Source: Hydrogenovibrio sp.
Lineage (GTDB): Bacteria; Pseudomonadota; Gammaproteobacteria; Thiomicrospirales; Thiomicrospiraceae
Assembly: GCA_015484555.1 (NCBI GenBank)
Contig: WFMZ01000027.1
Location: forward strand, 1-64,000
Length of the DNA: 64,000 nucleotides
Direction: 5' to 3'
In this document: piece after piece, positions 1 through 64,000 of the stretch
How positions within the stretch are numbered: the first letter of the stretch is position 1
Layout of the letters: each line of letters opens with the position of its first letter
Position numbers and translations under genes: made by a program
Notes under the pieces: model-generated
Seen by the model: the letters and a program-made list of their open reading frames with translations, nothing else
What the model was told of the DNA's origin: nothing
Database searches by the model: none

Positions 1-396
1 GAAAATCATCTGTGTAAATTCTTCATTGAGAACTTTTTTGCCATTTTGAGTCGTAAAACAGGACTTCTTTCGTGAGTTACACATAATGCTATTAGAAAAT
101 GTATATTGAATAGTTGGTAAATTTTCTTTATCTATTTTTTGTAGTAACTTATCTTGTGCTTTTTGGTTAAAGTACACTTTTGTATAACCTAGAGAAATGC
201 CCATTGCATCAACACAAAATTGAGTTTTATTATCACAAACAACTCCCTCGTCTGGAGAGTAAACCACATTATGTCTCTCTCTCTCTTGAGCAAAAAGATG
301 CATTGGAGCTACTAGTAACAGTAAAACCATATATTTAGTAATTCTTTTTTGGGCGTGTATTAAACTCCCCGTCAGTATATATAGATTTTTTTTCAC
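1..396 (-). CDS. Partial CDS (3' end outside window), secreted YcgJ / Fels-1 prophage-protein-like family
   Basis: Reading the minus strand from GTG at 396 gives an open frame to the window edge (VKKNLYILTG...MVLLLLVAPMHLFAQERERHNVVYSPDEGVVCDNKTQFCVDAMGISLGYTKVYF...FSNSIMCNSRKKSCF...). It has a GGAG-type RBS upstream, a signal peptide and paired cysteines. Absent from the supplied ORF track because it is truncated. Confidence 0.6.
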   Translation of the reverse strand, partial: MKKNLYILTGSLIHAQKRITKYMVLLLLVAPMHLFAQERERHNVVYSPDEGVVCDNKTQFCVDAMGISLGYTKVYFNQKAQDKLLQKIDKENLPTIQYTFSNSIMCNSRKKSCFTTQNGKKVLNEEFTQMIF

Positions 397-550
397 ACTC
401 ACTCCTTGATTATATTGATTTATATTTTACGGTATTTAGTATAACTAGTTTTTTTCATCAAAAATAATTTAAACCGTGTTGTATTTACTACTTGAATTCA
501 CGATATCCCCCTTTACATCTTTCTTTTACGACCCTTTATTTCCAAAGCAC

Positions 551-569
551 AAAAATCGTCGGGGGTGGT
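551..569. repeat. CCAGGGGTGG-family repeat, divergent single arm
   Basis: AAAAATCGTCGGGGGTGGT, two mismatches to core. Confidence 0.6.
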
Positions 570-629
570 AATTTCGGCCAATACTGGCATAATAAACGTT
601 ACACAAAAATGACTAGGAAAACTGATTTC

Positions 630-1214
630 ATGAACACTATCTTTAAATTTTTAACCCTTACCTTGCCGGCTTTATTTTTAATAGGTTGTTCATCTGTTCA
701 AGTTAGCCAAGATTATGATGCCACCGCTAACTTTAACCATATCAAAACATTTCAATGGCAAGCTGCTGGCCAACAAACCAAACCTAAGGCCGCAGACTTT
801 GAAAAAAAAGATCCTTTAATTGCTGAGCGTATTCGCATAGCAATTAAAGCGCAACTGGCATTACAGGGTTTTAGCTTAGTCGACAACCATGCCGATGCTT
901 TTATTACCTATCATATTTCATCTGTTCAAAAAGTACGTTCTAATGTCGGCAATGTTTCGATAGGGTTTGGCACAGGCTTTGGAAGCTCTAGCTATGGTTC
1001 TATTGGCTTCCAGTCTGCGCCAGATATCCAGCAATATCAGGAAGGCCTGCTAATTATTGATATTATTTCTAAGGATGGCAAGCTACTATGGCGTGGTAAC
1101 AGTAGCACTGCTTTAGAAGAACACCCTACTCCTGCAGACACCACTAAGCTGATTCAAGAAGTCGTGCAAAAGCTATTGATGCAATACCCTCCTGATAAAA
1201 AGAAAGCAAAGTAG
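630..1214 (+). CDS. DUF4136-type lipoprotein
   Basis: Start moved to MNTIFKFLTLTLPALFLIGCSS (lipobox LIGC); DUF4136-like body (DYDATANFNHIKTFQW...LLWRG). Confidence 0.75.
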   Translation: MNTIFKFLTLTLPALFLIGCSSVQVSQDYDATANFNHIKTFQWQAAGQQTKPKAADFEKKDPLIAERIRIAIKAQLALQGFSLVDNHADAFITYHISSVQKVRSNVGNVSIGFGTGFGSSSYGSIGFQSAPDIQQYQEGLLIIDIISKDGKLLWRGNSSTALEEHPTPADTTKLIQEVVQKLLMQYPPDKKKAK

Positions 1215-1284
1215 TGCTGATAAAATGTAGTGGAAGCCTTCATTAAGGTTGTTACTATGTATCCTGAACGTCATTCACCTAAGT

Positions 1285-1304
1285 ACCCACCCCTGGCGAT
1301 TTTT
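1285..1304. repeat. CCAGGGGTGG-family repeat, single arm
   Basis: ACCCACCCCTGGCGATTTTT between convergent genes. Confidence 0.88.
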
Positions 1305-1329
1305 GAGTTTGAAACTTTATCGTAGCTAT

Positions 1330-1355
1330 AAAAAAACCAGCAAACGCTGGTTTTA
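1330..1355 (-). terminator. Intrinsic terminator (AACCAGCGTTTGCTGGTTTTTTT on minus strand)
   Basis: AAAAAAACCAGCAAACGCTGGTTTT hairpin. Confidence 0.7.
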
Positions 1356-1381
1356 AGTTAAGGCATTCATTCATGAAAGCT

Positions 1382-1642
1382 TTATTTATAGGCCCAAAAA
1401 ATCATATACAACCCAAAGGCAATGCCTCCACCATAGATAACAAGGTAAGAAAACCCTCCGAACATCAATTCAAATTTAGTGGGTGGTTGCTCAAACTGCT
1501 CTGTTATTTGTTTTGACATCGCTAACAGCTCTTGTTGCGACATATTTTTAATATCAACTTCTTTCGGTAAGGCGTTAGTACTTACAGATTCTTTATCACC
1601 CGAAACAGCATCTTTTAAACCTGAAGACTCAACCTTACTCAC
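1382..1642 (-). CDS. Small protein with C-terminal transmembrane segment
   Basis: 86-aa ORF, C-terminal hydrophobic helix, terminator just downstream. Confidence 0.55.
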   Translation of the reverse strand: MSKVESSGLKDAVSGDKESVSTNALPKEVDIKNMSQQELLAMSKQITEQFEQPPTKFELMFGGFSYLVIYGGGIAFGLYMIFWAYK

Positions 1643-1653
1643 CAGAAAGCATC

Positions 1654-3246
1654 CTAGCCATTTTCATGCTCTGCAAGATAAGACTCGTAGTTACCGTGAT
1701 ATAGTTCAAAGCCTTCTGGCTTCATAGACAATACTTTGGTGGCTAGAGAAGACACGAATTCTCTATCGTGAGAAACAAAAACAACGGTGCCTTCATAGTC
1801 TTCTAATGCTTGGTTTAAGGATTCAATTGATTCCATGTCCAAGTGGTTGGTTGGCTCATCCATCACTAATATATTTGGCTTTTGAAGCATTAAGCGGCCA
1901 AACAACATACGGCCTTGCTCTCCACCAGAAAGTACTTTAATCGACTTGTCGATGTCTTTTTGCGAGAACAATAAACGACCCAGTACGCCACGAACGGCTT
2001 GCTCATCATCTGATGGCTTTTTCCACTGAGTCATCCATTCAATCACGCTCATGTCTACTTCAAAGTCATGTGCATGATCCTGAGCGTAGTAACCCACTTT
2101 AGAGTTTTCAGACCACTTTACTTTACCAGAATCAATTTCTGTATCGCCCACAAGGGTTTTTAAGAAGGTGGTTTTACCGACACCGTTTGGCCCGATAACC
2201 GCTAAACGCTCACCCACTTCTAGCATTAAGTTTAAGTCGGTAAAGATGGTGTTGTCATCATAACTTTTAGTGACTTTTTCCATTTCTAGCGCCAAACGGA
2301 ATAGCTTTTTAGTTTGCTCGAAACGAATAAAAGGATTTACTCGGCTAGAGGCTTTTACTTCATCTAGTTCAATTTTTTCTAGTAACTTCGCACGAGAGGA
2401 AGCTTGCTTGGCTTTAGAAGCGTTAGCAGAGAAACGGCTAACGAAACTTTTAAGTTCGTTAATTTGCCCTTGTTTCTTGGCATTGCCGGCAATCAGGCGT
2501 TCTTGAACCTGGGTAGCAGCCGTCATGTACTGGTCGTAGTTACCAGGGTAAAGACGCAGTTCACCGTAGTCTAAATCGGCCATGTGGGTACAAACTGAGT
2601 TTAAGAAGTGTCTGTCGTGAGAAATAATGATCATGGTTGATTTACGATCGTTCAACATATTTTCTAGCCAGCGAATGGTGTTAATGTCCAAGTTGTTGGT
2701 TGGCTCATCTAGTAACAAGATATCTGGATCAGAGAACAAGGCTTGTGCCAATAACACACGTAATTTCCAACCCGGCGCAACATCTGACATAGGGCCAAAA
2801 TGCTGTTCCACACCAATATCTAACCCAAGTAGTAATTCACCCGCGCGAGATTCTGCGGTATAGCCGTCCATTTCACCAAATTCAACTTCTAGATCAGCGA
2901 CCTTTAAGCCGTCTTCTTCAGACATTTCTGGTAAGCCATAAATACGGTCACGCTCTTGTTTGATTTCCCAAAGCACTGGGTTACCCATAATAACGGTATC
3001 CACGACGCTAAATTCTTCATAAGCGAACTGGTCTTGCTTTAGCTTACCCACAACATCATTAGGGTCGGTGGCTACGTTACCCGCAGTCGGTGCTAGGTCA
3101 CCGCCTAGAATTTTCATGAAGGTTGATTTTCCACAACCGTTCGCGCCAATTAAACCGTAACGATTACCGTTACCAAATTTAACGGAGATATTTTCAAAAA
3201 GTGGCTTTTCACCAAACTGCTGTGTGATATTGGAGGTTGAAATCAA
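1654..3246 (-). CDS. ybiT: ABC-F family ATPase YbiT
   Basis: Two Walker A motifs ([18 protein letters not shown]), LSGGEQ signature, ABC-F linker. Confidence 0.9.
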
Positions 3247-3342
3247 GGTTAGATCCTGTACTTGTGTTAAATATTTGAAATTTGGGCGTATTTTGCCATT
3301 TTATGGATGAGTCTGCACGATTAATTCGTGCTTAATATAACC

Positions 3343-3364
3343 AAAAAAGGAGCCGAAGCTCCTT
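3343..3364 (-). terminator. Intrinsic terminator of htpG
   Basis: Minus strand AAGGAGC-TTCG-GCTCCTTTTTTGG, UUCG tetraloop plus U tract. Confidence 0.8.
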
Positions 3365-3465
3365 AAATATTGCGCTATTAACATAGCGACCGTCTTTAAG
3401 TGGTGATACCTAAAGACTTATCAGTCTGGTTAGCAGATTAAAATACTTCAACCTGGTTCGCTAAC

Positions 3466-5355
3466 TTAAACTTTTTCAGCCAATAAGCTGTTCATTCTTT
3501 TAATAAACTCAGCAGGGTTGTCAAGTTGATCCCCTTCTGCAAGCTGAGCTTGTTCTAATAAGAATAGTGACCATTCTTTTAGCTCGGCTTCATCTTTGAT
3601 CGAGGCAAGTTGCTTAACCAAAGCATGGTCAGGGTTTAGCTCTAATACAGGCAACTGCTTAGGCATGGCTTGACCCATTTGCTCCATCATACGAGCCATT
3701 TGTGCAGACATATCGCCTTCTGCACTGACAACACAAGCAGGAGATTCGGTTAAACGATGTGTAATTTGAACGTCTGAAACCAACTCTGAAATCGTTGCTT
3801 TTACTTTTTCGGTTAAGGCTTCACGATCTTTTTTATCTTCATCGGTTAGTTTGCTGTCTGCTTCATCATCAAATGCTTTTAAGTCTGCAGTGGTAATTGA
3901 TGTTAAAGTTTTACCTTCAAAGTCGGTTAAGTGGTTTACCAACCATTCATCAATTTTTTCACTTAACAACAAGACCTCTATGCCCTTTTTACGGAACATT
4001 TCAAGGTGTGGGCTACCTGCTGCTGCTGCATAACTATCTGCAGTGATGTAGTAAATCGCATCCTGATCTGCTTGCATACGGTCAATATAATCAGCTAATG
4101 CAACCGTTGGTTCTGCTGAACCAGAGGTGGTTGAAGCAAAGCGCAATAGCTGGCTAATTTTATCTTTATTAGCCATATCTTCAACAACGCCTTCTTTTAG
4201 CACGCTACCAAACTGGGCAATAAATTCATTATATGCTGTCTTATCTTCTGCTTTTGCCATTTTAGCAATCGCGCCTAAGATACGTTTAACCGAAGCGGCA
4301 CGAATTTTATCAACCACACGGTTACTTTGTAAAATCTCACGGGACACGTTTAAAGGCAAGTCATCTGAATCGATCACACCACGTACAAAACGTAGGTAAG
4401 TTGGCAATAGATTTTCAGCATCGTCCATAATAAACACGCGCTTTACATATAACTTTAAGCCATAACGACGTTCACGGTCATATAAATCAAACGGTGCTTT
4501 TTTAGGTAGATAAAGTAGTGATGTATATTCTAGCGAACCTTCTACCTTGTTGTGCAAGGTGGCAACAGGTGCATCGAAATCATGCGACAAGGTTTGATAG
4601 AAGTTATTGTATTCTTCTTCAGATATCTCAGACTTAGGCAAACGCCATAATGCGGTCGCCTTATTAACCTGTTCTAGCACTTTTTTTCCAGTGTCTTTGC
4701 CTTCTTCATCTTTCTGTTCTTCTAGCATTTTAATAGGAAAACTGATGTGATCTGAATAGGTGGTAATAATATTTTTCAAACGACTGTCATTCAAAAACTC
4801 GTCCATATCTTCTTTTAAATGAAGGATGATTTCTGTTCCCTTCGTTGCTTTCGTCACTGTTTCAAGCGTAAATTCACCTTCACCTTGAGAAATCCACTTA
4901 GTCCCTTCAGAGACATTATCGCCTGCTTTACGCGTAATTAATTCGACGTTGTCGGCAACAATAAATGAGGCGTAAAAACCCACTCCAAACTGACCAATTA
5001 GGTTACTGTCTTTGGCTTGGTCGCCAGACAAACTGTCTAAAAACTTCTTAGTACCTGAATTAGCGATGGTACCAATATTAGCGATGACTTCATCTCGTGT
5101 CATACCGATACCATTGTCAGTAATCGTAACGGTTCTCGCTTCTTTGTCAAAGCCAACAGTAATAGCTAGTTCAGATTCGCCTTCTGTTAGCTTATCGTTT
5201 GATACGGCTTCAAAACGTAACTTATCGAGTGCATCAGATGCGTTAGACACTAATTCTCTTAAAAATATTTCTTTGTTGCTGTATAAAGCATGAATCATTA
5301 ATTTTAATAGTTGGTTTACTTCTGTTTGGAAAGCATGAGTTTCTGTTTTGCTCAT
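3466..5355 (-). CDS. htpG: Molecular chaperone HtpG (Hsp90)
   Basis: [41 protein letters not shown] motifs. Confidence 0.98.
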
Positions 5356-5421
5356 TCAAGTTTCTCCTAAATATTCAACGGTTTCTGTTGAACAATAAAT
5401 TAAATAAATATCGTTAGTTAA

Positions 5422-5450
5422 ATAATGGGATTAGAAATTGATTTTTCAAG
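5422..5450 (-). promoter_or_regulatory. Candidate sigma-32 promoter for htpG
   Basis: Minus strand CTTGAAA-N14-CCCATTAT, close to the sigma-32 consensus CTTGAAA-N13..17-CCCCATNT, about 70 nt upstream of the htpG start. Confidence 0.75.
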
Positions 5451-5502
5451 CATTGCGGTAAAAAATAAGGAGTCTTAGGCTGATTTTTAAGGGGTAGAAA
5501 GC

Positions 5503-5533
5503 AAAAAAGCGTAGATAAACTACGCTTTTTAAA
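5503..5533 (-). terminator. Intrinsic terminator
   Basis: AAAAAAGCGTAGATAAACTACGCTTTTTAAA hairpin downstream of the 5550..6440 ORF. Confidence 0.7.
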
Positions 5534-5549
5534 GAAAACCTCTCAAAAG

Positions 5550-6440
5550 TTATTTAGTGGCTACGGCTTCTAAAGATTCTTCAATTTCATCAGGTGCATT
5601 CGCAATAGACATAAAGCTACCGCTTCCCATCATAGAAAGGCTTGGCCAGTTAATCGCAATACGAAACTTAGCATTTAAAGCAATGACTTCACCACCGACT
5701 ACTAACATTTCATAAGGCAAATGTGCTGTATGGGAATAACCTTCAACATCAATTAGACTCAATACTTCAGCATCCGCACTTTCACCTTTTGAAAATGATA
5801 CACCAAAAACGGTCATGTCAGAATTTGGAATATCTAACTTGTAAACTTGCTTCACACCCGCTTTACCAGCAGCAAGATTATTTTCGACGACTGATACGGC
5901 TTCGGCATGAGAGTCATACTCCGCTAGTTCATCTTCATCGTCAAAATAAGGCATTAACATTTTATAGTGATAATCACGCAAGTCATCTGCACTTAACCCT
6001 TCTTCTGCACCAAATTCTTTTTGATGACCGAGTGCCTTTTCCATCGCCGCTTGAATAGGTGTGATATCGCCTTTCATGCGGTAAACGTTCCATAAATAGG
6101 TTGGGTTGGTATAGGAGACTTCCGTAACATTATTACGTTTAACGACCGATACTCGTTCAATGGCACCAAAACCACCATACTTAGACTGACTGGCTAAGGT
6201 GGTTAAAGCATTATTTGTAACAATAATGACTTCTCTATCCGCTACGGGGCGATAAGTCCCAATTACTCTAAAACCATTTGCTTCTAAGGCGCTTTTTGCT
6301 GTTGCTGCTGCCGTGTCAACCGATTCATCAGAGATTGACCCTAGTACAAAGGGCATATAGGTGGCTGCTAATGCAGAAGTAGAGGCTACCATAAAAGAGG
6401 CTGTCATCGCGCCGGCTAACATTAAAGACTTTAAGTTCAT
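5550..6440 (-). CDS. Secreted protein, possibly tandem DUF302-like domains
   Basis: Signal peptide (MNLKSLMLAGAMTASFMVASTSALA); two half-domains with similar layout. Confidence 0.55.
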   Translation of the reverse strand: MNLKSLMLAGAMTASFMVASTSALAATYMPFVLGSISDESVDTAAATAKSALEANGFRVIGTYRPVADREVIIVTNNALTTLASQSKYGGFGAIERVSVVKRNNVTEVSYTNPTYLWNVYRMKGDITPIQAAMEKALGHQKEFGAEEGLSADDLRDYHYKMLMPYFDDEDELAEYDSHAEAVSVVENNLAAGKAGVKQVYKLDIPNSDMTVFGVSFSKGESADAEVLSLIDVEGYSHTAHLPYEMLVVGGEVIALNAKFRIAINWPSLSMMGSGSFMSIANAPDEIEESLEAVATK

Positions 6441-6525
6441 ATTACTTCCTATCTATTTAAAATTACGTTACCGCTATTCTGCGTGCTTTCGCATTAGATT
6501 AAAAATTCAATTTACTTATAAGACA

Positions 6526-6555
6526 ATAAAAAAGGGCATAAGCGCCCTTTTTATT
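6526..6555 (-). terminator. Intrinsic terminator of chemotaxis module
   Basis: AATAAAAAAGGGCATAAGCGCCCTTTTTATT hairpin. Confidence 0.75.
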
Positions 6556-6571
6556 GGTGTGACAGGAGGCT

Positions 6572-7138
6572 TTAGAAGAATTCTATTTCATCTTCTTCTT
6601 CATCTTCTTGGTGCCTTCTTTCTAAAATTCTAGCTTTCATCATTTCAATGGCTTCAGAAGCGGGCATGCCCTGATCAAAAATTAATTCAAATAACTCTTC
6701 TTCTTCTCGCATGGTCGTCCCTTGACGAACCGTTTCTTTAAATCCTTCCCACTGAGCTTCATCTTTTACCGACATATGATTAGAAACAATATCTGCTAAT
6801 CCTGAAAGCCCTTGCGATACATGATCTAATCGTTGGCTCAACTTATCATAAAATTGAAAGGCCATAATCGCTTGCTGCATTTTGCTCGCTAGCTCATTAG
6901 TTTGAGATAATAATGAAGCATTATGCTTATCCATGCCTTCCACTTCGCCAGTCATTTCAGCAATAAGTTTAGAAGATGCTTCAATTTCTTCAATGTGATG
7001 ACTCATGAAAGAAAATGAATCTATTAAAGTGTTAACCGAACTGTCTCCATCTGTAATTGATAGCTCTATTTGAGCAACAGATAGGTTTAACATCATGATG
7101 GTTTCTTGAACCTCTTTATCCCCTAGTGCATACGACAT
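6572..7138 (-). CDS. Chemotaxis-linked helical protein, candidate CheZ-like phosphatase
   Basis: Downstream of cheA on the same strand; helical; QQAIMAFQFYDKLSQRLDHV resembles the CheZ catalytic-helix region; acidic C-terminal tail ending DEIEFF. Confidence 0.45.
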   Translation of the reverse strand: MSYALGDKEVQETIMMLNLSVAQIELSITDGDSSVNTLIDSFSFMSHHIEEIEASSKLIAEMTGEVEGMDKHNASLLSQTNELASKMQQAIMAFQFYDKLSQRLDHVSQGLSGLADIVSNHMSVKDEAQWEGFKETVRQGTTMREEEELFELIFDQGMPASEAIEMMKARILERRHQEDEEEDEIEFF

Positions 7139-7185
7139 AGTTTTCTCTTTTTTAATGGCTGTAAACGATTATTTATTATCTAAAA

Positions 7186-9231
7186 TTAAGCGACTGAGTC
7201 TTGATATAAACTTGGCTTCATTGATGATAAGGTTTCAGATAAATCTAAAATCAATGATACGGTACCATCTCCAAGAATAGTTGCTCCTGCAATATTCCTC
7301 ACCTTCATAAAGTTAGTATCTAGTGATTTAATGACTACCTGTTGCTGCCCTAGTAAATCATCAACAAAAATACCCGCTCTTTCACCACTGTCTTCCACCA
7401 CAACTAAAATACCTGACTCAAGGTTTGTGCATTCTGTTTCTATGCCTAATAACTCATGTAGTCGAATAACGGGGATATAGTTGTCTCGTAACTGATAAAG
7501 TTCTGACTGACCTGCAATGCACTTCACTAAGCTTGGGTCTATTTGGATAGATTCAATAATAGACACTAACGGGAATACGTAAGTTTCATCCCCTACTCTT
7601 GCAAGTTGTCCATCCAAAATAGCTAAGGTTAAAGGCAATCTAATGGTAAAGACACTGCCTTCACCCAACTTGGTCTTCACTTCTACTGAGCCGCCTAAGC
7701 CTTTAATGTTTCGACGAACGACATCCATTCCCACACCTCGGCCAGAAATATCACTCACCACATCTGCAGTTGAAAAACCAGCATTGAAAATAAGGTCTAC
7801 AATTTCCTGCTCTGAAAGCACTTGGTCTTCTTCAACCACGCCTTTTTCAATCGCTTTTTCTAGTACGCGCTTCGCATTGATACCCGCACCATCATCGGTG
7901 ATTTGAATCAAAATATTACCACCTTGGTGGAAAGCGGCCATTTTTACGGTACCGGTTGCCGGCTTACCTGCCGCTTCGCGCACTTCTGGCGATTCGATAC
8001 CATGATCGATCGAGTTACGTACAATATGAACCAGTGGGTCTGTTAGTGCTTCTAACATGGTTTTATCTAGTTCGGTATTTTCACCTTCCATCACTAGATC
8101 AATACTTTTCCCTAGCTTCTGGCTAACATCATGCACAATACGTGGCATACGGTTAAAGGCAAAACTCACTGGCATCATTCGAATATTCATGACACTTTCT
8201 TGAAGGTCTCTTGTGTGACGTTCAAGATGCATTAAACCTTCTTTTAGCTTGTCTGCCCAATTTTCACTCATAACAGCTGAATCGCCTTGCGAAGCTTGCT
8301 CGCCAAACTGGCTTAGCATTGATTGCGTAATGACCAATTCACCGACTAGGTTAACCATTTGATCAATTTTACTTAAATCAACACGAATAGAACCTTCTTG
8401 CTTGGCGGCTGGCTTGGCGGCTGATTTTTCGGCTTTAGGCGCTGGAGCAGCTTTCACCGCTACCGGAGCCGGTTCGGCTTCTTCAACCACAGCCACTGCT
8501 TGTTCTGGTGCGGCTGGGGGGGTATATTTCACTTCAGCGCCATCGCCATCAATCCATTCAAAAACCTCTCTAATATCATCTTCTTGCAGGTTTTCACCTG
8601 ATAAGGTTAAATTCCACTTCAAGTAAAGCTCTTCTGGGTTGTATTCTTCAAGGGGTGGTAAACCTGATGCATCTACTTCAACTTTCAGTTCACCTAACGT
8701 TTCTAGCTCTCTAAAAATCCGAATAGGTTCATTTCCAGTTTGCAACAGCTCTGGCTCTGGCAAAATTTCAATATGCCAGTCGCCATTAACGACCTCTGCT
8801 TCTACCGCTTCTGTCGTATCATCTGATTTTTCAGCATGTTCACCACCGAGCAGACGTTCAAGTTCTGCCTGTACTTCAGCCGAGCGTTCTTCATCAATAG
8901 GCTCATGATGCTGTAGTTTAGTCATCATATCGCGTAGCACATCAACTGCTCGCAACATCGTATCGTTCGCTTCTTGCGTGACTTCTCTCGAACCATCACG
9001 CATCTCGTCTAACAAGGTTTCTAAGACATGGGTAAAGTCGATGATTTCATTAAAACCAAAAGTGCCACTTCCCCCTTTAATAGAGTGAGCGGCACGAAAA
9101 ATTTCGTTGATTTTTTCGTTATCAGGGATGCCTGGCGATAAATCCAATAAGCCCGTTTCCATTAAGTCCAAACCTTCAAAACTTTCTTCTAAATAGGTTT
9201 GACGAAAAGTCTCCATCATGTCCATAGTCAT
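7186..9231 (-). CDS. cheA: Chemotaxis histidine kinase CheA
   Basis: Hpt AAHSIKGGSGTFGF, HATPase (IVRNSIDHGIE, GRGVGMDVVR), C-terminal CheW-like domain. Confidence 0.95.
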   Translation of the reverse strand: MTMDMMETFRQTYLEESFEGLDLMETGLLDLSPGIPDNEKINEIFRAAHSIKGGSGTFGFNEIIDFTHVLETLLDEMRDGSREVTQEANDTMLRAVDVLRDMMTKLQHHEPIDEERSAEVQAELERLLGGEHAEKSDDTTEAVEAEVVNGDWHIEILPEPELLQTGNEPIRIFRELETLGELKVEVDASGLPPLEEYNPEELYLKWNLTLSGENLQEDDIREVFEWIDGDGAEVKYTPPAAPEQAVAVVEEAEPAPVAVKAAPAPKAEKSAAKPAAKQEGSIRVDLSKIDQMVNLVGELVITQSMLSQFGEQASQGDSAVMSENWADKLKEGLMHLERHTRDLQESVMNIRMMPVSFAFNRMPRIVHDVSQKLGKSIDLVMEGENTELDKTMLEALTDPLVHIVRNSIDHGIESPEVREAAGKPATGTVKMAAFHQGGNILIQITDDGAGINAKRVLEKAIEKGVVEEDQVLSEQEIVDLIFNAGFSTADVVSDISGRGVGMDVVRRNIKGLGGSVEVKTKLGEGSVFTIRLPLTLAILDGQLARVGDETYVFPLVSIIESIQIDPSLVKCIAGQSELYQLRDNYIPVIRLHELLGIETECTNLESGILVVVEDSGERAGIFVDDLLGQQQVVIKSLDTNFMKVRNIAGATILGDGTVSLILDLSETLSSMKPSLYQDSVA

Positions 9232-9235
9232 ATCC

Positions 9236-9811
9236 TCAAAATAGTTCTACATCGCCGCCAACAGGCTTAGAACCAATATTATTAATATAGTTATTCTCTT
9301 CTGCTGCCAATGATTGTGTATTGACGGCATTCAATCTTTTCACTCGCGCTCGGCCAGAATTAGGGTAATACAATATCTTTCTTGGAAAAATATCGCCAAT
9401 GTCTTGTGACACAACCTTATAGCCTTCGGTGTAGACATAGTCGAACACAAAGCCAATGTTGTACCAACCAATATTTGTTTGTGAACTCATAATACGTCCA
9501 CCGCCAAATATTTTAAATTCTAAGCGTTCTCGCTTGGCTCCTTGTTTAAGCAAAGCATTGACCAAGTTTTCCATGGCATAGTTACCATAGCGGTTGGCAT
9601 CCGATAATTCGGCATTGCCTGCGCTGTTTTTATCCATCGGCAACATAAAATGGTTCATGCCTCCCACACCTGAAACAGGGTCTCGTACGCAAGCAGATAT
9701 ACAAGAACCAAGTATAGTTTCAATTCTCTCATTTGTATTGGTGACATAGAACTCACCGGGCAAAATTTTGTAAGTTGTAATCCCTTCAACAGGATCGATA
9801 CTCTTCTGCAT
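9236..9811 (-). CDS. cheD: Chemoreceptor glutamine deamidase CheD
   Basis: ETILGSCISACVRDPVSGVGGMNHFMLP, KIFGGGRIM. Confidence 0.93.
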   Translation of the reverse strand: MQKSIDPVEGITTYKILPGEFYVTNTNERIETILGSCISACVRDPVSGVGGMNHFMLPMDKNSAGNAELSDANRYGNYAMENLVNALLKQGAKRERLEFKIFGGGRIMSSQTNIGWYNIGFVFDYVYTEGYKVVSQDIGDIFPRKILYYPNSGRARVKRLNAVNTQSLAAEENNYINNIGSKPVGGDVELF

Positions 9812-9850
9812 TCTAAAACAAACTCTTCACTTATTACTTTGACTTACTAT

Positions 9851-10369
9851 TTAATCATTTTTTAAAGCTTTGGTGGCTTTTTTCTCGGCTCTTCTCTGTT
9901 TAAAAAACGAACTAATCAAACGACTGGATGCCCCTCCTAATACGTCAAAGGTCGTATTTACAGAATGATTTAATTTATCATGTTGCAACAAATTTAACAA
10001 GCTTCCTGCACAACCGGTTCTAAGATCTCTTGCGGCAATCACTATTCTTTCTAGCCTAGCATGTACCAAGGCCCCCGAACACATAGGGCAAGGCTCTAAG
10101 GTAACGTACATAGTTAAACCAGGTAATCTGTAATTATTAAGTGCTTTGCCTGCGGCACGAATGGCGATTATTTCAGCATGCGCTGTCGCATCATTTAATT
10201 GGATGGTTTGATTCCAACCTTCAGATAACAATATACCTTCGCTGACAATGACGGCACCGACAGGCACTTCACCTTCTTGTTCCGCTTTTTTGGCCAAGGT
10301 AAGCGCATATTCCATCCAAAAAATATCTTGCTCTGATAAAGATAACTGACTGTCTACTTTCATATTCAT
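9851..10369 (-). CDS. tadA: tRNA adenosine(34) deaminase TadA
   Basis: HAEIIAIRAA and PCPMCSGALVHAR motifs. Confidence 0.95.
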   Translation of the reverse strand: MNMKVDSQLSLSEQDIFWMEYALTLAKKAEQEGEVPVGAVIVSEGILLSEGWNQTIQLNDATAHAEIIAIRAAGKALNNYRLPGLTMYVTLEPCPMCSGALVHARLERIVIAARDLRTGCAGSLLNLLQHDKLNHSVNTTFDVLGGASSRLISSFFKQRRAEKKATKALKND

Positions 10370-10410
10370 GACGAGTTTAAACCTACTATTAAGCTTGCTC
10401 TAGGCTAGAT

Positions 10411-10446
10411 AATAAAAAAGGGTGCATCTGCACCCTTTTTTATTTT
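10411..10446 (-). terminator. Intrinsic terminator of guaBA
   Basis: AATAAAAAAGGGTGCATCTGCACCCTTTTTTATT. Confidence 0.8.
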
Positions 10447-12025
10447 ATTCCCACTCGATTGTAGCGGGTGGCTTACTAGAGATATCGTAAGTGACTCTGG
10501 ATATTCTTGGAATCTCGTTAATAATTCGTCCCGATACTAGCTCTAAAAAGTCATAAGGCAAATGTGCCCAACGAGCTGTCATGAAGTCGATGGTTTCAAC
10601 GGCTCTTAAAGCAACCACATAATCATAACGCCTTGCATCACCGACCACCCCTACCGATTTTATCGGTAGGAAAACGGTAAAGGCTTGCGAGGTTTTATCA
10701 TATAAGTCAGCCGCACGAAGTTCTTCAATAAAGATATGATCTGCTAAACGTAGTATTTCAGCATATTCTTTTTTCACTTCCCCTAAAATTCGAACCCCTA
10801 AACCAGGCCCTGGGAATGGGTGACGATAAACCATTTCACGTGGCAAACCTAAAGCAACCCCTAGCTTACGTACTTCGTCTTTAAATAATTCGCGTAATGG
10901 CTCTAATAACTCTAGCGCCATATCATCAGGTAATCCACCTACGTTATGGTGAGATTTAATTACTTTTGCCTTACCTGTTTTTGAACCAGCTGATTCAATA
11001 ACATCTGGGTAAATAGTACCTTGCGCCAACCACTTAACAGAACTTAACTTGGTTGATTCTTCATCAAAAACTTTAATGAAAGCATGGCCGATAATTTTAC
11101 GTTTCTTCTCTGGATCTGTTTCACCCGCTAACTTGCCCATAAAGTATTCTTCGGCATCAACACGAATGACTTTTAAACCCATGTTTTCTGCAAACATCGC
11201 CATTACCTGGTCACCTTCTTGATGACGTAATAAACCATGATCGACAAAAACACAGGTTAACTGCTTACCAATCGCTTTATGCAACAAGGCGGCTACAACA
11301 GAAGAATCGACACCACCAGAAAGCCCTAATAAGACTTCATCATTACCCACTTGCTTGCGAATACGCGTAATAGAGTCATCAATAATATTTTCAGTTGTCC
11401 ATAGCTTTTCACAGCCACAAATGCCCACAATGAAACGCTCAATAATTCGTTCACCCTGTAAGGTGTGCGTTACTTCAGGATGAAACTGAATACCATAAAA
11501 ATTCTTTTCTTCATTGGCCATTCCCGCAACAGGACAACTAGGCGTAGAAGCCATTAGTTTAAAGCCTTCTGGCAACTGGTCTACACGGTCACCATGTGAC
11601 ATCCACACATCTAACATGCCATAACCTTCAGGGGTTACGCTGTCTTCAATGTCTTTTAACAAATTAGTATGACCGTGCGCTCTTACTTTGGCATAACCAT
11701 ATTCATGCTCTAATGCATTAACAACCTTTCCGCCCAACTGTTCTGCCATAGTTTGCATACCATAACAAATACCCAATATTGGAATATTCATATTAAACAC
11801 ACAACTTGGTGCCACAGGTGAATCATCCCCCATTACGGTATCAGGACCTCCAGAAAGGATGATTCCTTTAGGGTTAAAGCTTAAGACATCTTTTTCTTCT
11901 ATATCCCAAGGCTCTACTTCGCAATAAACTCCAATTTCACGAATACGTCGTGCAATAAGTTGTGTGTATTGAGAGCCGAAATCTAGGATTAATATGCGGT
12001 GGTCATGAATATTATGAGTTGCCAT
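10445..12025 (-). CDS. guaA: GMP synthase (glutamine-hydrolysing)
   Basis: [29 protein letters not shown]; start placed at [10 protein letters not shown]. Confidence 0.97.
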
Positions 12026-12122
12026 CAAGCAGAACCTTTTAAAATATTGTATAAAGAATAAAGCAGATGTCGCCACCAAGGTGTCACACCCGCAAATTTA
12101 ATTTTTGGAGCAGCCCTACAAA

Positions 12123-13646
<1,524 letters not shown>

Positions 13647-13734
13647 CTATTATTAGTAGCGATTAAGCGTCGCATGGTTATAAAATACGACGTTAATCTA
13701 GTGCTAAATAATTATACAGCTTTAAAATTAGACT

Positions 13735-13763
13735 ATTATAAGTGTTCCGGCTTCCCGGGTAAA
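13735..13763 (-). promoter_or_regulatory. sigma-70 promoter of guaBA
   Basis: Minus strand TTTACC-N17-TATAAT; implies a leader of about 145 nt before guaB. Confidence 0.65.
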
Positions 13764-13936
13764 CCTGTGATATCGATTTAAGGCTATAAAAGAATAATTT
13801 TAGCCATAAAAAAAATTATTGGTTAAATAGTGTCTTTTCACTTTTAATCACAAAGCTTTATGCTTAGAATAACTCACGGCTTAAAAAACTTAAATATAAC
13901 AATTAAGCTTAATATATTTTATTGGAGGATATAAGA

Positions 13937-14263
13937 ATGAAAAAATTATTAGTTGGTGCAGTAGTGGTTGCTACCTTGTCTCTTGGCGCTTGTGGTAACA
14001 ACCCTACAAAAGGTGAGTCGACTTATGCAAATCTAGTTGCGGAAGTTGCTGCAACCCAAGCTAAAGCTAAAAAAGAAGGTTTTGTATGGAAGCAGAAGAA
14101 AATGAAAAAATCTTATGCTGATACTTTCCTAGCTAAAGCTAAAGCAGCAATGGATAAAGGCGATGAGGCGACTGCAATAAAGTATGCCAACAAAGCTCTT
14201 ATTATTGCTAACGGTGAAGTAGAGCAAGCTAACACTAAGCCTGCTCCTGCTTGGCTTAAGTAA
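13937..14263 (+). CDS. Small lipoprotein
   Basis: Start MKKLLVGAVVVATLSLGACGNN (lipobox), GGAGG RBS upstream. Confidence 0.7.
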   Translation: MKKLLVGAVVVATLSLGACGNNPTKGESTYANLVAEVAATQAKAKKEGFVWKQKKMKKSYADTFLAKAKAAMDKGDEATAIKYANKALIIANGEVEQANTKPAPAWLK

Positions 14264-14297
14264 GTTGTAATAGATTAACGAGCTAGTTCGTTAATCG

Positions 14298-14324
14298 TAA
14301 AAAGCCGGCATTAGTCGGTTTTTT
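14298..14324 (+). terminator. Probable terminator
   Basis: AAAAAGCCGGCATTAGTCGGTTTTTTATT; short stem plus U tract. Confidence 0.45.
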
Positions 14325-14365
14325 ATTGGCTAAAATTCTTCATATCAGCATCAAACCTACTTTAT

Positions 14366-15052
14366 TCACTTCCCTTTTAAATAAGTATTATCATCAAAAC
14401 AACTTATCCATTGTGGCTTTAATATCACCAATAGTGCTAACAATAATGTATTAATAAATGCTTCTGGAAATGCCAGTAAAGGAATAAAAGGCAGTAATTT
14501 CGCGTCCAACATCGTCACTGAATACACGCCCGACCAAAAATAAAGTAAAGATAAGCTAAATAAAGACAAGACAATCCCAACAAAAGCGACCACAAATCCA
14601 TTAAAGAAAATAAAGACAAAAAAGTTTTTAGCCAACATTTGATAGCCCAATCGAGCCAAAGCCCAACTACTCCACACAGGCAATAGCACTAAAAACATAA
14701 ACTCTAAGCCAAAATTAACTATCATCTCTGGCTCATTTAACAAGAAAAGCACCACCAAATATTTAAACAACAACGCTAATAGCCCAGATAATAGTGCAAA
14801 TTGAAAACCAAACATCATCGTGACTGTCGTCAATAACAATAAATGAAAGCTTAATCCCAGCACACCTCCTACTTCTGCCAACCAAACCAATACCAATATA
14901 AATGTCACGCCTACAAAAACATGCTGTGCCTCAGAATCACCCTTCAATTTATGCCATGCCGCCGTTGAAAGCACTCTTAACAACACTGCCAAGGTAGTAA
15001 TCCAGCCTAATAGTTGCCAGGTAAATGAAAAATCCAAACGAGTAAAGTCCAT
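14366..15052 (-). CDS. Energy-coupling factor / CbiM-like integral membrane protein (COG3235-like)
   Basis: Multi-TM; QHVFVGVTFILVLVWLAEVGGVLGLSFHLLLLTTVTMMFG pattern. Confidence 0.65.
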   Translation of the reverse strand: MDFTRLDFSFTWQLLGWITTLAVLLRVLSTAAWHKLKGDSEAQHVFVGVTFILVLVWLAEVGGVLGLSFHLLLLTTVTMMFGFQFALLSGLLALLFKYLVVLFLLNEPEMIVNFGLEFMFLVLLPVWSSWALARLGYQMLAKNFFVFIFFNGFVVAFVGIVLSLFSLSLLYFWSGVYSVTMLDAKLLPFIPLLAFPEAFINTLLLALLVILKPQWISCFDDNTYLKGK

Positions 15053-15178
15053 AATAATGCCTCTTGTAATAGTTTATTTTAAAAGCATTTGACTGAGCAA
15101 TGCAACTCATTGCAACACAAAGCATTTTTTCTATTTTCTGTTAAAATAGCCCCCTTAATCATCCGAGTAACCGACCGC

Positions 15179-15574
15179 ATGTTAGCTTTTAAAATTATTT
15201 TTGCATTCTTATACGATCTACTTTTACTAGGTGCCGTTTGGTTTGTCAGCGCCATCCCATTTGTAATTTGGCAAGGTGAAGCCCTACAAACACAACCTAC
15301 TGCACAGCTAGCGTTCCAAGTTTATTTATTAGGTATCACCTACGCCTACCTAACTTATTTTTGGACCTTAAATGGCCAAACACCTGGTTTGCGCGTATGG
15401 AAACTAAGATTACAAAGAAAAGATGGCTACCTACTCACCCGAAATAATGCTAATGTCCGGTTTTTGCTGGGCGTACTACTATTTTCTGTCGGCTGGGTAG
15501 CCCTGTTTATTCCTGCTTACAAGCAAACTTTACAAGATATTTTATCTAACACTGAAATAACCCAAACGGCCTAA
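15179..15574 (+). CDS. RDD family membrane protein
   Basis: Start at MLAFKIIFAFLYDLLLLGAVWF; NGQTPGLRVWKLRL. Confidence 0.75.
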   Translation: MLAFKIIFAFLYDLLLLGAVWFVSAIPFVIWQGEALQTQPTAQLAFQVYLLGITYAYLTYFWTLNGQTPGLRVWKLRLQRKDGYLLTRNNANVRFLLGVLLFSVGWVALFIPAYKQTLQDILSNTEITQTA

Positions 15575-15578
15575 TAAT

Positions 15579-16415
15579 ATGACTCAAACTTGCTACCTTT
15601 TCCATACTAACTCGCTAAACAATGAACAAAAACAATTTATTAACGACACCTTAAATGTCGCCGTTACAAAAGTAAAAAATCACTTTAGAGCGATTAGCAC
15701 CGTATCAGGTACTGATAGCTTAGCGCAATTAAGAACCACCCTAAAGATAGATGTAAACATCTTGCCAGCTAACTTTAAAGCCGACCAGGCCAAGCTGTTA
15801 ATTAGCGACATGGATTCAACCCTAATTGGCATTGAATGTATTGATGAAATTGCAGATATGCTCAACATAAAACCTAAAATATCAGACATTACTGAAGCGG
15901 CTATGAGGGGTGAGCTAGACTTTTCAGACTCATTAAAGCAACGCGTCTCTTTATTAAAAGGCTTAGAAACTTCAGCATTAGAAACCGTTTTTAAAGAACA
16001 TTTGTTCTTAAACCCTGGCGCTGAAGCATGGATAGAAGGCTTACACCAACAAGGCATTAAATTTGCCCTAGTATCTGGTGGGTTTACCTACTTTACTGAA
16101 CGTTTACACCAACAGCTTAACCTAGATTTTTCGCGCGCTAACCAGCTTGCCGAACAAGATAACAAGCTAACGGGTACCGTAATGGGTGCTATTATTGATG
16201 GACAAGCCAAAGCAAATTTCTTACATGAACTTTGCCAAAAGCTAAACATTAGCCCACAACAAGTTATTGCAATTGGTGATGGGGCGAATGATTTATTAAT
16301 GATGAAAGAAGCCGGTCTTAGCATTGCCTACCAAGCCAAACCAGCTGTTCAAGCCAAGGCGATGATTGCTTTAAATCATAGCCCACTAACTGCCGTTTTA
16401 GACTGCCTGGCTTAA
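15579..16415 (+). CDS. serB: Phosphoserine phosphatase
   Basis: DMDSTLIGIECIDEIAD, LVSGGFTYFTE, GDGANDLLMM. Confidence 0.95.
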   Translation: MTQTCYLFHTNSLNNEQKQFINDTLNVAVTKVKNHFRAISTVSGTDSLAQLRTTLKIDVNILPANFKADQAKLLISDMDSTLIGIECIDEIADMLNIKPKISDITEAAMRGELDFSDSLKQRVSLLKGLETSALETVFKEHLFLNPGAEAWIEGLHQQGIKFALVSGGFTYFTERLHQQLNLDFSRANQLAEQDNKLTGTVMGAIIDGQAKANFLHELCQKLNISPQQVIAIGDGANDLLMMKEAGLSIAYQAKPAVQAKAMIALNHSPLTAVLDCLA

Positions 16416-16512
16416 CCCAGTTAAGCAGGCTTTCCAGAAGGTATTTTAATATAGGCGCTATAATTTGATAAAATTCACTTCTTAATACTGACTGCCTTAT
16501 TTTGGAGCTGCC

Positions 16513-16941
16513 ATGAACCGACCTGCAGAAAAATCAATTGACGCGATACAAGCTGACCTTATTAAACGGTTTACGCACTTTGATAACTGGAAAGACCGTT
16601 ATAAATACCTAATTGATATGGGCAAAACGTTACAGAAAATGGATGAAAGCTTAAAAACGGAAGACAACCGTATTCATGGTTGCCAGTCTCAAGTTTGGAT
16701 TCATATTAGTGAAGAAAACGGCGTGTTATACATACAAGCTACCTCTGATGCCGCCATCGTAGCTGGCCTAGTGGCCTTGTTATTAAAAATATACAATGGC
16801 AGAACCCCACAAGAAATTAGCAATATGCCGTTAGAGTTCCTAGGAAAAATTGGGCTTATCCAACACCTATCTGCCAACCGTTCGACCGGTTTGTACCACA
16901 TGATTAAGAAGATACAAGCTACCGCACAAGAAAAGCTTTAA
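16513..16941 (+). CDS. sufE: SufE family sulfur-acceptor protein
   Basis: RIHGCQSQVWIH with active Cys; RSTGLYHMIKKIQ. Confidence 0.9.
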   Translation: MNRPAEKSIDAIQADLIKRFTHFDNWKDRYKYLIDMGKTLQKMDESLKTEDNRIHGCQSQVWIHISEENGVLYIQATSDAAIVAGLVALLLKIYNGRTPQEISNMPLEFLGKIGLIQHLSANRSTGLYHMIKKIQATAQEKL

Positions 16942-16962
16942 CCTTTAAAATATTCTATTCCA

Positions 16963-17049
16963 GCCTTTCCAAAGCCAAAAATCGCCAGGGGTGGTCTAAA
17001 CAAGAACCACCCCCTAGCGCTTATGCCCTTTAGGGTAATTTTTAAGGCT
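16963..17049. repeat. CCAGGGGTGG-family repeat, hairpin form carrying the 18-bp insert
   Basis: GCCAAAAATCGCCAGGGGTGGT-(10 nt)-ACCACCCCCTAGCG[CTTATGCCCTTTAGGGTA]ATTTTTAAGGCT between convergent sufE and htpX. Confidence 0.85.
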
Positions 17050-17131
17050 AAAAATAAACATATTGTATTAATGAATACCTTAATCGATAATATCGGTTTC
17101 ATCTATTTTTATACCACTCTTTCAAGCAGGC

Positions 17132-17160
17132 ATAAAAAAACCGGCTATTACCGGTTTCTT
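17132..17160 (-). terminator. Intrinsic terminator of htpX
   Basis: AAAAAAACCGGCTATTACCGGTTTCTT. Confidence 0.75.
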
Positions 17161-17179
17161 AAATAAACACTTTAAAGCA

Positions 17180-18076
17180 TTAAGCTACTTTAAGCGCTTC
17201 CTGTGGCGTTGCTTCTAATGCTGCAATGCGGTCTTCAATGTGTGGATGAGACATAAATAGTTCACCAAACTTTGAACCCTTTGCTGAGATACCGAAAGCT
17301 GCAAGTTGATCTGGTAACTCACCTGGTTGCATGGTTTGTAAACGACGTAATGCAGCCACCATATTTTCTTTACCGGCTAAATAAGCCCCACCATTATCTG
17401 CATGAAACTCACGTTTACGAGAAAACCACATGGCGATAATACTAGCTAAAACACCGAATAAAATTTGCGCAACAATATCCACAATGAAAAATGTCATGCT
17501 ATACCCTGAACTGTCATTTTTAAGTACCACTCTATCTACAACCCAAGCCACTACCTTGGCAAAGAAGATAACGAAGGTGTTTAACACGCCTTGCAATAAG
17601 GCCATGGTGACCATATCGCCATTCGCAACGTGCGCTACTTCATGACCCAACACGGCTTCGACTTCATTTTGACGCATACTCCGCATTAACCCAGTAGAAA
17701 TAGCTACCAATGAAGAGTTACGAGTCATACCAGTTGCAAAAGCATTAGGTTCAGGTGAATCATAAATAGCCACTTCTGGCGTTTTAATACCCGCTTTCTC
17801 TGCGAGACGATTAACCGTTTCTAGCAACCATTTCTCATCTGCATTCTTAGGTGTTTCAATAACTTTTGCACCGGTTGACATTTTTGCCATCCACTTCGAC
17901 ATAGCCAAAGAAACAAAAGAACCAGCAAAACCAAAAATAGCCGCGAAGGCAAACAAGTTACCTAAGTCTAAATTAGTGCCTTGCATGTAGTTTCCTACAC
18001 CTAAAAGATTCATCGTAATCATGGCAATAACCAGCACAGCCATGTTAGTTAATAGAAATAAGCCTATTCTTTTCAT
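17180..18076 (-). CDS. htpX: Protease HtpX
   Basis: VLGHEVAHVANGDMVTM, EFHADNGGAYLAGK. Confidence 0.96.
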   Translation of the reverse strand: MKRIGLFLLTNMAVLVIAMITMNLLGVGNYMQGTNLDLGNLFAFAAIFGFAGSFVSLAMSKWMAKMSTGAKVIETPKNADEKWLLETVNRLAEKAGIKTPEVAIYDSPEPNAFATGMTRNSSLVAISTGLMRSMRQNEVEAVLGHEVAHVANGDMVTMALLQGVLNTFVIFFAKVVAWVVDRVVLKNDSSGYSMTFFIVDIVAQILFGVLASIIAMWFSRKREFHADNGGAYLAGKENMVAALRRLQTMQPGELPDQLAAFGISAKGSKFGELFMSHPHIEDRIAALEATPQEALKVA

Positions 18077-18151
18077 TTTTCAAACCCCATCGTTATTCTA
18101 GTGTCACTTGCTCAAAATACGGCAAGTTGCGTTAACTTTTCTTAATACCTA

Positions 18152-18179
18152 ATATAAGGATTATTTATCACTATTCAAG
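18152..18179 (-). promoter_or_regulatory. Weak candidate sigma-32-like promoter for htpX
   Basis: Minus strand CTTGAAT-N13-CCTTATAT; -10 only partly matches consensus. Confidence 0.35.
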
Positions 18180-18240
18180 TTCATTTAACAATTTTTTGTT
18201 AAATGGTCAAAATTTAACCCTAAACAGGGCGGTTAATAGA

Positions 18241-18284
18241 ACCCATCCCTGGCTTTATGCCCTTTAGGGTAGATTTTTAAGGTT
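18241..18284. repeat. CCAGGGGTGG-family repeat, long form with the 18-bp insert
   Basis: ACCCATCCCTGGC[TTTATGCCCTTTAGGGTA]GATTTTTAAGGTTGG; a degenerate left arm may precede (AAAATTTAACCCTAAACAGGGCGG). Confidence 0.8.
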
Positions 18285-18310
18285 GGTTGGTTTACCCAAA
18301 CCCTAAGCCG

Positions 18311-18760
18311 TTATTTCTTTTCTGGCAAGGCAAATAGATCCCAGCGATCTTTCGCAATATTCCATTTAATATTACAGTTTCTGTCTCGGCATGGAAATAC
18401 GGCCACATTACCAGGCAATAGATGAACATCATCAAAAAAGAACCAGATATCGCCCGCCTTAGTGGCCAAAATATCTACCGCCCCTTCTTCATAAGCAATA
18501 GCTTTAGAAGAAGGTCCTTTGCCGGGGTTCATGGTAGGTACTTTTCTTTGGGTGTTAATGGTGTATTTATCTGGGTTAGTTCTATCAACCGAGGCTGACT
18601 TAACTTGCACCCTTAAAATAGTTTTGCCATTATCAACCAACAGGTCGTAATGTGCGTTGTCGCCAATAGGTTGGCTGACTTCTGCACCACGTTTCATGCA
18701 AGCAATAGCCATTTCTAGCTCTAGAATATAGCCAATACCTTTTACATTGCCTCTTGCCAT
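18311..18760 (-). CDS. Stand-alone PD-(D/E)XK nuclease, group I intron endonuclease-like (I-Ssp6803I / PDDEXK_5 type)
   Basis: MARGNVKGIGYILELEMAIACMKRGAEVSQPIGDNAHYDLLVDNGKTILRVQVKSA: E...D...QxK arrangement. Start at 18760; the ORF-track start at 18808 lies in a repeat. Confidence 0.65.
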   Translation of the reverse strand: MARGNVKGIGYILELEMAIACMKRGAEVSQPIGDNAHYDLLVDNGKTILRVQVKSASVDRTNPDKYTINTQRKVPTMNPGKGPSSKAIAYEEGAVDILATKAGDIWFFFDDVHLLPGNVAVFPCRDRNCNIKWNIAKDRWDLFALPEKK

Positions 18761-18803
18761 GTATTTTCCTGTTTTGTCATTGAATATTGTTGCGAGAGAT
18801 GAC

Positions 18804-18877
18804 ACCACCCCTGGTGATTTTAGCCTTCCAACGAGTCTATTAAAGCCGTTGAAAGGCTAAAACCGCCAGGGGTGGGT
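18804..18877. repeat. CCAGGGGTGG-family repeat, full hairpin (about 29-bp arms)
   Basis: ACCACCCCTGGTGATTTTAGCCTTCCAAC ... GTTGAAAGGCTAAAACCGCCAGGGGTGGGT. Confidence 0.92.
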
Positions 18878-18894
18878 ATCGAGTGATTAGATGA

Positions 18895-20325
18895 TTAAGC
18901 GTTAAGCTTCGCTTTTAACACGCCGTTTACTTGCGCGGGGCTAGCCTGCCCTTTCGACGCTTTCATGACTTGACCGACAAAGAAACCAAACATCTTTTCT
19001 TGTCCGCCTTTGTAAGCTTCTACTTGTGCTGTGTTGGCGGCTAACACATCATCAACCAAAGCTTCAATTGCTGAAGAATCCGTAATTTGTTTTAGGCCTT
19101 GCGCTTCAATAATTTCATCTGGCGAACCTTCACCTTTCCACATGGCATCAAATACTTGCTTGGCAATTTTGCCCGACAAGGTATTGTCTTGAATGCGTGC
19201 TAACAAACTAGCCAAGGCTTCTGCTGAAACAGGCGAGTCTTCGATAGCGACATTATTTTGATTCAATGACTTCGACAAGGCACCCATTACCCAGTTTGCA
19301 CTGAGCTTGGCATCTTGCGTTTTAGCCAGTAAGGCTTCAAAGTATTCTGCCATTTGACGTGAACCGGTTAGTAAGGCGGCGTCATATTCTGACAAACCAA
19401 ATTCAGTTTCATAACGTGCTTGTTTTTCCCCTGCCAATTCTGGCATGGTGGCACGTACCGCTTCAATATCTGCTTCGGTGATAATGATAGGCAATAGGTC
19501 TGGGCATGGGAAGTAACGGTAATCGTTGGCCTCTTCTTTTTCTCTCATTGAACGCGTTTCGTTTTTATCGGCATCATATAAACGGGTTTCTTGCACAATG
19601 CTGCCACCCGATTCAATGATTTCAATTTGACGCTCTATTTCAATTTCAATCGCGGCTTCAATAAACCTAAATGAGTTAATGTTTTTTAACTCTGTTCGAG
19701 TGCCTAACGGGGCGCCAGGCTTACGAATCGAGACGTTTGAGTCGACTCGGAAAGACCCTTCTTGCATATTGCCATCGCAGATGCCTAAATACTGAACCAG
19801 CTCGTGCATTTTTTTAGCATAAGCCACCGCTTCTTTTGATGAACGCATATCAGGTTCTGATACGATTTCTAGCAAAGGTGTGCCGGCACGGTTTAAATCG
19901 ATAGCCGTTTGACCTGGAAAAGCATCGTGAATTGACTTACCCGCATCTTCTTCTAGGTGTGCACGTGTCACACCAATTTTACGAATTTCGCCATCCATCT
20001 CGATTTCAACAACACCACCCTTATCTACAATAGGGTAGGTAAACTGAGAGGTTTGGTAACCTTTTGGTGAATCTGGGTAGAAATAGTTTTTGCGGTCAAA
20101 TACTGAACGCATGCCTATTTCGGCGCCAATGGCTAAACCAAGCTTAATCGCTTTTGGAACAACCGCTTGGTTTAACACCGGCAGCTGCCCTGGCATACCT
20201 AAGTCTAATAAGTTAGCTTGTGTATTAGGTTCTGCGCCGTAGGCGACTGATGAACCTGAAAATATTTTTGATTTTGTGGTTAATTGAGCATGAATCTCTA
20301 ACCCGATTACTACTTCCCAAGTCAT
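18895..20325 (-). CDS. gatB: Asp-tRNA(Asn)/Glu-tRNA(Gln) amidotransferase subunit B
   Basis: [27 protein letters not shown]. Confidence 0.98.
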
Positions 20326-20334
20326 GATTCTTTC

Positions 20335-21789
20335 CTACTTATAAGCTGCTGGCACTTGTGTGTGCCAGTCAGTGGTTTGTTGATATTGATGTGCAACATT
20401 TAACAGTTTTGCTTCTGAATGATAGTTACCGATTAGGTGCAAGCCAACAGGACGACCATCGACAAACCCCGCAGGAACTGACATACCTGGCATACCGGCT
20501 AGGTTAACCGGTATGGTGTATAAATCGGCCAAGTACATGCTGATGGGGTCATCAGACTTTTCACCTATATTAAAAGCAGGCTCTGGTGCCACAGGCCCAA
20601 CGATAATATCGCAATTTTGAAAGGCTTTGCTAAAGTCATCACGCACAACACGGCGTAACTTCTGTGCTTTTAAATAGTAAGCATCGTAATACCCGGCTGA
20701 TAAGGCATAGGCACCGACCATAATACGGCGCTGAACTTCTGCCCCAAAACCTTCGGTACGTGAACGCGTATAAAGGTCTTCTAAGTCAACGGGGTTTTCG
20801 CAACGATAACCATAACGAACCGCATCAAAACGAGATAGGTTTGAAGAGGCCTCTGCTGGTGCCAACACATAATAAGCTGGCACGGCTAGTTCGGTATTTG
20901 GCAGGCTAACTTCTACCACTTCTGCGCCTTGCTTTTCTAATTCAGCGATTGCATTTTTAACGACTTTCGCAACATCAGCATTTAAGCCTTCGCCAAAATA
21001 CTCGCTAGGAACGCCTACTTTTAAGCCTTTAATAGAGTCATTTAAGTTGGCAGAACAAGCATTGAAAGCGGCTTCTGAACTGGTTGAATCACGTTCATCG
21101 AAACCAGCCATGGCATCTAGCATCCAGGCAGCATCTTCTGCGCTACGCGTCATAGGACCGCCTTGGTCAAAACTTGAAGCATAGGCAATCATGCCGTAAC
21201 GTGACACAGCACCGTAGGTCGGCTTGATACCCGTAATACCGCAAAATGAAGCTGGCTGACGAATAGAGCCACCCGTGTCTGTACCGGTTGCCATGGGTGC
21301 TAAGCCTGCGGCAATCACTGCGGCTGCGCCACCAGATGAACCACCTGGAACGGCTTTTAAGTCCCAAGGGTTTTTAGTTGGTCCATAATAACTACTTTCT
21401 GAAGAGGAACCCATCGCAAATTCATCCATATTGGTCTTACCCAAAATAGGCATGCCTTCGGCTTTTAGCTTTTCAACCACATTCGCATCGTAAGGCGATA
21501 CGAAGTTAGAAAGCATTTTTGAACCACAAGTTGTTTTAACACCGTCTACACAAAAAATATCTTTATGTGCAATAGGAATACCGGTTAACAAGGTGGCATT
21601 ACCTTCATCTAAACGTTTGTCGGCAGCTTTGGCCATTTCAATCGCTAGCTCTGGGGTGACGGTAATAAAGGTATTTAACTCACCATCGAATTTTTCAATA
21701 CGATCTAAGTAATGCTGGGTCAAGGCCACGCTGGTTAAAGTTCTGGCTTTAAGCTGTTCGGTCATTTGTTTTATTGATAATGTGTGCAT
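20335..21789 (-). CDS. gatA: Asp-tRNA(Asn)/Glu-tRNA(Gln) amidotransferase subunit A
   Basis: Amidase signature [32 protein letters not shown]. Confidence 0.98.
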
Positions 21790-21802
21790 GATTCTCTCTA
21801 AC

Positions 21803-22102
21803 TCAATCTATTACTTGTGGCACTAAAAACAGGTTGTCTTCTGACGAAGGCGCAAGCTTTAATACTTTTTCTCGAATACTGGTTTCTGTGACCACATCGG
21901 GTCTTAAACGCTGCACTTGATCTAACGGATGAGACATAGGCGCAACGCCATCCGTATTCACTTTTTCCATTTGTGCGAACAAGTCTAAAATACTGGTTAG
22001 TTTTTCAGCAACTTGCTCAACTTCACTTTCGGCTACCGAAATGGCCGCCAGCCGTGAAATAGTATCAACTTCGTGCTTTCCTAAGATGGTTTTATCGGAC
22101 AT
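21803..22102 (-). CDS. gatC: Asp-tRNA(Asn)/Glu-tRNA(Gln) amidotransferase subunit C
   Basis: [23 protein letters not shown]; start refined. Confidence 0.93.
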
Positions 22103-22309
22103 TTCATTCCCTATGTAAATAATTTTGTTATTCTTATTAAAGTACCATATTTTCGCTTTTCTAAAAAGACCACACCCTATTTTTATTTCAAGATTTTTCA
22201 TGAAACTAATGACTTTTTAAAAGCGGTTTGATATAAAATGTATTAATCACGTTTTTTTGTTATTTTCTATGCAAAAGAGCCTATTTACAGCGAGAAGGAA
22301 TCTCAATCA

Positions 22310-23356
22310 ATGTTTCGTAAAATTATCGGACTTTTTTCTAACGATTTATCAATCGATCTAGGGACTGCAAACACTCTTATTTATGTACGAGGAAAAGGAA
22401 TGGTTCTAAATGAACCTTCTGTCGTTGCTATTCGAACTAGCAAGCTGGGCTCTAACTCACGCTCTATTATTGCAGTGGGTGAAGGCGCAAAACTAATGCT
22501 TGGAAAAGAAAACCAAAAAATTGAAACTATTCGTCCCCTTAAAGATGGCGTGATTGCGGATTTTGAAGTGACTGAGAAAATGCTTCAGCACTTTATCCGC
22601 AAGGTTCACGAAGCTAGATTCTTTCAACCGAGCCCTCGTGTATTAGTTTGTGTTCCTTGTGGGTCAACACAAGTAGAAAGACGCGCTATTCGTGAGTCTG
22701 CTGCGGGTGCGGGTGCTCGCGAAGTTTACTTAATTGAAGAGCCTATGGCGGCCGCCATTGGCGCAGGTATGCCGGTCAGTGAAGCAACGGGTTCTATGGT
22801 GGTTGACATTGGTGGTGGAACAACAGAAGTTGCCACGTTATCGTTGAACGGTATTGTTTGGTCAGATTCAGTCAAAGTGGGTGGCGATCGCTTTGATGAT
22901 GCCATTATCAAATATGTTCGACGTAACTACGGCATGATAATCGCTGAAGCCACCGCTGAAAAAATTAAAAAAGAAATTGGCACGGCTTACCATGAAATTG
23001 AGCCTAAAACCTTAGAAATACACGGTAGCAATATTGCTGAATCGGTTCCTCGTCGCTTTACGTTAAATAGTAACGAAGTGTTAGAAGCTTTGAAAGAGCC
23101 TTTGGCATCAATTGTTAGCGCAGTTAGAACCGCTTTAGAGCACACTCCACCAGAGCTAGGGGCTGACATTGCTGAACACGGTATTGTGTTAACGGGTGGG
23201 GGCGCCTTACTTCGCAACTTAAATACCCTGCTTTCAGAAGAAACAGGTATACCCGTTATTATTGCTGACGACCCTTTAACCTGTGTTGCTCGTGGCGGCG
23301 GACGCGCCTTAGAAATGATGGATGAGAAAGGCATTGATGTCTTCTCTTTTGACTAA
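22310..23356 (+). CDS. mreB: Rod shape-determining protein MreB
   Basis: [28 protein letters not shown]. Confidence 0.98.
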
Positions 23357-23378
23357 TTTCTGCACAGGATTTTAAGCC

Positions 23379-24269
23379 ATCGCCAAAACAAATACGACAC
23401 CACAAAAAGAGGGAACACAGTTCATCCTCTTTTTTGTTTTGTGCATTTCCTTAATGGTGTCCGACCACTATAGTCATGCCTTATCCAGTGTTAGAAATTT
23501 ATTATTAACGGCTATCGAACCCATCGAAAAGCTCGCCACCCTCCCGATAACAGCCTACCATTTTTTCCAGCAAGACTATGAAACCATTGAAGATTTAAAA
23601 CAAGCCAACCAGCGATTAGCCACTGAAAACCTACTTTTAAAAGCTGAACAACAACAACTTCCCCAGCTTCGCTTGGAGATTACTCGCTTAAATCAACTGC
23701 TAAATACGGCGAGTCAACTAGAACGCTCTAAGATTCAAATTGCCAATATTTCTCATTACAATTTAAGCCCTTATTCACAAACCTTCATGCTTGACAAAGG
23801 TTATTTAGATAAGGTCGACCCCAACCAATGTGTGATTGATTCCCATGGTTTAATTGGCTTAATTACACAAGTAACCCCAACAAGCGCTAAAGTCCAGTTA
23901 ATTACCGATGCCGATATTGCCATCCCGGTGAGAATACAGCGAACAGGACAACGAGGCATTGCTAAGGGCAGCCATTTTAATGAACTTTCAGTACAATTTA
24001 TTGCTAAATCTAGCTCTGTTAATATAGGCGATTTAATTGTTACTTCCGGCTTAGGCTCTGTGTACCCTAAAGGTTACCCTGTTGCCCGAGTAACCAGCGT
24101 GACTAAGCCAAAAGACCAGCCTTACCTTGAAATAAAAGCGCGCCCCGTGGCTAAAATTGGACAAGCAGATAAGGTATTAATTTTATCAAATGATATCAAA
24201 ATCCCTAGCAATTCCCTATTTCAAGGAGATAGCAAGTTAAAGTTGATTAGGAATGGAGCAGGAAAATGA
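23379..24269 (+). CDS. mreC: Rod shape-determining protein MreC, apparent ATC start
   Basis: ORF track starts at TTG 23439, inside the TM helix. In-frame extension reads (I)AKTNTTPQKEGTQFILFFVLCISLMVSDHYSH from ATC 23379, with AGGA at 23366-23369; in-frame stop at 23373 and no ATG/GTG/TTG before 23439. Confidence 0.75.
   Translation: MAKTNTTPQKEGTQFILFFVLCISLMVSDHYSHALSSVRNLLLTAIEPIEKLATLPITAYHFFQQDYETIEDLKQANQRLATENLLLKAEQQQLPQLRLEITRLNQLLNTASQLERSKIQIANISHYNLSPYSQTFMLDKGYLDKVDPNQCVIDSHGLIGLITQVTPTSAKVQLITDADIAIPVRIQRTGQRGIAKGSHFNELSVQFIAKSSSVNIGDLIVTSGLGSVYPKGYPVARVTSVTKPKDQPYLEIKARPVAKIGQADKVLILSNDIKIPSNSLFQGDSKLKLIRNGAGK
23404..23435 (+). terminator. Intrinsic-terminator-like hairpin inside the mreC 5' coding region
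   Basis: AAAAAGAGGGAAC-ACA-GTTC(AT)CCTCTTTTTT, long stem followed by U tract, 48 nt after the mreB stop. Confidence 0.6.
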
Positions 24270-24769
24270 GTGATAAAGTATACGTATTAGAGTTTTGCCA
24301 AATAAAATGGTTTTTAATATTTGGGTATCTAGCTGCATTTACGTTCGACTCTATGTTGAAGTTAAGCTTTGATATTTACTTTGCTCCCTCCTTAACCGTT
24401 TTATTACTTTTATTTTGGACCTCTCAACTTACCTGCAAAACACACTTATTTACGGCCTTCTTAATTGGAATTTTTACCGATACTGCCATGAATACGCCCT
24501 TAGGTTCTCATGCCCTTATATTCATATTACTGGTCTTTTTTATGCTACGCATTCGCCTCAGTTTTAAAAGCTACCCAGCATGGCAACAAGCCATTACTAT
24601 TGGCCTTTACCTAACCTTTGCCCAGGTTTTAAGCTGGGTTATTTTCGAACCCGTTCTGCCAAACAGCCAACTCATCAGCTTCTGGCTAGTCCCTTGGGTT
24701 TCTGCTATTTTGTGGCCATTTTTATATAAGACAATGCTCACACTTTCCCATAGAGCCATGTTTGACTGA
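24266..24769 (+). CDS. mreD: Rod shape-determining protein MreD
   Basis: Multi-TM, overlaps mreC stop, mreBCD order. Confidence 0.88.
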   Translation: MSDKVYVLEFCQIKWFLIFGYLAAFTFDSMLKLSFDIYFAPSLTVLLLLFWTSQLTCKTHLFTAFLIGIFTDTAMNTPLGSHALIFILLVFFMLRIRLSFKSYPAWQQAITIGLYLTFAQVLSWVIFEPVLPNSQLISFWLVPWVSAILWPFLYKTMLTLSHRAMFD

Positions 24770-24771
24770 TC

Positions 24772-26631
24772 ATGTCTTTCAAGCATCAACAACAACCATT
24801 AGCATTACTACATGAACAAAAATCTCTATTTCGTTCAAGGTTATACTTTGCACTAGGATTTGTTATTTTGCTCTTTATCATGCTAATTGGTCGCATGATT
24901 TATTTGCAAGTTAACAACTTCCAACATTATCACGCCATGTCTGAAGGCAACCGAATTTCGGTTGAAATTATCCCACCTGTACGCGGCAGAATTTATGATC
25001 GAAATAACGTTGTTATTGCAGATAATCGCCCTGTTTTTGTTTTAAAATTTGTCAAAAATGATATTAAGAATATTAATAATACTTTGTTTCATTTAAAAAA
25101 AACACTGCCCAGTATCCCTGATAAGGTTTTAAAAAAATTCTTTAACAAACTTAAACTTGCCAATAAATTTCGTCCCCTCTATTTACCCTTCTCACTAAAC
25201 GAAAAAGAAGCCGCCCATTTTTCAGTCACCAGTTATCAGTTTCCTGGTATTACGTTAACCGCTAAGTTAAAACGTTATTACCCCTTTGGAAAAAGTGCGG
25301 TTCATGCCTTAGGTTATGTTGGAAAAATTAATCAAAGAGAATTAAAAAACTTAGACTTAAAATCATACCAAGGTACTGAAGTCATAGGAAAACTAGGCGT
25401 TGAAAAGCAATACGAGTCACTTCTACACGGCTACCCAGGCATTCAACAAGTAGAAACCAATGCAAAAGGGCGTGTTATTCGTAAACTCGAAACACTAGCA
25501 GCAATTCCAGGACAAGACATTCAGCTCACTATTGATATAGAGTTACAAAAATATATTGAACAGCTTGTCAAAGGGCAAAAGGCATCTGTTGTCGTTATTA
25601 AACCTAAGTCGGGTGAAATACTTGCCTATGTGAGTGAACCAGGATATGACCCCAATTTATTTATCGATGGTATCAGCCAAAAAAACTATAATACATTGCT
25701 AAAAGATGCAGGTAGACCCCTAGTTAACCGGGTTCTAAATGGCCAATACCCACCCGCATCCACGGTTAAACCCTTCATCGCTTTAGCTGCCTTAGAGCAT
25801 AACACTATTCCTTTTTATAAAAAAATAAAGGACCCGGGTTACTTTGAATTTAAAGGCCACAAATACCGAGATTGGAAAAAATGGGGGCATGGTGAAGTGG
25901 ACATGGAAGATGCTATTACCCAATCATGTGACACCTATTTTTATAAACTTGGTCTGGATTTGGGCATTAAAAAAATTCATAATAGTTTATACCCATTTGG
26001 CTTTGGCCATACCACTGGCATCGACCTTTCTGGTGAGTCTCGAGGTATTTTACCTTCTAAAAAATGGAAAAGAGCAACCAAAGGAAAGTCTTGGTTTAAA
26101 GGAGACACCATTATTGCGGCCATTGGACAAGGCTATTTTTTAGCCACCCCTTTGCAACTCGCAAAAGCCACTGCCACATTAGCTAATCGAGGCAAAATCA
26201 TCCAGCCACATTTACTAAAAGAACACCTAAAAAACAATGAAAATAGACATAATTCCAACCCTATTGCCAAAAAACAAACTCAGATTGAAATTCAAAAAAT
26301 CCGCAACTGGAACAGAATCATTAATGCCATGGGTAAAGTCATGAAAGGCCCGCATGGAACCGCTAGAGCGGCCGGAAGAAAGTTACAATACCCTATGGCA
26401 GGAAAAACAGGAACCTCACAAGTCTATAGTATTGGAAAAGAGGCTTCTTATGATGCCAAAAGTGTACGCAAAAACTTAAGAGACCATTCCTTATTTATTG
26501 GGTTTGCGCCTATTAACAACCCAGAAATTGCTATTTCTGTTGTCATAGAAAATGCTGAAATTAAAGCTGCCCCCGTGGCGGTCGCTATCACAAATTATTA
26601 TTTGAACAAAATAAAACACCACGAGCCATAA
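24772..26631 (+). CDS. mrdA: Penicillin-binding protein 2
   Basis: GRIYDRNNVVIADN, PASTVKPF, KTGTSQV. Confidence 0.96.
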   Translation: MSFKHQQQPLALLHEQKSLFRSRLYFALGFVILLFIMLIGRMIYLQVNNFQHYHAMSEGNRISVEIIPPVRGRIYDRNNVVIADNRPVFVLKFVKNDIKNINNTLFHLKKTLPSIPDKVLKKFFNKLKLANKFRPLYLPFSLNEKEAAHFSVTSYQFPGITLTAKLKRYYPFGKSAVHALGYVGKINQRELKNLDLKSYQGTEVIGKLGVEKQYESLLHGYPGIQQVETNAKGRVIRKLETLAAIPGQDIQLTIDIELQKYIEQLVKGQKASVVVIKPKSGEILAYVSEPGYDPNLFIDGISQKNYNTLLKDAGRPLVNRVLNGQYPPASTVKPFIALAALEHNTIPFYKKIKDPGYFEFKGHKYRDWKKWGHGEVDMEDAITQSCDTYFYKLGLDLGIKKIHNSLYPFGFGHTTGIDLSGESRGILPSKKWKRATKGKSWFKGDTIIAAIGQGYFLATPLQLAKATATLANRGKIIQPHLLKEHLKNNENRHNSNPIAKKQTQIEIQKIRNWNRIINAMGKVMKGPHGTARAAGRKLQYPMAGKTGTSQVYSIGKEASYDAKSVRKNLRDHSLFIGFAPINNPEIAISVVIENAEIKAAPVAVAITNYYLNKIKHHEP

Positions 26632-27762
26632 ATGCATATTAACTTAAATTTCAAACAAAAAGTTTATCGCCGTAACTCTGGACTACTAAACACACTCCAC
26701 TTAGATGGCTGGCTACTGCTAGGCATACTACTCTTAATTATTAGCTCTAGTTTAATTGTGTTTAGCGCCTCTAGTGGAAATGTAGCCGTATTAGAAAGGC
26801 ATTTAATTCGAGTCGGATTTTCTTTCATTTTATTACTGGCTTTTGCTCAAATCCCCCCGAATATAATCAGTTTCTACACGCCTTGGATTTTTGGTATTGG
26901 TATGTTAATGCTGATTTCTGTCTTACTATTTGGCGAAGTCGGCAAAGGCGCTAAGCGATGGTTAGATTTTGGATTCACTCGCTTCCAGCCCTCTGAACTC
27001 ATGAAGCTCGCCCTCCCTTTAATGGTCGCTTGGCTCTATGCACACGGCACTTTTCCCCCTAGTAAAAGCAAAATATTTTCAGGGCTAGCTTTGGTAATAA
27101 TTACCGCGGGCTTAATTATTGTACAGCCCGATTTAGGCACCTCTATTCTCATTGCCATGAGTGGTTTATTTGTTATTTTTTTCGCGGGACTTTCCTGGAA
27201 ATGGATACTAGCAGCAATTTCCTTAGTCTCAGCTAGCCTTCCCATTGTTTGGAATTTTTACATGTATGCTTACCAAAAACAGCGTGTCATGACTTTTTTA
27301 AACCCCGAGTCAGACCCTTTGGGAAGTGGCTATCATATTATCCAGTCTAAAATAGCAATTGGTTCTGGTGGCATTGATGGCAAGGGTTACATGGGCAGTA
27401 CTCAAGCTCACTTAGATTTTTTACCCGAATCAACCACTGACTTTATTTTTTCTGTGCTAGCAGAAGAATTTGGTTTAATTGGCGTACTACTACTGCTTTT
27501 ACTTTACACCCTAATCATTGCTCGCGGTCTATACATTGCTTCACAAGCACACGATAATTTTTCCAAACTGGTTGCCGCCAGTTTAACCATGACCTTATTT
27601 GTTTATGTCTTCGTTAACATTGGCATGGTGAGTGGTATATTGCCCGTAGTCGGCTTACCGCTTCCCCTGCTTAGTTATGGCGGTAGCTCTCTAGTCACTT
27701 TAATGGTTAGCTTTGGCATACTGATGTCTATTCACACCCATAAAAAGCTACTCAAAACCTAG
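26632..27762 (+). CDS. rodA: Rod shape-determining protein RodA
   Basis: SEDS protein: FTRFQPSELMKL, FLPESTTDFIFSVLAEEFG, GLPLPLLSYGGSSL. Confidence 0.96.
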   Translation: MHINLNFKQKVYRRNSGLLNTLHLDGWLLLGILLLIISSSLIVFSASSGNVAVLERHLIRVGFSFILLLAFAQIPPNIISFYTPWIFGIGMLMLISVLLFGEVGKGAKRWLDFGFTRFQPSELMKLALPLMVAWLYAHGTFPPSKSKIFSGLALVIITAGLIIVQPDLGTSILIAMSGLFVIFFAGLSWKWILAAISLVSASLPIVWNFYMYAYQKQRVMTFLNPESDPLGSGYHIIQSKIAIGSGGIDGKGYMGSTQAHLDFLPESTTDFIFSVLAEEFGLIGVLLLLLLYTLIIARGLYIASQAHDNFSKLVAASLTMTLFVYVFVNIGMVSGILPVVGLPLPLLSYGGSSLVTLMVSFGILMSIHTHKKLLKT

Positions 27763-27870
27763 TATTTCATCCATATTAAGCCCATTGTTCTTCCCTATTC
27801 TTACTGGTTTAACGCTCGGTTTTATGGTAAATTATGGTCTTTAACTCCACCCTTTAATAAAAAGATTATC

Positions 27871-29043
27871 ATGACAAAACTTTCTAGTTTCTTCGCTCTA
27901 TTCTTATTTTCAATCTCCAGCGCATTTGCCGCAACCTTGCCTATGCCTAGCGTGGTGCCTTCTGCCCCTAATTCATCGGCTAATGCCTATGTTGTGTTGG
28001 ACTTTAACAGCAATCAAATTTTGGCACAAAAAAATGCAAATGAACGGGTAGAGCCAGCCAGTTTAACGAAGATAATGACCGGGTTTGTTATTATCAACGA
28101 ATTGAGCAATGGCAACATTCACTTAGATGACATGGTCACCATTTCTAAAAAAGCTTGGAAAATGCCGGGTTCAAAAATGTTTATTGAAGTGGGTAAAAAA
28201 GTTTCCGTTAAAAACTTAATTAAAGGGATGGTTATTCAATCTGGTAACGATGCCAGTGTCGCCTTAGCTGAACATGTTGCTGGCAGTGAAGAAGCTTTTG
28301 TGCAACTCATGAACAGCTATGCGCAAAAGCTAGGGATGAAGCACACCCATTTCATGAATGCGACAGGCCTACCAAATGCAGACCATTACACCACCGCTAA
28401 TGACTTAGCAAAACTAGCACGAGCCCTTATTCATGACTTCCCTGAAGAATACAAATGGTACTCTCAAAAGAAATTTACCTTCAACGGCATTACTCAATAT
28501 AACCGTAATAAATTACTTTGGCAGGATAGTTCTGTTGATGGTTTAAAAACAGGGCACACTCAGTCAGCTGGTTACTGCTTAGTGGCTTCTGCCAAACGAA
28601 ACAACATGCGTCTTATCTCAGTGGTATTAGGCACTAATAGTGCAAAAATGCGTGTACAGGAAAGTCAAAAATTATTGAACTATGGTTTCCGTTTCTTTGA
28701 AACTCATAAGCTTTATTCTGCAGATCAGCGTTTAAATGATGCTCGTATTTGGGAAGGACAGACTGATAATGTCGGACTAGGTTTAACACAAGACCTATAC
28801 GTTTCAACCCCCCGTGGACAATATAAAAACTTAAAAATTGAAACTCTTGTAGAACCTGAAATTAAAGCCAAAATTACAAAAGGGCAACCGCTAGGAACCT
28901 TAACGGTTTCACTAGAAGGGAAAAACATTGTTGAAAAACCTTTGGTTGCCTTATCAGATGTTGAAGAAGGCTCTTTCTTCAAAAAGATTTTTGACCAGAT
29001 TAAACTGTTATTTTTAAACCTTCTTTCTGCTATTGGTTTATAG
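27871..29043 (+). CDS. dacA: D-alanyl-D-alanine carboxypeptidase (PBP5/6 type)
   Basis: PASLTKIMTGFVI, SGNDASVALAEH, KTGHTQSAGYCLV. Confidence 0.93.
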   Translation: MTKLSSFFALFLFSISSAFAATLPMPSVVPSAPNSSANAYVVLDFNSNQILAQKNANERVEPASLTKIMTGFVIINELSNGNIHLDDMVTISKKAWKMPGSKMFIEVGKKVSVKNLIKGMVIQSGNDASVALAEHVAGSEEAFVQLMNSYAQKLGMKHTHFMNATGLPNADHYTTANDLAKLARALIHDFPEEYKWYSQKKFTFNGITQYNRNKLLWQDSSVDGLKTGHTQSAGYCLVASAKRNNMRLISVVLGTNSAKMRVQESQKLLNYGFRFFETHKLYSADQRLNDARIWEGQTDNVGLGLTQDLYVSTPRGQYKNLKIETLVEPEIKAKITKGQPLGTLTVSLEGKNIVEKPLVALSDVEEGSFFKKIFDQIKLLFLNLLSAIGL

Positions 29044-29062
29044 AAAATAAGGATTGAGCAAC

Positions 29063-29923
29063 ATGAAGCAAACTGTCTATCTTAATGGTCTATTTTGTCC
29101 GATGGAACAGGCTAGCATCTCGCCACAAGACAGAGGCTTTTTGTTTGGTGATGGCATCTATGAAGTTATTCCTGTTTTCAACCGAAAGCTATTTAAATTT
29201 GATGCCCACTTTGACCGCCTAAACAATGGTTTAGATGCCGTTTCTATTCGTAACCCTCATACGGCAGAAGAGTGGAAATCATTACTAAATCAACTAATTG
29301 AGCGTCACCCTTGGGATAATCAGTTTATTTATTTACAGGTCTCTCGTGGTGTGCAAATGATTCGTGACCACATGCCTGCCGATAATTTAACGCCTACTGT
29401 TTATGCCTACACCAATCCTTTAAAACCTGTTTCAGACAAGATTATTCAACAGGGAATCAAGGTCGTGACCTTAGAAGATATTCGCTGGTTAAGGTGTGAT
29501 GTTAAAGCCATTACCTTATTACCAAATGTAATGATGAAAATTGCCGCTAAAAACCAAGGTGCAGATGATGCTATTTTGGTTGGACGAGATGGTTTAATTT
29601 CAGAAGGCACCGCCAGTAATTTATTTATTGTTAAGCAGGGTGAATTATTTACACCGCCTACTAGCCATAAAATATTACCGGGTATTACGCGCCTAGTGAT
29701 TGAAAACATTGCTCGCCAACATAATATTACCATTCACGACCAAGAACTCTCCCAAAATGATTTAGAGCAAGCTGATGAAATTTGGTTAACCAGCTCAACT
29801 AAAGATGCTTTACCCGTTTGTACGTTAAATGACAAACCCGTTGGATCGGGAAAACCTGGTCCTATTTGGTTGAAAGTAAAAGATTATTTTGAAACAACCA
29901 AGCTTGCCATTATCGATAAATAA
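29063..29923 (+). CDS. dat: D-amino acid aminotransferase (class IV PLP)
   Basis: DRGFLFGDGIYEVIPVF, SEGTASNLFIV. Confidence 0.85.
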   Translation: MKQTVYLNGLFCPMEQASISPQDRGFLFGDGIYEVIPVFNRKLFKFDAHFDRLNNGLDAVSIRNPHTAEEWKSLLNQLIERHPWDNQFIYLQVSRGVQMIRDHMPADNLTPTVYAYTNPLKPVSDKIIQQGIKVVTLEDIRWLRCDVKAITLLPNVMMKIAAKNQGADDAILVGRDGLISEGTASNLFIVKQGELFTPPTSHKILPGITRLVIENIARQHNITIHDQELSQNDLEQADEIWLTSSTKDALPVCTLNDKPVGSGKPGPIWLKVKDYFETTKLAIIDK

Positions 29924-29980
29924 ATTGGCGCTTACTAAGTTTATACCTTACCTCATAAAATCACACAATAGGCACTCACC

Positions 29981-30265
29981 ATGACACAAGATCTACACAC
30001 TCCTGACAAAGAATCCTTAATAGAATTTCCTTGTGACTACAAATTAAAAGCTATGGGTAAAAATGCAGACACTCTAGTTGACTGTGTCTATGAAATTACC
30101 CAGAAATTTGCGCCTGATGCATCTAAAGATTCTATTGAGCTAACGGAATCAAAAGGGGGCAAGTTCGTCTCAGTCAACATCACCTTTCATGCAACTTGTA
30201 TTGAACAAATTCATGGCATTTATGGCGAGCTAAAAAGCCACCCAGAAGTATTAATGACATTATAG
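29981..30265 (+). CDS. ybeD: YbeD family (DUF493) protein
   Basis: [16 protein letters not shown], located before lipB. Confidence 0.88.
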
Positions 30266-30273
30266 TCACCCCC

Positions 30274-30897
30274 ATGCCTGTTCAATATTTAGGGAGCCAA
30301 CCCTACCTAACCACCTGGCAGGCAATGCAAGACTTCACCCAAAACAGAACGGAAGTGACACCCGATGAAATTTGGGTCGTAGAACACCCTGCCGTCTTCA
30401 CTCAAGGGTTGAATGGCAAAGCCGAACATATCCTAACCCAACCCACACATATTCCTATTGTGCAAACCGACCGAGGTGGGCAAATAACCTACCATGGCCC
30501 AGGCCAATTAGTGATGTATGTACTCATTGATCTCAAACGAGCTAAGTTAAGTGTCCGCCACCTGGTACACACCTTAGAAGATGCCCTTATTCAGTTCTTA
30601 GCAAGTTTTAATATTACCGCTATTGCCAGAGCCGATGCGCCAGGTGTTTATGTGAATCAGCAAAAAATAGCCTCCCTAGGCTTAAAGGTCAAAAAACACC
30701 GCAGTTATCATGGTTTGGCATTAAACGTGAATATGGACTTAGCTCCTTTTAAGCTGATTAACCCTTGTGGCTTAGCAGACATGGAAATGACTCAGCTTAG
30801 CGACCAGGTAAAATTAGACCCTCAAAATAACATCGATAGCTTAGGCGAAACCCTTTCCAAATACTTAATGCAACTGCTGCCCACTACCCAGTTTTAA
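30274..30897 (+). CDS. lipB: Octanoyltransferase LipB
   Basis: [32 protein letters not shown]. Confidence 0.96.
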
Positions 30898-30899
30898 GC

Positions 30900-30925
30900 G
30901 ACCCACCCCTGGCGATTTTTAAGGT
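30900..30925. repeat. CCAGGGGTGG-family repeat, single arm
   Basis: GACCCACCCCTGGCGATTTTTAAGGTT 3 nt after the lipB stop. Confidence 0.88.
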
Positions 30926-31023
30926 TCCACGGCTTATGAAACTGATTCGCTTCTAAAAACTTAAAAAAATTATATCGAGTATAATAATCACCTTATTATT
31001 AAATTAACCTGAAGAAAGTATTC

Positions 31024-32064
31024 ATGTCCAATCGTTCTACAAATTCCCAGTCAGCACCGCTTTATCAAGAAATTTCTTTAGCTTCTATTGATAATCGTTC
31101 GCAAGCGGAAGACAGCTTAAAGGCCAAAAATCAAGCCATGTCAAAAGGAGAGTATAAAACTAAATCTCTTAAACATATGTCTGATCCATCTATCCCTAAA
31201 CTAAAAAAGCCAAAATGGATTAAAGCCAAACTACCTTCTGCCAAGCATATTGGCAGGGTAAAAGAACTAAAAAGTATCTTGCGAGAGCAGGGTTTAAATA
31301 CCGTTTGCGAAGAAGCTTCTTGCCCAAACCTAGGCGAATGCTTTGGTAATGGCACTGCCACTTTTATGATTATGGGACACATTTGTACCCGAAAATGTCC
31401 TTTTTGTGATGTCACTCATGGCCGCCCTAACCCACTAGACAACAACGAACCTACTCAGTTGGCTAAAACCATTCAAGCCATGAAACTAAATTATATTGTC
31501 ATTACCTCGGTAGATAGAGATGACTTACGAGATGGCGGAGCCAATCACTTTTTAGAAAGTGTGAAAGCCATTCGCCAACGAACCCCTGAAGTTCAAATAG
31601 AAAGCTTAGTACCTGACTTTAGAGGACGCTTAACCATTGCTTTAGAAACCTTATCAAAAGAAGCACCCGATGTATTGAACCACAACCTAGAAACCATTCC
31701 CCGCCTATACGAAAAAGCCCGACCAGGCGCAGACTATCAAGGTTCGCTAGACTTATTACAACGCTTCAAGAAAATGAACCCAAACTGCACTACCAAGTCA
31801 GGCTTAATGGTTGGACTAGGTGAAAATATGGCTGAACTATTGGCCGTGATGCAAGACTTACGAGATAACCAAGTAGACATGCTGACCATCGGGCAGTATT
31901 TACAGCCTTCTGAGTACCACTTAGCAGTACAAAAATATTGGACACCCGAAGAGTTCAAAGAAATTGAAATTGCCGGACAGAAAATGGGCTTTAGCCATAT
32001 AGCTTCCGGCCCAATGGTACGTTCTTCATACCATGCCGACTTACAAGCCAAAGGAGAGTTTTAA
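31024..32064 (+). CDS. lipA: Lipoyl synthase
   Basis: [23 protein letters not shown] radical-SAM motif. Confidence 0.98.
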
Positions 32065-32930
32065 TGAATACCATTAAACGATTTTTATTTAAAGACCTCA
32101 ATATTCGTGGCCAACACATTCAGCTAAATGAAGCCTGGCAAGAAATGATTGAAGATCGTCATTACCCTGCTCCCCTGCTATCCATGTTAGGGGAAATAAC
32201 TGCCATTACCGCCATGCTAGCCAGTGGCCTAAAGCACGAAGGTAAGGTCACGGTTCAGGTGCAAGGCAAAGGGCCTGTCAATCTATTAGTGGTTGAAGCG
32301 ACCAATGATTTGGATATTCGAGGCGTAGCCAAAACCAATGCAATGATTACCGAACAACATACTGTTGATGATTTATTAGGCGATGGCCAAATACTGGTGA
32401 CCCTTGAAAATAAAATGACACAAACGCACTTCCAGTCTTATGTAGCGCGTGAAGAAAATAGCATTGCCAAGTCCTTTGAAACCTTCTTAACCCAGTCAGA
32501 CCAGCAACCTTCTAAGTTATGGCTTTCTGCCAATGAAACAGGGGTTGGTGGCGTGCTTATTCAAAAACTCCCTGCTTCGCAAGATATTGATACCGATGGC
32601 TGGGAGCGTGTGCATATGCTTTCAAATACGGTCACCGCTGAAGAATTGATTATGCTTGATTCTGAAACCCTCATTCACCGTTTATTCAATGAAGAACTGG
32701 TTGAACTATTTGATGGCCAGCCTATTCAATATCATTGCCCAAAAGATAACAGCCGAGTAGATAACATGTTGCTTTCTTTAGGCAAGGCAGAAGCCCAAAA
32801 AATTATTGATGAACAAGGTGAAATTGTCGTACACAATGAAATGTGTAACTTCCATGCACGTTATAATCAAGATGATATCAATAAATTATTTACAGAAGTT
32901 TCTTCTCCAACCGAGACTAAAGAGCCTTAA
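32064..32930 (+). CDS. hslO: Hsp33 family chaperone with incomplete cysteine switch
   Basis: Hsp33-like throughout; C-terminus YHCPKDNSR...GEIVVHNEMCNFH. Confidence 0.9.
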   Translation: MNTIKRFLFKDLNIRGQHIQLNEAWQEMIEDRHYPAPLLSMLGEITAITAMLASGLKHEGKVTVQVQGKGPVNLLVVEATNDLDIRGVAKTNAMITEQHTVDDLLGDGQILVTLENKMTQTHFQSYVAREENSIAKSFETFLTQSDQQPSKLWLSANETGVGGVLIQKLPASQDIDTDGWERVHMLSNTVTAEELIMLDSETLIHRLFNEELVELFDGQPIQYHCPKDNSRVDNMLLSLGKAEAQKIIDEQGEIVVHNEMCNFHARYNQDDINKLFTEVSSPTETKEP

Positions 32931-32936
32931 ATCGAT

Positions 32937-33482
32937 ATGTCTATCAAGCGATATTTGAAGCTACAAATTCATACGATTGGCCGAAAGGTAAAACGTTCTG
33001 TATTTTTAAACAAATACTTTCCCAAGTTTAAAGACCCTGTTTACTGGTCTGGCGATAGAAAATCTTTTGCTCGTGCTGGCTTTACGGGTGCTGTTTGCAT
33101 GATGCTACCTGTACCATTTCAAATGGTATTAGGGTCTATTTTTGCCTACTATGTTCGGGCAAATATCCCTTTATCTTCTGCCCTTGCTTGGATTACCAAC
33201 CCATTAACCATGGGGCCGATTTGGTATGGTGGCTATCAATTTGGCACCCTTATCCTAAACACCCCCTCAATGGACTCACTGATTGCCAACAATCAAAATA
33301 TTACCATTGCTTCAGCTGAATGGTTTTCAGTGGTATTTCCCCATATATGGAAGCCTTTCTTCTTAGGTAATACCTTGTTAGGTATTCTGATTGGGGTGAT
33401 ATTTTACTTAAGTATTTTACATTATCCCGACTTCGTCAGAATTTTAAAGAAAGGCCTCCATAAAACACCTACAGTAAAGTAA
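32937..33482 (+). CDS. DUF2062 membrane protein
   Basis: ARAGFTGAVCMMLPVPFQMVLGSIFAYYVRANIPLSSALAWITNPLT. Confidence 0.85.
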   Translation: MSIKRYLKLQIHTIGRKVKRSVFLNKYFPKFKDPVYWSGDRKSFARAGFTGAVCMMLPVPFQMVLGSIFAYYVRANIPLSSALAWITNPLTMGPIWYGGYQFGTLILNTPSMDSLIANNQNITIASAEWFSVVFPHIWKPFFLGNTLLGILIGVIFYLSILHYPDFVRILKKGLHKTPTVK

Positions 33483-33532
33483 AGCTTAAATTAAAGACCC
33501 GTAAATTAATGACTATTTTATTTTAGAAAAGT

Positions 33533-33561
33533 TTGTATCAACACCGTATATTCCCTATAAT
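33533..33561 (+). promoter_or_regulatory. sigma-70 promoter of tRNA-Pro
   Basis: TTGTAT-N17-TATAAT, -10 ends 11 nt before the tRNA. Confidence 0.75.
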
Positions 33562-33572
33562 AGCAGGCTTAT

Positions 33573-33649
33573 CGGGATGTAGCGCAGTTTGGTAGCGCAC
33601 CACACTGGGGGTGTGGTGGTCGCAGGTTCAAATCCTGTCTTCCCGACCA
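33573..33649 (+). tRNA. tRNA-Pro (anticodon GGG)
   Basis: Cloverleaf CGGGATG...CCACA-CTGGGGG-TGTGG...GGTTCAAATCC...CATCCCG-like pairing, encoded CCA. Confidence 0.95.
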
Positions 33650-33653
33650 AATT

Positions 33654-34913
33654 CTATGCCGTCATGCAGGGTGAATTCACTAGGCATGGCGCTTCTAGCT
33701 TCAATCTATATTCCATAATATCTGGCACAATCTCTAAAAAGGGTTTCGTTAATTCTGGATCGAAATGCTTGCCACTATTTTCTTGAATAAGAGATAGCGC
33801 TTTTTCTAATGGCCAAGCCTCTTTGTAAGGTCTATCAGACATAATTGCATCAAAGACATCACACAAAGCAGCAATACGACCCGCCAGAGGAATATGATTT
33901 CCACTAATGCCTTTTGGGTAGCCAGAACCATCCCATTTCTCATGGTGTGTTAAACAAATTATTCTGGCTAACTTCATGGTAGGATTGTCAGAGCTCCCTA
34001 ACATATGTCCACCCATCGTGGTATGGCGCTTCATTAACTCAAACTCTTCAGAGGATAATTTCCCAGGTTTGAGCAAGATAGCATCTGGAACGCCAATTTT
34101 ACCAATATCATGTAAACTGGCTGCATCCTGAATTAACTTTGCTTCACCTTCTGATTGCCCTATTTTTTTGGCCAATAAGTAACAAGCATGGCTCATGCGT
34201 AAAATATGCTGGCCGGTTTCCTCATCTCGGTATTCCTCTGCCTTACCCAGCACACTAATCAACTCATTTTGAGTCTGCTGAACTTGTTGAGTGTGCTTAT
34301 TATTTTCTGCAAATTTTTGAGAAAAACGGAAAGCGGAGGTAAAAATAAACAGGGCGGGGAGAAAGATAATAATAATCATAAAATTATCCATATTCCTGCC
34401 TTGATCAGTGAGGAACAATGCGGCTAAAACCCCTAAGTATGCCGGTAAATTTAAAATCATATAAGCTCTAAAATCTGCTCCTATTGATAAGAGCGAACTA
34501 CCACTAAAGGTGACTACTAATATAACGGCAAGACCTTCATAATATGAATGTAAAGTTGAAACCTGTGAAACATGGGCAAATCGAATAATTTCAAAAAAAA
34601 TATAACCCCAACTCCCTCCCATTAAAAATAAAATAAACCATAATTTTTTAGTTAACCGGCTGTAATTCAGTGGCTCGCCATTCTTAATTTTAGGCAGATA
34701 CTTATAGATACTTCGAAAATAATAAGCCAACAACACCAACATAACTAGAGACCATAAAATACTCTCCAGAACGCTATAACCTAAGCCTGCTAAAAGGTAA
34801 AGGGAAGCCGCCATCAGAGACAACAAACCCAGTAGAGTCGGTTTAGCTGCTTTCAAAATATAAGCATACTGTTCTGCAAGTAATGTGGGTCGAATAAATA
34901 AATTATTGAACAT
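33654..34913 (-). CDS. Membrane-anchored HD-GYP domain protein
   Basis: N-terminal TM helices; [43 protein letters not shown]. Confidence 0.92.
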
Positions 34914-35106
34914 ATTATGCTCTACCTCTTAAAAGACACCTCATAGCGCCTATAAATAAGTTTATTTACTTAATTATAGGCTGTCAACCAAAATAATCTT
35001 ATAGCTGTAGTCAAACCATACTTTTAAGCCCTAGCACTTACCTGAAAACGTCATTTAAAAATAGAGTAAACTGCTCTTTTAAGTACCCAAATAAGACCTA
35101 CATATC

Positions 35107-35361
35107 ATGTTAGAAGATGCCCTAAACAAACTGCCTGACATTTTAAAAAAAGACCTGTCAGAAAATTTATGTGCTTGTAATGAAGTGCCTAAAATAAAAG
35201 TTATTCAAGCCATTGCAGAGGGTGCGGATACATTAGAAAAAGTACAAGCCACCACTTACGCTGCAGATGGCGGTGGCTGTTGCCAAAGACAGGTTAAAAG
35301 ATTAATTGAATGTATTTATGGTAAGGAATATAAACAGACATCTGAACAAATATCTAAGTAA
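35107..35361 (+). CDS. BFD-like [2Fe-2S]-binding protein with atypical Cys spacing
   Basis: NLCACNEVPKIKVIQAIAEGADTLEKVQATTYAADGGGCCQRQVKRLIE. Confidence 0.72.
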   Translation: MLEDALNKLPDILKKDLSENLCACNEVPKIKVIQAIAEGADTLEKVQATTYAADGGGCCQRQVKRLIECIYGKEYKQTSEQISK

Positions 35362-35390
35362 ACACGAGATGAACAACAGAAGTTATTTTG

Positions 35391-35416
35391 AAGGGTAAAA
35401 ATCGCCAGGGGTGGGT
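35391..35416. repeat. CCAGGGGTGG-family repeat, single arm
   Basis: AAGGGTAAAAATCGCCAGGGGTGGGT in convergent intergenic region. Confidence 0.88.
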
Positions 35417-35447
35417 AGGCCTATTCCAGCAGATTAAAGTAACACGT

Positions 35448-36011
35448 CTAGTTTAGCGCGTAGAAATCATCTAAGCCTTCACAAATCAAATGATTCACAA
35501 AGGTATGTGCCTCTTGAACACGAGCCGTTTCCACCGAGTTAATGTTAACACTAAAATGGCATAGTTCATTTAAGACAGTCGTTTGCTCACCTATCAATGC
35601 CACGGTAACACAATTTTTCTGTTTGGCCATTTCCATCGCAGCAACCACATTTTTACTGCTACCAGAGGTAGACATGCCAATCACCATATCGCCTGCTTGA
35701 GCCAGAGCTTCTATCTGGCGAGCAAAGACACTGGTAAAGTCATAATCATTAGAATGAGCTGTTAATAAAGAAGTGTCTGTATTTAAGGCAACCGAGGGCA
35801 AAGCTTTACGGTTCAACTTATAACGCACCATTAATTCCGCAGACATATGTTGAGCTTCTGCCGCACTGCCACCATTGCCCAACCACAAAACCTTACCGCC
35901 GGCTTCTAAACAGTCAATCATCGCTTGGGTAATATCTAAAACAGTTTGTTCTGCTTTCACCACAGATTCGATTGCTTTTTGATGTTCTTCAAGAGCATAG
36001 GCTAAGTTCAT
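35448..36011 (-). CDS. gmhA: Sedoheptulose 7-phosphate isomerase
   Basis: SIS domain: GGKVLWLGNGGSAAEAQHMSAELMVRY. Confidence 0.92.
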   Translation of the reverse strand: MNLAYALEEHQKAIESVVKAEQTVLDITQAMIDCLEAGGKVLWLGNGGSAAEAQHMSAELMVRYKLNRKALPSVALNTDTSLLTAHSNDYDFTSVFARQIEALAQAGDMVIGMSTSGSSKNVVAAMEMAKQKNCVTVALIGEQTTVLNELCHFSVNINSVETARVQEAHTFVNHLICEGLDDFYALN

Positions 36012-37426
36012 GCTTGGGTTTCCTGTATTTTTTCAACCAGTTTAGTCGTAGAGTAACCATCCCAAAAGGACAGCACTTTCACTTCACCGCCGTTATCCCA
36101 AACACATTTGGAGCCGGCGATATCTTCAGGCTTGTAATCGCCCCCTTTTACCAAAACATCGGGTGCTAAAGCACAAATTAAGGCTTCAGGCGTTTCCTCA
36201 TTAAATGGCACAACCCAATCCACGCAACTTAAAGCAGACAGTAATTCCATCCTGCTTTCTAAGCCCACGACTGGACGGCTATCGCCTTTTAGTATTTTGA
36301 CAGACTCATCTGAATTGACCGCAACAATTAAACGATCACCTTGTTTGGCGGCTTCATTTAAATAACGAACGTGACCTGAATGTAAAATATCGAAACAACC
36401 ATTGGTAATCACCACTTTTTCACCCTTAGCTTGGGCTAGTTCAACCAAGGTTTTCACTTCTTCAACTTTCATTGAAGAAAAACCTTGATGACGCATATCG
36501 GCTTTTAATTGTTGCTCTAACTCTGCTTTTGAAACCGTTGAGGTACCTACTTTACGCACCACAATACTGGCGGCTTCATTCGCACAGTGCATGGCATTGC
36601 GTAAATTATTACCACTGGCAAATACGGTTGCTAAAGTCGCCATCACCGTATCACCAGCACCTGTGACATCGAAAACTTCTTGCGCCTTAGATTTTAATAA
36701 ATAAGGCTCTTTGTCTTTTTCAATTAACGCCATACCATTTTCACTGCGTGTGACCAACAACGACTGAATATTTAAGTCTGTTATTAAGGTGCGAGCTTTG
36801 GCAATTAAGGAAGCTTCATCTTCACAAACCCCTACAATTTGCTCAAACTCTGATTGATTTGGCTTAATCAAGGTTGCCCCTTGATAACGACTAAAATCTA
36901 GGCCTTTAGGGTCAATAAATATGGGAACATTGTGGCTCCGCGCAGCGGCAATCATCAACTCAACACACTGAAGCGTCCCTTTGGCATAATCTGAAATGAC
37001 CAACACATCATAATCAGCGACTTGCTTGGAAATGGTATCGGCAACTTCTTCGGCGACAGAGTAGGCAATAGGGTTTTCAAAATCCATGCGAATCAATTGT
37101 TGATGATGACTGAGCACACGTAATTTACAAATGGTACCTGACTTGGCTAATACCCAATGTGGGCTAACACCGTCTTTTTCTAACACCTTGGTGAGCTTAT
37201 CGCCAAATTCATCTTCCCCCACCACGCCTACTAAAGTAACTTGTGCTCCGAGCGAAGCTATATTTAAGGCCACGTTTGCCGCACCACCTGCTCGCACTTC
37301 ATCCTTTGCAACCTTTACCACAGGGACAGGTGCTTCAGGAGAAATTCGGTTCGCACTGCCTGACCAATACTGATCTAACATTACATCACCGACCACTAAC
37401 ACTTTTGCATTTGTAAATTCATGCAT
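36008..37426 (-). CDS. hldE: Bifunctional heptose kinase/adenylyltransferase HldE
   Basis: GDVMLDQYWSGSANRISPEAPVPVVKV; TNGCFDILHSGHVRYL. Confidence 0.96.
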   Translation of the reverse strand: MHEFTNAKVLVVGDVMLDQYWSGSANRISPEAPVPVVKVAKDEVRAGGAANVALNIASLGAQVTLVGVVGEDEFGDKLTKVLEKDGVSPHWVLAKSGTICKLRVLSHHQQLIRMDFENPIAYSVAEEVADTISKQVADYDVLVISDYAKGTLQCVELMIAAARSHNVPIFIDPKGLDFSRYQGATLIKPNQSEFEQIVGVCEDEASLIAKARTLITDLNIQSLLVTRSENGMALIEKDKEPYLLKSKAQEVFDVTGAGDTVMATLATVFASGNNLRNAMHCANEAASIVVRKVGTSTVSKAELEQQLKADMRHQGFSSMKVEEVKTLVELAQAKGEKVVITNGCFDILHSGHVRYLNEAAKQGDRLIVAVNSDESVKILKGDSRPVVGLESRMELLSALSCVDWVVPFNEETPEALICALAPDVLVKGGDYKPEDIAGSKCVWDNGGEVKVLSFWDGYSTTKLVEKIQETQA

Positions 37427-37530
37427 ATTTCACACTTCCAACTCTTATATAGTTACTATTTCAACGAGGTTTCGATTAAAATATTTTCTTCAATTCAATT
37501 CAAGCCAATAGTTTACAGGATTTTTGTTTA

Positions 37531-38190
37531 ATGAAACAATGGAAAATACTCTCTTTATTAACTGCTTCACTATTTTTATTACTTAAGCCGCCGCTAATAC
37601 TCGCCGCAGGTACAGATTCTTCTAATTCAACCTTAATGAATGCTACTATTGTGGGTGCTATTGGTTCTTTAGGTTTTGCTTGTTTTTTAGGAAAACCACC
37701 CTGCTCCCTTTCACCAGGCATTAATACAAAAAAATTAACGCTGTCTGCTGATGCGGGCGCTGATAATACCGTTAACCAAGTTCGTTTGGCCTTGGGAGCA
37801 GACTGGAAAGAGACCCTTTGGGAAAATGATCACTTCATTATTGATGGCCGCTGGGAAATTAACACTAACTTTTGGGAATCTTCACAAAGCAACCCCGTTA
37901 ATAAAAATGGTGTTATTTTAGGACTAACCCCTGTTTTTCATTATTCTCCTAAAAACATCTGGGCAAACCCCTATTTTGAATTAGGGGGAGGCCCCCAGTT
38001 AATGTCTAACACCTATCTTGAAAATGAAAACAAATCGACCCAATTTCAGTTTGGCAGCATACTAGGATTTGGCGTGTCAAACAAATACCTAGAAGTAGGG
38101 TATCGTTATTTGCACATTTCTAATGCCAATATTGAGCTACCTAACCCCGGCACCGACTTTCACAACATTCACCTAGGCATTAAATTTTAA
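37531..38190 (+). CDS. PagL-like lipid A 3-O-deacylase
   Basis: Signal peptide, outer-membrane beta-barrel pattern, HISNANIELPNPGTD. Confidence 0.75.
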   Translation: MKQWKILSLLTASLFLLLKPPLILAAGTDSSNSTLMNATIVGAIGSLGFACFLGKPPCSLSPGINTKKLTLSADAGADNTVNQVRLALGADWKETLWENDHFIIDGRWEINTNFWESSQSNPVNKNGVILGLTPVFHYSPKNIWANPYFELGGGPQLMSNTYLENENKSTQFQFGSILGFGVSNKYLEVGYRYLHISNANIELPNPGTDFHNIHLGIKF

Positions 38191-38202
38191 GGTATCATCA
38201 TT

Positions 38203-39150
38203 ATGAGCTCCCAAAAAAACATCGATATTGCTAAAGACGTTTTTCAAATTCAAGCCGAGGCCATTGCGAACCTAAGCAATCAAATTGATGAGCAGTTTGA
38301 TGGTGCAGTAGCTGCCATTTTAAACAGTTCTGGCCGAGTCGTTATTTGTGGTATGGGTAAGTCGGGATTGATTGGTACCAAAATCATGGCCACCATGGCC
38401 AGTACCGGTACACCTTGTTTCTTCATGCACCCAGGTGAAGCTTTTCATGGTGATTTGGGCATGGTGACCCAACAAGATATTTTCATTGCCCTATCTAATT
38501 CTGGGGAAACTGAAGAAGTCATTAAGCTACTGCCTTTCTTAAAAGACAATGGCAATATTATTATTTCCATGACAGGAAACCCCACTTCTACCCTAGCAGA
38601 CAACTCCCACTTTCATCTTAATATTGCCGTACCAAAAGAAGCCTGCCCATTACAGTTGGCACCCACTTCTTCAACCACCGCAACTCTTGTGATGGGAGAT
38701 GCTTTAGCAGTTGCCTTAATGGAAGCAAGAGACTTTCAGCCACAAGATTTTGCACGTTTTCATCCAGGTGGTAGCTTAGGCCGTAAATTATTGACCAAGG
38801 TTAAGCATGAAATGAAGTCTGAAAACCTTCCTTTCATTAGTGCTGAGGCTTCAGTTAAAGAGGTAATTCATACCATGACAGAAGGCCGTCTAGGACTTTG
38901 TATTGTCGGTGAGATGGGCGAAGGTATTATTACCGATGGTGATTTACGTCGTCACATGGAGCAAGATTTAGCAGGTATTATGTCTAAGACCGCGGGGGAT
39001 ATCATGTCTAAAAGCCCTTCTCACATTGATTGCAACGAAAAGCTTTCAGCCGCTGAAGATTTGATGAATACTCGTAAAATTACCTCACTATTGGTTAGTG
39101 ACCAGCAAAAAATTGTTGGCGTCATTCAAATTTACGATTTAAACAAATAA
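38203..39150 (+). CDS. kdsD: Arabinose-5-phosphate isomerase (KpsF/GutQ family)
   Basis: SIS plus CBS pair; HPGEAFHGDLGMV, RFHPGGSLGRKLL. Confidence 0.95.
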   Translation: MSSQKNIDIAKDVFQIQAEAIANLSNQIDEQFDGAVAAILNSSGRVVICGMGKSGLIGTKIMATMASTGTPCFFMHPGEAFHGDLGMVTQQDIFIALSNSGETEEVIKLLPFLKDNGNIIISMTGNPTSTLADNSHFHLNIAVPKEACPLQLAPTSSTTATLVMGDALAVALMEARDFQPQDFARFHPGGSLGRKLLTKVKHEMKSENLPFISAEASVKEVIHTMTEGRLGLCIVGEMGEGIITDGDLRRHMEQDLAGIMSKTAGDIMSKSPSHIDCNEKLSAAEDLMNTRKITSLLVSDQQKIVGVIQIYDLNK

Positions 39151-39179
39151 ACCGTGTTAATTAAACGAGACCTTTAGTC

Positions 39180-40484
39180 ATGAATTTATTAGGGTATCGC
39201 TTACTCATCTTTATGGCGCTGCCTCTTTTTGCCTACGCAGCTTTTAAGCGTTGCCAGAAGGCTAAAGCCCAAAAAAATATTCCTAATATCAAACAGTGCT
39301 TTGGCAGTCGATTTGGGTTGAACAACACCCTTTTTGAAAAAGGTGGTATCTGGATTCATGCCGTGTCGGTCGGTGAAACCCGTTCTACCTTCCCTTTAAT
39401 TTCGGCTCTTAAACAACAATACCCAAACCTACCTATTACCTTGACAAGCGGTTCTATTCAAGGCGCTATCCAGGCATTACAATTTAGCCCTGAGCCTATT
39501 CAGCACCAAATGATTCCTTACGATTACCCCTTTGCAATCAAACGGTTTTTAAACAAAATCCAGCCTCGCCTAGTGATTATGATCGAAACCGAGATTTGGC
39601 CAAACCTATATCAAGCTTGCCATAGCCAAGATATTCCACTGGTACTGGCCAATGCGCGCTTAAAAGACAAGTCGTTTCAGGCCTACCAAAAATATGCCTC
39701 CAAATTGGTTGTAAATGCCTTAAACCAAACTAAATTTATTGCCGCCCAGTTTCAGAAAGACGCGGATAACTTTCATTCTCTAGGGGTAGCTTCAGACCAT
39801 ATTCAGGTAATCGGTAATATTAAATCTGCCATTGAAATAGCACCTGACTTAGCAAAAGAAGCCCAAAACTTTATCGATAAACAAGGCTTAAATAATCGAT
39901 TTATTTGGGTCGCTGCCAGTACTCACGGCGCCATGAAAGCTTATGAAGCTGAAGAAGTTTTATTGCTAAAAGTACACCAAAAATTATTAGAAAAGATACC
40001 TAATGCCTTGCTTATTTTAGCGCCACGCCACCCAGAAAGATTTGCAGAAGTGGCTGATTTTATCCCTGCTGACAAGTTGGCAATTCGTTCAAAAAAACAA
40101 CCTATTACAGAACACACACAAGTCTATCTTGCCGATACGGTCGGAGAAATGATGACCTGGTTTAAGGTGAGCCAAGTAGCCTTTATTGGCGGCAGCCTGG
40201 TACCTTTCGGGGGACATAATATTTTAGAACCTACCGCATTGGGCAAGCCTACCTTATCTGGCCCACACGTTCAAAATCTACAAGCTTTGTTTAATGAGTT
40301 TATTGAAGAGGAAGCGGTGCTGATAGTAGAAGATGAAGTACAGTTAGCAGAGCAACTATATAGCTTAGCAACTGATACTGATTTTACAGAAATGATGCAT
40401 CAAAACGCAACTGTCTGCTTTCAAAAGCAAGGCGGAGCCTTAGACAAGCTAATGCCTTTACTGGCACCCTACTTAGAAAAATAA
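39180..40484 (+). CDS. waaA: 3-deoxy-D-manno-octulosonic acid transferase
   Basis: GGIWIHAVSVGETRST, IETEIWPNL, GHNILEPTALGKP. Confidence 0.95.
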   Translation: MNLLGYRLLIFMALPLFAYAAFKRCQKAKAQKNIPNIKQCFGSRFGLNNTLFEKGGIWIHAVSVGETRSTFPLISALKQQYPNLPITLTSGSIQGAIQALQFSPEPIQHQMIPYDYPFAIKRFLNKIQPRLVIMIETEIWPNLYQACHSQDIPLVLANARLKDKSFQAYQKYASKLVVNALNQTKFIAAQFQKDADNFHSLGVASDHIQVIGNIKSAIEIAPDLAKEAQNFIDKQGLNNRFIWVAASTHGAMKAYEAEEVLLLKVHQKLLEKIPNALLILAPRHPERFAEVADFIPADKLAIRSKKQPITEHTQVYLADTVGEMMTWFKVSQVAFIGGSLVPFGGHNILEPTALGKPTLSGPHVQNLQALFNEFIEEEAVLIVEDEVQLAEQLYSLATDTDFTEMMHQNATVCFQKQGGALDKLMPLLAPYLEK

Positions 40485-40502
40485 CGTTAATTAAACAATT
40501 AT

Positions 40503-41900
40503 TTAGATGACTTTTGAAAAACGATTTTCAGTTTTACCTGATAAATAAGCATCAAAGACCATACAGATATTACGAATTAGCAAGCGTCCCGCGCTCGTGA
40601 CATAAATATCTTGATCCGTTATTTCAATCAAGCCATCTACTTGCATAGGTTGTAAAGCCGCCATTTCTTTCGCAAAGTATTCTTCAAATCGAATATTCCA
40701 CTGTGTATTAATAGTTGAAAAATTTAAATGAAAATGACTAATTAATCGAGTGATAATGTCGCGTCTTAGCTCATCATCTTCGGTTAAATACACGCCTCGG
40801 TAGACAGCTAACTCACCCGCATCAATCTTCTTATAATAATCATCTAGCCCCTTTTCATTTTGTGCATAGGTGTTATTAATTAATGAGATTGATGTCGCAC
40901 CCATGCCCACTAAGTCTGACTCTGCATGGGTGGAATAGCCTTGGAAGTTACGGTATAGCGTTTCATTTTGTTGTGCAATCGCCAGTTCATCATCTGGCTT
41001 GGCAAAGTGATCCATGCCGATATAGACATAACCTGCTTCAAGTAAGCGACTAGAAGCGGCGTGTAAAATAGCCAACTTCTCATCTGCTGTCGGCATATCT
41101 TCTTCTTTCATTTTTTTCTGGGTCGGAAAGAGACTTGGCATGTGTGCATAGTTGAAAATAGAAAAACGATCTGCACCAGCCTCAATCACACTGTTCAGCG
41201 TCTTTAAAAACCCTGCTTCGGTTTGCTTTGGCAGACCATAAATTAGGTCAACATTAACAGACAAAAAACCGGCTTCTTTTGCCGCAGATAAGACTTCAAA
41301 CGTTTCTGCTTCGGTTTGAATACGATTAATCGCTTTTTGTACTGCTGGGTCAAAATCTTGTACACCCAAACTCATACGGTTAAAGCCTAGCTCTCGTAGC
41401 AACAATACACTTTCACGATTGGCTTCACGCGGGTCTATTTCAATAGAGTATTCACCCGAATCATCATCATACAAATTAAAGTGTTCGCGCGTTTTAGTCA
41501 TTAAGGCGCGCATTTCATCCATATTAATAAAGGTTGGTGTACCGCCACCCCAGTGAAGTTGATCGACGATTCTATCTTTACCAAACAAGGCGGCTTGAAT
41601 TTCAATTTCTTTAAACAAGCGTTCTAAATAAGGCGCAGCTTTGCTTCTATCACGCGTCCAAACTTTATTACAGGCACAGAAGAAGCAAATGGTATCGCAA
41701 AAAGGAATGTGGAAATACAAAGACAAATTTCGTCCCGACTGATTGCTTCGCTCTACGGCAGAAACATAGTCTTTTTTAGTGAATTTTTCGTCAAATTCTA
41801 AAGCGGTTGGGTAAGAGGTATATCTTGGACCAGATTGGTTGTAACGCTTAATAAGATCTTCATCGAAAGAAATAGAAGCTGTTGGGTCGATTGATTTCAC
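40503..41900 (-). CDS. hemN: Oxygen-independent coproporphyrinogen III oxidase
   Basis: YFHIPFCDTICFFCACNKVWTRDR, HWGGGTPTF. Confidence 0.95.
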   Translation of the reverse strand: MKSIDPTASISFDEDLIKRYNQSGPRYTSYPTALEFDEKFTKKDYVSAVERSNQSGRNLSLYFHIPFCDTICFFCACNKVWTRDRSKAAPYLERLFKEIEIQAALFGKDRIVDQLHWGGGTPTFINMDEMRALMTKTREHFNLYDDDSGEYSIEIDPREANRESVLLLRELGFNRMSLGVQDFDPAVQKAINRIQTEAETFEVLSAAKEAGFLSVNVDLIYGLPKQTEAGFLKTLNSVIEAGADRFSIFNYAHMPSLFPTQKKMKEEDMPTADEKLAILHAASSRLLEAGYVYIGMDHFAKPDDELAIAQQNETLYRNFQGYSTHAESDLVGMGATSISLINNTYAQNEKGLDDYYKKIDAGELAVYRGVYLTEDDELRRDIITRLISHFHLNFSTINTQWNIRFEEYFAKEMAALQPMQVDGLIEITDQDIYVTSAGRLLIRNICMVFDAYLSGKTENRFSKVI

Positions 41901-41973
41901 ACGAATTCCTTTTTATTTTAGAGGCGCAGTGTAGCAAAGAAGCACGAGACAATAGACAGAGTTAACAACAGTC

Positions 41974-42453
41974 TTAATCTATATCAATCACTTTTTGGCA
42001 AATAGGAGAAGCCACATCAATGGTTTGATATTGCATTTGATGCCCACCATTTTGTTGGGCTAAAGCCAACTCACTAAATAAAAAATCTTTAACTTCTTCA
42101 AAAGGCATTTTTAAACCTGCCCAGTAACTAATCGCCCCACAGCTAATGGTAAGTTCGCCATTCGTTGCCTGACCAATGCTCTCTTTAAAACGGTCTGCTA
42201 ACACCAAAATTCCTTTTGAATGTCGGCTTAAAGATTTAATAATAAATTGCTTACCGCTCATATAATACAAGGCATCTTCAACACGCGCTCCCTGCTTCAC
42301 ACAGTTAGCAATGATATCTATTTGCGCTTCAGAAACATCATCTTGATCAATTTCAAGCACCAATAGCTCGACCCAAAAGTCATAACGCGCTGCAAAGGCG
42401 GCGCTACGGGGTAACTCTAAATCAAATACGGTTGAATCTAAAAAGCCTTCCAT
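41974..42453 (-). CDS. Degenerate GGDEF-like domain protein
   Basis: AARYDFWVELLVLEIDQ...YYMSGKQFIIK...LADRFKESIG...ELTISCGAISYW...ALAQQNGGHQMQY follows GGDEF secondary-structure landmarks with a lost active-site motif. Confidence 0.45.
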   Translation of the reverse strand: MEGFLDSTVFDLELPRSAAFAARYDFWVELLVLEIDQDDVSEAQIDIIANCVKQGARVEDALYYMSGKQFIIKSLSRHSKGILVLADRFKESIGQATNGELTISCGAISYWAGLKMPFEEVKDFLFSELALAQQNGGHQMQYQTIDVASPICQKVIDID

Positions 42454-42473
42454 GATTATGCCTACCTTGTTAC

Positions 42474-44687
42474 TTAGTCTTGCTTAGTAATGACCCACCC
42501 CTGGTGAATTTTGGCTTTACGCTTAAAATCCATTGGCATGGTTCTTTGGGTGATGTTTTCTACATCGTATGCGTTCAAAGCCTCTTCATCAAGTTTAAAT
42601 TTACGCATATTGGTAGAAAAAACTAACTTTCCGTTTGAAGAAAGCAATGACATTGCTTTTAAAATCAAATCGATATGGTCTCGTTGAATATCTAAAGTGC
42701 CTTCCATTCGCTTTGACGTCGAGAAAGAAGGCGGGTCTAAGAACACAACATCAAATTTTGGTCTGCTAGTGTCAGGCAAGGCAGATTGTTCATCCAACCA
42801 TTCAATGACATTTACTTGTTCTAAACGGTGTTGACGTTCATCAATATCATTGTTCATGAAGTTGTGCTTTGCCCAATACAAATAGGTCTTCGACATATCT
42901 AAACTTAAACTAGATTTACAACCCATATTCGCCGCTTGTGCCGTGGCGGTTGCGGTATAACAGAATAAGTTAAGCAAGCTTTTACCGCTACTTAAAGTGC
43001 CCACTTCTTTACGAATATCACGGTGATCTAAGAAAAGACCTGTGTCTAAATAATCGGTAAAGTTAACGCGTAACCTGGTTTGGTTCTCAACCACGGTAAA
43101 GTAGTTTTTTTGCTCATCAAGTTGCTCATACTGGTCATTACCCTTTTGACGAGAACGAACTTTAAAAACAATCCTATCCGCAGGTACACCAAAAGCTTTT
43201 GGCAAGGCTGAAACGGCTTCATATAAACGACGTTTGGCCTTAGTTGGGTTCACTGTTTTGGGTGGCGCATATTCTGCCACTACAACCCAGCGCCCTGACT
43301 CTTCTGTTTCGTAAATATCCATCGCCAGTGCATATTCAGGAATATCTGCATCATAAACACGGTAGGCATTAATATCATTCTTTTTCACCCAAGACTTTAA
43401 ACCCTTTAGGTTTTTCTTAATGCGGTTGGCCACCATTTTAGCATTATCAGATTCAGACAACTCAGGCTGTAATCTTGCTAACTGGCTCACCAAGTTACCC
43501 GCTACTTGCATTGCTGGCTGGCGATATAATTCAGGTTCAATGTCTAGTCTAAATAGCTTACATTCCATTGTACCATTGGCAAAATCGTGTGAACGCTTGG
43601 CTTTCAAACCTAAATACAGTCCTAGCTCTGGGTGACAGGTTAATACCGCCGCCTTCCAACCTTCAAACTCTAGCTTGAAATAGTCACCAAGGTGCATGTA
43701 GACTTGTTTAACTTCTTCTACTTCACCTAAACGTTCACCATAAGGCGGGTTGGTGACAATTAAGCCCTTAGGCCAATCGCCCCATTTTCTACCCTGCTCA
43801 ATCGACATTTGTTTAATATCAATAATATCGCCATAACCTGCATTTTCAATGGCTTCTTCCGCAATATCTAATGACTTATGAGATAAATCTGAACCAAAAA
43901 TCTCTGGCAAGGTTCTTAGCCCTTCAGCTTCACGTGCATCGGCTTCTTCAATTAGCTTTTGCCATAAAATATCATCATGGCTTTTCCAGCGGTTCAAAGC
44001 CATTAATTCAGACTTCATAATACCTGGTGCACAGTCAGAGGCAATCATCGCCGCTTCAATTAGAAAGGTTCCCGACCCACACATAGGGTCATAAAATACG
44101 CCGCCATTCTTGGCTATTTCAGGCCAGTTGGCTCTTAATAATATCGCGGCTGCTACGTTTTCTTTTAGAGGCGCCACCACCTGTTGACCTTCACGGTAAC
44201 CACGCTGGTGCAAACTGTGACCGGTTAGGTCAATACTTAAGGTTAATTGCTGGCGATTTAAGTGAGCGTGTACTTTTAAATCTGGGAATTCAGTATCAAT
44301 ATCAGGTCGGCTATCGAAATGCTCTCTAAAGTAATCAACAATGCCATCTTTCACTTTTAAAGCACCAAAGTGACTATGGGTAATGCCTAGACCTTGCCCT
44401 GAAAAACTGACAGAAAAAGTGCTGTTAACGTCTAAATGTTTCGACCAGTCTATGTTCATTACTTGCTGCGTTAAATCATCTTGATCTTCTAACTCAGTAT
44501 CCAGCACAATATAGTAAATATGATTCGCCAAGCGTGACCACAAGCAAGCACGATAACCGACCTCTAAATCACCTTCAAAGGTAGCGCCCGTTGGTTGCAT
44601 CTTAACGTCAGTGGCACCAAACCCCATCAATTCTTCTCGTAAAAGTTCTGGTAAACCTTTGGGGGTGGTAGCAAAAAACTGGCTCAT
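42474..44687 (-). CDS. rlmL: Bifunctional 23S rRNA methyltransferase RlmKL
   Basis: THUMP domain, DPMCGSGTFLIEAAMIA, TNPPYGERLG, FLDPPSFSTSKRM. Confidence 0.96.
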   Translation of the reverse strand: MSQFFATTPKGLPELLREELMGFGATDVKMQPTGATFEGDLEVGYRACLWSRLANHIYYIVLDTELEDQDDLTQQVMNIDWSKHLDVNSTFSVSFSGQGLGITHSHFGALKVKDGIVDYFREHFDSRPDIDTEFPDLKVHAHLNRQQLTLSIDLTGHSLHQRGYREGQQVVAPLKENVAAAILLRANWPEIAKNGGVFYDPMCGSGTFLIEAAMIASDCAPGIMKSELMALNRWKSHDDILWQKLIEEADAREAEGLRTLPEIFGSDLSHKSLDIAEEAIENAGYGDIIDIKQMSIEQGRKWGDWPKGLIVTNPPYGERLGEVEEVKQVYMHLGDYFKLEFEGWKAAVLTCHPELGLYLGLKAKRSHDFANGTMECKLFRLDIEPELYRQPAMQVAGNLVSQLARLQPELSESDNAKMVANRIKKNLKGLKSWVKKNDINAYRVYDADIPEYALAMDIYETEESGRWVVVAEYAPPKTVNPTKAKRRLYEAVSALPKAFGVPADRIVFKVRSRQKGNDQYEQLDEQKNYFTVVENQTRLRVNFTDYLDTGLFLDHRDIRKEVGTLSSGKSLLNLFCYTATATAQAANMGCKSSLSLDMSKTYLYWAKHNFMNNDIDERQHRLEQVNVIEWLDEQSALPDTSRPKFDVVFLDPPSFSTSKRMEGTLDIQRDHIDLILKAMSLLSSNGKLVFSTNMRKFKLDEEALNAYDVENITQRTMPMDFKRKAKIHQGWVITKQD
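42493..42520. repeat. CCAGGGGTGG-family repeat, single arm inside rlmL 3' coding end
   Basis: ACCCACCCCTGGTGAATTTTGGCTTT. Confidence 0.65.
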
Positions 44688-44777
44688 GGCTAAAGTCCTG
44701 ATAAATAAAAGCCTATTTTACTTCATTCATGCCACTTACTTTTGTAAAATGGAAAACAATCCACTTGAATTTACATC

Positions 44778-46007
44778 ATGAATACTTTAAAAAAATCTAT
44801 TATCACCAGTATCCTTTTTTTCTGCACGCTAAATAGTGTCCAAACTTGGGCTGATACTTCGCAGAAAGAAGAAGCCAGCTTCCAAATTTGGCTAGATAAC
44901 TTCAAGGTGAATGCCAGCGCACAAGGTATTAGTGATGAAACGCTAAACCGTGCTTTCAAAGGCATCACGCTTAATGAAAAGGTCCTAGAATTAGACCGTC
45001 GTCAACCTGAGTTTTCTAGCACCTTCTGGCAATATTTTAATCGTGCTGTCACCGAATGGCGCGTTAAAAAAGGTCAAGAGTTGCTTCAAAAAAACCAAGC
45101 TTTGTTAACCGAAGTAACCAAAAAATACGGTGTCCCTGAAAGAATTCTGGTGGCTTTTTGGGGTATGGAAACCAACTATGGTAGCTACACAGGCAATACA
45201 CCCACTATTCAAGCTTTAGCCACCTTGGCTTACGACCCTCGTCGTCGTACGTTTTTTAGCCATGAGCTTATTAGCGCTTTAAAGGTAATCGAAAAAGGCT
45301 ATGTTACCCCCACTAAAATGCAAGGTTCTTGGGCAGGTGCTGTTGGCCAATGCCAATTCATGCCCAGTAATTATTTAAGATATGCCGTTGATGGCGATGG
45401 TGATGGCAAGAAAGATTTATGGCATAGCCAAGCCGATATTTTTCACTCTATGGGTAACTTTTTACAGCAACTAGGCTGGGAAAAAGAAGTTAACTGGGGC
45501 AGAGAAGTTAAGTTGCCTAAACACTTCAACCTAGCCATGGCCGATGGTAAACAACAACGTTCGCTTGATGAATGGCGTAAATTAGGCATTAAACTGGCCG
45601 ATGGACGAGAGATTCCACACAGCGAGATGCCTATTCAAGCGGCTTTATTATTGCCTTACGATTACCGCGGGCCGGCTTTCTTGGTTTACCACAACTTCTT
45701 TGTCATTAAAAAATGGAATAACTCAACCAACTATGCGCTGGCTGTGGGGCACTTAGCTGACCGACTTATTGGGCGTGCTCCCTTAAGTAAAAAACAGCCT
45801 AAAAATGATAAAGCCATGACTCGTGAGCAGGTTAAAGAGCTACAAGAAAGGTTAACCGTTGAAGGGTATAACGTCGGCAAACCAGATGGTGTAGCGGGTA
45901 GCAAAACACGAACCGGGCTTAGAGCTTACCAGGCTAAGAAAGGCTTACCTATTGATGGTTATCCTTCTGTTCGTATGCTAACCATATTACAACAAAACCA
46001 ACATTAG
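44778..46007 (+). CDS. Lytic murein transglycosylase (MltB family) with peptidoglycan-binding domain
   Basis: AFWGMETNYGSYTGNTPTIQALATLAYDPRR, GSWAGAVGQCQFMPSNY; C-terminal PG_binding_1. Confidence 0.92.
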   Translation: MNTLKKSIITSILFFCTLNSVQTWADTSQKEEASFQIWLDNFKVNASAQGISDETLNRAFKGITLNEKVLELDRRQPEFSSTFWQYFNRAVTEWRVKKGQELLQKNQALLTEVTKKYGVPERILVAFWGMETNYGSYTGNTPTIQALATLAYDPRRRTFFSHELISALKVIEKGYVTPTKMQGSWAGAVGQCQFMPSNYLRYAVDGDGDGKKDLWHSQADIFHSMGNFLQQLGWEKEVNWGREVKLPKHFNLAMADGKQQRSLDEWRKLGIKLADGREIPHSEMPIQAALLLPYDYRGPAFLVYHNFFVIKKWNNSTNYALAVGHLADRLIGRAPLSKKQPKNDKAMTREQVKELQERLTVEGYNVGKPDGVAGSKTRTGLRAYQAKKGLPIDGYPSVRMLTILQQNQH

Positions 46008-46245
46008 ATTCATTTGAGTAGTGATGGGTAAAGGTATGATGAAATTAACCCTAGAAGGTCAGGTAAAACTTACTAACAGCAATACACAAGGGTTTCCACC
46101 TGCCTACCTATTTTGGAAATTAATGGCACAGACACAAAAAAACCAAAACTGCCTACTTAAGCAAAAGCGTACTGCACTGCCTTTGCCTAAATAGACTGGT
46201 TTTGGTTTTAAAGTTGGTTTATTAGCAAGCTTATTCCAAATAGGC

Positions 46246-46767
46246 TTAAGCGTTCGACTCTTCCTTAGCTTGCTTACCTTGTTTTGGTTTCACAAAAAAC
46301 TCACTGTAAATTAACAATACCGCACCTAATGAGATAGCAATGTCTGCCACATTAAAGGTGGCGTAATGCCAACTGCCAATATAGAAATCAATAAAGTCGG
46401 TTACCTTGCCAAATAAGACTCGGTCAATAACGTTACCCAATGCCCCACTTAAAATTAAGTTAATCGCGAAAACTTCTGCCGTCCACTTAGCAGGTAACTT
46501 TCTTAACCAGAAAATTAACACACCACTAATACTTAAGGCTAAAGCGGCAAAAAACCATCTTTGCCAGCCTCCCATGTCCGCTAAAAAGCTGAAGGCTGCG
46601 CCTTCATTATAAATAAGCGTCATATTCAAATAAGGCATGATAGCAACGGGTTCAGCAAAGGTTAAATAGCTGTTGGCCAAATACTTTGTCAACTGATCTA
46701 AAATAATCAGTAACAAGGCGAACCAAAGTGTTTTAACCGCTGTTTGCATTAAAGAAGAAGGCATCAA
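46246..46767 (-). CDS. lspA: Lipoprotein signal peptidase
   Basis: LDQLTKYLA, YNEGAAFSFLAD, GALGNVIDR, FNVADIAI. Confidence 0.95.
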   Translation of the reverse strand: MMPSSLMQTAVKTLWFALLLIILDQLTKYLANSYLTFAEPVAIMPYLNMTLIYNEGAAFSFLADMGGWQRWFFAALALSISGVLIFWLRKLPAKWTAEVFAINLILSGALGNVIDRVLFGKVTDFIDFYIGSWHYATFNVADIAISLGAVLLIYSEFFVKPKQGKQAKEESNA

Positions 46768-46773
46768 ACGACC

Positions 46774-49602
46774 TTAAGCAAAGCTACGGCTTTCACCATC
46801 GCCATAAACGTTTTCAACACAACGATCACATAAGTTTTCATCTTCACTATGGCTACCCACATCTTCACGATGATGCCAACAACGGCCACACTTAGGTTTG
46901 TCTGATGCTTTTGGCTCAACAAATAAACCTGCCTTTTCTGATTCCACTGCTGCCGCTGTTTTATCTGCTAAAGGCAGTACGGTTGCTTCAGAGGTAATTA
47001 GCACAAAGCGTAATTCATCTTGTAAACGGTTTAATTTTTTAAATAAAGCTTCCTCTGCAAACAAAGTCACTTCAGCGGTTAGAGAGCCTTTAATAGCTCC
47101 TTCTTTGCGCAACACTTCAAGTTGTTTTGCCACCGCAGAGCGAACTTCAATCATTTCTGCCCAGTAGGCTGAATTCATTTCAGTGGTTTCATCTAATGCG
47201 GTTAAACCTGTGTACCATTCTGAAATAAAGATGGTATCGGTTCTGTCACCCGGAATTTGTGGCCAAATCTCTTCTGCCGTAAAGCTTAAAATAGGTGCTA
47301 TCCAACGAGTAAGGGCTTCAATAATATGATACAAAGCGGTTTGTGCTGAACGACGCGCCACACCATCTGACTTGCAAGTATATTGACGATCCTTAATCAC
47401 GTCTAAATAGAAAGCACCCAGTTCAACAGAACAGAAGTGAGTCACCGCTTGATAAATAGCATGGAAGTTATATTCTTCATAAGCCGTAATGACTTTTTCT
47501 TGAATAGCAGCCGCTTGACCAATTGCCCACTTATCCAATGGCAATAAGTCATCATAATTCAATGTATCCGTTTCGGGGTTAAAGCCATTTAAGTTGGCTA
47601 ATAAGAAGCGTGATGTATTACGAATACGACGATAAGCATCTGCAGTACGGCTAATAATTTCATCAGATACAGTCATTTCATAACGGTAGTCAGCAGCTGA
47701 AATCCATAGGCGTAAAATGTCTGCGCCATACTTGTTTGAAATATCTTGTGGCGCAACCACGTTCCCTTTCGACTTAGACATTTTTTTACCGTCTTTGTCC
47801 ACTGTGAAACCGTGTGTTAATACCTGCTTATAAGGCGCTTCATCTTTAATCGCTAAAGAAGTTAATAGAGAAGACTGGAACCAACCACGGTGCTGATCAG
47901 ACCCTTCTAAGTATAAGTCTGCTTTGCCAGGATAGCCTTCACGCTTAGCCAATACAGTGTAATGTGATACGCCAGAATCGAACCAAACATCTAAAATATC
48001 GGTTACCTGCTCGTAGTCATCAGCATCCTTACCCAACATCGCTTGCACATCTAAATCGTACCAAGCATCAATCGACTTTTCTTCAACCATTAAGGCAATT
48101 TTTTCCATCATTTCTAAGGTATTCGGATGCATTTCACCCGTTACCTTGTGAATGAAAATAGTGATTGGCACACCCCAGAAACGTTGGCGAGAAATACACC
48201 AGTCAGGGCGGCCATCAATCATGCCTTCAATACGAGATTGGCCTGTTTCAGGTACCCACTCAACGGTTTTAATAGCTGACATGGCTTGATCTCGCAAACC
48301 ATTTTCAGTCATGCTAATAAACCATTGTGGCGTTGCACGGAAAATAAGTGGCGTTTTAGTACGCCAGCAATGAGGGTAACTGTGCACAATATTTTGATGG
48401 TGCATTAAAGCATTGTGTTCTTTCAATACTTCAAGAACATGTGTATCCACTTTCAATACATTTTCACCTTCAAACAACGGTGTACCAGCAACAAAGTTAC
48501 CACGACCATCGACAGGGCAATCTACTTCTAAGCCATACTTTAGACCAACCGCGAAATCTTCCTGACCATGTCCAGGGGCAGTATGAACGGCTCCTGTACC
48601 TGCATCAGTCGTAACGTGGTCGCCTAAAATAAGTGGCACCACTCTTTCATAAAACGGGTGTTGTAATGACAGCATTTCAAACTGTGCACCTAGTGCAGTG
48701 GCTAAGACTTTGTAATCTTCAAAGCCCCATTTTTGCATAGAACTGTCTAATAGGTCTTCACCAATAAAGACTCTTTCTGACCCTTGCTCGCCATTCACCT
48801 GTACCAACACATAGTTGAGTTCAGGGTTAATGGATACCGCTTGGTTAGCCGGTAAAGTCCAAGGCGTTGTGGTCCAAATAACCACTGAAATAGTGCCTTC
48901 ACCTGTCTCTACTGGGTTGCCAAATGCTGACAGGAAAGCGCTTTCGTCTAACACCTTAAAGCGTACATCAATGGCATGAGACTTCTTATCTTCATACTCC
49001 ACTTCCGCTTCCGCTAAAGCCGAATGCCCACCAATACTCCAGTAAACGGGTTTAGTGCCTTTTACGATATGACCTTTTTCTAAAATCTTGGCAAAAGCTC
49101 GAATTTCATCGGCTTCAAACTTAAAGTCTTTGGTTAGGTAAGGATTTTGCCAGTCAGCGACCACACCCAAACGCTGAAAGTCAGCCATTTGGCCATCAAC
49201 CTGCTTTTGTGCATAGTCACGACAAGCTTGTCTAAATTCTGTGGCACCTATTTTCTGGCCAACTTTGCCTTTTTTCTTTTCAACATTTAACTCAATCGGC
49301 AAACCATGACAATCCCAACCAGGAACGATGGGCGCATCGTAACCATTAAGCCCTTTTGACTTAATAATCATATCTTTCAGCACTTTGTTTACAGCATGAC
49401 CAATGTGGATATTACCATTGGCATAAGGAGGACCATCATGCAAAATAAAGGTTGGACAACCGGACTTAGCTTCACGAATTTTCTGGTATAAGTCTGCTTG
49501 CAACCAAGCACTTACCTGCTTAGGCTCGCGGTTTGGCAACCCCCCACGCATAGGAAAATTAGTTTCAGGAAGGTTTAAAGTAGGCTTATAGTCAGTTGTC
49601 AT
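46774..49602 (-). CDS. ileS: Isoleucyl-tRNA synthetase
   Basis: [26 protein letters not shown]-terminal zinc-binding region. Confidence 0.98.
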
Positions 49603-49647
49603 AATCGTCTTTTAAGTTAAAGTTAGCTGTTTATAAAATAATAATAT

Positions 49648-50592
49648 TTAAGAATAATGTAGTTGTTGCTTAGCTTGTTCAACATCTTGTGTAATCTGTA
49701 TTTTGAGTTCATTTAAGCCATTAAATTTTTGTTCTGCTCGAATAAACTGGTGCAATGTCACACATACATGCTCGCCATAAACGTCGGCCTGCCAGTCAAA
49801 TAAATGCACTTCAATTGAAGGGCGAAGCCCATTTATTGTTGGGCGAATACCAATATTGGCCACGCCAGCCACAGGCTGTTCTGCCAATCCCGTAACGGTC
49901 ACGCTGAACACACCACTTAAAGGCATCTTCTGTCGTTTAGGGTTTAAATTCAAAGTTCTAAACCCTAGCTGACGGCCCAGTTTTTGGCCGTGCATTACTC
50001 GCCCTTGAAAAGCAAAAGGGCGACCTAGCAAATAGGCAGCTTGCTTTAAATCTGCTTGTGCTAAGGTTTGGCGAACGCGCGTACTACTGACTCTTTCACC
50101 TGCTACTTCAAATGTGGGGTGTTGTTCAACTATCATGCCTAACTTAGCGCCCTCCTGCTTTAGCAGTTGGAAGTTACCGGCACGATGCTGGCCAAATTTA
50201 AAGTCATCCCCTACAATCAGTTTTTTAACTTTAAGCTGGCCGACCAATAAGCCCTCAATAAAATCTAAAGGCATTTGGTTAGCAAAGTAATGATTGAAAC
50301 GGCATAGTAATACGACATCAACCAGCCCGCTCTGCTGTAAACAGTTCATTTTTTCACGAAAGTTCATTAGCCTAACGGGTGCCTTGTCGGCATTAAAAAA
50401 CTCTACCGGCAAAGGCTCAAACAACATCACGACGCTGGGTAAATTTTGGCTATCTGCTTCTTTGCGTAAATTCTTCAAGATTTGCTGATGCCCTAAATGC
50501 ACGCCATCAAAATTACCAATGGTTAGTACACAGCCTTTTGCTAAGTCAGCATGCTGTGATGCTAAATTGTATAACCCGCGAATTAATTTCAT
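49648..50592 (-). CDS. ribF: Riboflavin kinase / FAD synthetase
   Basis: TIGNFDGVHLGHQQIL, GVANIGIRPTI. Confidence 0.96.
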   Translation of the reverse strand: MKLIRGLYNLASQHADLAKGCVLTIGNFDGVHLGHQQILKNLRKEADSQNLPSVVMLFEPLPVEFFNADKAPVRLMNFREKMNCLQQSGLVDVVLLCRFNHYFANQMPLDFIEGLLVGQLKVKKLIVGDDFKFGQHRAGNFQLLKQEGAKLGMIVEQHPTFEVAGERVSSTRVRQTLAQADLKQAAYLLGRPFAFQGRVMHGQKLGRQLGFRTLNLNPKRQKMPLSGVFSVTVTGLAEQPVAGVANIGIRPTINGLRPSIEVHLFDWQADVYGEHVCVTLHQFIRAEQKFNGLNELKIQITQDVEQAKQQLHYS

Positions 50593-50668
50593 GCTTCCTG
50601 TACAGTCACTGCCAATCTTCTTAATAAGCTGTTAATTATACTCTAAAGCATTGATTTGATACAAAGCT

Positions 50669-52222
50669 TTAATCTATGCTTTCCATCTTTTTTATACTCT
50701 GCTTTTGGAGCCTTAAGCCTAGTGAGTATAAAGTAATAGCGTATAAGATAATTGACACCAATACCAAGCCCATTAACCAGCTTAATCGCATGCCCGCACC
50801 AAATGCTTGCCAACTTGTCACCTCTGGCGTTGCCCAAACTAGAAAAACAGTCAAGACCAAGTTACCCATCACCACTTGAAAAGCCAGCTTCAACCAACCC
50901 GACAAAGGTTTAAAAACATCCGTTTTAACTAAGAACCAATACAATAAGCCCGCATTTACAAAAGCTGAAATAGAAGTCGCCGCCGCCAAGCCCACATGCG
51001 CGAAAGGCCCTATTAAAATTAAATTCATCACGATATTGGTTAACAAAGCAACAATAGCTACCTTAACAGGTGTTTTCATGTCTTTACGGGCATAAAAAGC
51101 GGGCGCTAATATTTTCACTAAAATAAAGCCCACCAAACCGAAAGAATAAGCCATTAAGCTCATGCCCGCCATATTCACATCATTTAAGGTAAAGGCTCCG
51201 TATAAGAATAAGGTAACCAACAAAGGCTTAGCCAATAGCAGCAGACCTAGCATCGCTGGCACACCAATAATTAACACCAAACGTAAAGAAAAATCTAAAT
51301 CCGCTTGAAACCCCTTCCAATCTTTGTTGGTGGCTTTTTTAGACAAGCCGGGCAACACAACAGTGGCTAAGGCCACGCCAAACACACCCAAGGGGAACTC
51401 CATTAAACGGTCTGAATAATACAACCAAGAAACCGAACCAGAGACCAAAAAAGAAGCCAAAATAGTATCCACCAATAAATTGATTTGCGCCACCGACACA
51501 CCAAACAAAGCAGGCAACATAAGGCGTTTTACTTCATCAACACCCGGGTCGGATCTCATGGTAGGTGATGGCAATAAACCTAGCTTAATTAAGAAAGGAA
51601 TATGAAATAACAGCTGTACCACGCCCGCAACCAATACACCCCAGGCCAACGCCATAATAGGCACGTCTAAATAAGGCGACACCCAAATAGCAAAGGAAAT
51701 TAGCGCTAGGTTTAAAAATACAGGGGTAAAAGCGGGCACGGCAAACTGATTATAGGTATTCATAATGGCGGAGGAAAATGCCACCAAAGAGATTAACAAA
51801 AGATAAGGAAAAGTAATGGACAACATATTTGATGCCAGCTGAAATTTTTCAGGGTCATCCATAAAGCCAGGCGCAAACACCATCATCCACAAACTAGAAC
51901 CAAACACACCAAAAGCAGTTAGTAGCAACAACACTCCCGCTAACCGGAAACTAATGGCGTCCACTAATTTTTGAACGGCGGCTTTACCGCCCTTCTCTTT
52001 TGCTTCTGCCAATATAGGGATAAAAGCTTGGGAAAAAGCGCCTTCTGCAAACAAGCGTCGGAAAAAATTAGGGATTTTAAAGGCAACAAAAAAAGCGTCG
52101 GCGCCATTAGAGGCACCAAAATAACGAGCAATCACCATATCTCGAACAAAGCCGAGCATACGAGAAATCATCGTCATACTGCCCACTGTGGCGGCGGCTT
52201 TAATCATTCTAGTCAAGGTCAA
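50669..52222 (-). CDS. murJ: Lipid II flippase MurJ
   Basis: SRMLGFVRDMVIARYFGAS, FRRLFAEGAFSQAFIP. Confidence 0.96.
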   Translation of the reverse strand: MTLTRMIKAAATVGSMTMISRMLGFVRDMVIARYFGASNGADAFFVAFKIPNFFRRLFAEGAFSQAFIPILAEAKEKGGKAAVQKLVDAISFRLAGVLLLLTAFGVFGSSLWMMVFAPGFMDDPEKFQLASNMLSITFPYLLLISLVAFSSAIMNTYNQFAVPAFTPVFLNLALISFAIWVSPYLDVPIMALAWGVLVAGVVQLLFHIPFLIKLGLLPSPTMRSDPGVDEVKRLMLPALFGVSVAQINLLVDTILASFLVSGSVSWLYYSDRLMEFPLGVFGVALATVVLPGLSKKATNKDWKGFQADLDFSLRLVLIIGVPAMLGLLLLAKPLLVTLFLYGAFTLNDVNMAGMSLMAYSFGLVGFILVKILAPAFYARKDMKTPVKVAIVALLTNIVMNLILIGPFAHVGLAAATSISAFVNAGLLYWFLVKTDVFKPLSGWLKLAFQVVMGNLVLTVFLVWATPEVTSWQAFGAGMRLSWLMGLVLVSIILYAITLYSLGLRLQKQSIKKMESID

Positions 52223-52310
52223 TTTTCCTACAAAATGGGGCTATTAAATGAGAATAGTATTGTACCGCAATCCCAACAAACACATAATTTTTCATTAAAC
52301 ATACCCTGCA

Positions 52311-52380
52311 AACCTAAAAATCACCAGGGGTGGTCTACAACATGACACTCACCTCTGGTGATTTTTATATTTCAAAGGTT
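52311..52380. repeat. CCAGGGGTGG-family repeat, hairpin pair
   Basis: AACCTAAAAATCACCAGGGGTG...CACCTCTGGTGATTTTTATATTTCAAAGGTT. Confidence 0.88.
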
Positions 52381-52388
52381 TTTAGCTT

Positions 52389-52432
52389 TAATGGGGACGC
52401 TACCCTTTTTTAATGGGGACGCTACCCTTTAA
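52389..52432. repeat. 22-bp tandem direct repeat, two units, second REP-like family
   Basis: TAATGGGGACGCTACCCTTTTT TAATGGGGACGCTACCCTTTAA. Confidence 0.92.
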
Positions 52433-52442
52433 AAATTAGATA

Positions 52443-52476
52443 TAAAAAAACCGGGCTAAACCCGGTTTCTTTTTTG
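52443..52476 (-). terminator. Intrinsic terminator of rpsT
   Basis: AAAAAAACCGGGCTAAACCCGGTTTCTTTTTT. Confidence 0.8.
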
Positions 52477-52493
52477 AACGTTGAAACTAAAGC

Positions 52494-52754
52494 TTATAGT
52501 GCTTTAATTCTAGCGTTCAAACGAGATTTAGTACGTGCCGCTTTGTTCTTAGCAACCAGACCCTTACGAGCCATTCCGTCTAAACCAGACTGTGCTGCGC
52601 GGAAAGCTGTGTTCGCAGCTTCCTTGTCACCAGCTTCAATTAACGTTAGTACTTTCTTAACTGTGGTACGCATTGCTGCACGAAGGTTGTTATTGTGTAC
52701 GCGACTCTTTTCTGCTTGACGTGCTCTTTTAGTAGCTTGTGCTGAGTTTGCCAT
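52494..52754 (-). CDS. rpsT: 30S ribosomal protein S20
   Basis: [34 protein letters not shown]. Confidence 0.98.
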
Positions 52755-52996
52755 TATATTTCTCCATAAATTGTTTAAGTTTTCAGTAATTTATGTCGAT
52801 ACGCATCGACAACAACAACGTCCTTAGAGGGCTAAATCTCTTCGAAAATCATCTAAATGTTTGAAAGGATTGCGGGATTATGCACAGAAACCCCTTTCCT
52901 GTCAACTTTTATTAATAGTACACCTTACTATAGTTATTACTCTAGGTAAAAAAGTTTATGATATAGTGGGTTTTAAAAATGATGGAATAAATAAGA

Positions 52997-54289
52997 ATGA
53001 GATCAATAGGACTTTTAGGCGCTATTTCCATTGGAATTGGCGGCATGGTAGGTGGCGGTATATTTGCTGTTTTAGGCGAAGCCGTCTCTCTAGCCGGTGG
53101 CGCCACTGCCATTGCCTTCGCAGTAGCAGGCTTAGTTGCCTTACTAAGTGCCTACTCGTATGTAAAACTATCTGTCACATACCAAAGCAAAGGAGGAACC
53201 GTTGCCTTTATAGATAAAGCATTTGGAGACAATGTATTGTCTGGTTCAGTCAATCTAATATTATGGCTAAGCTATTTGGTCACCATCTCGCTTTATGCAA
53301 CGGCATTTGCCTCATACGGTGAAACATTTTTCACCAATAAGTCGCCTTTAATACATCATGGCCTCATTACCGTTGCCATTATTTTGCCCGCTATTATCAA
53401 CCTAGTCAGCGCCTCTTTTGTGGGTAAGTCTGAAACCATTATCGTGGCGATCAAAGTATCCTTATTAGTTTTAGTCATCGTGGCTGGTGCTTCCTACGTT
53501 GACCCACAACGAATAGCGGTAGACCATTGGGAAGCGCCCTTATCGATTATCACAGCAGGCATGATTATTTTTGTCGCCTATGAAGGCTTTGAACTGATTG
53601 CTAATTCTGCAGAAGATATTAAAAATCCTACTAAAAATTTACCTCGTGCTTTTTACGCCTCTGTTACCATCGTTATTGCGCTTTATATTGCTATCTCTAT
53701 TATTACAGTTGGAAATGTCCCCACAGAAACCTTAGTAAAAGCAAAAGATTACGCGCTTGCCGTAGCAGCCAAGCCCTCACTAGGCCATACGGGCTTCGTA
53801 TTGGTCGCCATTGCTGCGCTTCTTTCAACATTTTCAGCTATTAACGCAACCATCTATGGAAATGCACGATTAGGCGTTATCATTGCCAAAGATAAAAAAC
53901 TACCCAAACAACTCATGGCATCTAAAAATGGTGTCCCTTTTATGGGGGTTATTTACACACTTATTTTTAGTTTAGTGTTAGCAAATAGTATCAACTTGAC
54001 TGAAATAGCCATTATTGGCAGCGCCGGATTTTTACTGATATTCTTTCTAGTCAATTTAAGTGCCTATAAACTACGTAAAGAGATAGGGGCAAACCGCCTG
54101 ATCGTCACGACCTCTTCTACCCTTACCTTCCTGTCATTATTTATTTTGCTGTACCACACCTACACATCTAATCCACAGGCCGTCATTATTTTTATGGCTT
54201 TCATTATATTTTCACTGGTATTTGAGGGAGTATATGGGAAGTACGGAAAATATGAAGCCAAAAAAATATTGATGAAAAATAAGCTTTAA
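52997..54289 (+). CDS. APC-superfamily amino acid permease
   Basis: 12-TM pattern; GAISIGIGGMVGGGIFAVLG. Confidence 0.88.
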   Translation: MRSIGLLGAISIGIGGMVGGGIFAVLGEAVSLAGGATAIAFAVAGLVALLSAYSYVKLSVTYQSKGGTVAFIDKAFGDNVLSGSVNLILWLSYLVTISLYATAFASYGETFFTNKSPLIHHGLITVAIILPAIINLVSASFVGKSETIIVAIKVSLLVLVIVAGASYVDPQRIAVDHWEAPLSIITAGMIIFVAYEGFELIANSAEDIKNPTKNLPRAFYASVTIVIALYIAISIITVGNVPTETLVKAKDYALAVAAKPSLGHTGFVLVAIAALLSTFSAINATIYGNARLGVIIAKDKKLPKQLMASKNGVPFMGVIYTLIFSLVLANSINLTEIAIIGSAGFLLIFFLVNLSAYKLRKEIGANRLIVTTSSTLTFLSLFILLYHTYTSNPQAVIIFMAFIIFSLVFEGVYGKYGKYEAKKILMKNKL

Positions 54290-54312
54290 ATGATAGCTAC
54301 TTTTAAAAGCAT

Positions 54313-54783
54313 TTATTCTCGGTGATAAGGGTGATTTTGAATAACAGACCAAGCACGATAAATTTGTTCAGCAACCAAAACGCGCACCATTGGGTGCGGT
54401 AAAGTCAGCTTCGACAAACTCCATTTCCAAGTCGCTTTTTGAATAAGGTCAGCATGCAAACCATCTGGCCCGCCCACCACTAAAGCGATATCTTGACCGT
54501 TACCCAACCAAGACTCTAGCTTATCGGCAAACTTTAAGGTACTTGGTTGCTGACCATTTTCATCTAAAATGACCAAAGCCGCGCCTTTCGGAATTGCGAC
54601 TTCAATACGCTTTGCTTCTTCAACCTTGTATTTATCGACAGAACCGGTTTTACCTCTTGTCGCCATGGGTAGCTCTACCAGTTTTAACTGGCAAGCTTTT
54701 GGCAAACGCTTTTCATACTCTGCATAGCCGGTTTGTACCCATTTAGGCATTTTCTGCCCAACAACAATGAAGTGAATAACCAA
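54313..54783 (-). CDS. rlmH: 23S rRNA pseudouridine(1915) methyltransferase RlmH, TTG start
   Basis: (L)VIHFIVVGQKMPKWVQTGYAEYEKRLP; TTG 3 nt after the rsfS stop; C-terminus RAWSVIQNHPYHRE. Confidence 0.92.
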   Translation of the reverse strand: MVIHFIVVGQKMPKWVQTGYAEYEKRLPKACQLKLVELPMATRGKTGSVDKYKVEEAKRIEVAIPKGAALVILDENGQQPSTLKFADKLESWLGNGQDIALVVGGPDGLHADLIQKATWKWSLSKLTLPHPMVRVLVAEQIYRAWSVIQNHPYHRE

Positions 54784-54785
54784 AA

Positions 54786-55133
54786 TTAAGCTTCTGTATC
54801 TGAACGATCTGGCGCCATGCTCCATAGCTTCTCTAGCTGGTAACGCTCGCGAGTGGCTTCGGTCATTACATGCACGACGGCATTATTTAAATCAATTAAC
54901 ATCCACTGTGGATCTTGAGTCGTTTCAATCCCTAAAGGCGGGCGGTCAATATCTTTAAATGCTTGTGCAACCGCATTACCGTTAGCTTTTACGTGTGTGG
55001 TTGATGTACCAGTGGCAATAATCATTAAGTCCGTAAACGAGCTAATGCCTTCTACGTCAATGACTTGAATGTCTCTCGCTTTTCCATCTTCTAGGGTTTT
55101 AACCACTAGGTCTTGTACTGCTTGCTTATTCAT
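54786..55133 (-). CDS. rsfS: Ribosomal silencing factor RsfS
   Basis: ALEDGKARDIQVIDV-like N-terminus, DPQWMLIDLNNAVVHVM. Confidence 0.93.
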   Translation of the reverse strand: MNKQAVQDLVVKTLEDGKARDIQVIDVEGISSFTDLMIIATGTSTTHVKANGNAVAQAFKDIDRPPLGIETTQDPQWMLIDLNNAVVHVMTEATRERYQLEKLWSMAPDRSDTEA

Positions 55134-55761
55134 TTGTTTGTCTCTCATATAAATGTATTTGGTTAATATAATCTTCTACGACTTGGGGCAGGCTGTCTGC
55201 ACCCAAGTTATTTTGTTGAATGTTCTGTTTTATCTCTGTTGAACTTAAATCAATCAAGCTCACATCTTGTTTCATTATCTGGCCAGTCTTTGCGCTAAAC
55301 TGCACTACTTTACGCGCTTCCCACAACTCCCTCTCAATGCCTTGTTCAGATAACACAGCACCAGGGCGGCCCATAATTACCAGATTGGCAAGGGTTAAAA
55401 TCTTCTCGTATTGATGCCACCGCGAGAAATCATTAAAAACATCCGCCCCCAACATCAGCACCAAACTATCATTTGGAAAGCAGGTTTGCAGGGCGCTCAA
55501 GGTATCCACCATAAAAGAAGGACCCGAACGTTTTACTTCAATATCATCTAACACAAACCCGTCAATATTTTGAATGGCTAACGCAGTCATTTCACAACGT
55601 TGTTGCGCAGAAGCTAGGGGGATTTTACCCAACACAGGCTGGCAAGCAGGAATGAATCGTACTTCATCCAAGCCTAGATTCTGCATCACTTCATAAGCAG
55701 GCTTTAGATGACCGAAATGAATCGGGTCAAAGGTTCCACCATTGATACCAATTTGTTTCAT
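55126..55761 (-). CDS. nadD: Nicotinate-nucleotide adenylyltransferase
   Basis: IGINGGTFDPIHFGHLKPA, LVIMGRPG. Confidence 0.95.
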   Translation of the reverse strand: MKQIGINGGTFDPIHFGHLKPAYEVMQNLGLDEVRFIPACQPVLGKIPLASAQQRCEMTALAIQNIDGFVLDDIEVKRSGPSFMVDTLSALQTCFPNDSLVLMLGADVFNDFSRWHQYEKILTLANLVIMGRPGAVLSEQGIERELWEARKVVQFSAKTGQIMKQDVSLIDLSSTEIKQNIQQNNLGADSLPQVVEDYINQIHLYERQTNE

Positions 55762-55778
55762 CGCGCCTACCTTCACTC

Positions 55779-55803
55779 ATAAAAGGGTACCGTCCCCTTT
55801 TAT
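55779..55803. repeat. Single copy related to the GGGGACGNTACCC family, near-palindromic
   Basis: ATAAAAGGGTACCGTCCCCTTTTAT; reverse strand GGGGACGGTACCC vs GGGGACGCTACCC at 52389-52432. Confidence 0.7.
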
Positions 55804-55840
55804 GCCTTCACACTTAATTAATTTTAGGTATTATACAAGT

Positions 55841-56485
55841 ATGCAGACTAAATCTTTGAAAAATCCTGTTATTCCCATCGAACTGAAACAATTTCTTTGG
55901 CAGTATTTTGCCAGCCACCCAACTAGCAGTGAATTTGAACTGTTAAAAAGTTTACAACAAGCTGGCTTTTCAGAGTTCAGTACATCCTTTGAACCCTTAG
56001 TTTTATTTCGTTCTCACTTCCTGTTGTTTCATATTTTATTTCGACTACAAGATGAATGGTTTACAGAAGACATCGCCATCTTAGAAATAAACAGTACCAA
56101 AATTACCTTTAAACCTTATGTAAACCCGACTGAAAGTCAAAAACCGCCAGGGGTGGTCTCGGTCATCAATCAAGATGCTCAGTTAAAAGCTTACTATTTA
56201 GACTATTCAGAGTTCTTAAATACCCAAGAAGAAGATGTGGTGACGCTATTAAGCGATTTCTGGATTAAATATGCCCAATTACCCGAAGAAAGTGAACGAC
56301 AAGCTGCCCTATCGCTGTTAAAAATTGAAATTCCTTTTAAAGAACTCACTAGAGCAGACATAAAAAAAGCCTATCAAAAGGCTTGTTATTTACACCACCC
56401 TGATAAAGGCGGTGATGCAGATAAGTTTGTGCTTATCCTAAATGCCTACCAACTATTGAAGCTAGACATTCAAGATTTTATTTAG
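55841..56485 (+). CDS. DNAJ-related protein with C-terminal J domain
   Basis: N-terminal DNAJ_related-like (FELLKSLQ, LFRSHFLLFHILFRLQDEW, AYYLDYSEF); J domain with HHPDKGG. Confidence 0.82.
   Translation: MQTKSLKNPVIPIELKQFLWQYFASHPTSSEFELLKSLQQAGFSEFSTSFEPLVLFRSHFLLFHILFRLQDEWFTEDIAILEINSTKITFKPYVNPTESQKPPGVVSVINQDAQLKAYYLDYSEFLNTQEEDVVTLLSDFWIKYAQLPEESERQAALSLLKIEIPFKELTRADIKKAYQKACYLHHPDKGGDADKFVLILNAYQLLKLDIQDFI
56139..56157. repeat. CCAGGGGTGG-family repeat inside a coding region
   Basis: AAAAACCGCCAGGGGTGGT, encodes QKPPGVV in frame. Confidence 0.82.
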
Positions 56486-57161
56486 ACATAACGAGCTCAA
56501 CACGTCTATTTTGTGCTCGCCCTTCTGCTGTTGCGTTGTCAGAAATGGGATTAGCTTCGCCCAAACCTGTTGCTTTAATGCGACTTGCATCAACACCTTC
56601 TCCCTCTAGATATAACTTAACCGAATTTGCACGCTTTTCAGATAACCTTTGATTATTTTTAACACTACCACGTGAATCAGTATAGCCTTTGACCGCAACA
56701 CTGCTCTTTGGGTTTGCTTTTAAATACTCTACATAAGCATCTAACTTAGTTTTCGCTTCACCAGTTAACTCTGAACCGCCACTTTTAAAGAAACCTGAAA
56801 AAGATAAAGGTACTGAAATTGCTGTCGCACTAATAGCTTTTGGAGCAGCTTCCTTTACTTTTTCTACTGGCTTTTTAGCGATTGGCGCGGCCGGTGGATG
56901 GATGACTGCCATTTTTTCTGCAGGCGCTTTAGCAGCCTTTTGAAACTTCTTCAAACCAGGATCACAAGCTTGAATAGCCAAAGCTTCAGACCAATCTCTT
57001 GTTCTTACACAGCCACCCCAACGATCACGAACAATATTGTTATCAGTGTCTTGGACATAGGCATCATTATCTTCATGAGGGATATCTTTTTCCCAAGCAA
57101 ATGATGCGCTAGACACCGTTAATAAAATGGCGGCACTTAACACTTTTAAAGATGGCTTCAT
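56478..57161 (-). CDS. OmpA family protein
   Basis: Signal peptide; VKGYTDSRGSVKNNQRLSEKRANSV. Confidence 0.9.
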   Translation of the reverse strand: MKPSLKVLSAAILLTVSSASFAWEKDIPHEDNDAYVQDTDNNIVRDRWGGCVRTRDWSEALAIQACDPGLKKFQKAAKAPAEKMAVIHPPAAPIAKKPVEKVKEAAPKAISATAISVPLSFSGFFKSGGSELTGEAKTKLDAYVEYLKANPKSSVAVKGYTDSRGSVKNNQRLSEKRANSVKLYLEGEGVDASRIKATGLGEANPISDNATAEGRAQNRRVELVMSK

Positions 57162-57225
57162 TTAGAAACTCCTTTTATTATCTTCTAAAAAATGAGGGAC
57201 TTCCCTCTCTTGAATATTTATTTAC

Positions 57226-58485
57226 TTAAGTTCGAATATTACCATCACCTAGTACAATGTATTTCTGTGACGTTAACCCTTCCAAACCAACAGGGCCACG
57301 AGCATGGAATTTATCGGTACTGATGCCTATCTCTGCACCCAAACCATATTCAAAACCATCTGCAAAACGGGTTGAAGCATTCACCATGACTGAGCTTGAA
57401 TCTACCAAAGCTAAAAAGCGGCGCGCGGTGGTAAAGTTTTCGGTAATAATTGACTCGGTATGACGCGAGCTAAAGGTTTCAATATGTTCCATGGCTTCAT
57501 CCACACCAGACACCACCTTAATAGATAAGATAGGCGCTAAATATTCTGTTGCCCAGTCAACTTCCGTAGCTTCATTCATTGCCACGATCTTTCTAGTCTT
57601 AGCACAACCACGTAGTTCAACACCTTGCTCAACCATTTTCAAACAAAGGTTCGGTAATATTTCAACCGCTCGTGATTCGGCAATCAACAAGGTTTCCATC
57701 GCATTACATACACCGTAACGATGGGTTTTAGAGTTGAAAGCGACTTTAATAGCCTTTTCCGTATCGGCTTCATCATCAATATACACATGACAAATGCCAT
57801 CTAAATGTTTAATAACGGGTACTTGTGCATCTTTGCTAATGCGCTCAATCAAGCCTTTTCCACCACGCGGAATAATGACATCGACATAATCAGGCATGGT
57901 AATCAACTCGCCTACCGCCGCACGGTCAGTGGTTTCAACAACTTGAACAGCCGCTTCGGGTAAATCTGCCGTTTTTAGTGCCAACTGAATACAATTTGCC
58001 AAGGCTTTGTTGGAATGAATCGCTTCTGACCCACCTCGTAAAATGGTGGCATTGCCCGACTTCAAACATAAAGCAGCCGCATCAATTGTGACATTAGGAC
58101 GAGATTCGTAAATAATGCCGACCACCCCTAAGGCCACGCGCATTTTACCCAGCTGAATGCCTGAAGGTAAAAAATGCATATCAGTTATTTCCCCAATAGG
58201 GTCATTTAAAACCGCCACTTGGCGAAGTCCTTCTGCCATTTTTTCAATGCCTTCGTCGGTAAGCGCTAAACGATCTAACATTGCTGCATCTAACCCATTC
58301 TTTTCGCCTTGTACTAAATCTTTAGCATTTTCAGCTTTCAAATAATCTGTTCGGTTTAATAAGGTATCTGCCATACACAACAAGGCATTATTTTTTTGTT
58401 CAGTCGAAGCAACAGACAAAACACGCCCTGCTTTTCTAGCGGCTTTACCCATGCTTTGCATCATCTTTGAAATGGTATCAGACAT
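57226..58485 (-). CDS. proA: Gamma-glutamyl phosphate reductase
   Basis: [31 protein letters not shown]. Confidence 0.97.
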
Positions 58486-58572
58486 TTTTTATCCTATTTA
58501 TGCTGTAAGAATATCCTGGCTAGTTAGCCTGAACATCGTATATTTGTTGTTTAGAGTTTTCATAAGTGGGCT

Positions 58573-59598
58573 TTAAGAAGCAATTTTAAAAACCAACTCT
58601 GACAAACCGATCCAAGCATCTGGCTTGCCATAGCCTGCACGCAGGCCTTTCATATTTAAGTCTACTGCCAAAGCAATGCTTAACATCGACTGTAATTGCG
58701 CTAAGTTATGGCGTTGTAAAGCAGTTCGATATTCGCCTTGTTTGGACGGCCAAATGCGTAACTGTTTAAAGACTGCTGGTAAAGGCTGCCTTTGCGATAG
58801 CTGACTTAGGTTAATTAACGCTCGCAGTTCTTTGGAAAGTAACCATAAAATAACCGCTTGCTCCAAGCCTGCTTGGCGTAAACGCTGTAATATTTGAATC
58901 GCATATTGTGTTCGCCCCATTAGCATGGCACTGCTTAACGCAAACAGTTGGTAATGAGCTTGATCGGCTACGCTGTCTTGAATATGTTGTGCATTCAACG
59001 ACTGCCCAGGGAACAATAACGAAAGCTTTTCTAGCTCTTGGTCAGCGGCCAGCAAATTACCTTCCACCCTTTCTGCCAATAATACCGCGGATTCTGAATC
59101 AAGCGTCAAGCCCATTTCAGAAGCGCGTTGTTGACACCAACCTACCAACTTTTGACCTTCAATGGGTCTAGATTCTACAACCAACCCAGCGGCTTCTATT
59201 GCCTTAAACCATTTGGCACTTTTTTGCTTATACTCAATTTTCTCACACAGAATAATGAAACCTATCTCAGGCGGGACATCATGCACCATCTTTAACCATT
59301 CTTGAATAAAGGCACCACCGTCTCTGCCAAATTTAGCGGTGGGCACATCTAGTTCTATAATACGTCGGTCGGCAAACAAACTACCTGCCGCGGTTTCCAT
59401 TCGCAGGTCGTCCCACTTAAAGTTAGCATCAACATCAAAGCGTTCTCGCTGTAAATAGCCTTGCCCTTTTAAGTTGGCACGCAAGGCATCTAAAGCTCGA
59501 CGAACATACAGAGGTTCTTCACCATAAATAAGCGTAATGGGTTTAATCGCAAAATGACTGTCCTGCAACTGCCTAATAAATGCCACGGCGGGAATCAT
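58573..59598 (-). CDS. holA: DNA polymerase III subunit delta
   Basis: ITLIYGEEPLYVRRALDAL; between lptE and proA. Confidence 0.9.
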   Translation of the reverse strand: MIPAVAFIRQLQDSHFAIKPITLIYGEEPLYVRRALDALRANLKGQGYLQRERFDVDANFKWDDLRMETAAGSLFADRRIIELDVPTAKFGRDGGAFIQEWLKMVHDVPPEIGFIILCEKIEYKQKSAKWFKAIEAAGLVVESRPIEGQKLVGWCQQRASEMGLTLDSESAVLLAERVEGNLLAADQELEKLSLLFPGQSLNAQHIQDSVADQAHYQLFALSSAMLMGRTQYAIQILQRLRQAGLEQAVILWLLSKELRALINLSQLSQRQPLPAVFKQLRIWPSKQGEYRTALQRHNLAQLQSMLSIALAVDLNMKGLRAGYGKPDAWIGLSELVFKIAS

Positions 59599-59601
59599 AA
59601 C

Positions 59602-60180
59602 TTAAGGCTTCTCAGTCGCTTGAATATAAACTCTGTTTGCACGATCAATCACCTGCAAAGCAATATCGACCGCCATTTGCTTTTGAATACTTTTCAGTTC
59701 TCTCGCAGAAGCTTGTAGCTGTCTATTATTAACGTTTCTATCTCTAAAACTAGTCACCGTCACAGCCAATAATTTTTTGCCCGATTTCACATCATCAACC
59801 ACCATCGGCTGGTTCATTTTCAAAAGCTCAGACGAAATATCACCCTGTCCATTGATGCCCGTGCTAATACGGTTAAAGCGGGTCGCTTGAAAGGTAATCG
59901 CGACATCTGCATCTGCTAAATTATCCACCACCTTAACGCCCATGCCGTCAAACTGCTGATTAAGTGCTCGCCTTATATTAGGGTTCACTTTATTCAAATC
60001 AATTAAGCGCACGGTTTTATAAGTGGCTTGTGCTGAATTACCCATGCCTTTTAAATGAAAGCCACAGCCTGACAATAAAGACACACTCAACAATAAAGCA
60101 ATTAACGACTGGCTGAAAGCCAAAAATCGCCAGGGGTGGGTACCTTGTATCTTTGAACCTTGCATCGCAGAACGGTACAT
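59602..60180 (-). CDS. lptE: LPS-assembly lipoprotein LptE
   Basis: Lipobox LLSGCGFHLKG; leuS-lptE-holA order. Confidence 0.88.
   Translation of the reverse strand: MYRSAMQGSKIQGTHPWRFLAFSQSLIALLLSVSLLSGCGFHLKGMGNSAQATYKTVRLIDLNKVNPNIRRALNQQFDGMGVKVVDNLADADVAITFQATRFNRISTGINGQGDISSELLKMNQPMVVDDVKSGKKLLAVTVTSFRDRNVNNRQLQASARELKSIQKQMAVDIALQVIDRANRVYIQATEKP
60111..60144. repeat. CCAGGGGTGG-family repeat inside lptE 5' coding region
   Basis: GGCTGAAAGCCAAAAATCGCCAGGGGTGGGTACC; encodes GTHPWRFLAFSQ. Confidence 0.88.
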
Positions 60181-60182
60181 GG

Positions 60183-62870
<2,688 letters not shown>

Positions 62871-62902
62871 TTAAACAAATTATAACAAATGAGAGGTCTA
62901 TT

Positions 62903-63277
62903 ATGAGCCAAAATATTATGTTGCTTGCCTACGCTTACTTAGTCGAAAAAGGGCGTTCAACCATCCTAGAAGCCGAGCTTAAATCTTGGGATTTATTAGA
63001 GCAAGTTATTTTAGAAACCGAAGCTAAGGAAAGTATTTTAGAAGAACTTAGCAAAGAACAACTGGCAGAGGTTCGCGAAGACGTCCGTAACGACTGCATA
63101 CAATTAGCAGACTACCTAAGTGATTTAGAGCAAGGCGTTGAAGAGTTTGCCGAAATGGGCAAGGATCAGCTAGAAAGCTTCTTACTCCTCAAGTCAGCCG
63201 AAGTGGCTGACCCAACTGAACTAATGATATTACGTATGCGCATGATGGCAGCCCTAGAAGAAAGCGAAAAAAAATAG
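62903..63277 (+). CDS. Conserved hypothetical protein
   Basis: Start at MSQNIMLLAYAYLVEKGRS with GAGAGGT RBS; helical, acidic. Confidence 0.6.
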   Translation: MSQNIMLLAYAYLVEKGRSTILEAELKSWDLLEQVILETEAKESILEELSKEQLAEVREDVRNDCIQLADYLSDLEQGVEEFAEMGKDQLESFLLLKSAEVADPTELMILRMRMMAALEESEKK

Positions 63278-63303
63278 GCTTCACAAGCTAATACAACTAC
63301 CTT

Positions 63304-63327
63304 AGCGGGCGATTAGTCCGCTTTTTT
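63304..63327 (+). terminator. Intrinsic terminator overlapping lnt stop codon
   Basis: AGCGGGCGATTAGTCCGCTTTTTT. Confidence 0.65.
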
Positions 63328-64000
63328 AGGTTTTGTCCGCCTTAATTTCAACCACGGCCAAGCTTTCAAGCCAAGCAAACCCAGCAACACCAACCAAGCC
63401 CACAACCAAACAGGTTTGTTCTGCCATCGAACAAAAGGGGTTTCACCAACATAAGGCTGAACTTCGGCACGTAACACCCCTGCAGTATAAGCAGGCATCT
63501 CTGCTTTCACCTGACCCGTTATATCCGCCACCATGGTAAAACCGGTATTCGTGCTTCTAGCAATTTCCCGACCCAATTCTAATGCTCGCATTTGAATATC
63601 GTGACGTTGTTGAAAAGGTTCTAGCGTATGAGCAAACCAGGCATCATTACTGACAGTAATCAAATACTTACTATCTTTAATATTGCGTGTAAGTTCAGCA
63701 CCAAACGCCATTTCATAGCAAATAGAAACGCCTACTTTTTGCCCCGCCAAAATCATTGGCTCAGGCATTTCTACGCCTTGACTAAAAGCAGAAAAAGGAA
63801 TATTAAACAGCAAACTTAAAGCTTTAAAGAAACGCGCAAAAGGAAAAAACTCACTAAAAGGTACGAGGTGGTGTTTTTCGTAAACTTGAGAAGGATCTTT
63901 TATATCCACCAAGGCATTATAATATTCACCCGTTTTTTGATTACGCGTAATTACACCAATCAAAATATCTTTATTCAACAGTTGAGCATCTTTAATAAAA
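63313..64000 (-). CDS. lnt: Apolipoprotein N-acyltransferase, C-terminal part (5' end outside window)
   Basis: KHHLVPFSEFFPF, GVSICYEMAF, SNDAWF, RALELGREIARSTNTG; frame stays open to the window edge. Confidence 0.92.
   Translation of the reverse strand, partial: FIKDAQLLNKDILIGVITRNQKTGEYYNALVDIKDPSQVYEKHHLVPFSEFFPFARFFKALSLLFNIPFSAFSQGVEMPEPMILAGQKVGVSICYEMAFGAELTRNIKDSKYLITVSNDAWFAHTLEPFQQRHDIQMRALELGREIARSTNTGFTMVADITGQVKAEMPAYTAGVLRAEVQPYVGETPFVRWQNKPVWLWAWLVLLGLLGLKAWPWLKLRRTKPKKAD

Follow-up and report, generated by a model that had tools for sequence, protein, structure and literature searches.

The start of mreC in the Hydrogenovibrio cluster

The cell-shape gene mreC is essential in many bacteria. 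Its copy in a 64,000-nucleotide stretch of Hydrogenovibrio sp. DNA (contig WFMZ01000027.1; hereafter, the window) raises the question of where its translation begins and, should this be at a codon other than ATG, GTG or TTG, what such a start might do. The identity of the gene is supported by PF04085 and TIGR00219 matches, both above their cut-offs, and by its position between mreB and mreD. The relevant features, all on the forward strand, are as follows.

22310–23356 (+): mreB, first gene of the cluster, with a canonical ATG start (PF06723, E = 2e-141)
23366–23369 (+): Shine-Dalgarno (SD) sequence AGGA, 9 nt before the ATC; its position is kept in relatives
23373–23375 (+): in-frame TAA two codons upstream of the mreC start, ruling out an upstream start
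23379–23381 (+): ATC, inferred mreC initiation codon, from the sequence and comparison with relatives
23379–24269 (+): mreC, 296 codons plus stop when counted from the ATC (TIGR00219, 148.9 bits against a cut-off of 92.75; PF04085, E = 5.9e-42)
23439–23441 (+): TTG, the choice of a start caller limited to ATG/GTG/TTG; inside the transmembrane (TM) segment and not a likely start
24266–24769 (+): mreD (PF04093), whose ATG overlaps the mreC stop (ATGA); probably translationally coupled

The ATC follows the mreB stop at 23356, with 22 nt between them, and the frame reads TAA (23373) GCC ATC (23379) GCC AAA ACA AAT, with no in-frame ATG, GTG or TTG between the TAA and the TTG at 23439. The latter is codon 21 of the ATC-started frame, and initiation there would cost MreC its 20 N-terminal residues, among them the basic ones and roughly half of the TM segment. 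A sequence-only reading had placed the start at ATC 23379, with the TAA at 23373 and the AGGA at 23366–23369, and re-reading of the sequence found this description exact. It had also taken ATG GCC to be the expected start, which does not hold, as ATG is nearly absent from this site in close relatives.

Close relatives carry ATT or ATC at the same codon

A search of the window's family covered 63 genomes and yielded 60 loci with a readable mreC start region; an order-level search returned the identical set. The aligned start codon was ATT or ATC in 56 of the 60 loci (29 ATC, 27 ATT and 4 ATG; one of these loci, L041, was assigned by eye as ATT), an agreement well outside what chance would produce, and ATA was not found among them. 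The ATG starts were confined to four loci of a single genus (L045–L048, genus g2), every other sampled genus having ATT or ATC. On the MreC tree, these four loci group away from the other family members. An SD 4-mer preceded the ATT or ATC codon in 54 of 55 family loci. In many of the genomes, an in-frame stop lies only one to five codons upstream, as in TAG ACC ATC (L007), TAA GTC ATC (L017) and TGA CCT ATC (L022), which leaves no room for an alternative mreC start there.

The window comes from a single draft genome of 73 contigs, so a miscalled ATG had to be considered, and the earlier reading had asked for a check of C against G at 23381 and for a comparison with relatives. That comparison leaves practically no place for a sequencing or assembly error, because ATT or ATC stands at this codon in independent genomes of related species, and we regard the error as ruled out. 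In one other genome (L062, G066:C1), the mreC match is split into two overlapping pieces and includes a stop, which hints at a frameshift or an assembly error there.

Non-canonical mreC starts extend over many families

The feature reaches across the class, beyond a single genome, a point that had been missed when only the window was read. We combined the family loci with a class-wide PF04085 search, 80 loci from the GTDB genome collection and a phylum-wide search; in the collection scan, the single window protein gave no match as a query, whereas an alignment query did. The resulting non-redundant set comprised 256 loci, nearly all from Gammaproteobacteria, of which 197 start with ATT, ATC or ATA (ATH), 56 with ATG, GTG or TTG, and three with GTT. 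Since the class sample was drawn from Pfam matches with the better scores, and the collection scan yielded the nearest relatives of an ATH-start query, these counts describe the sample and give no class-wide rate. For approximately thirty-five loci that lack the N-terminal motif, the start was assigned by eye, and the most ambiguous cases were omitted. Sorted by family code, the loci with ATH starts represent 46 families, and in five of these canonical starts are present as well. The common MreC N-terminus is (M/I)KPLF..GPS; at the aligned site, E. coli K-12 has ATG AAG CCA, and ATG is also found in several other loci of similar sequence.

Several loci are unusual in other ways. The three GTT loci (L143, L227 and L247; GTT AAA CAC/CTG) have GGAG/GAGG-type SD sequences and no ATG, GTG or TTG before the GTT; a GUU start would be still rarer. 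Three Legionella-type loci (L118, L131 and L316) read GTG ATT TCC TCT near the mreC start, with adjacent GTG and ATT codons, and L316 overlaps mreB; they were set aside as ambiguous, along with several cut or divergent loci. A further locus, L189 (JABDRC010000352.1), is titled 'Halobacteria archaeon' but carries a typical gammaproteobacterial mreC, so the genome is probably mis-binned or mislabelled.

The ATH codon as the site of initiation

Because ATT, ATC and ATA all encode isoleucine, initiation cannot be concluded from their interchange alone, and the codon could in principle be an internal isoleucine of a frame that opens at a more upstream site or at some other non-standard codon. The case rests instead on the lack of an upstream canonical codon, the SD sequence and the onset of the coding pattern. 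In 178 of 197 loci, the stretch from the upstream in-frame stop to the ATH codon contains no ATG, GTG or TTG; in the 37 ATH loci whose stop is at most three codons upstream, this holds without exception (37/37). An SD 4-mer at −16 to −4 of the ATH codon is present in 167 of 197 loci, compared with 29–33 in control windows shifted upstream, and its modal spacing of 5–8 nt suits initiation at that codon.

The substitution pattern changes at the same place. Comparison of 69 non-overlapping sequence pairs gave differences of 0.091/0.067/0.358 at codon positions 1/2/3 over codons 2–12 and of 0.40/0.36/0.39 over codons −5 to −1, so that codon periodicity is absent upstream. Synonymous and nonsynonymous codon differences numbered 227:101 in codons 2–12, as opposed to 57:830 in codons −20 to −6. 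The onset of codon-type substitution coincides exactly with the ATH codon. Against the upstream stops, the SD spacing and this pattern, an internal isoleucine is the least credible of the readings that would move the start.

Only marginally better placed, and still very improbable, is a true start at a downstream TTG, GTG or ATG (TTG 23439 in the window), with the upstream part left untranslated. Gene callers do pick such codons, for example in P. aeruginosa (CP123788.1), where mreC is called from GTG 267. Yet codons 2–12 are under strong protein-level constraint, their (I/M)KPLF..GPS product is shared with E. coli, where ATG begins it, and the downstream candidates cut into the TM anchor and occupy no conserved place. 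The comparative data, namely the relatives, the SD sequence and the coding pattern, strongly support the earlier proposal that mreC of the window begins at ATC 23379, a conclusion drawn from sequence comparison.

Third-base changes and the neighbouring genes

The MreC tree, for which the first ten codons were left out, shows at least 48 changes of the third base of the ATH start among T, C and A, and 15 interchanges between ATH and canonical starts. In general, AUG-to-AUU switches are very rare, at 1 of 61,358 (PMC5622118). The pattern suggests that G is avoided at the third base of the mreC start, although no formal neutral model underlies this inference. SD sequences were commoner before ATH mreC starts (85%) than before canonical ones (39%); a trade between start strength and SD strength on the tree was not significant, with only five well-supported independent pairs.

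The non-AUG codon might also be tolerated without being selected, if ribosomes finishing mreB re-initiate at the adjoining mreC and codon identity hardly matters. The gap of 22 nt in the window would allow this, but among the loci it spans 2 to 408 nt, with a median of 73, and the mreC loci retain a strong SD of their own. The third base, moreover, alternates freely between T, C and A but seldom becomes G. The neighbouring genes have canonical starts available (mreB in 132/132 loci, mreD in 130/131), and mreD, which is still closer to its upstream gene, retains ATG, GTG or TTG. We therefore consider mere tolerance unlikely, if less so than a misplaced start.

A probable selected weak start

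We favor the reading, at a probability of roughly 85%, that the conserved AUU/AUC/AUA codon of mreC is a selected weak start, with the low yield, the dependence on IF3 and the selection for MreB:MreC:MreD balance being inferred. The AUC at 23379 would be read by initiator fMet-tRNA, with the well-placed SD bringing the ribosome to mreC, and its mismatched third base, discriminated against by IF3, would make initiation inefficient. Together, the SD and the weak codon may hold MreC output low relative to MreB, the product of the first gene of the cluster. MreD would probably follow the MreC level because mreD overlaps the end of mreC; of the 130 relatives in which mreD was identified, 110 show this overlap with the mreC stop.

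The start position, its conservation, the lack of alternatives, the SD and the normal starts of the neighbours are observed; throttling of MreC through an IF3-discriminated codon is a plausible inference that fits the biology of infC and sigR and the damage done by surplus MreC in E. coli. Initiation at any codon but ATG, GTG and TTG is repressed by IF3 (PMC5472188). In E. coli, MreC has been estimated at ~180 copies, and cells that overproduce it become misshapen unless they also express MreD (PMC7793260). Against a selected weak start, it must be said that no protein or ribosome-profiling data stand behind it, and that the low yield and the IF3 dependence are inferred without experiment. The ATG of E. 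coli and its relatives also implies that MreC can do without the weak start.

More speculatively, and with the odds against it, the AUH start could place mreC alongside infC under the influence of IF3 level or fidelity and so tie the capacity for cell-wall elongation to the initiation machinery in most Gammaproteobacteria, a link that enterics and others would have lost by switching to AUG.

Comparison with known weak starts

The gene for IF3, infC, is the textbook case of an AUU start. It is autoregulated and starts with ATT or ATC, the codon being AUU in E. coli and AUC in Streptomyces (PMC5472188); in the window's family, ATC was read in 31 of 31 loci. Like infC, mreC has a conserved non-AUG start that belongs to this codon class and is preceded by an SD; unlike infC, it encodes a cell-shape protein, implies no autoregulatory loop and varies among ATT, ATC and ATA. 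An R-C-Y triplet at −3 to −1 was noted in infC (31/31, loci of one family and hence non-independent) and in ATH mreC loci (67/197), compared with 5/56 canonical mreC and 2/61 mreB AUG starts.

In E. coli, the AUU start of pcnB lowers the expression of a protein that is harmful in excess, which resembles the role proposed for mreC. The window's genome may not share this start: its likely pcnB frame has an ATG near the beginning, with ATT codons before it (relatives were not compared). The sigR gene of Streptomyces has an IF3-repressed GTC start that sets its ratio to RsrA (PMC5472188). As inferred for mreC, a weak start there sets stoichiometry within one operon, and both genes are mis-annotated in genomes; sigR differs in its codon and phylum, and IF3 dependence has been shown for sigR only. 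Sugar regulators of Enterobacteriaceae keep GTG or TTG starts through selection to limit expression (PMC11445065). These are likewise non-ATG starts with a limiting effect of the kind inferred for mreC, but they are ordinary weak starts, unlike the IF3-excluded AUH codons.

Significance and annotation of mreC

To our knowledge, very few natural AUU, AUC or AUA starts have been characterised, and that of mreC, spread over dozens of families, would rank among the most widespread. In the open literature, we found no report of a non-canonical start for mreC; the search did not extend to subscription papers or to a list of non-AUG genes on arXiv (Gvozdjak and Samanta 2020, cited in PMC11445065). 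Judged by sequence comparison, mreC would thus be a new and unusually widespread addition to the genes with IF3-discriminated start codons. The findings point to a widely conserved brake, usually mis-annotated, on the translation of a key cell-wall protein, whose low yield is inferred, and mreC offers an immediate test bed for the purpose of weak starts.

The annotation of P. aeruginosa illustrates the practical side. In CP123788.1 (L315), the region reads TAG GAG CGG ATC ATC AAA CCG CTA TTC TCC AAA GGC, and the likely mreC start is ATC 219 (or the adjacent ATC 216). The annotated GTG 267 lies 16 codons past ATC 219, so that the cytoplasmic N-terminus is missing from the deposited protein. Localisation, interaction and expression studies built on truncated mreC genes may need revisiting. 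In a structural paper on P. aeruginosa MreC, the first 14 residues are said to include the cytoplasmic part together with the TM region (PMC8137920); this residue numbering, we infer, fits the truncated annotation, which has ~14 residues before RFD.
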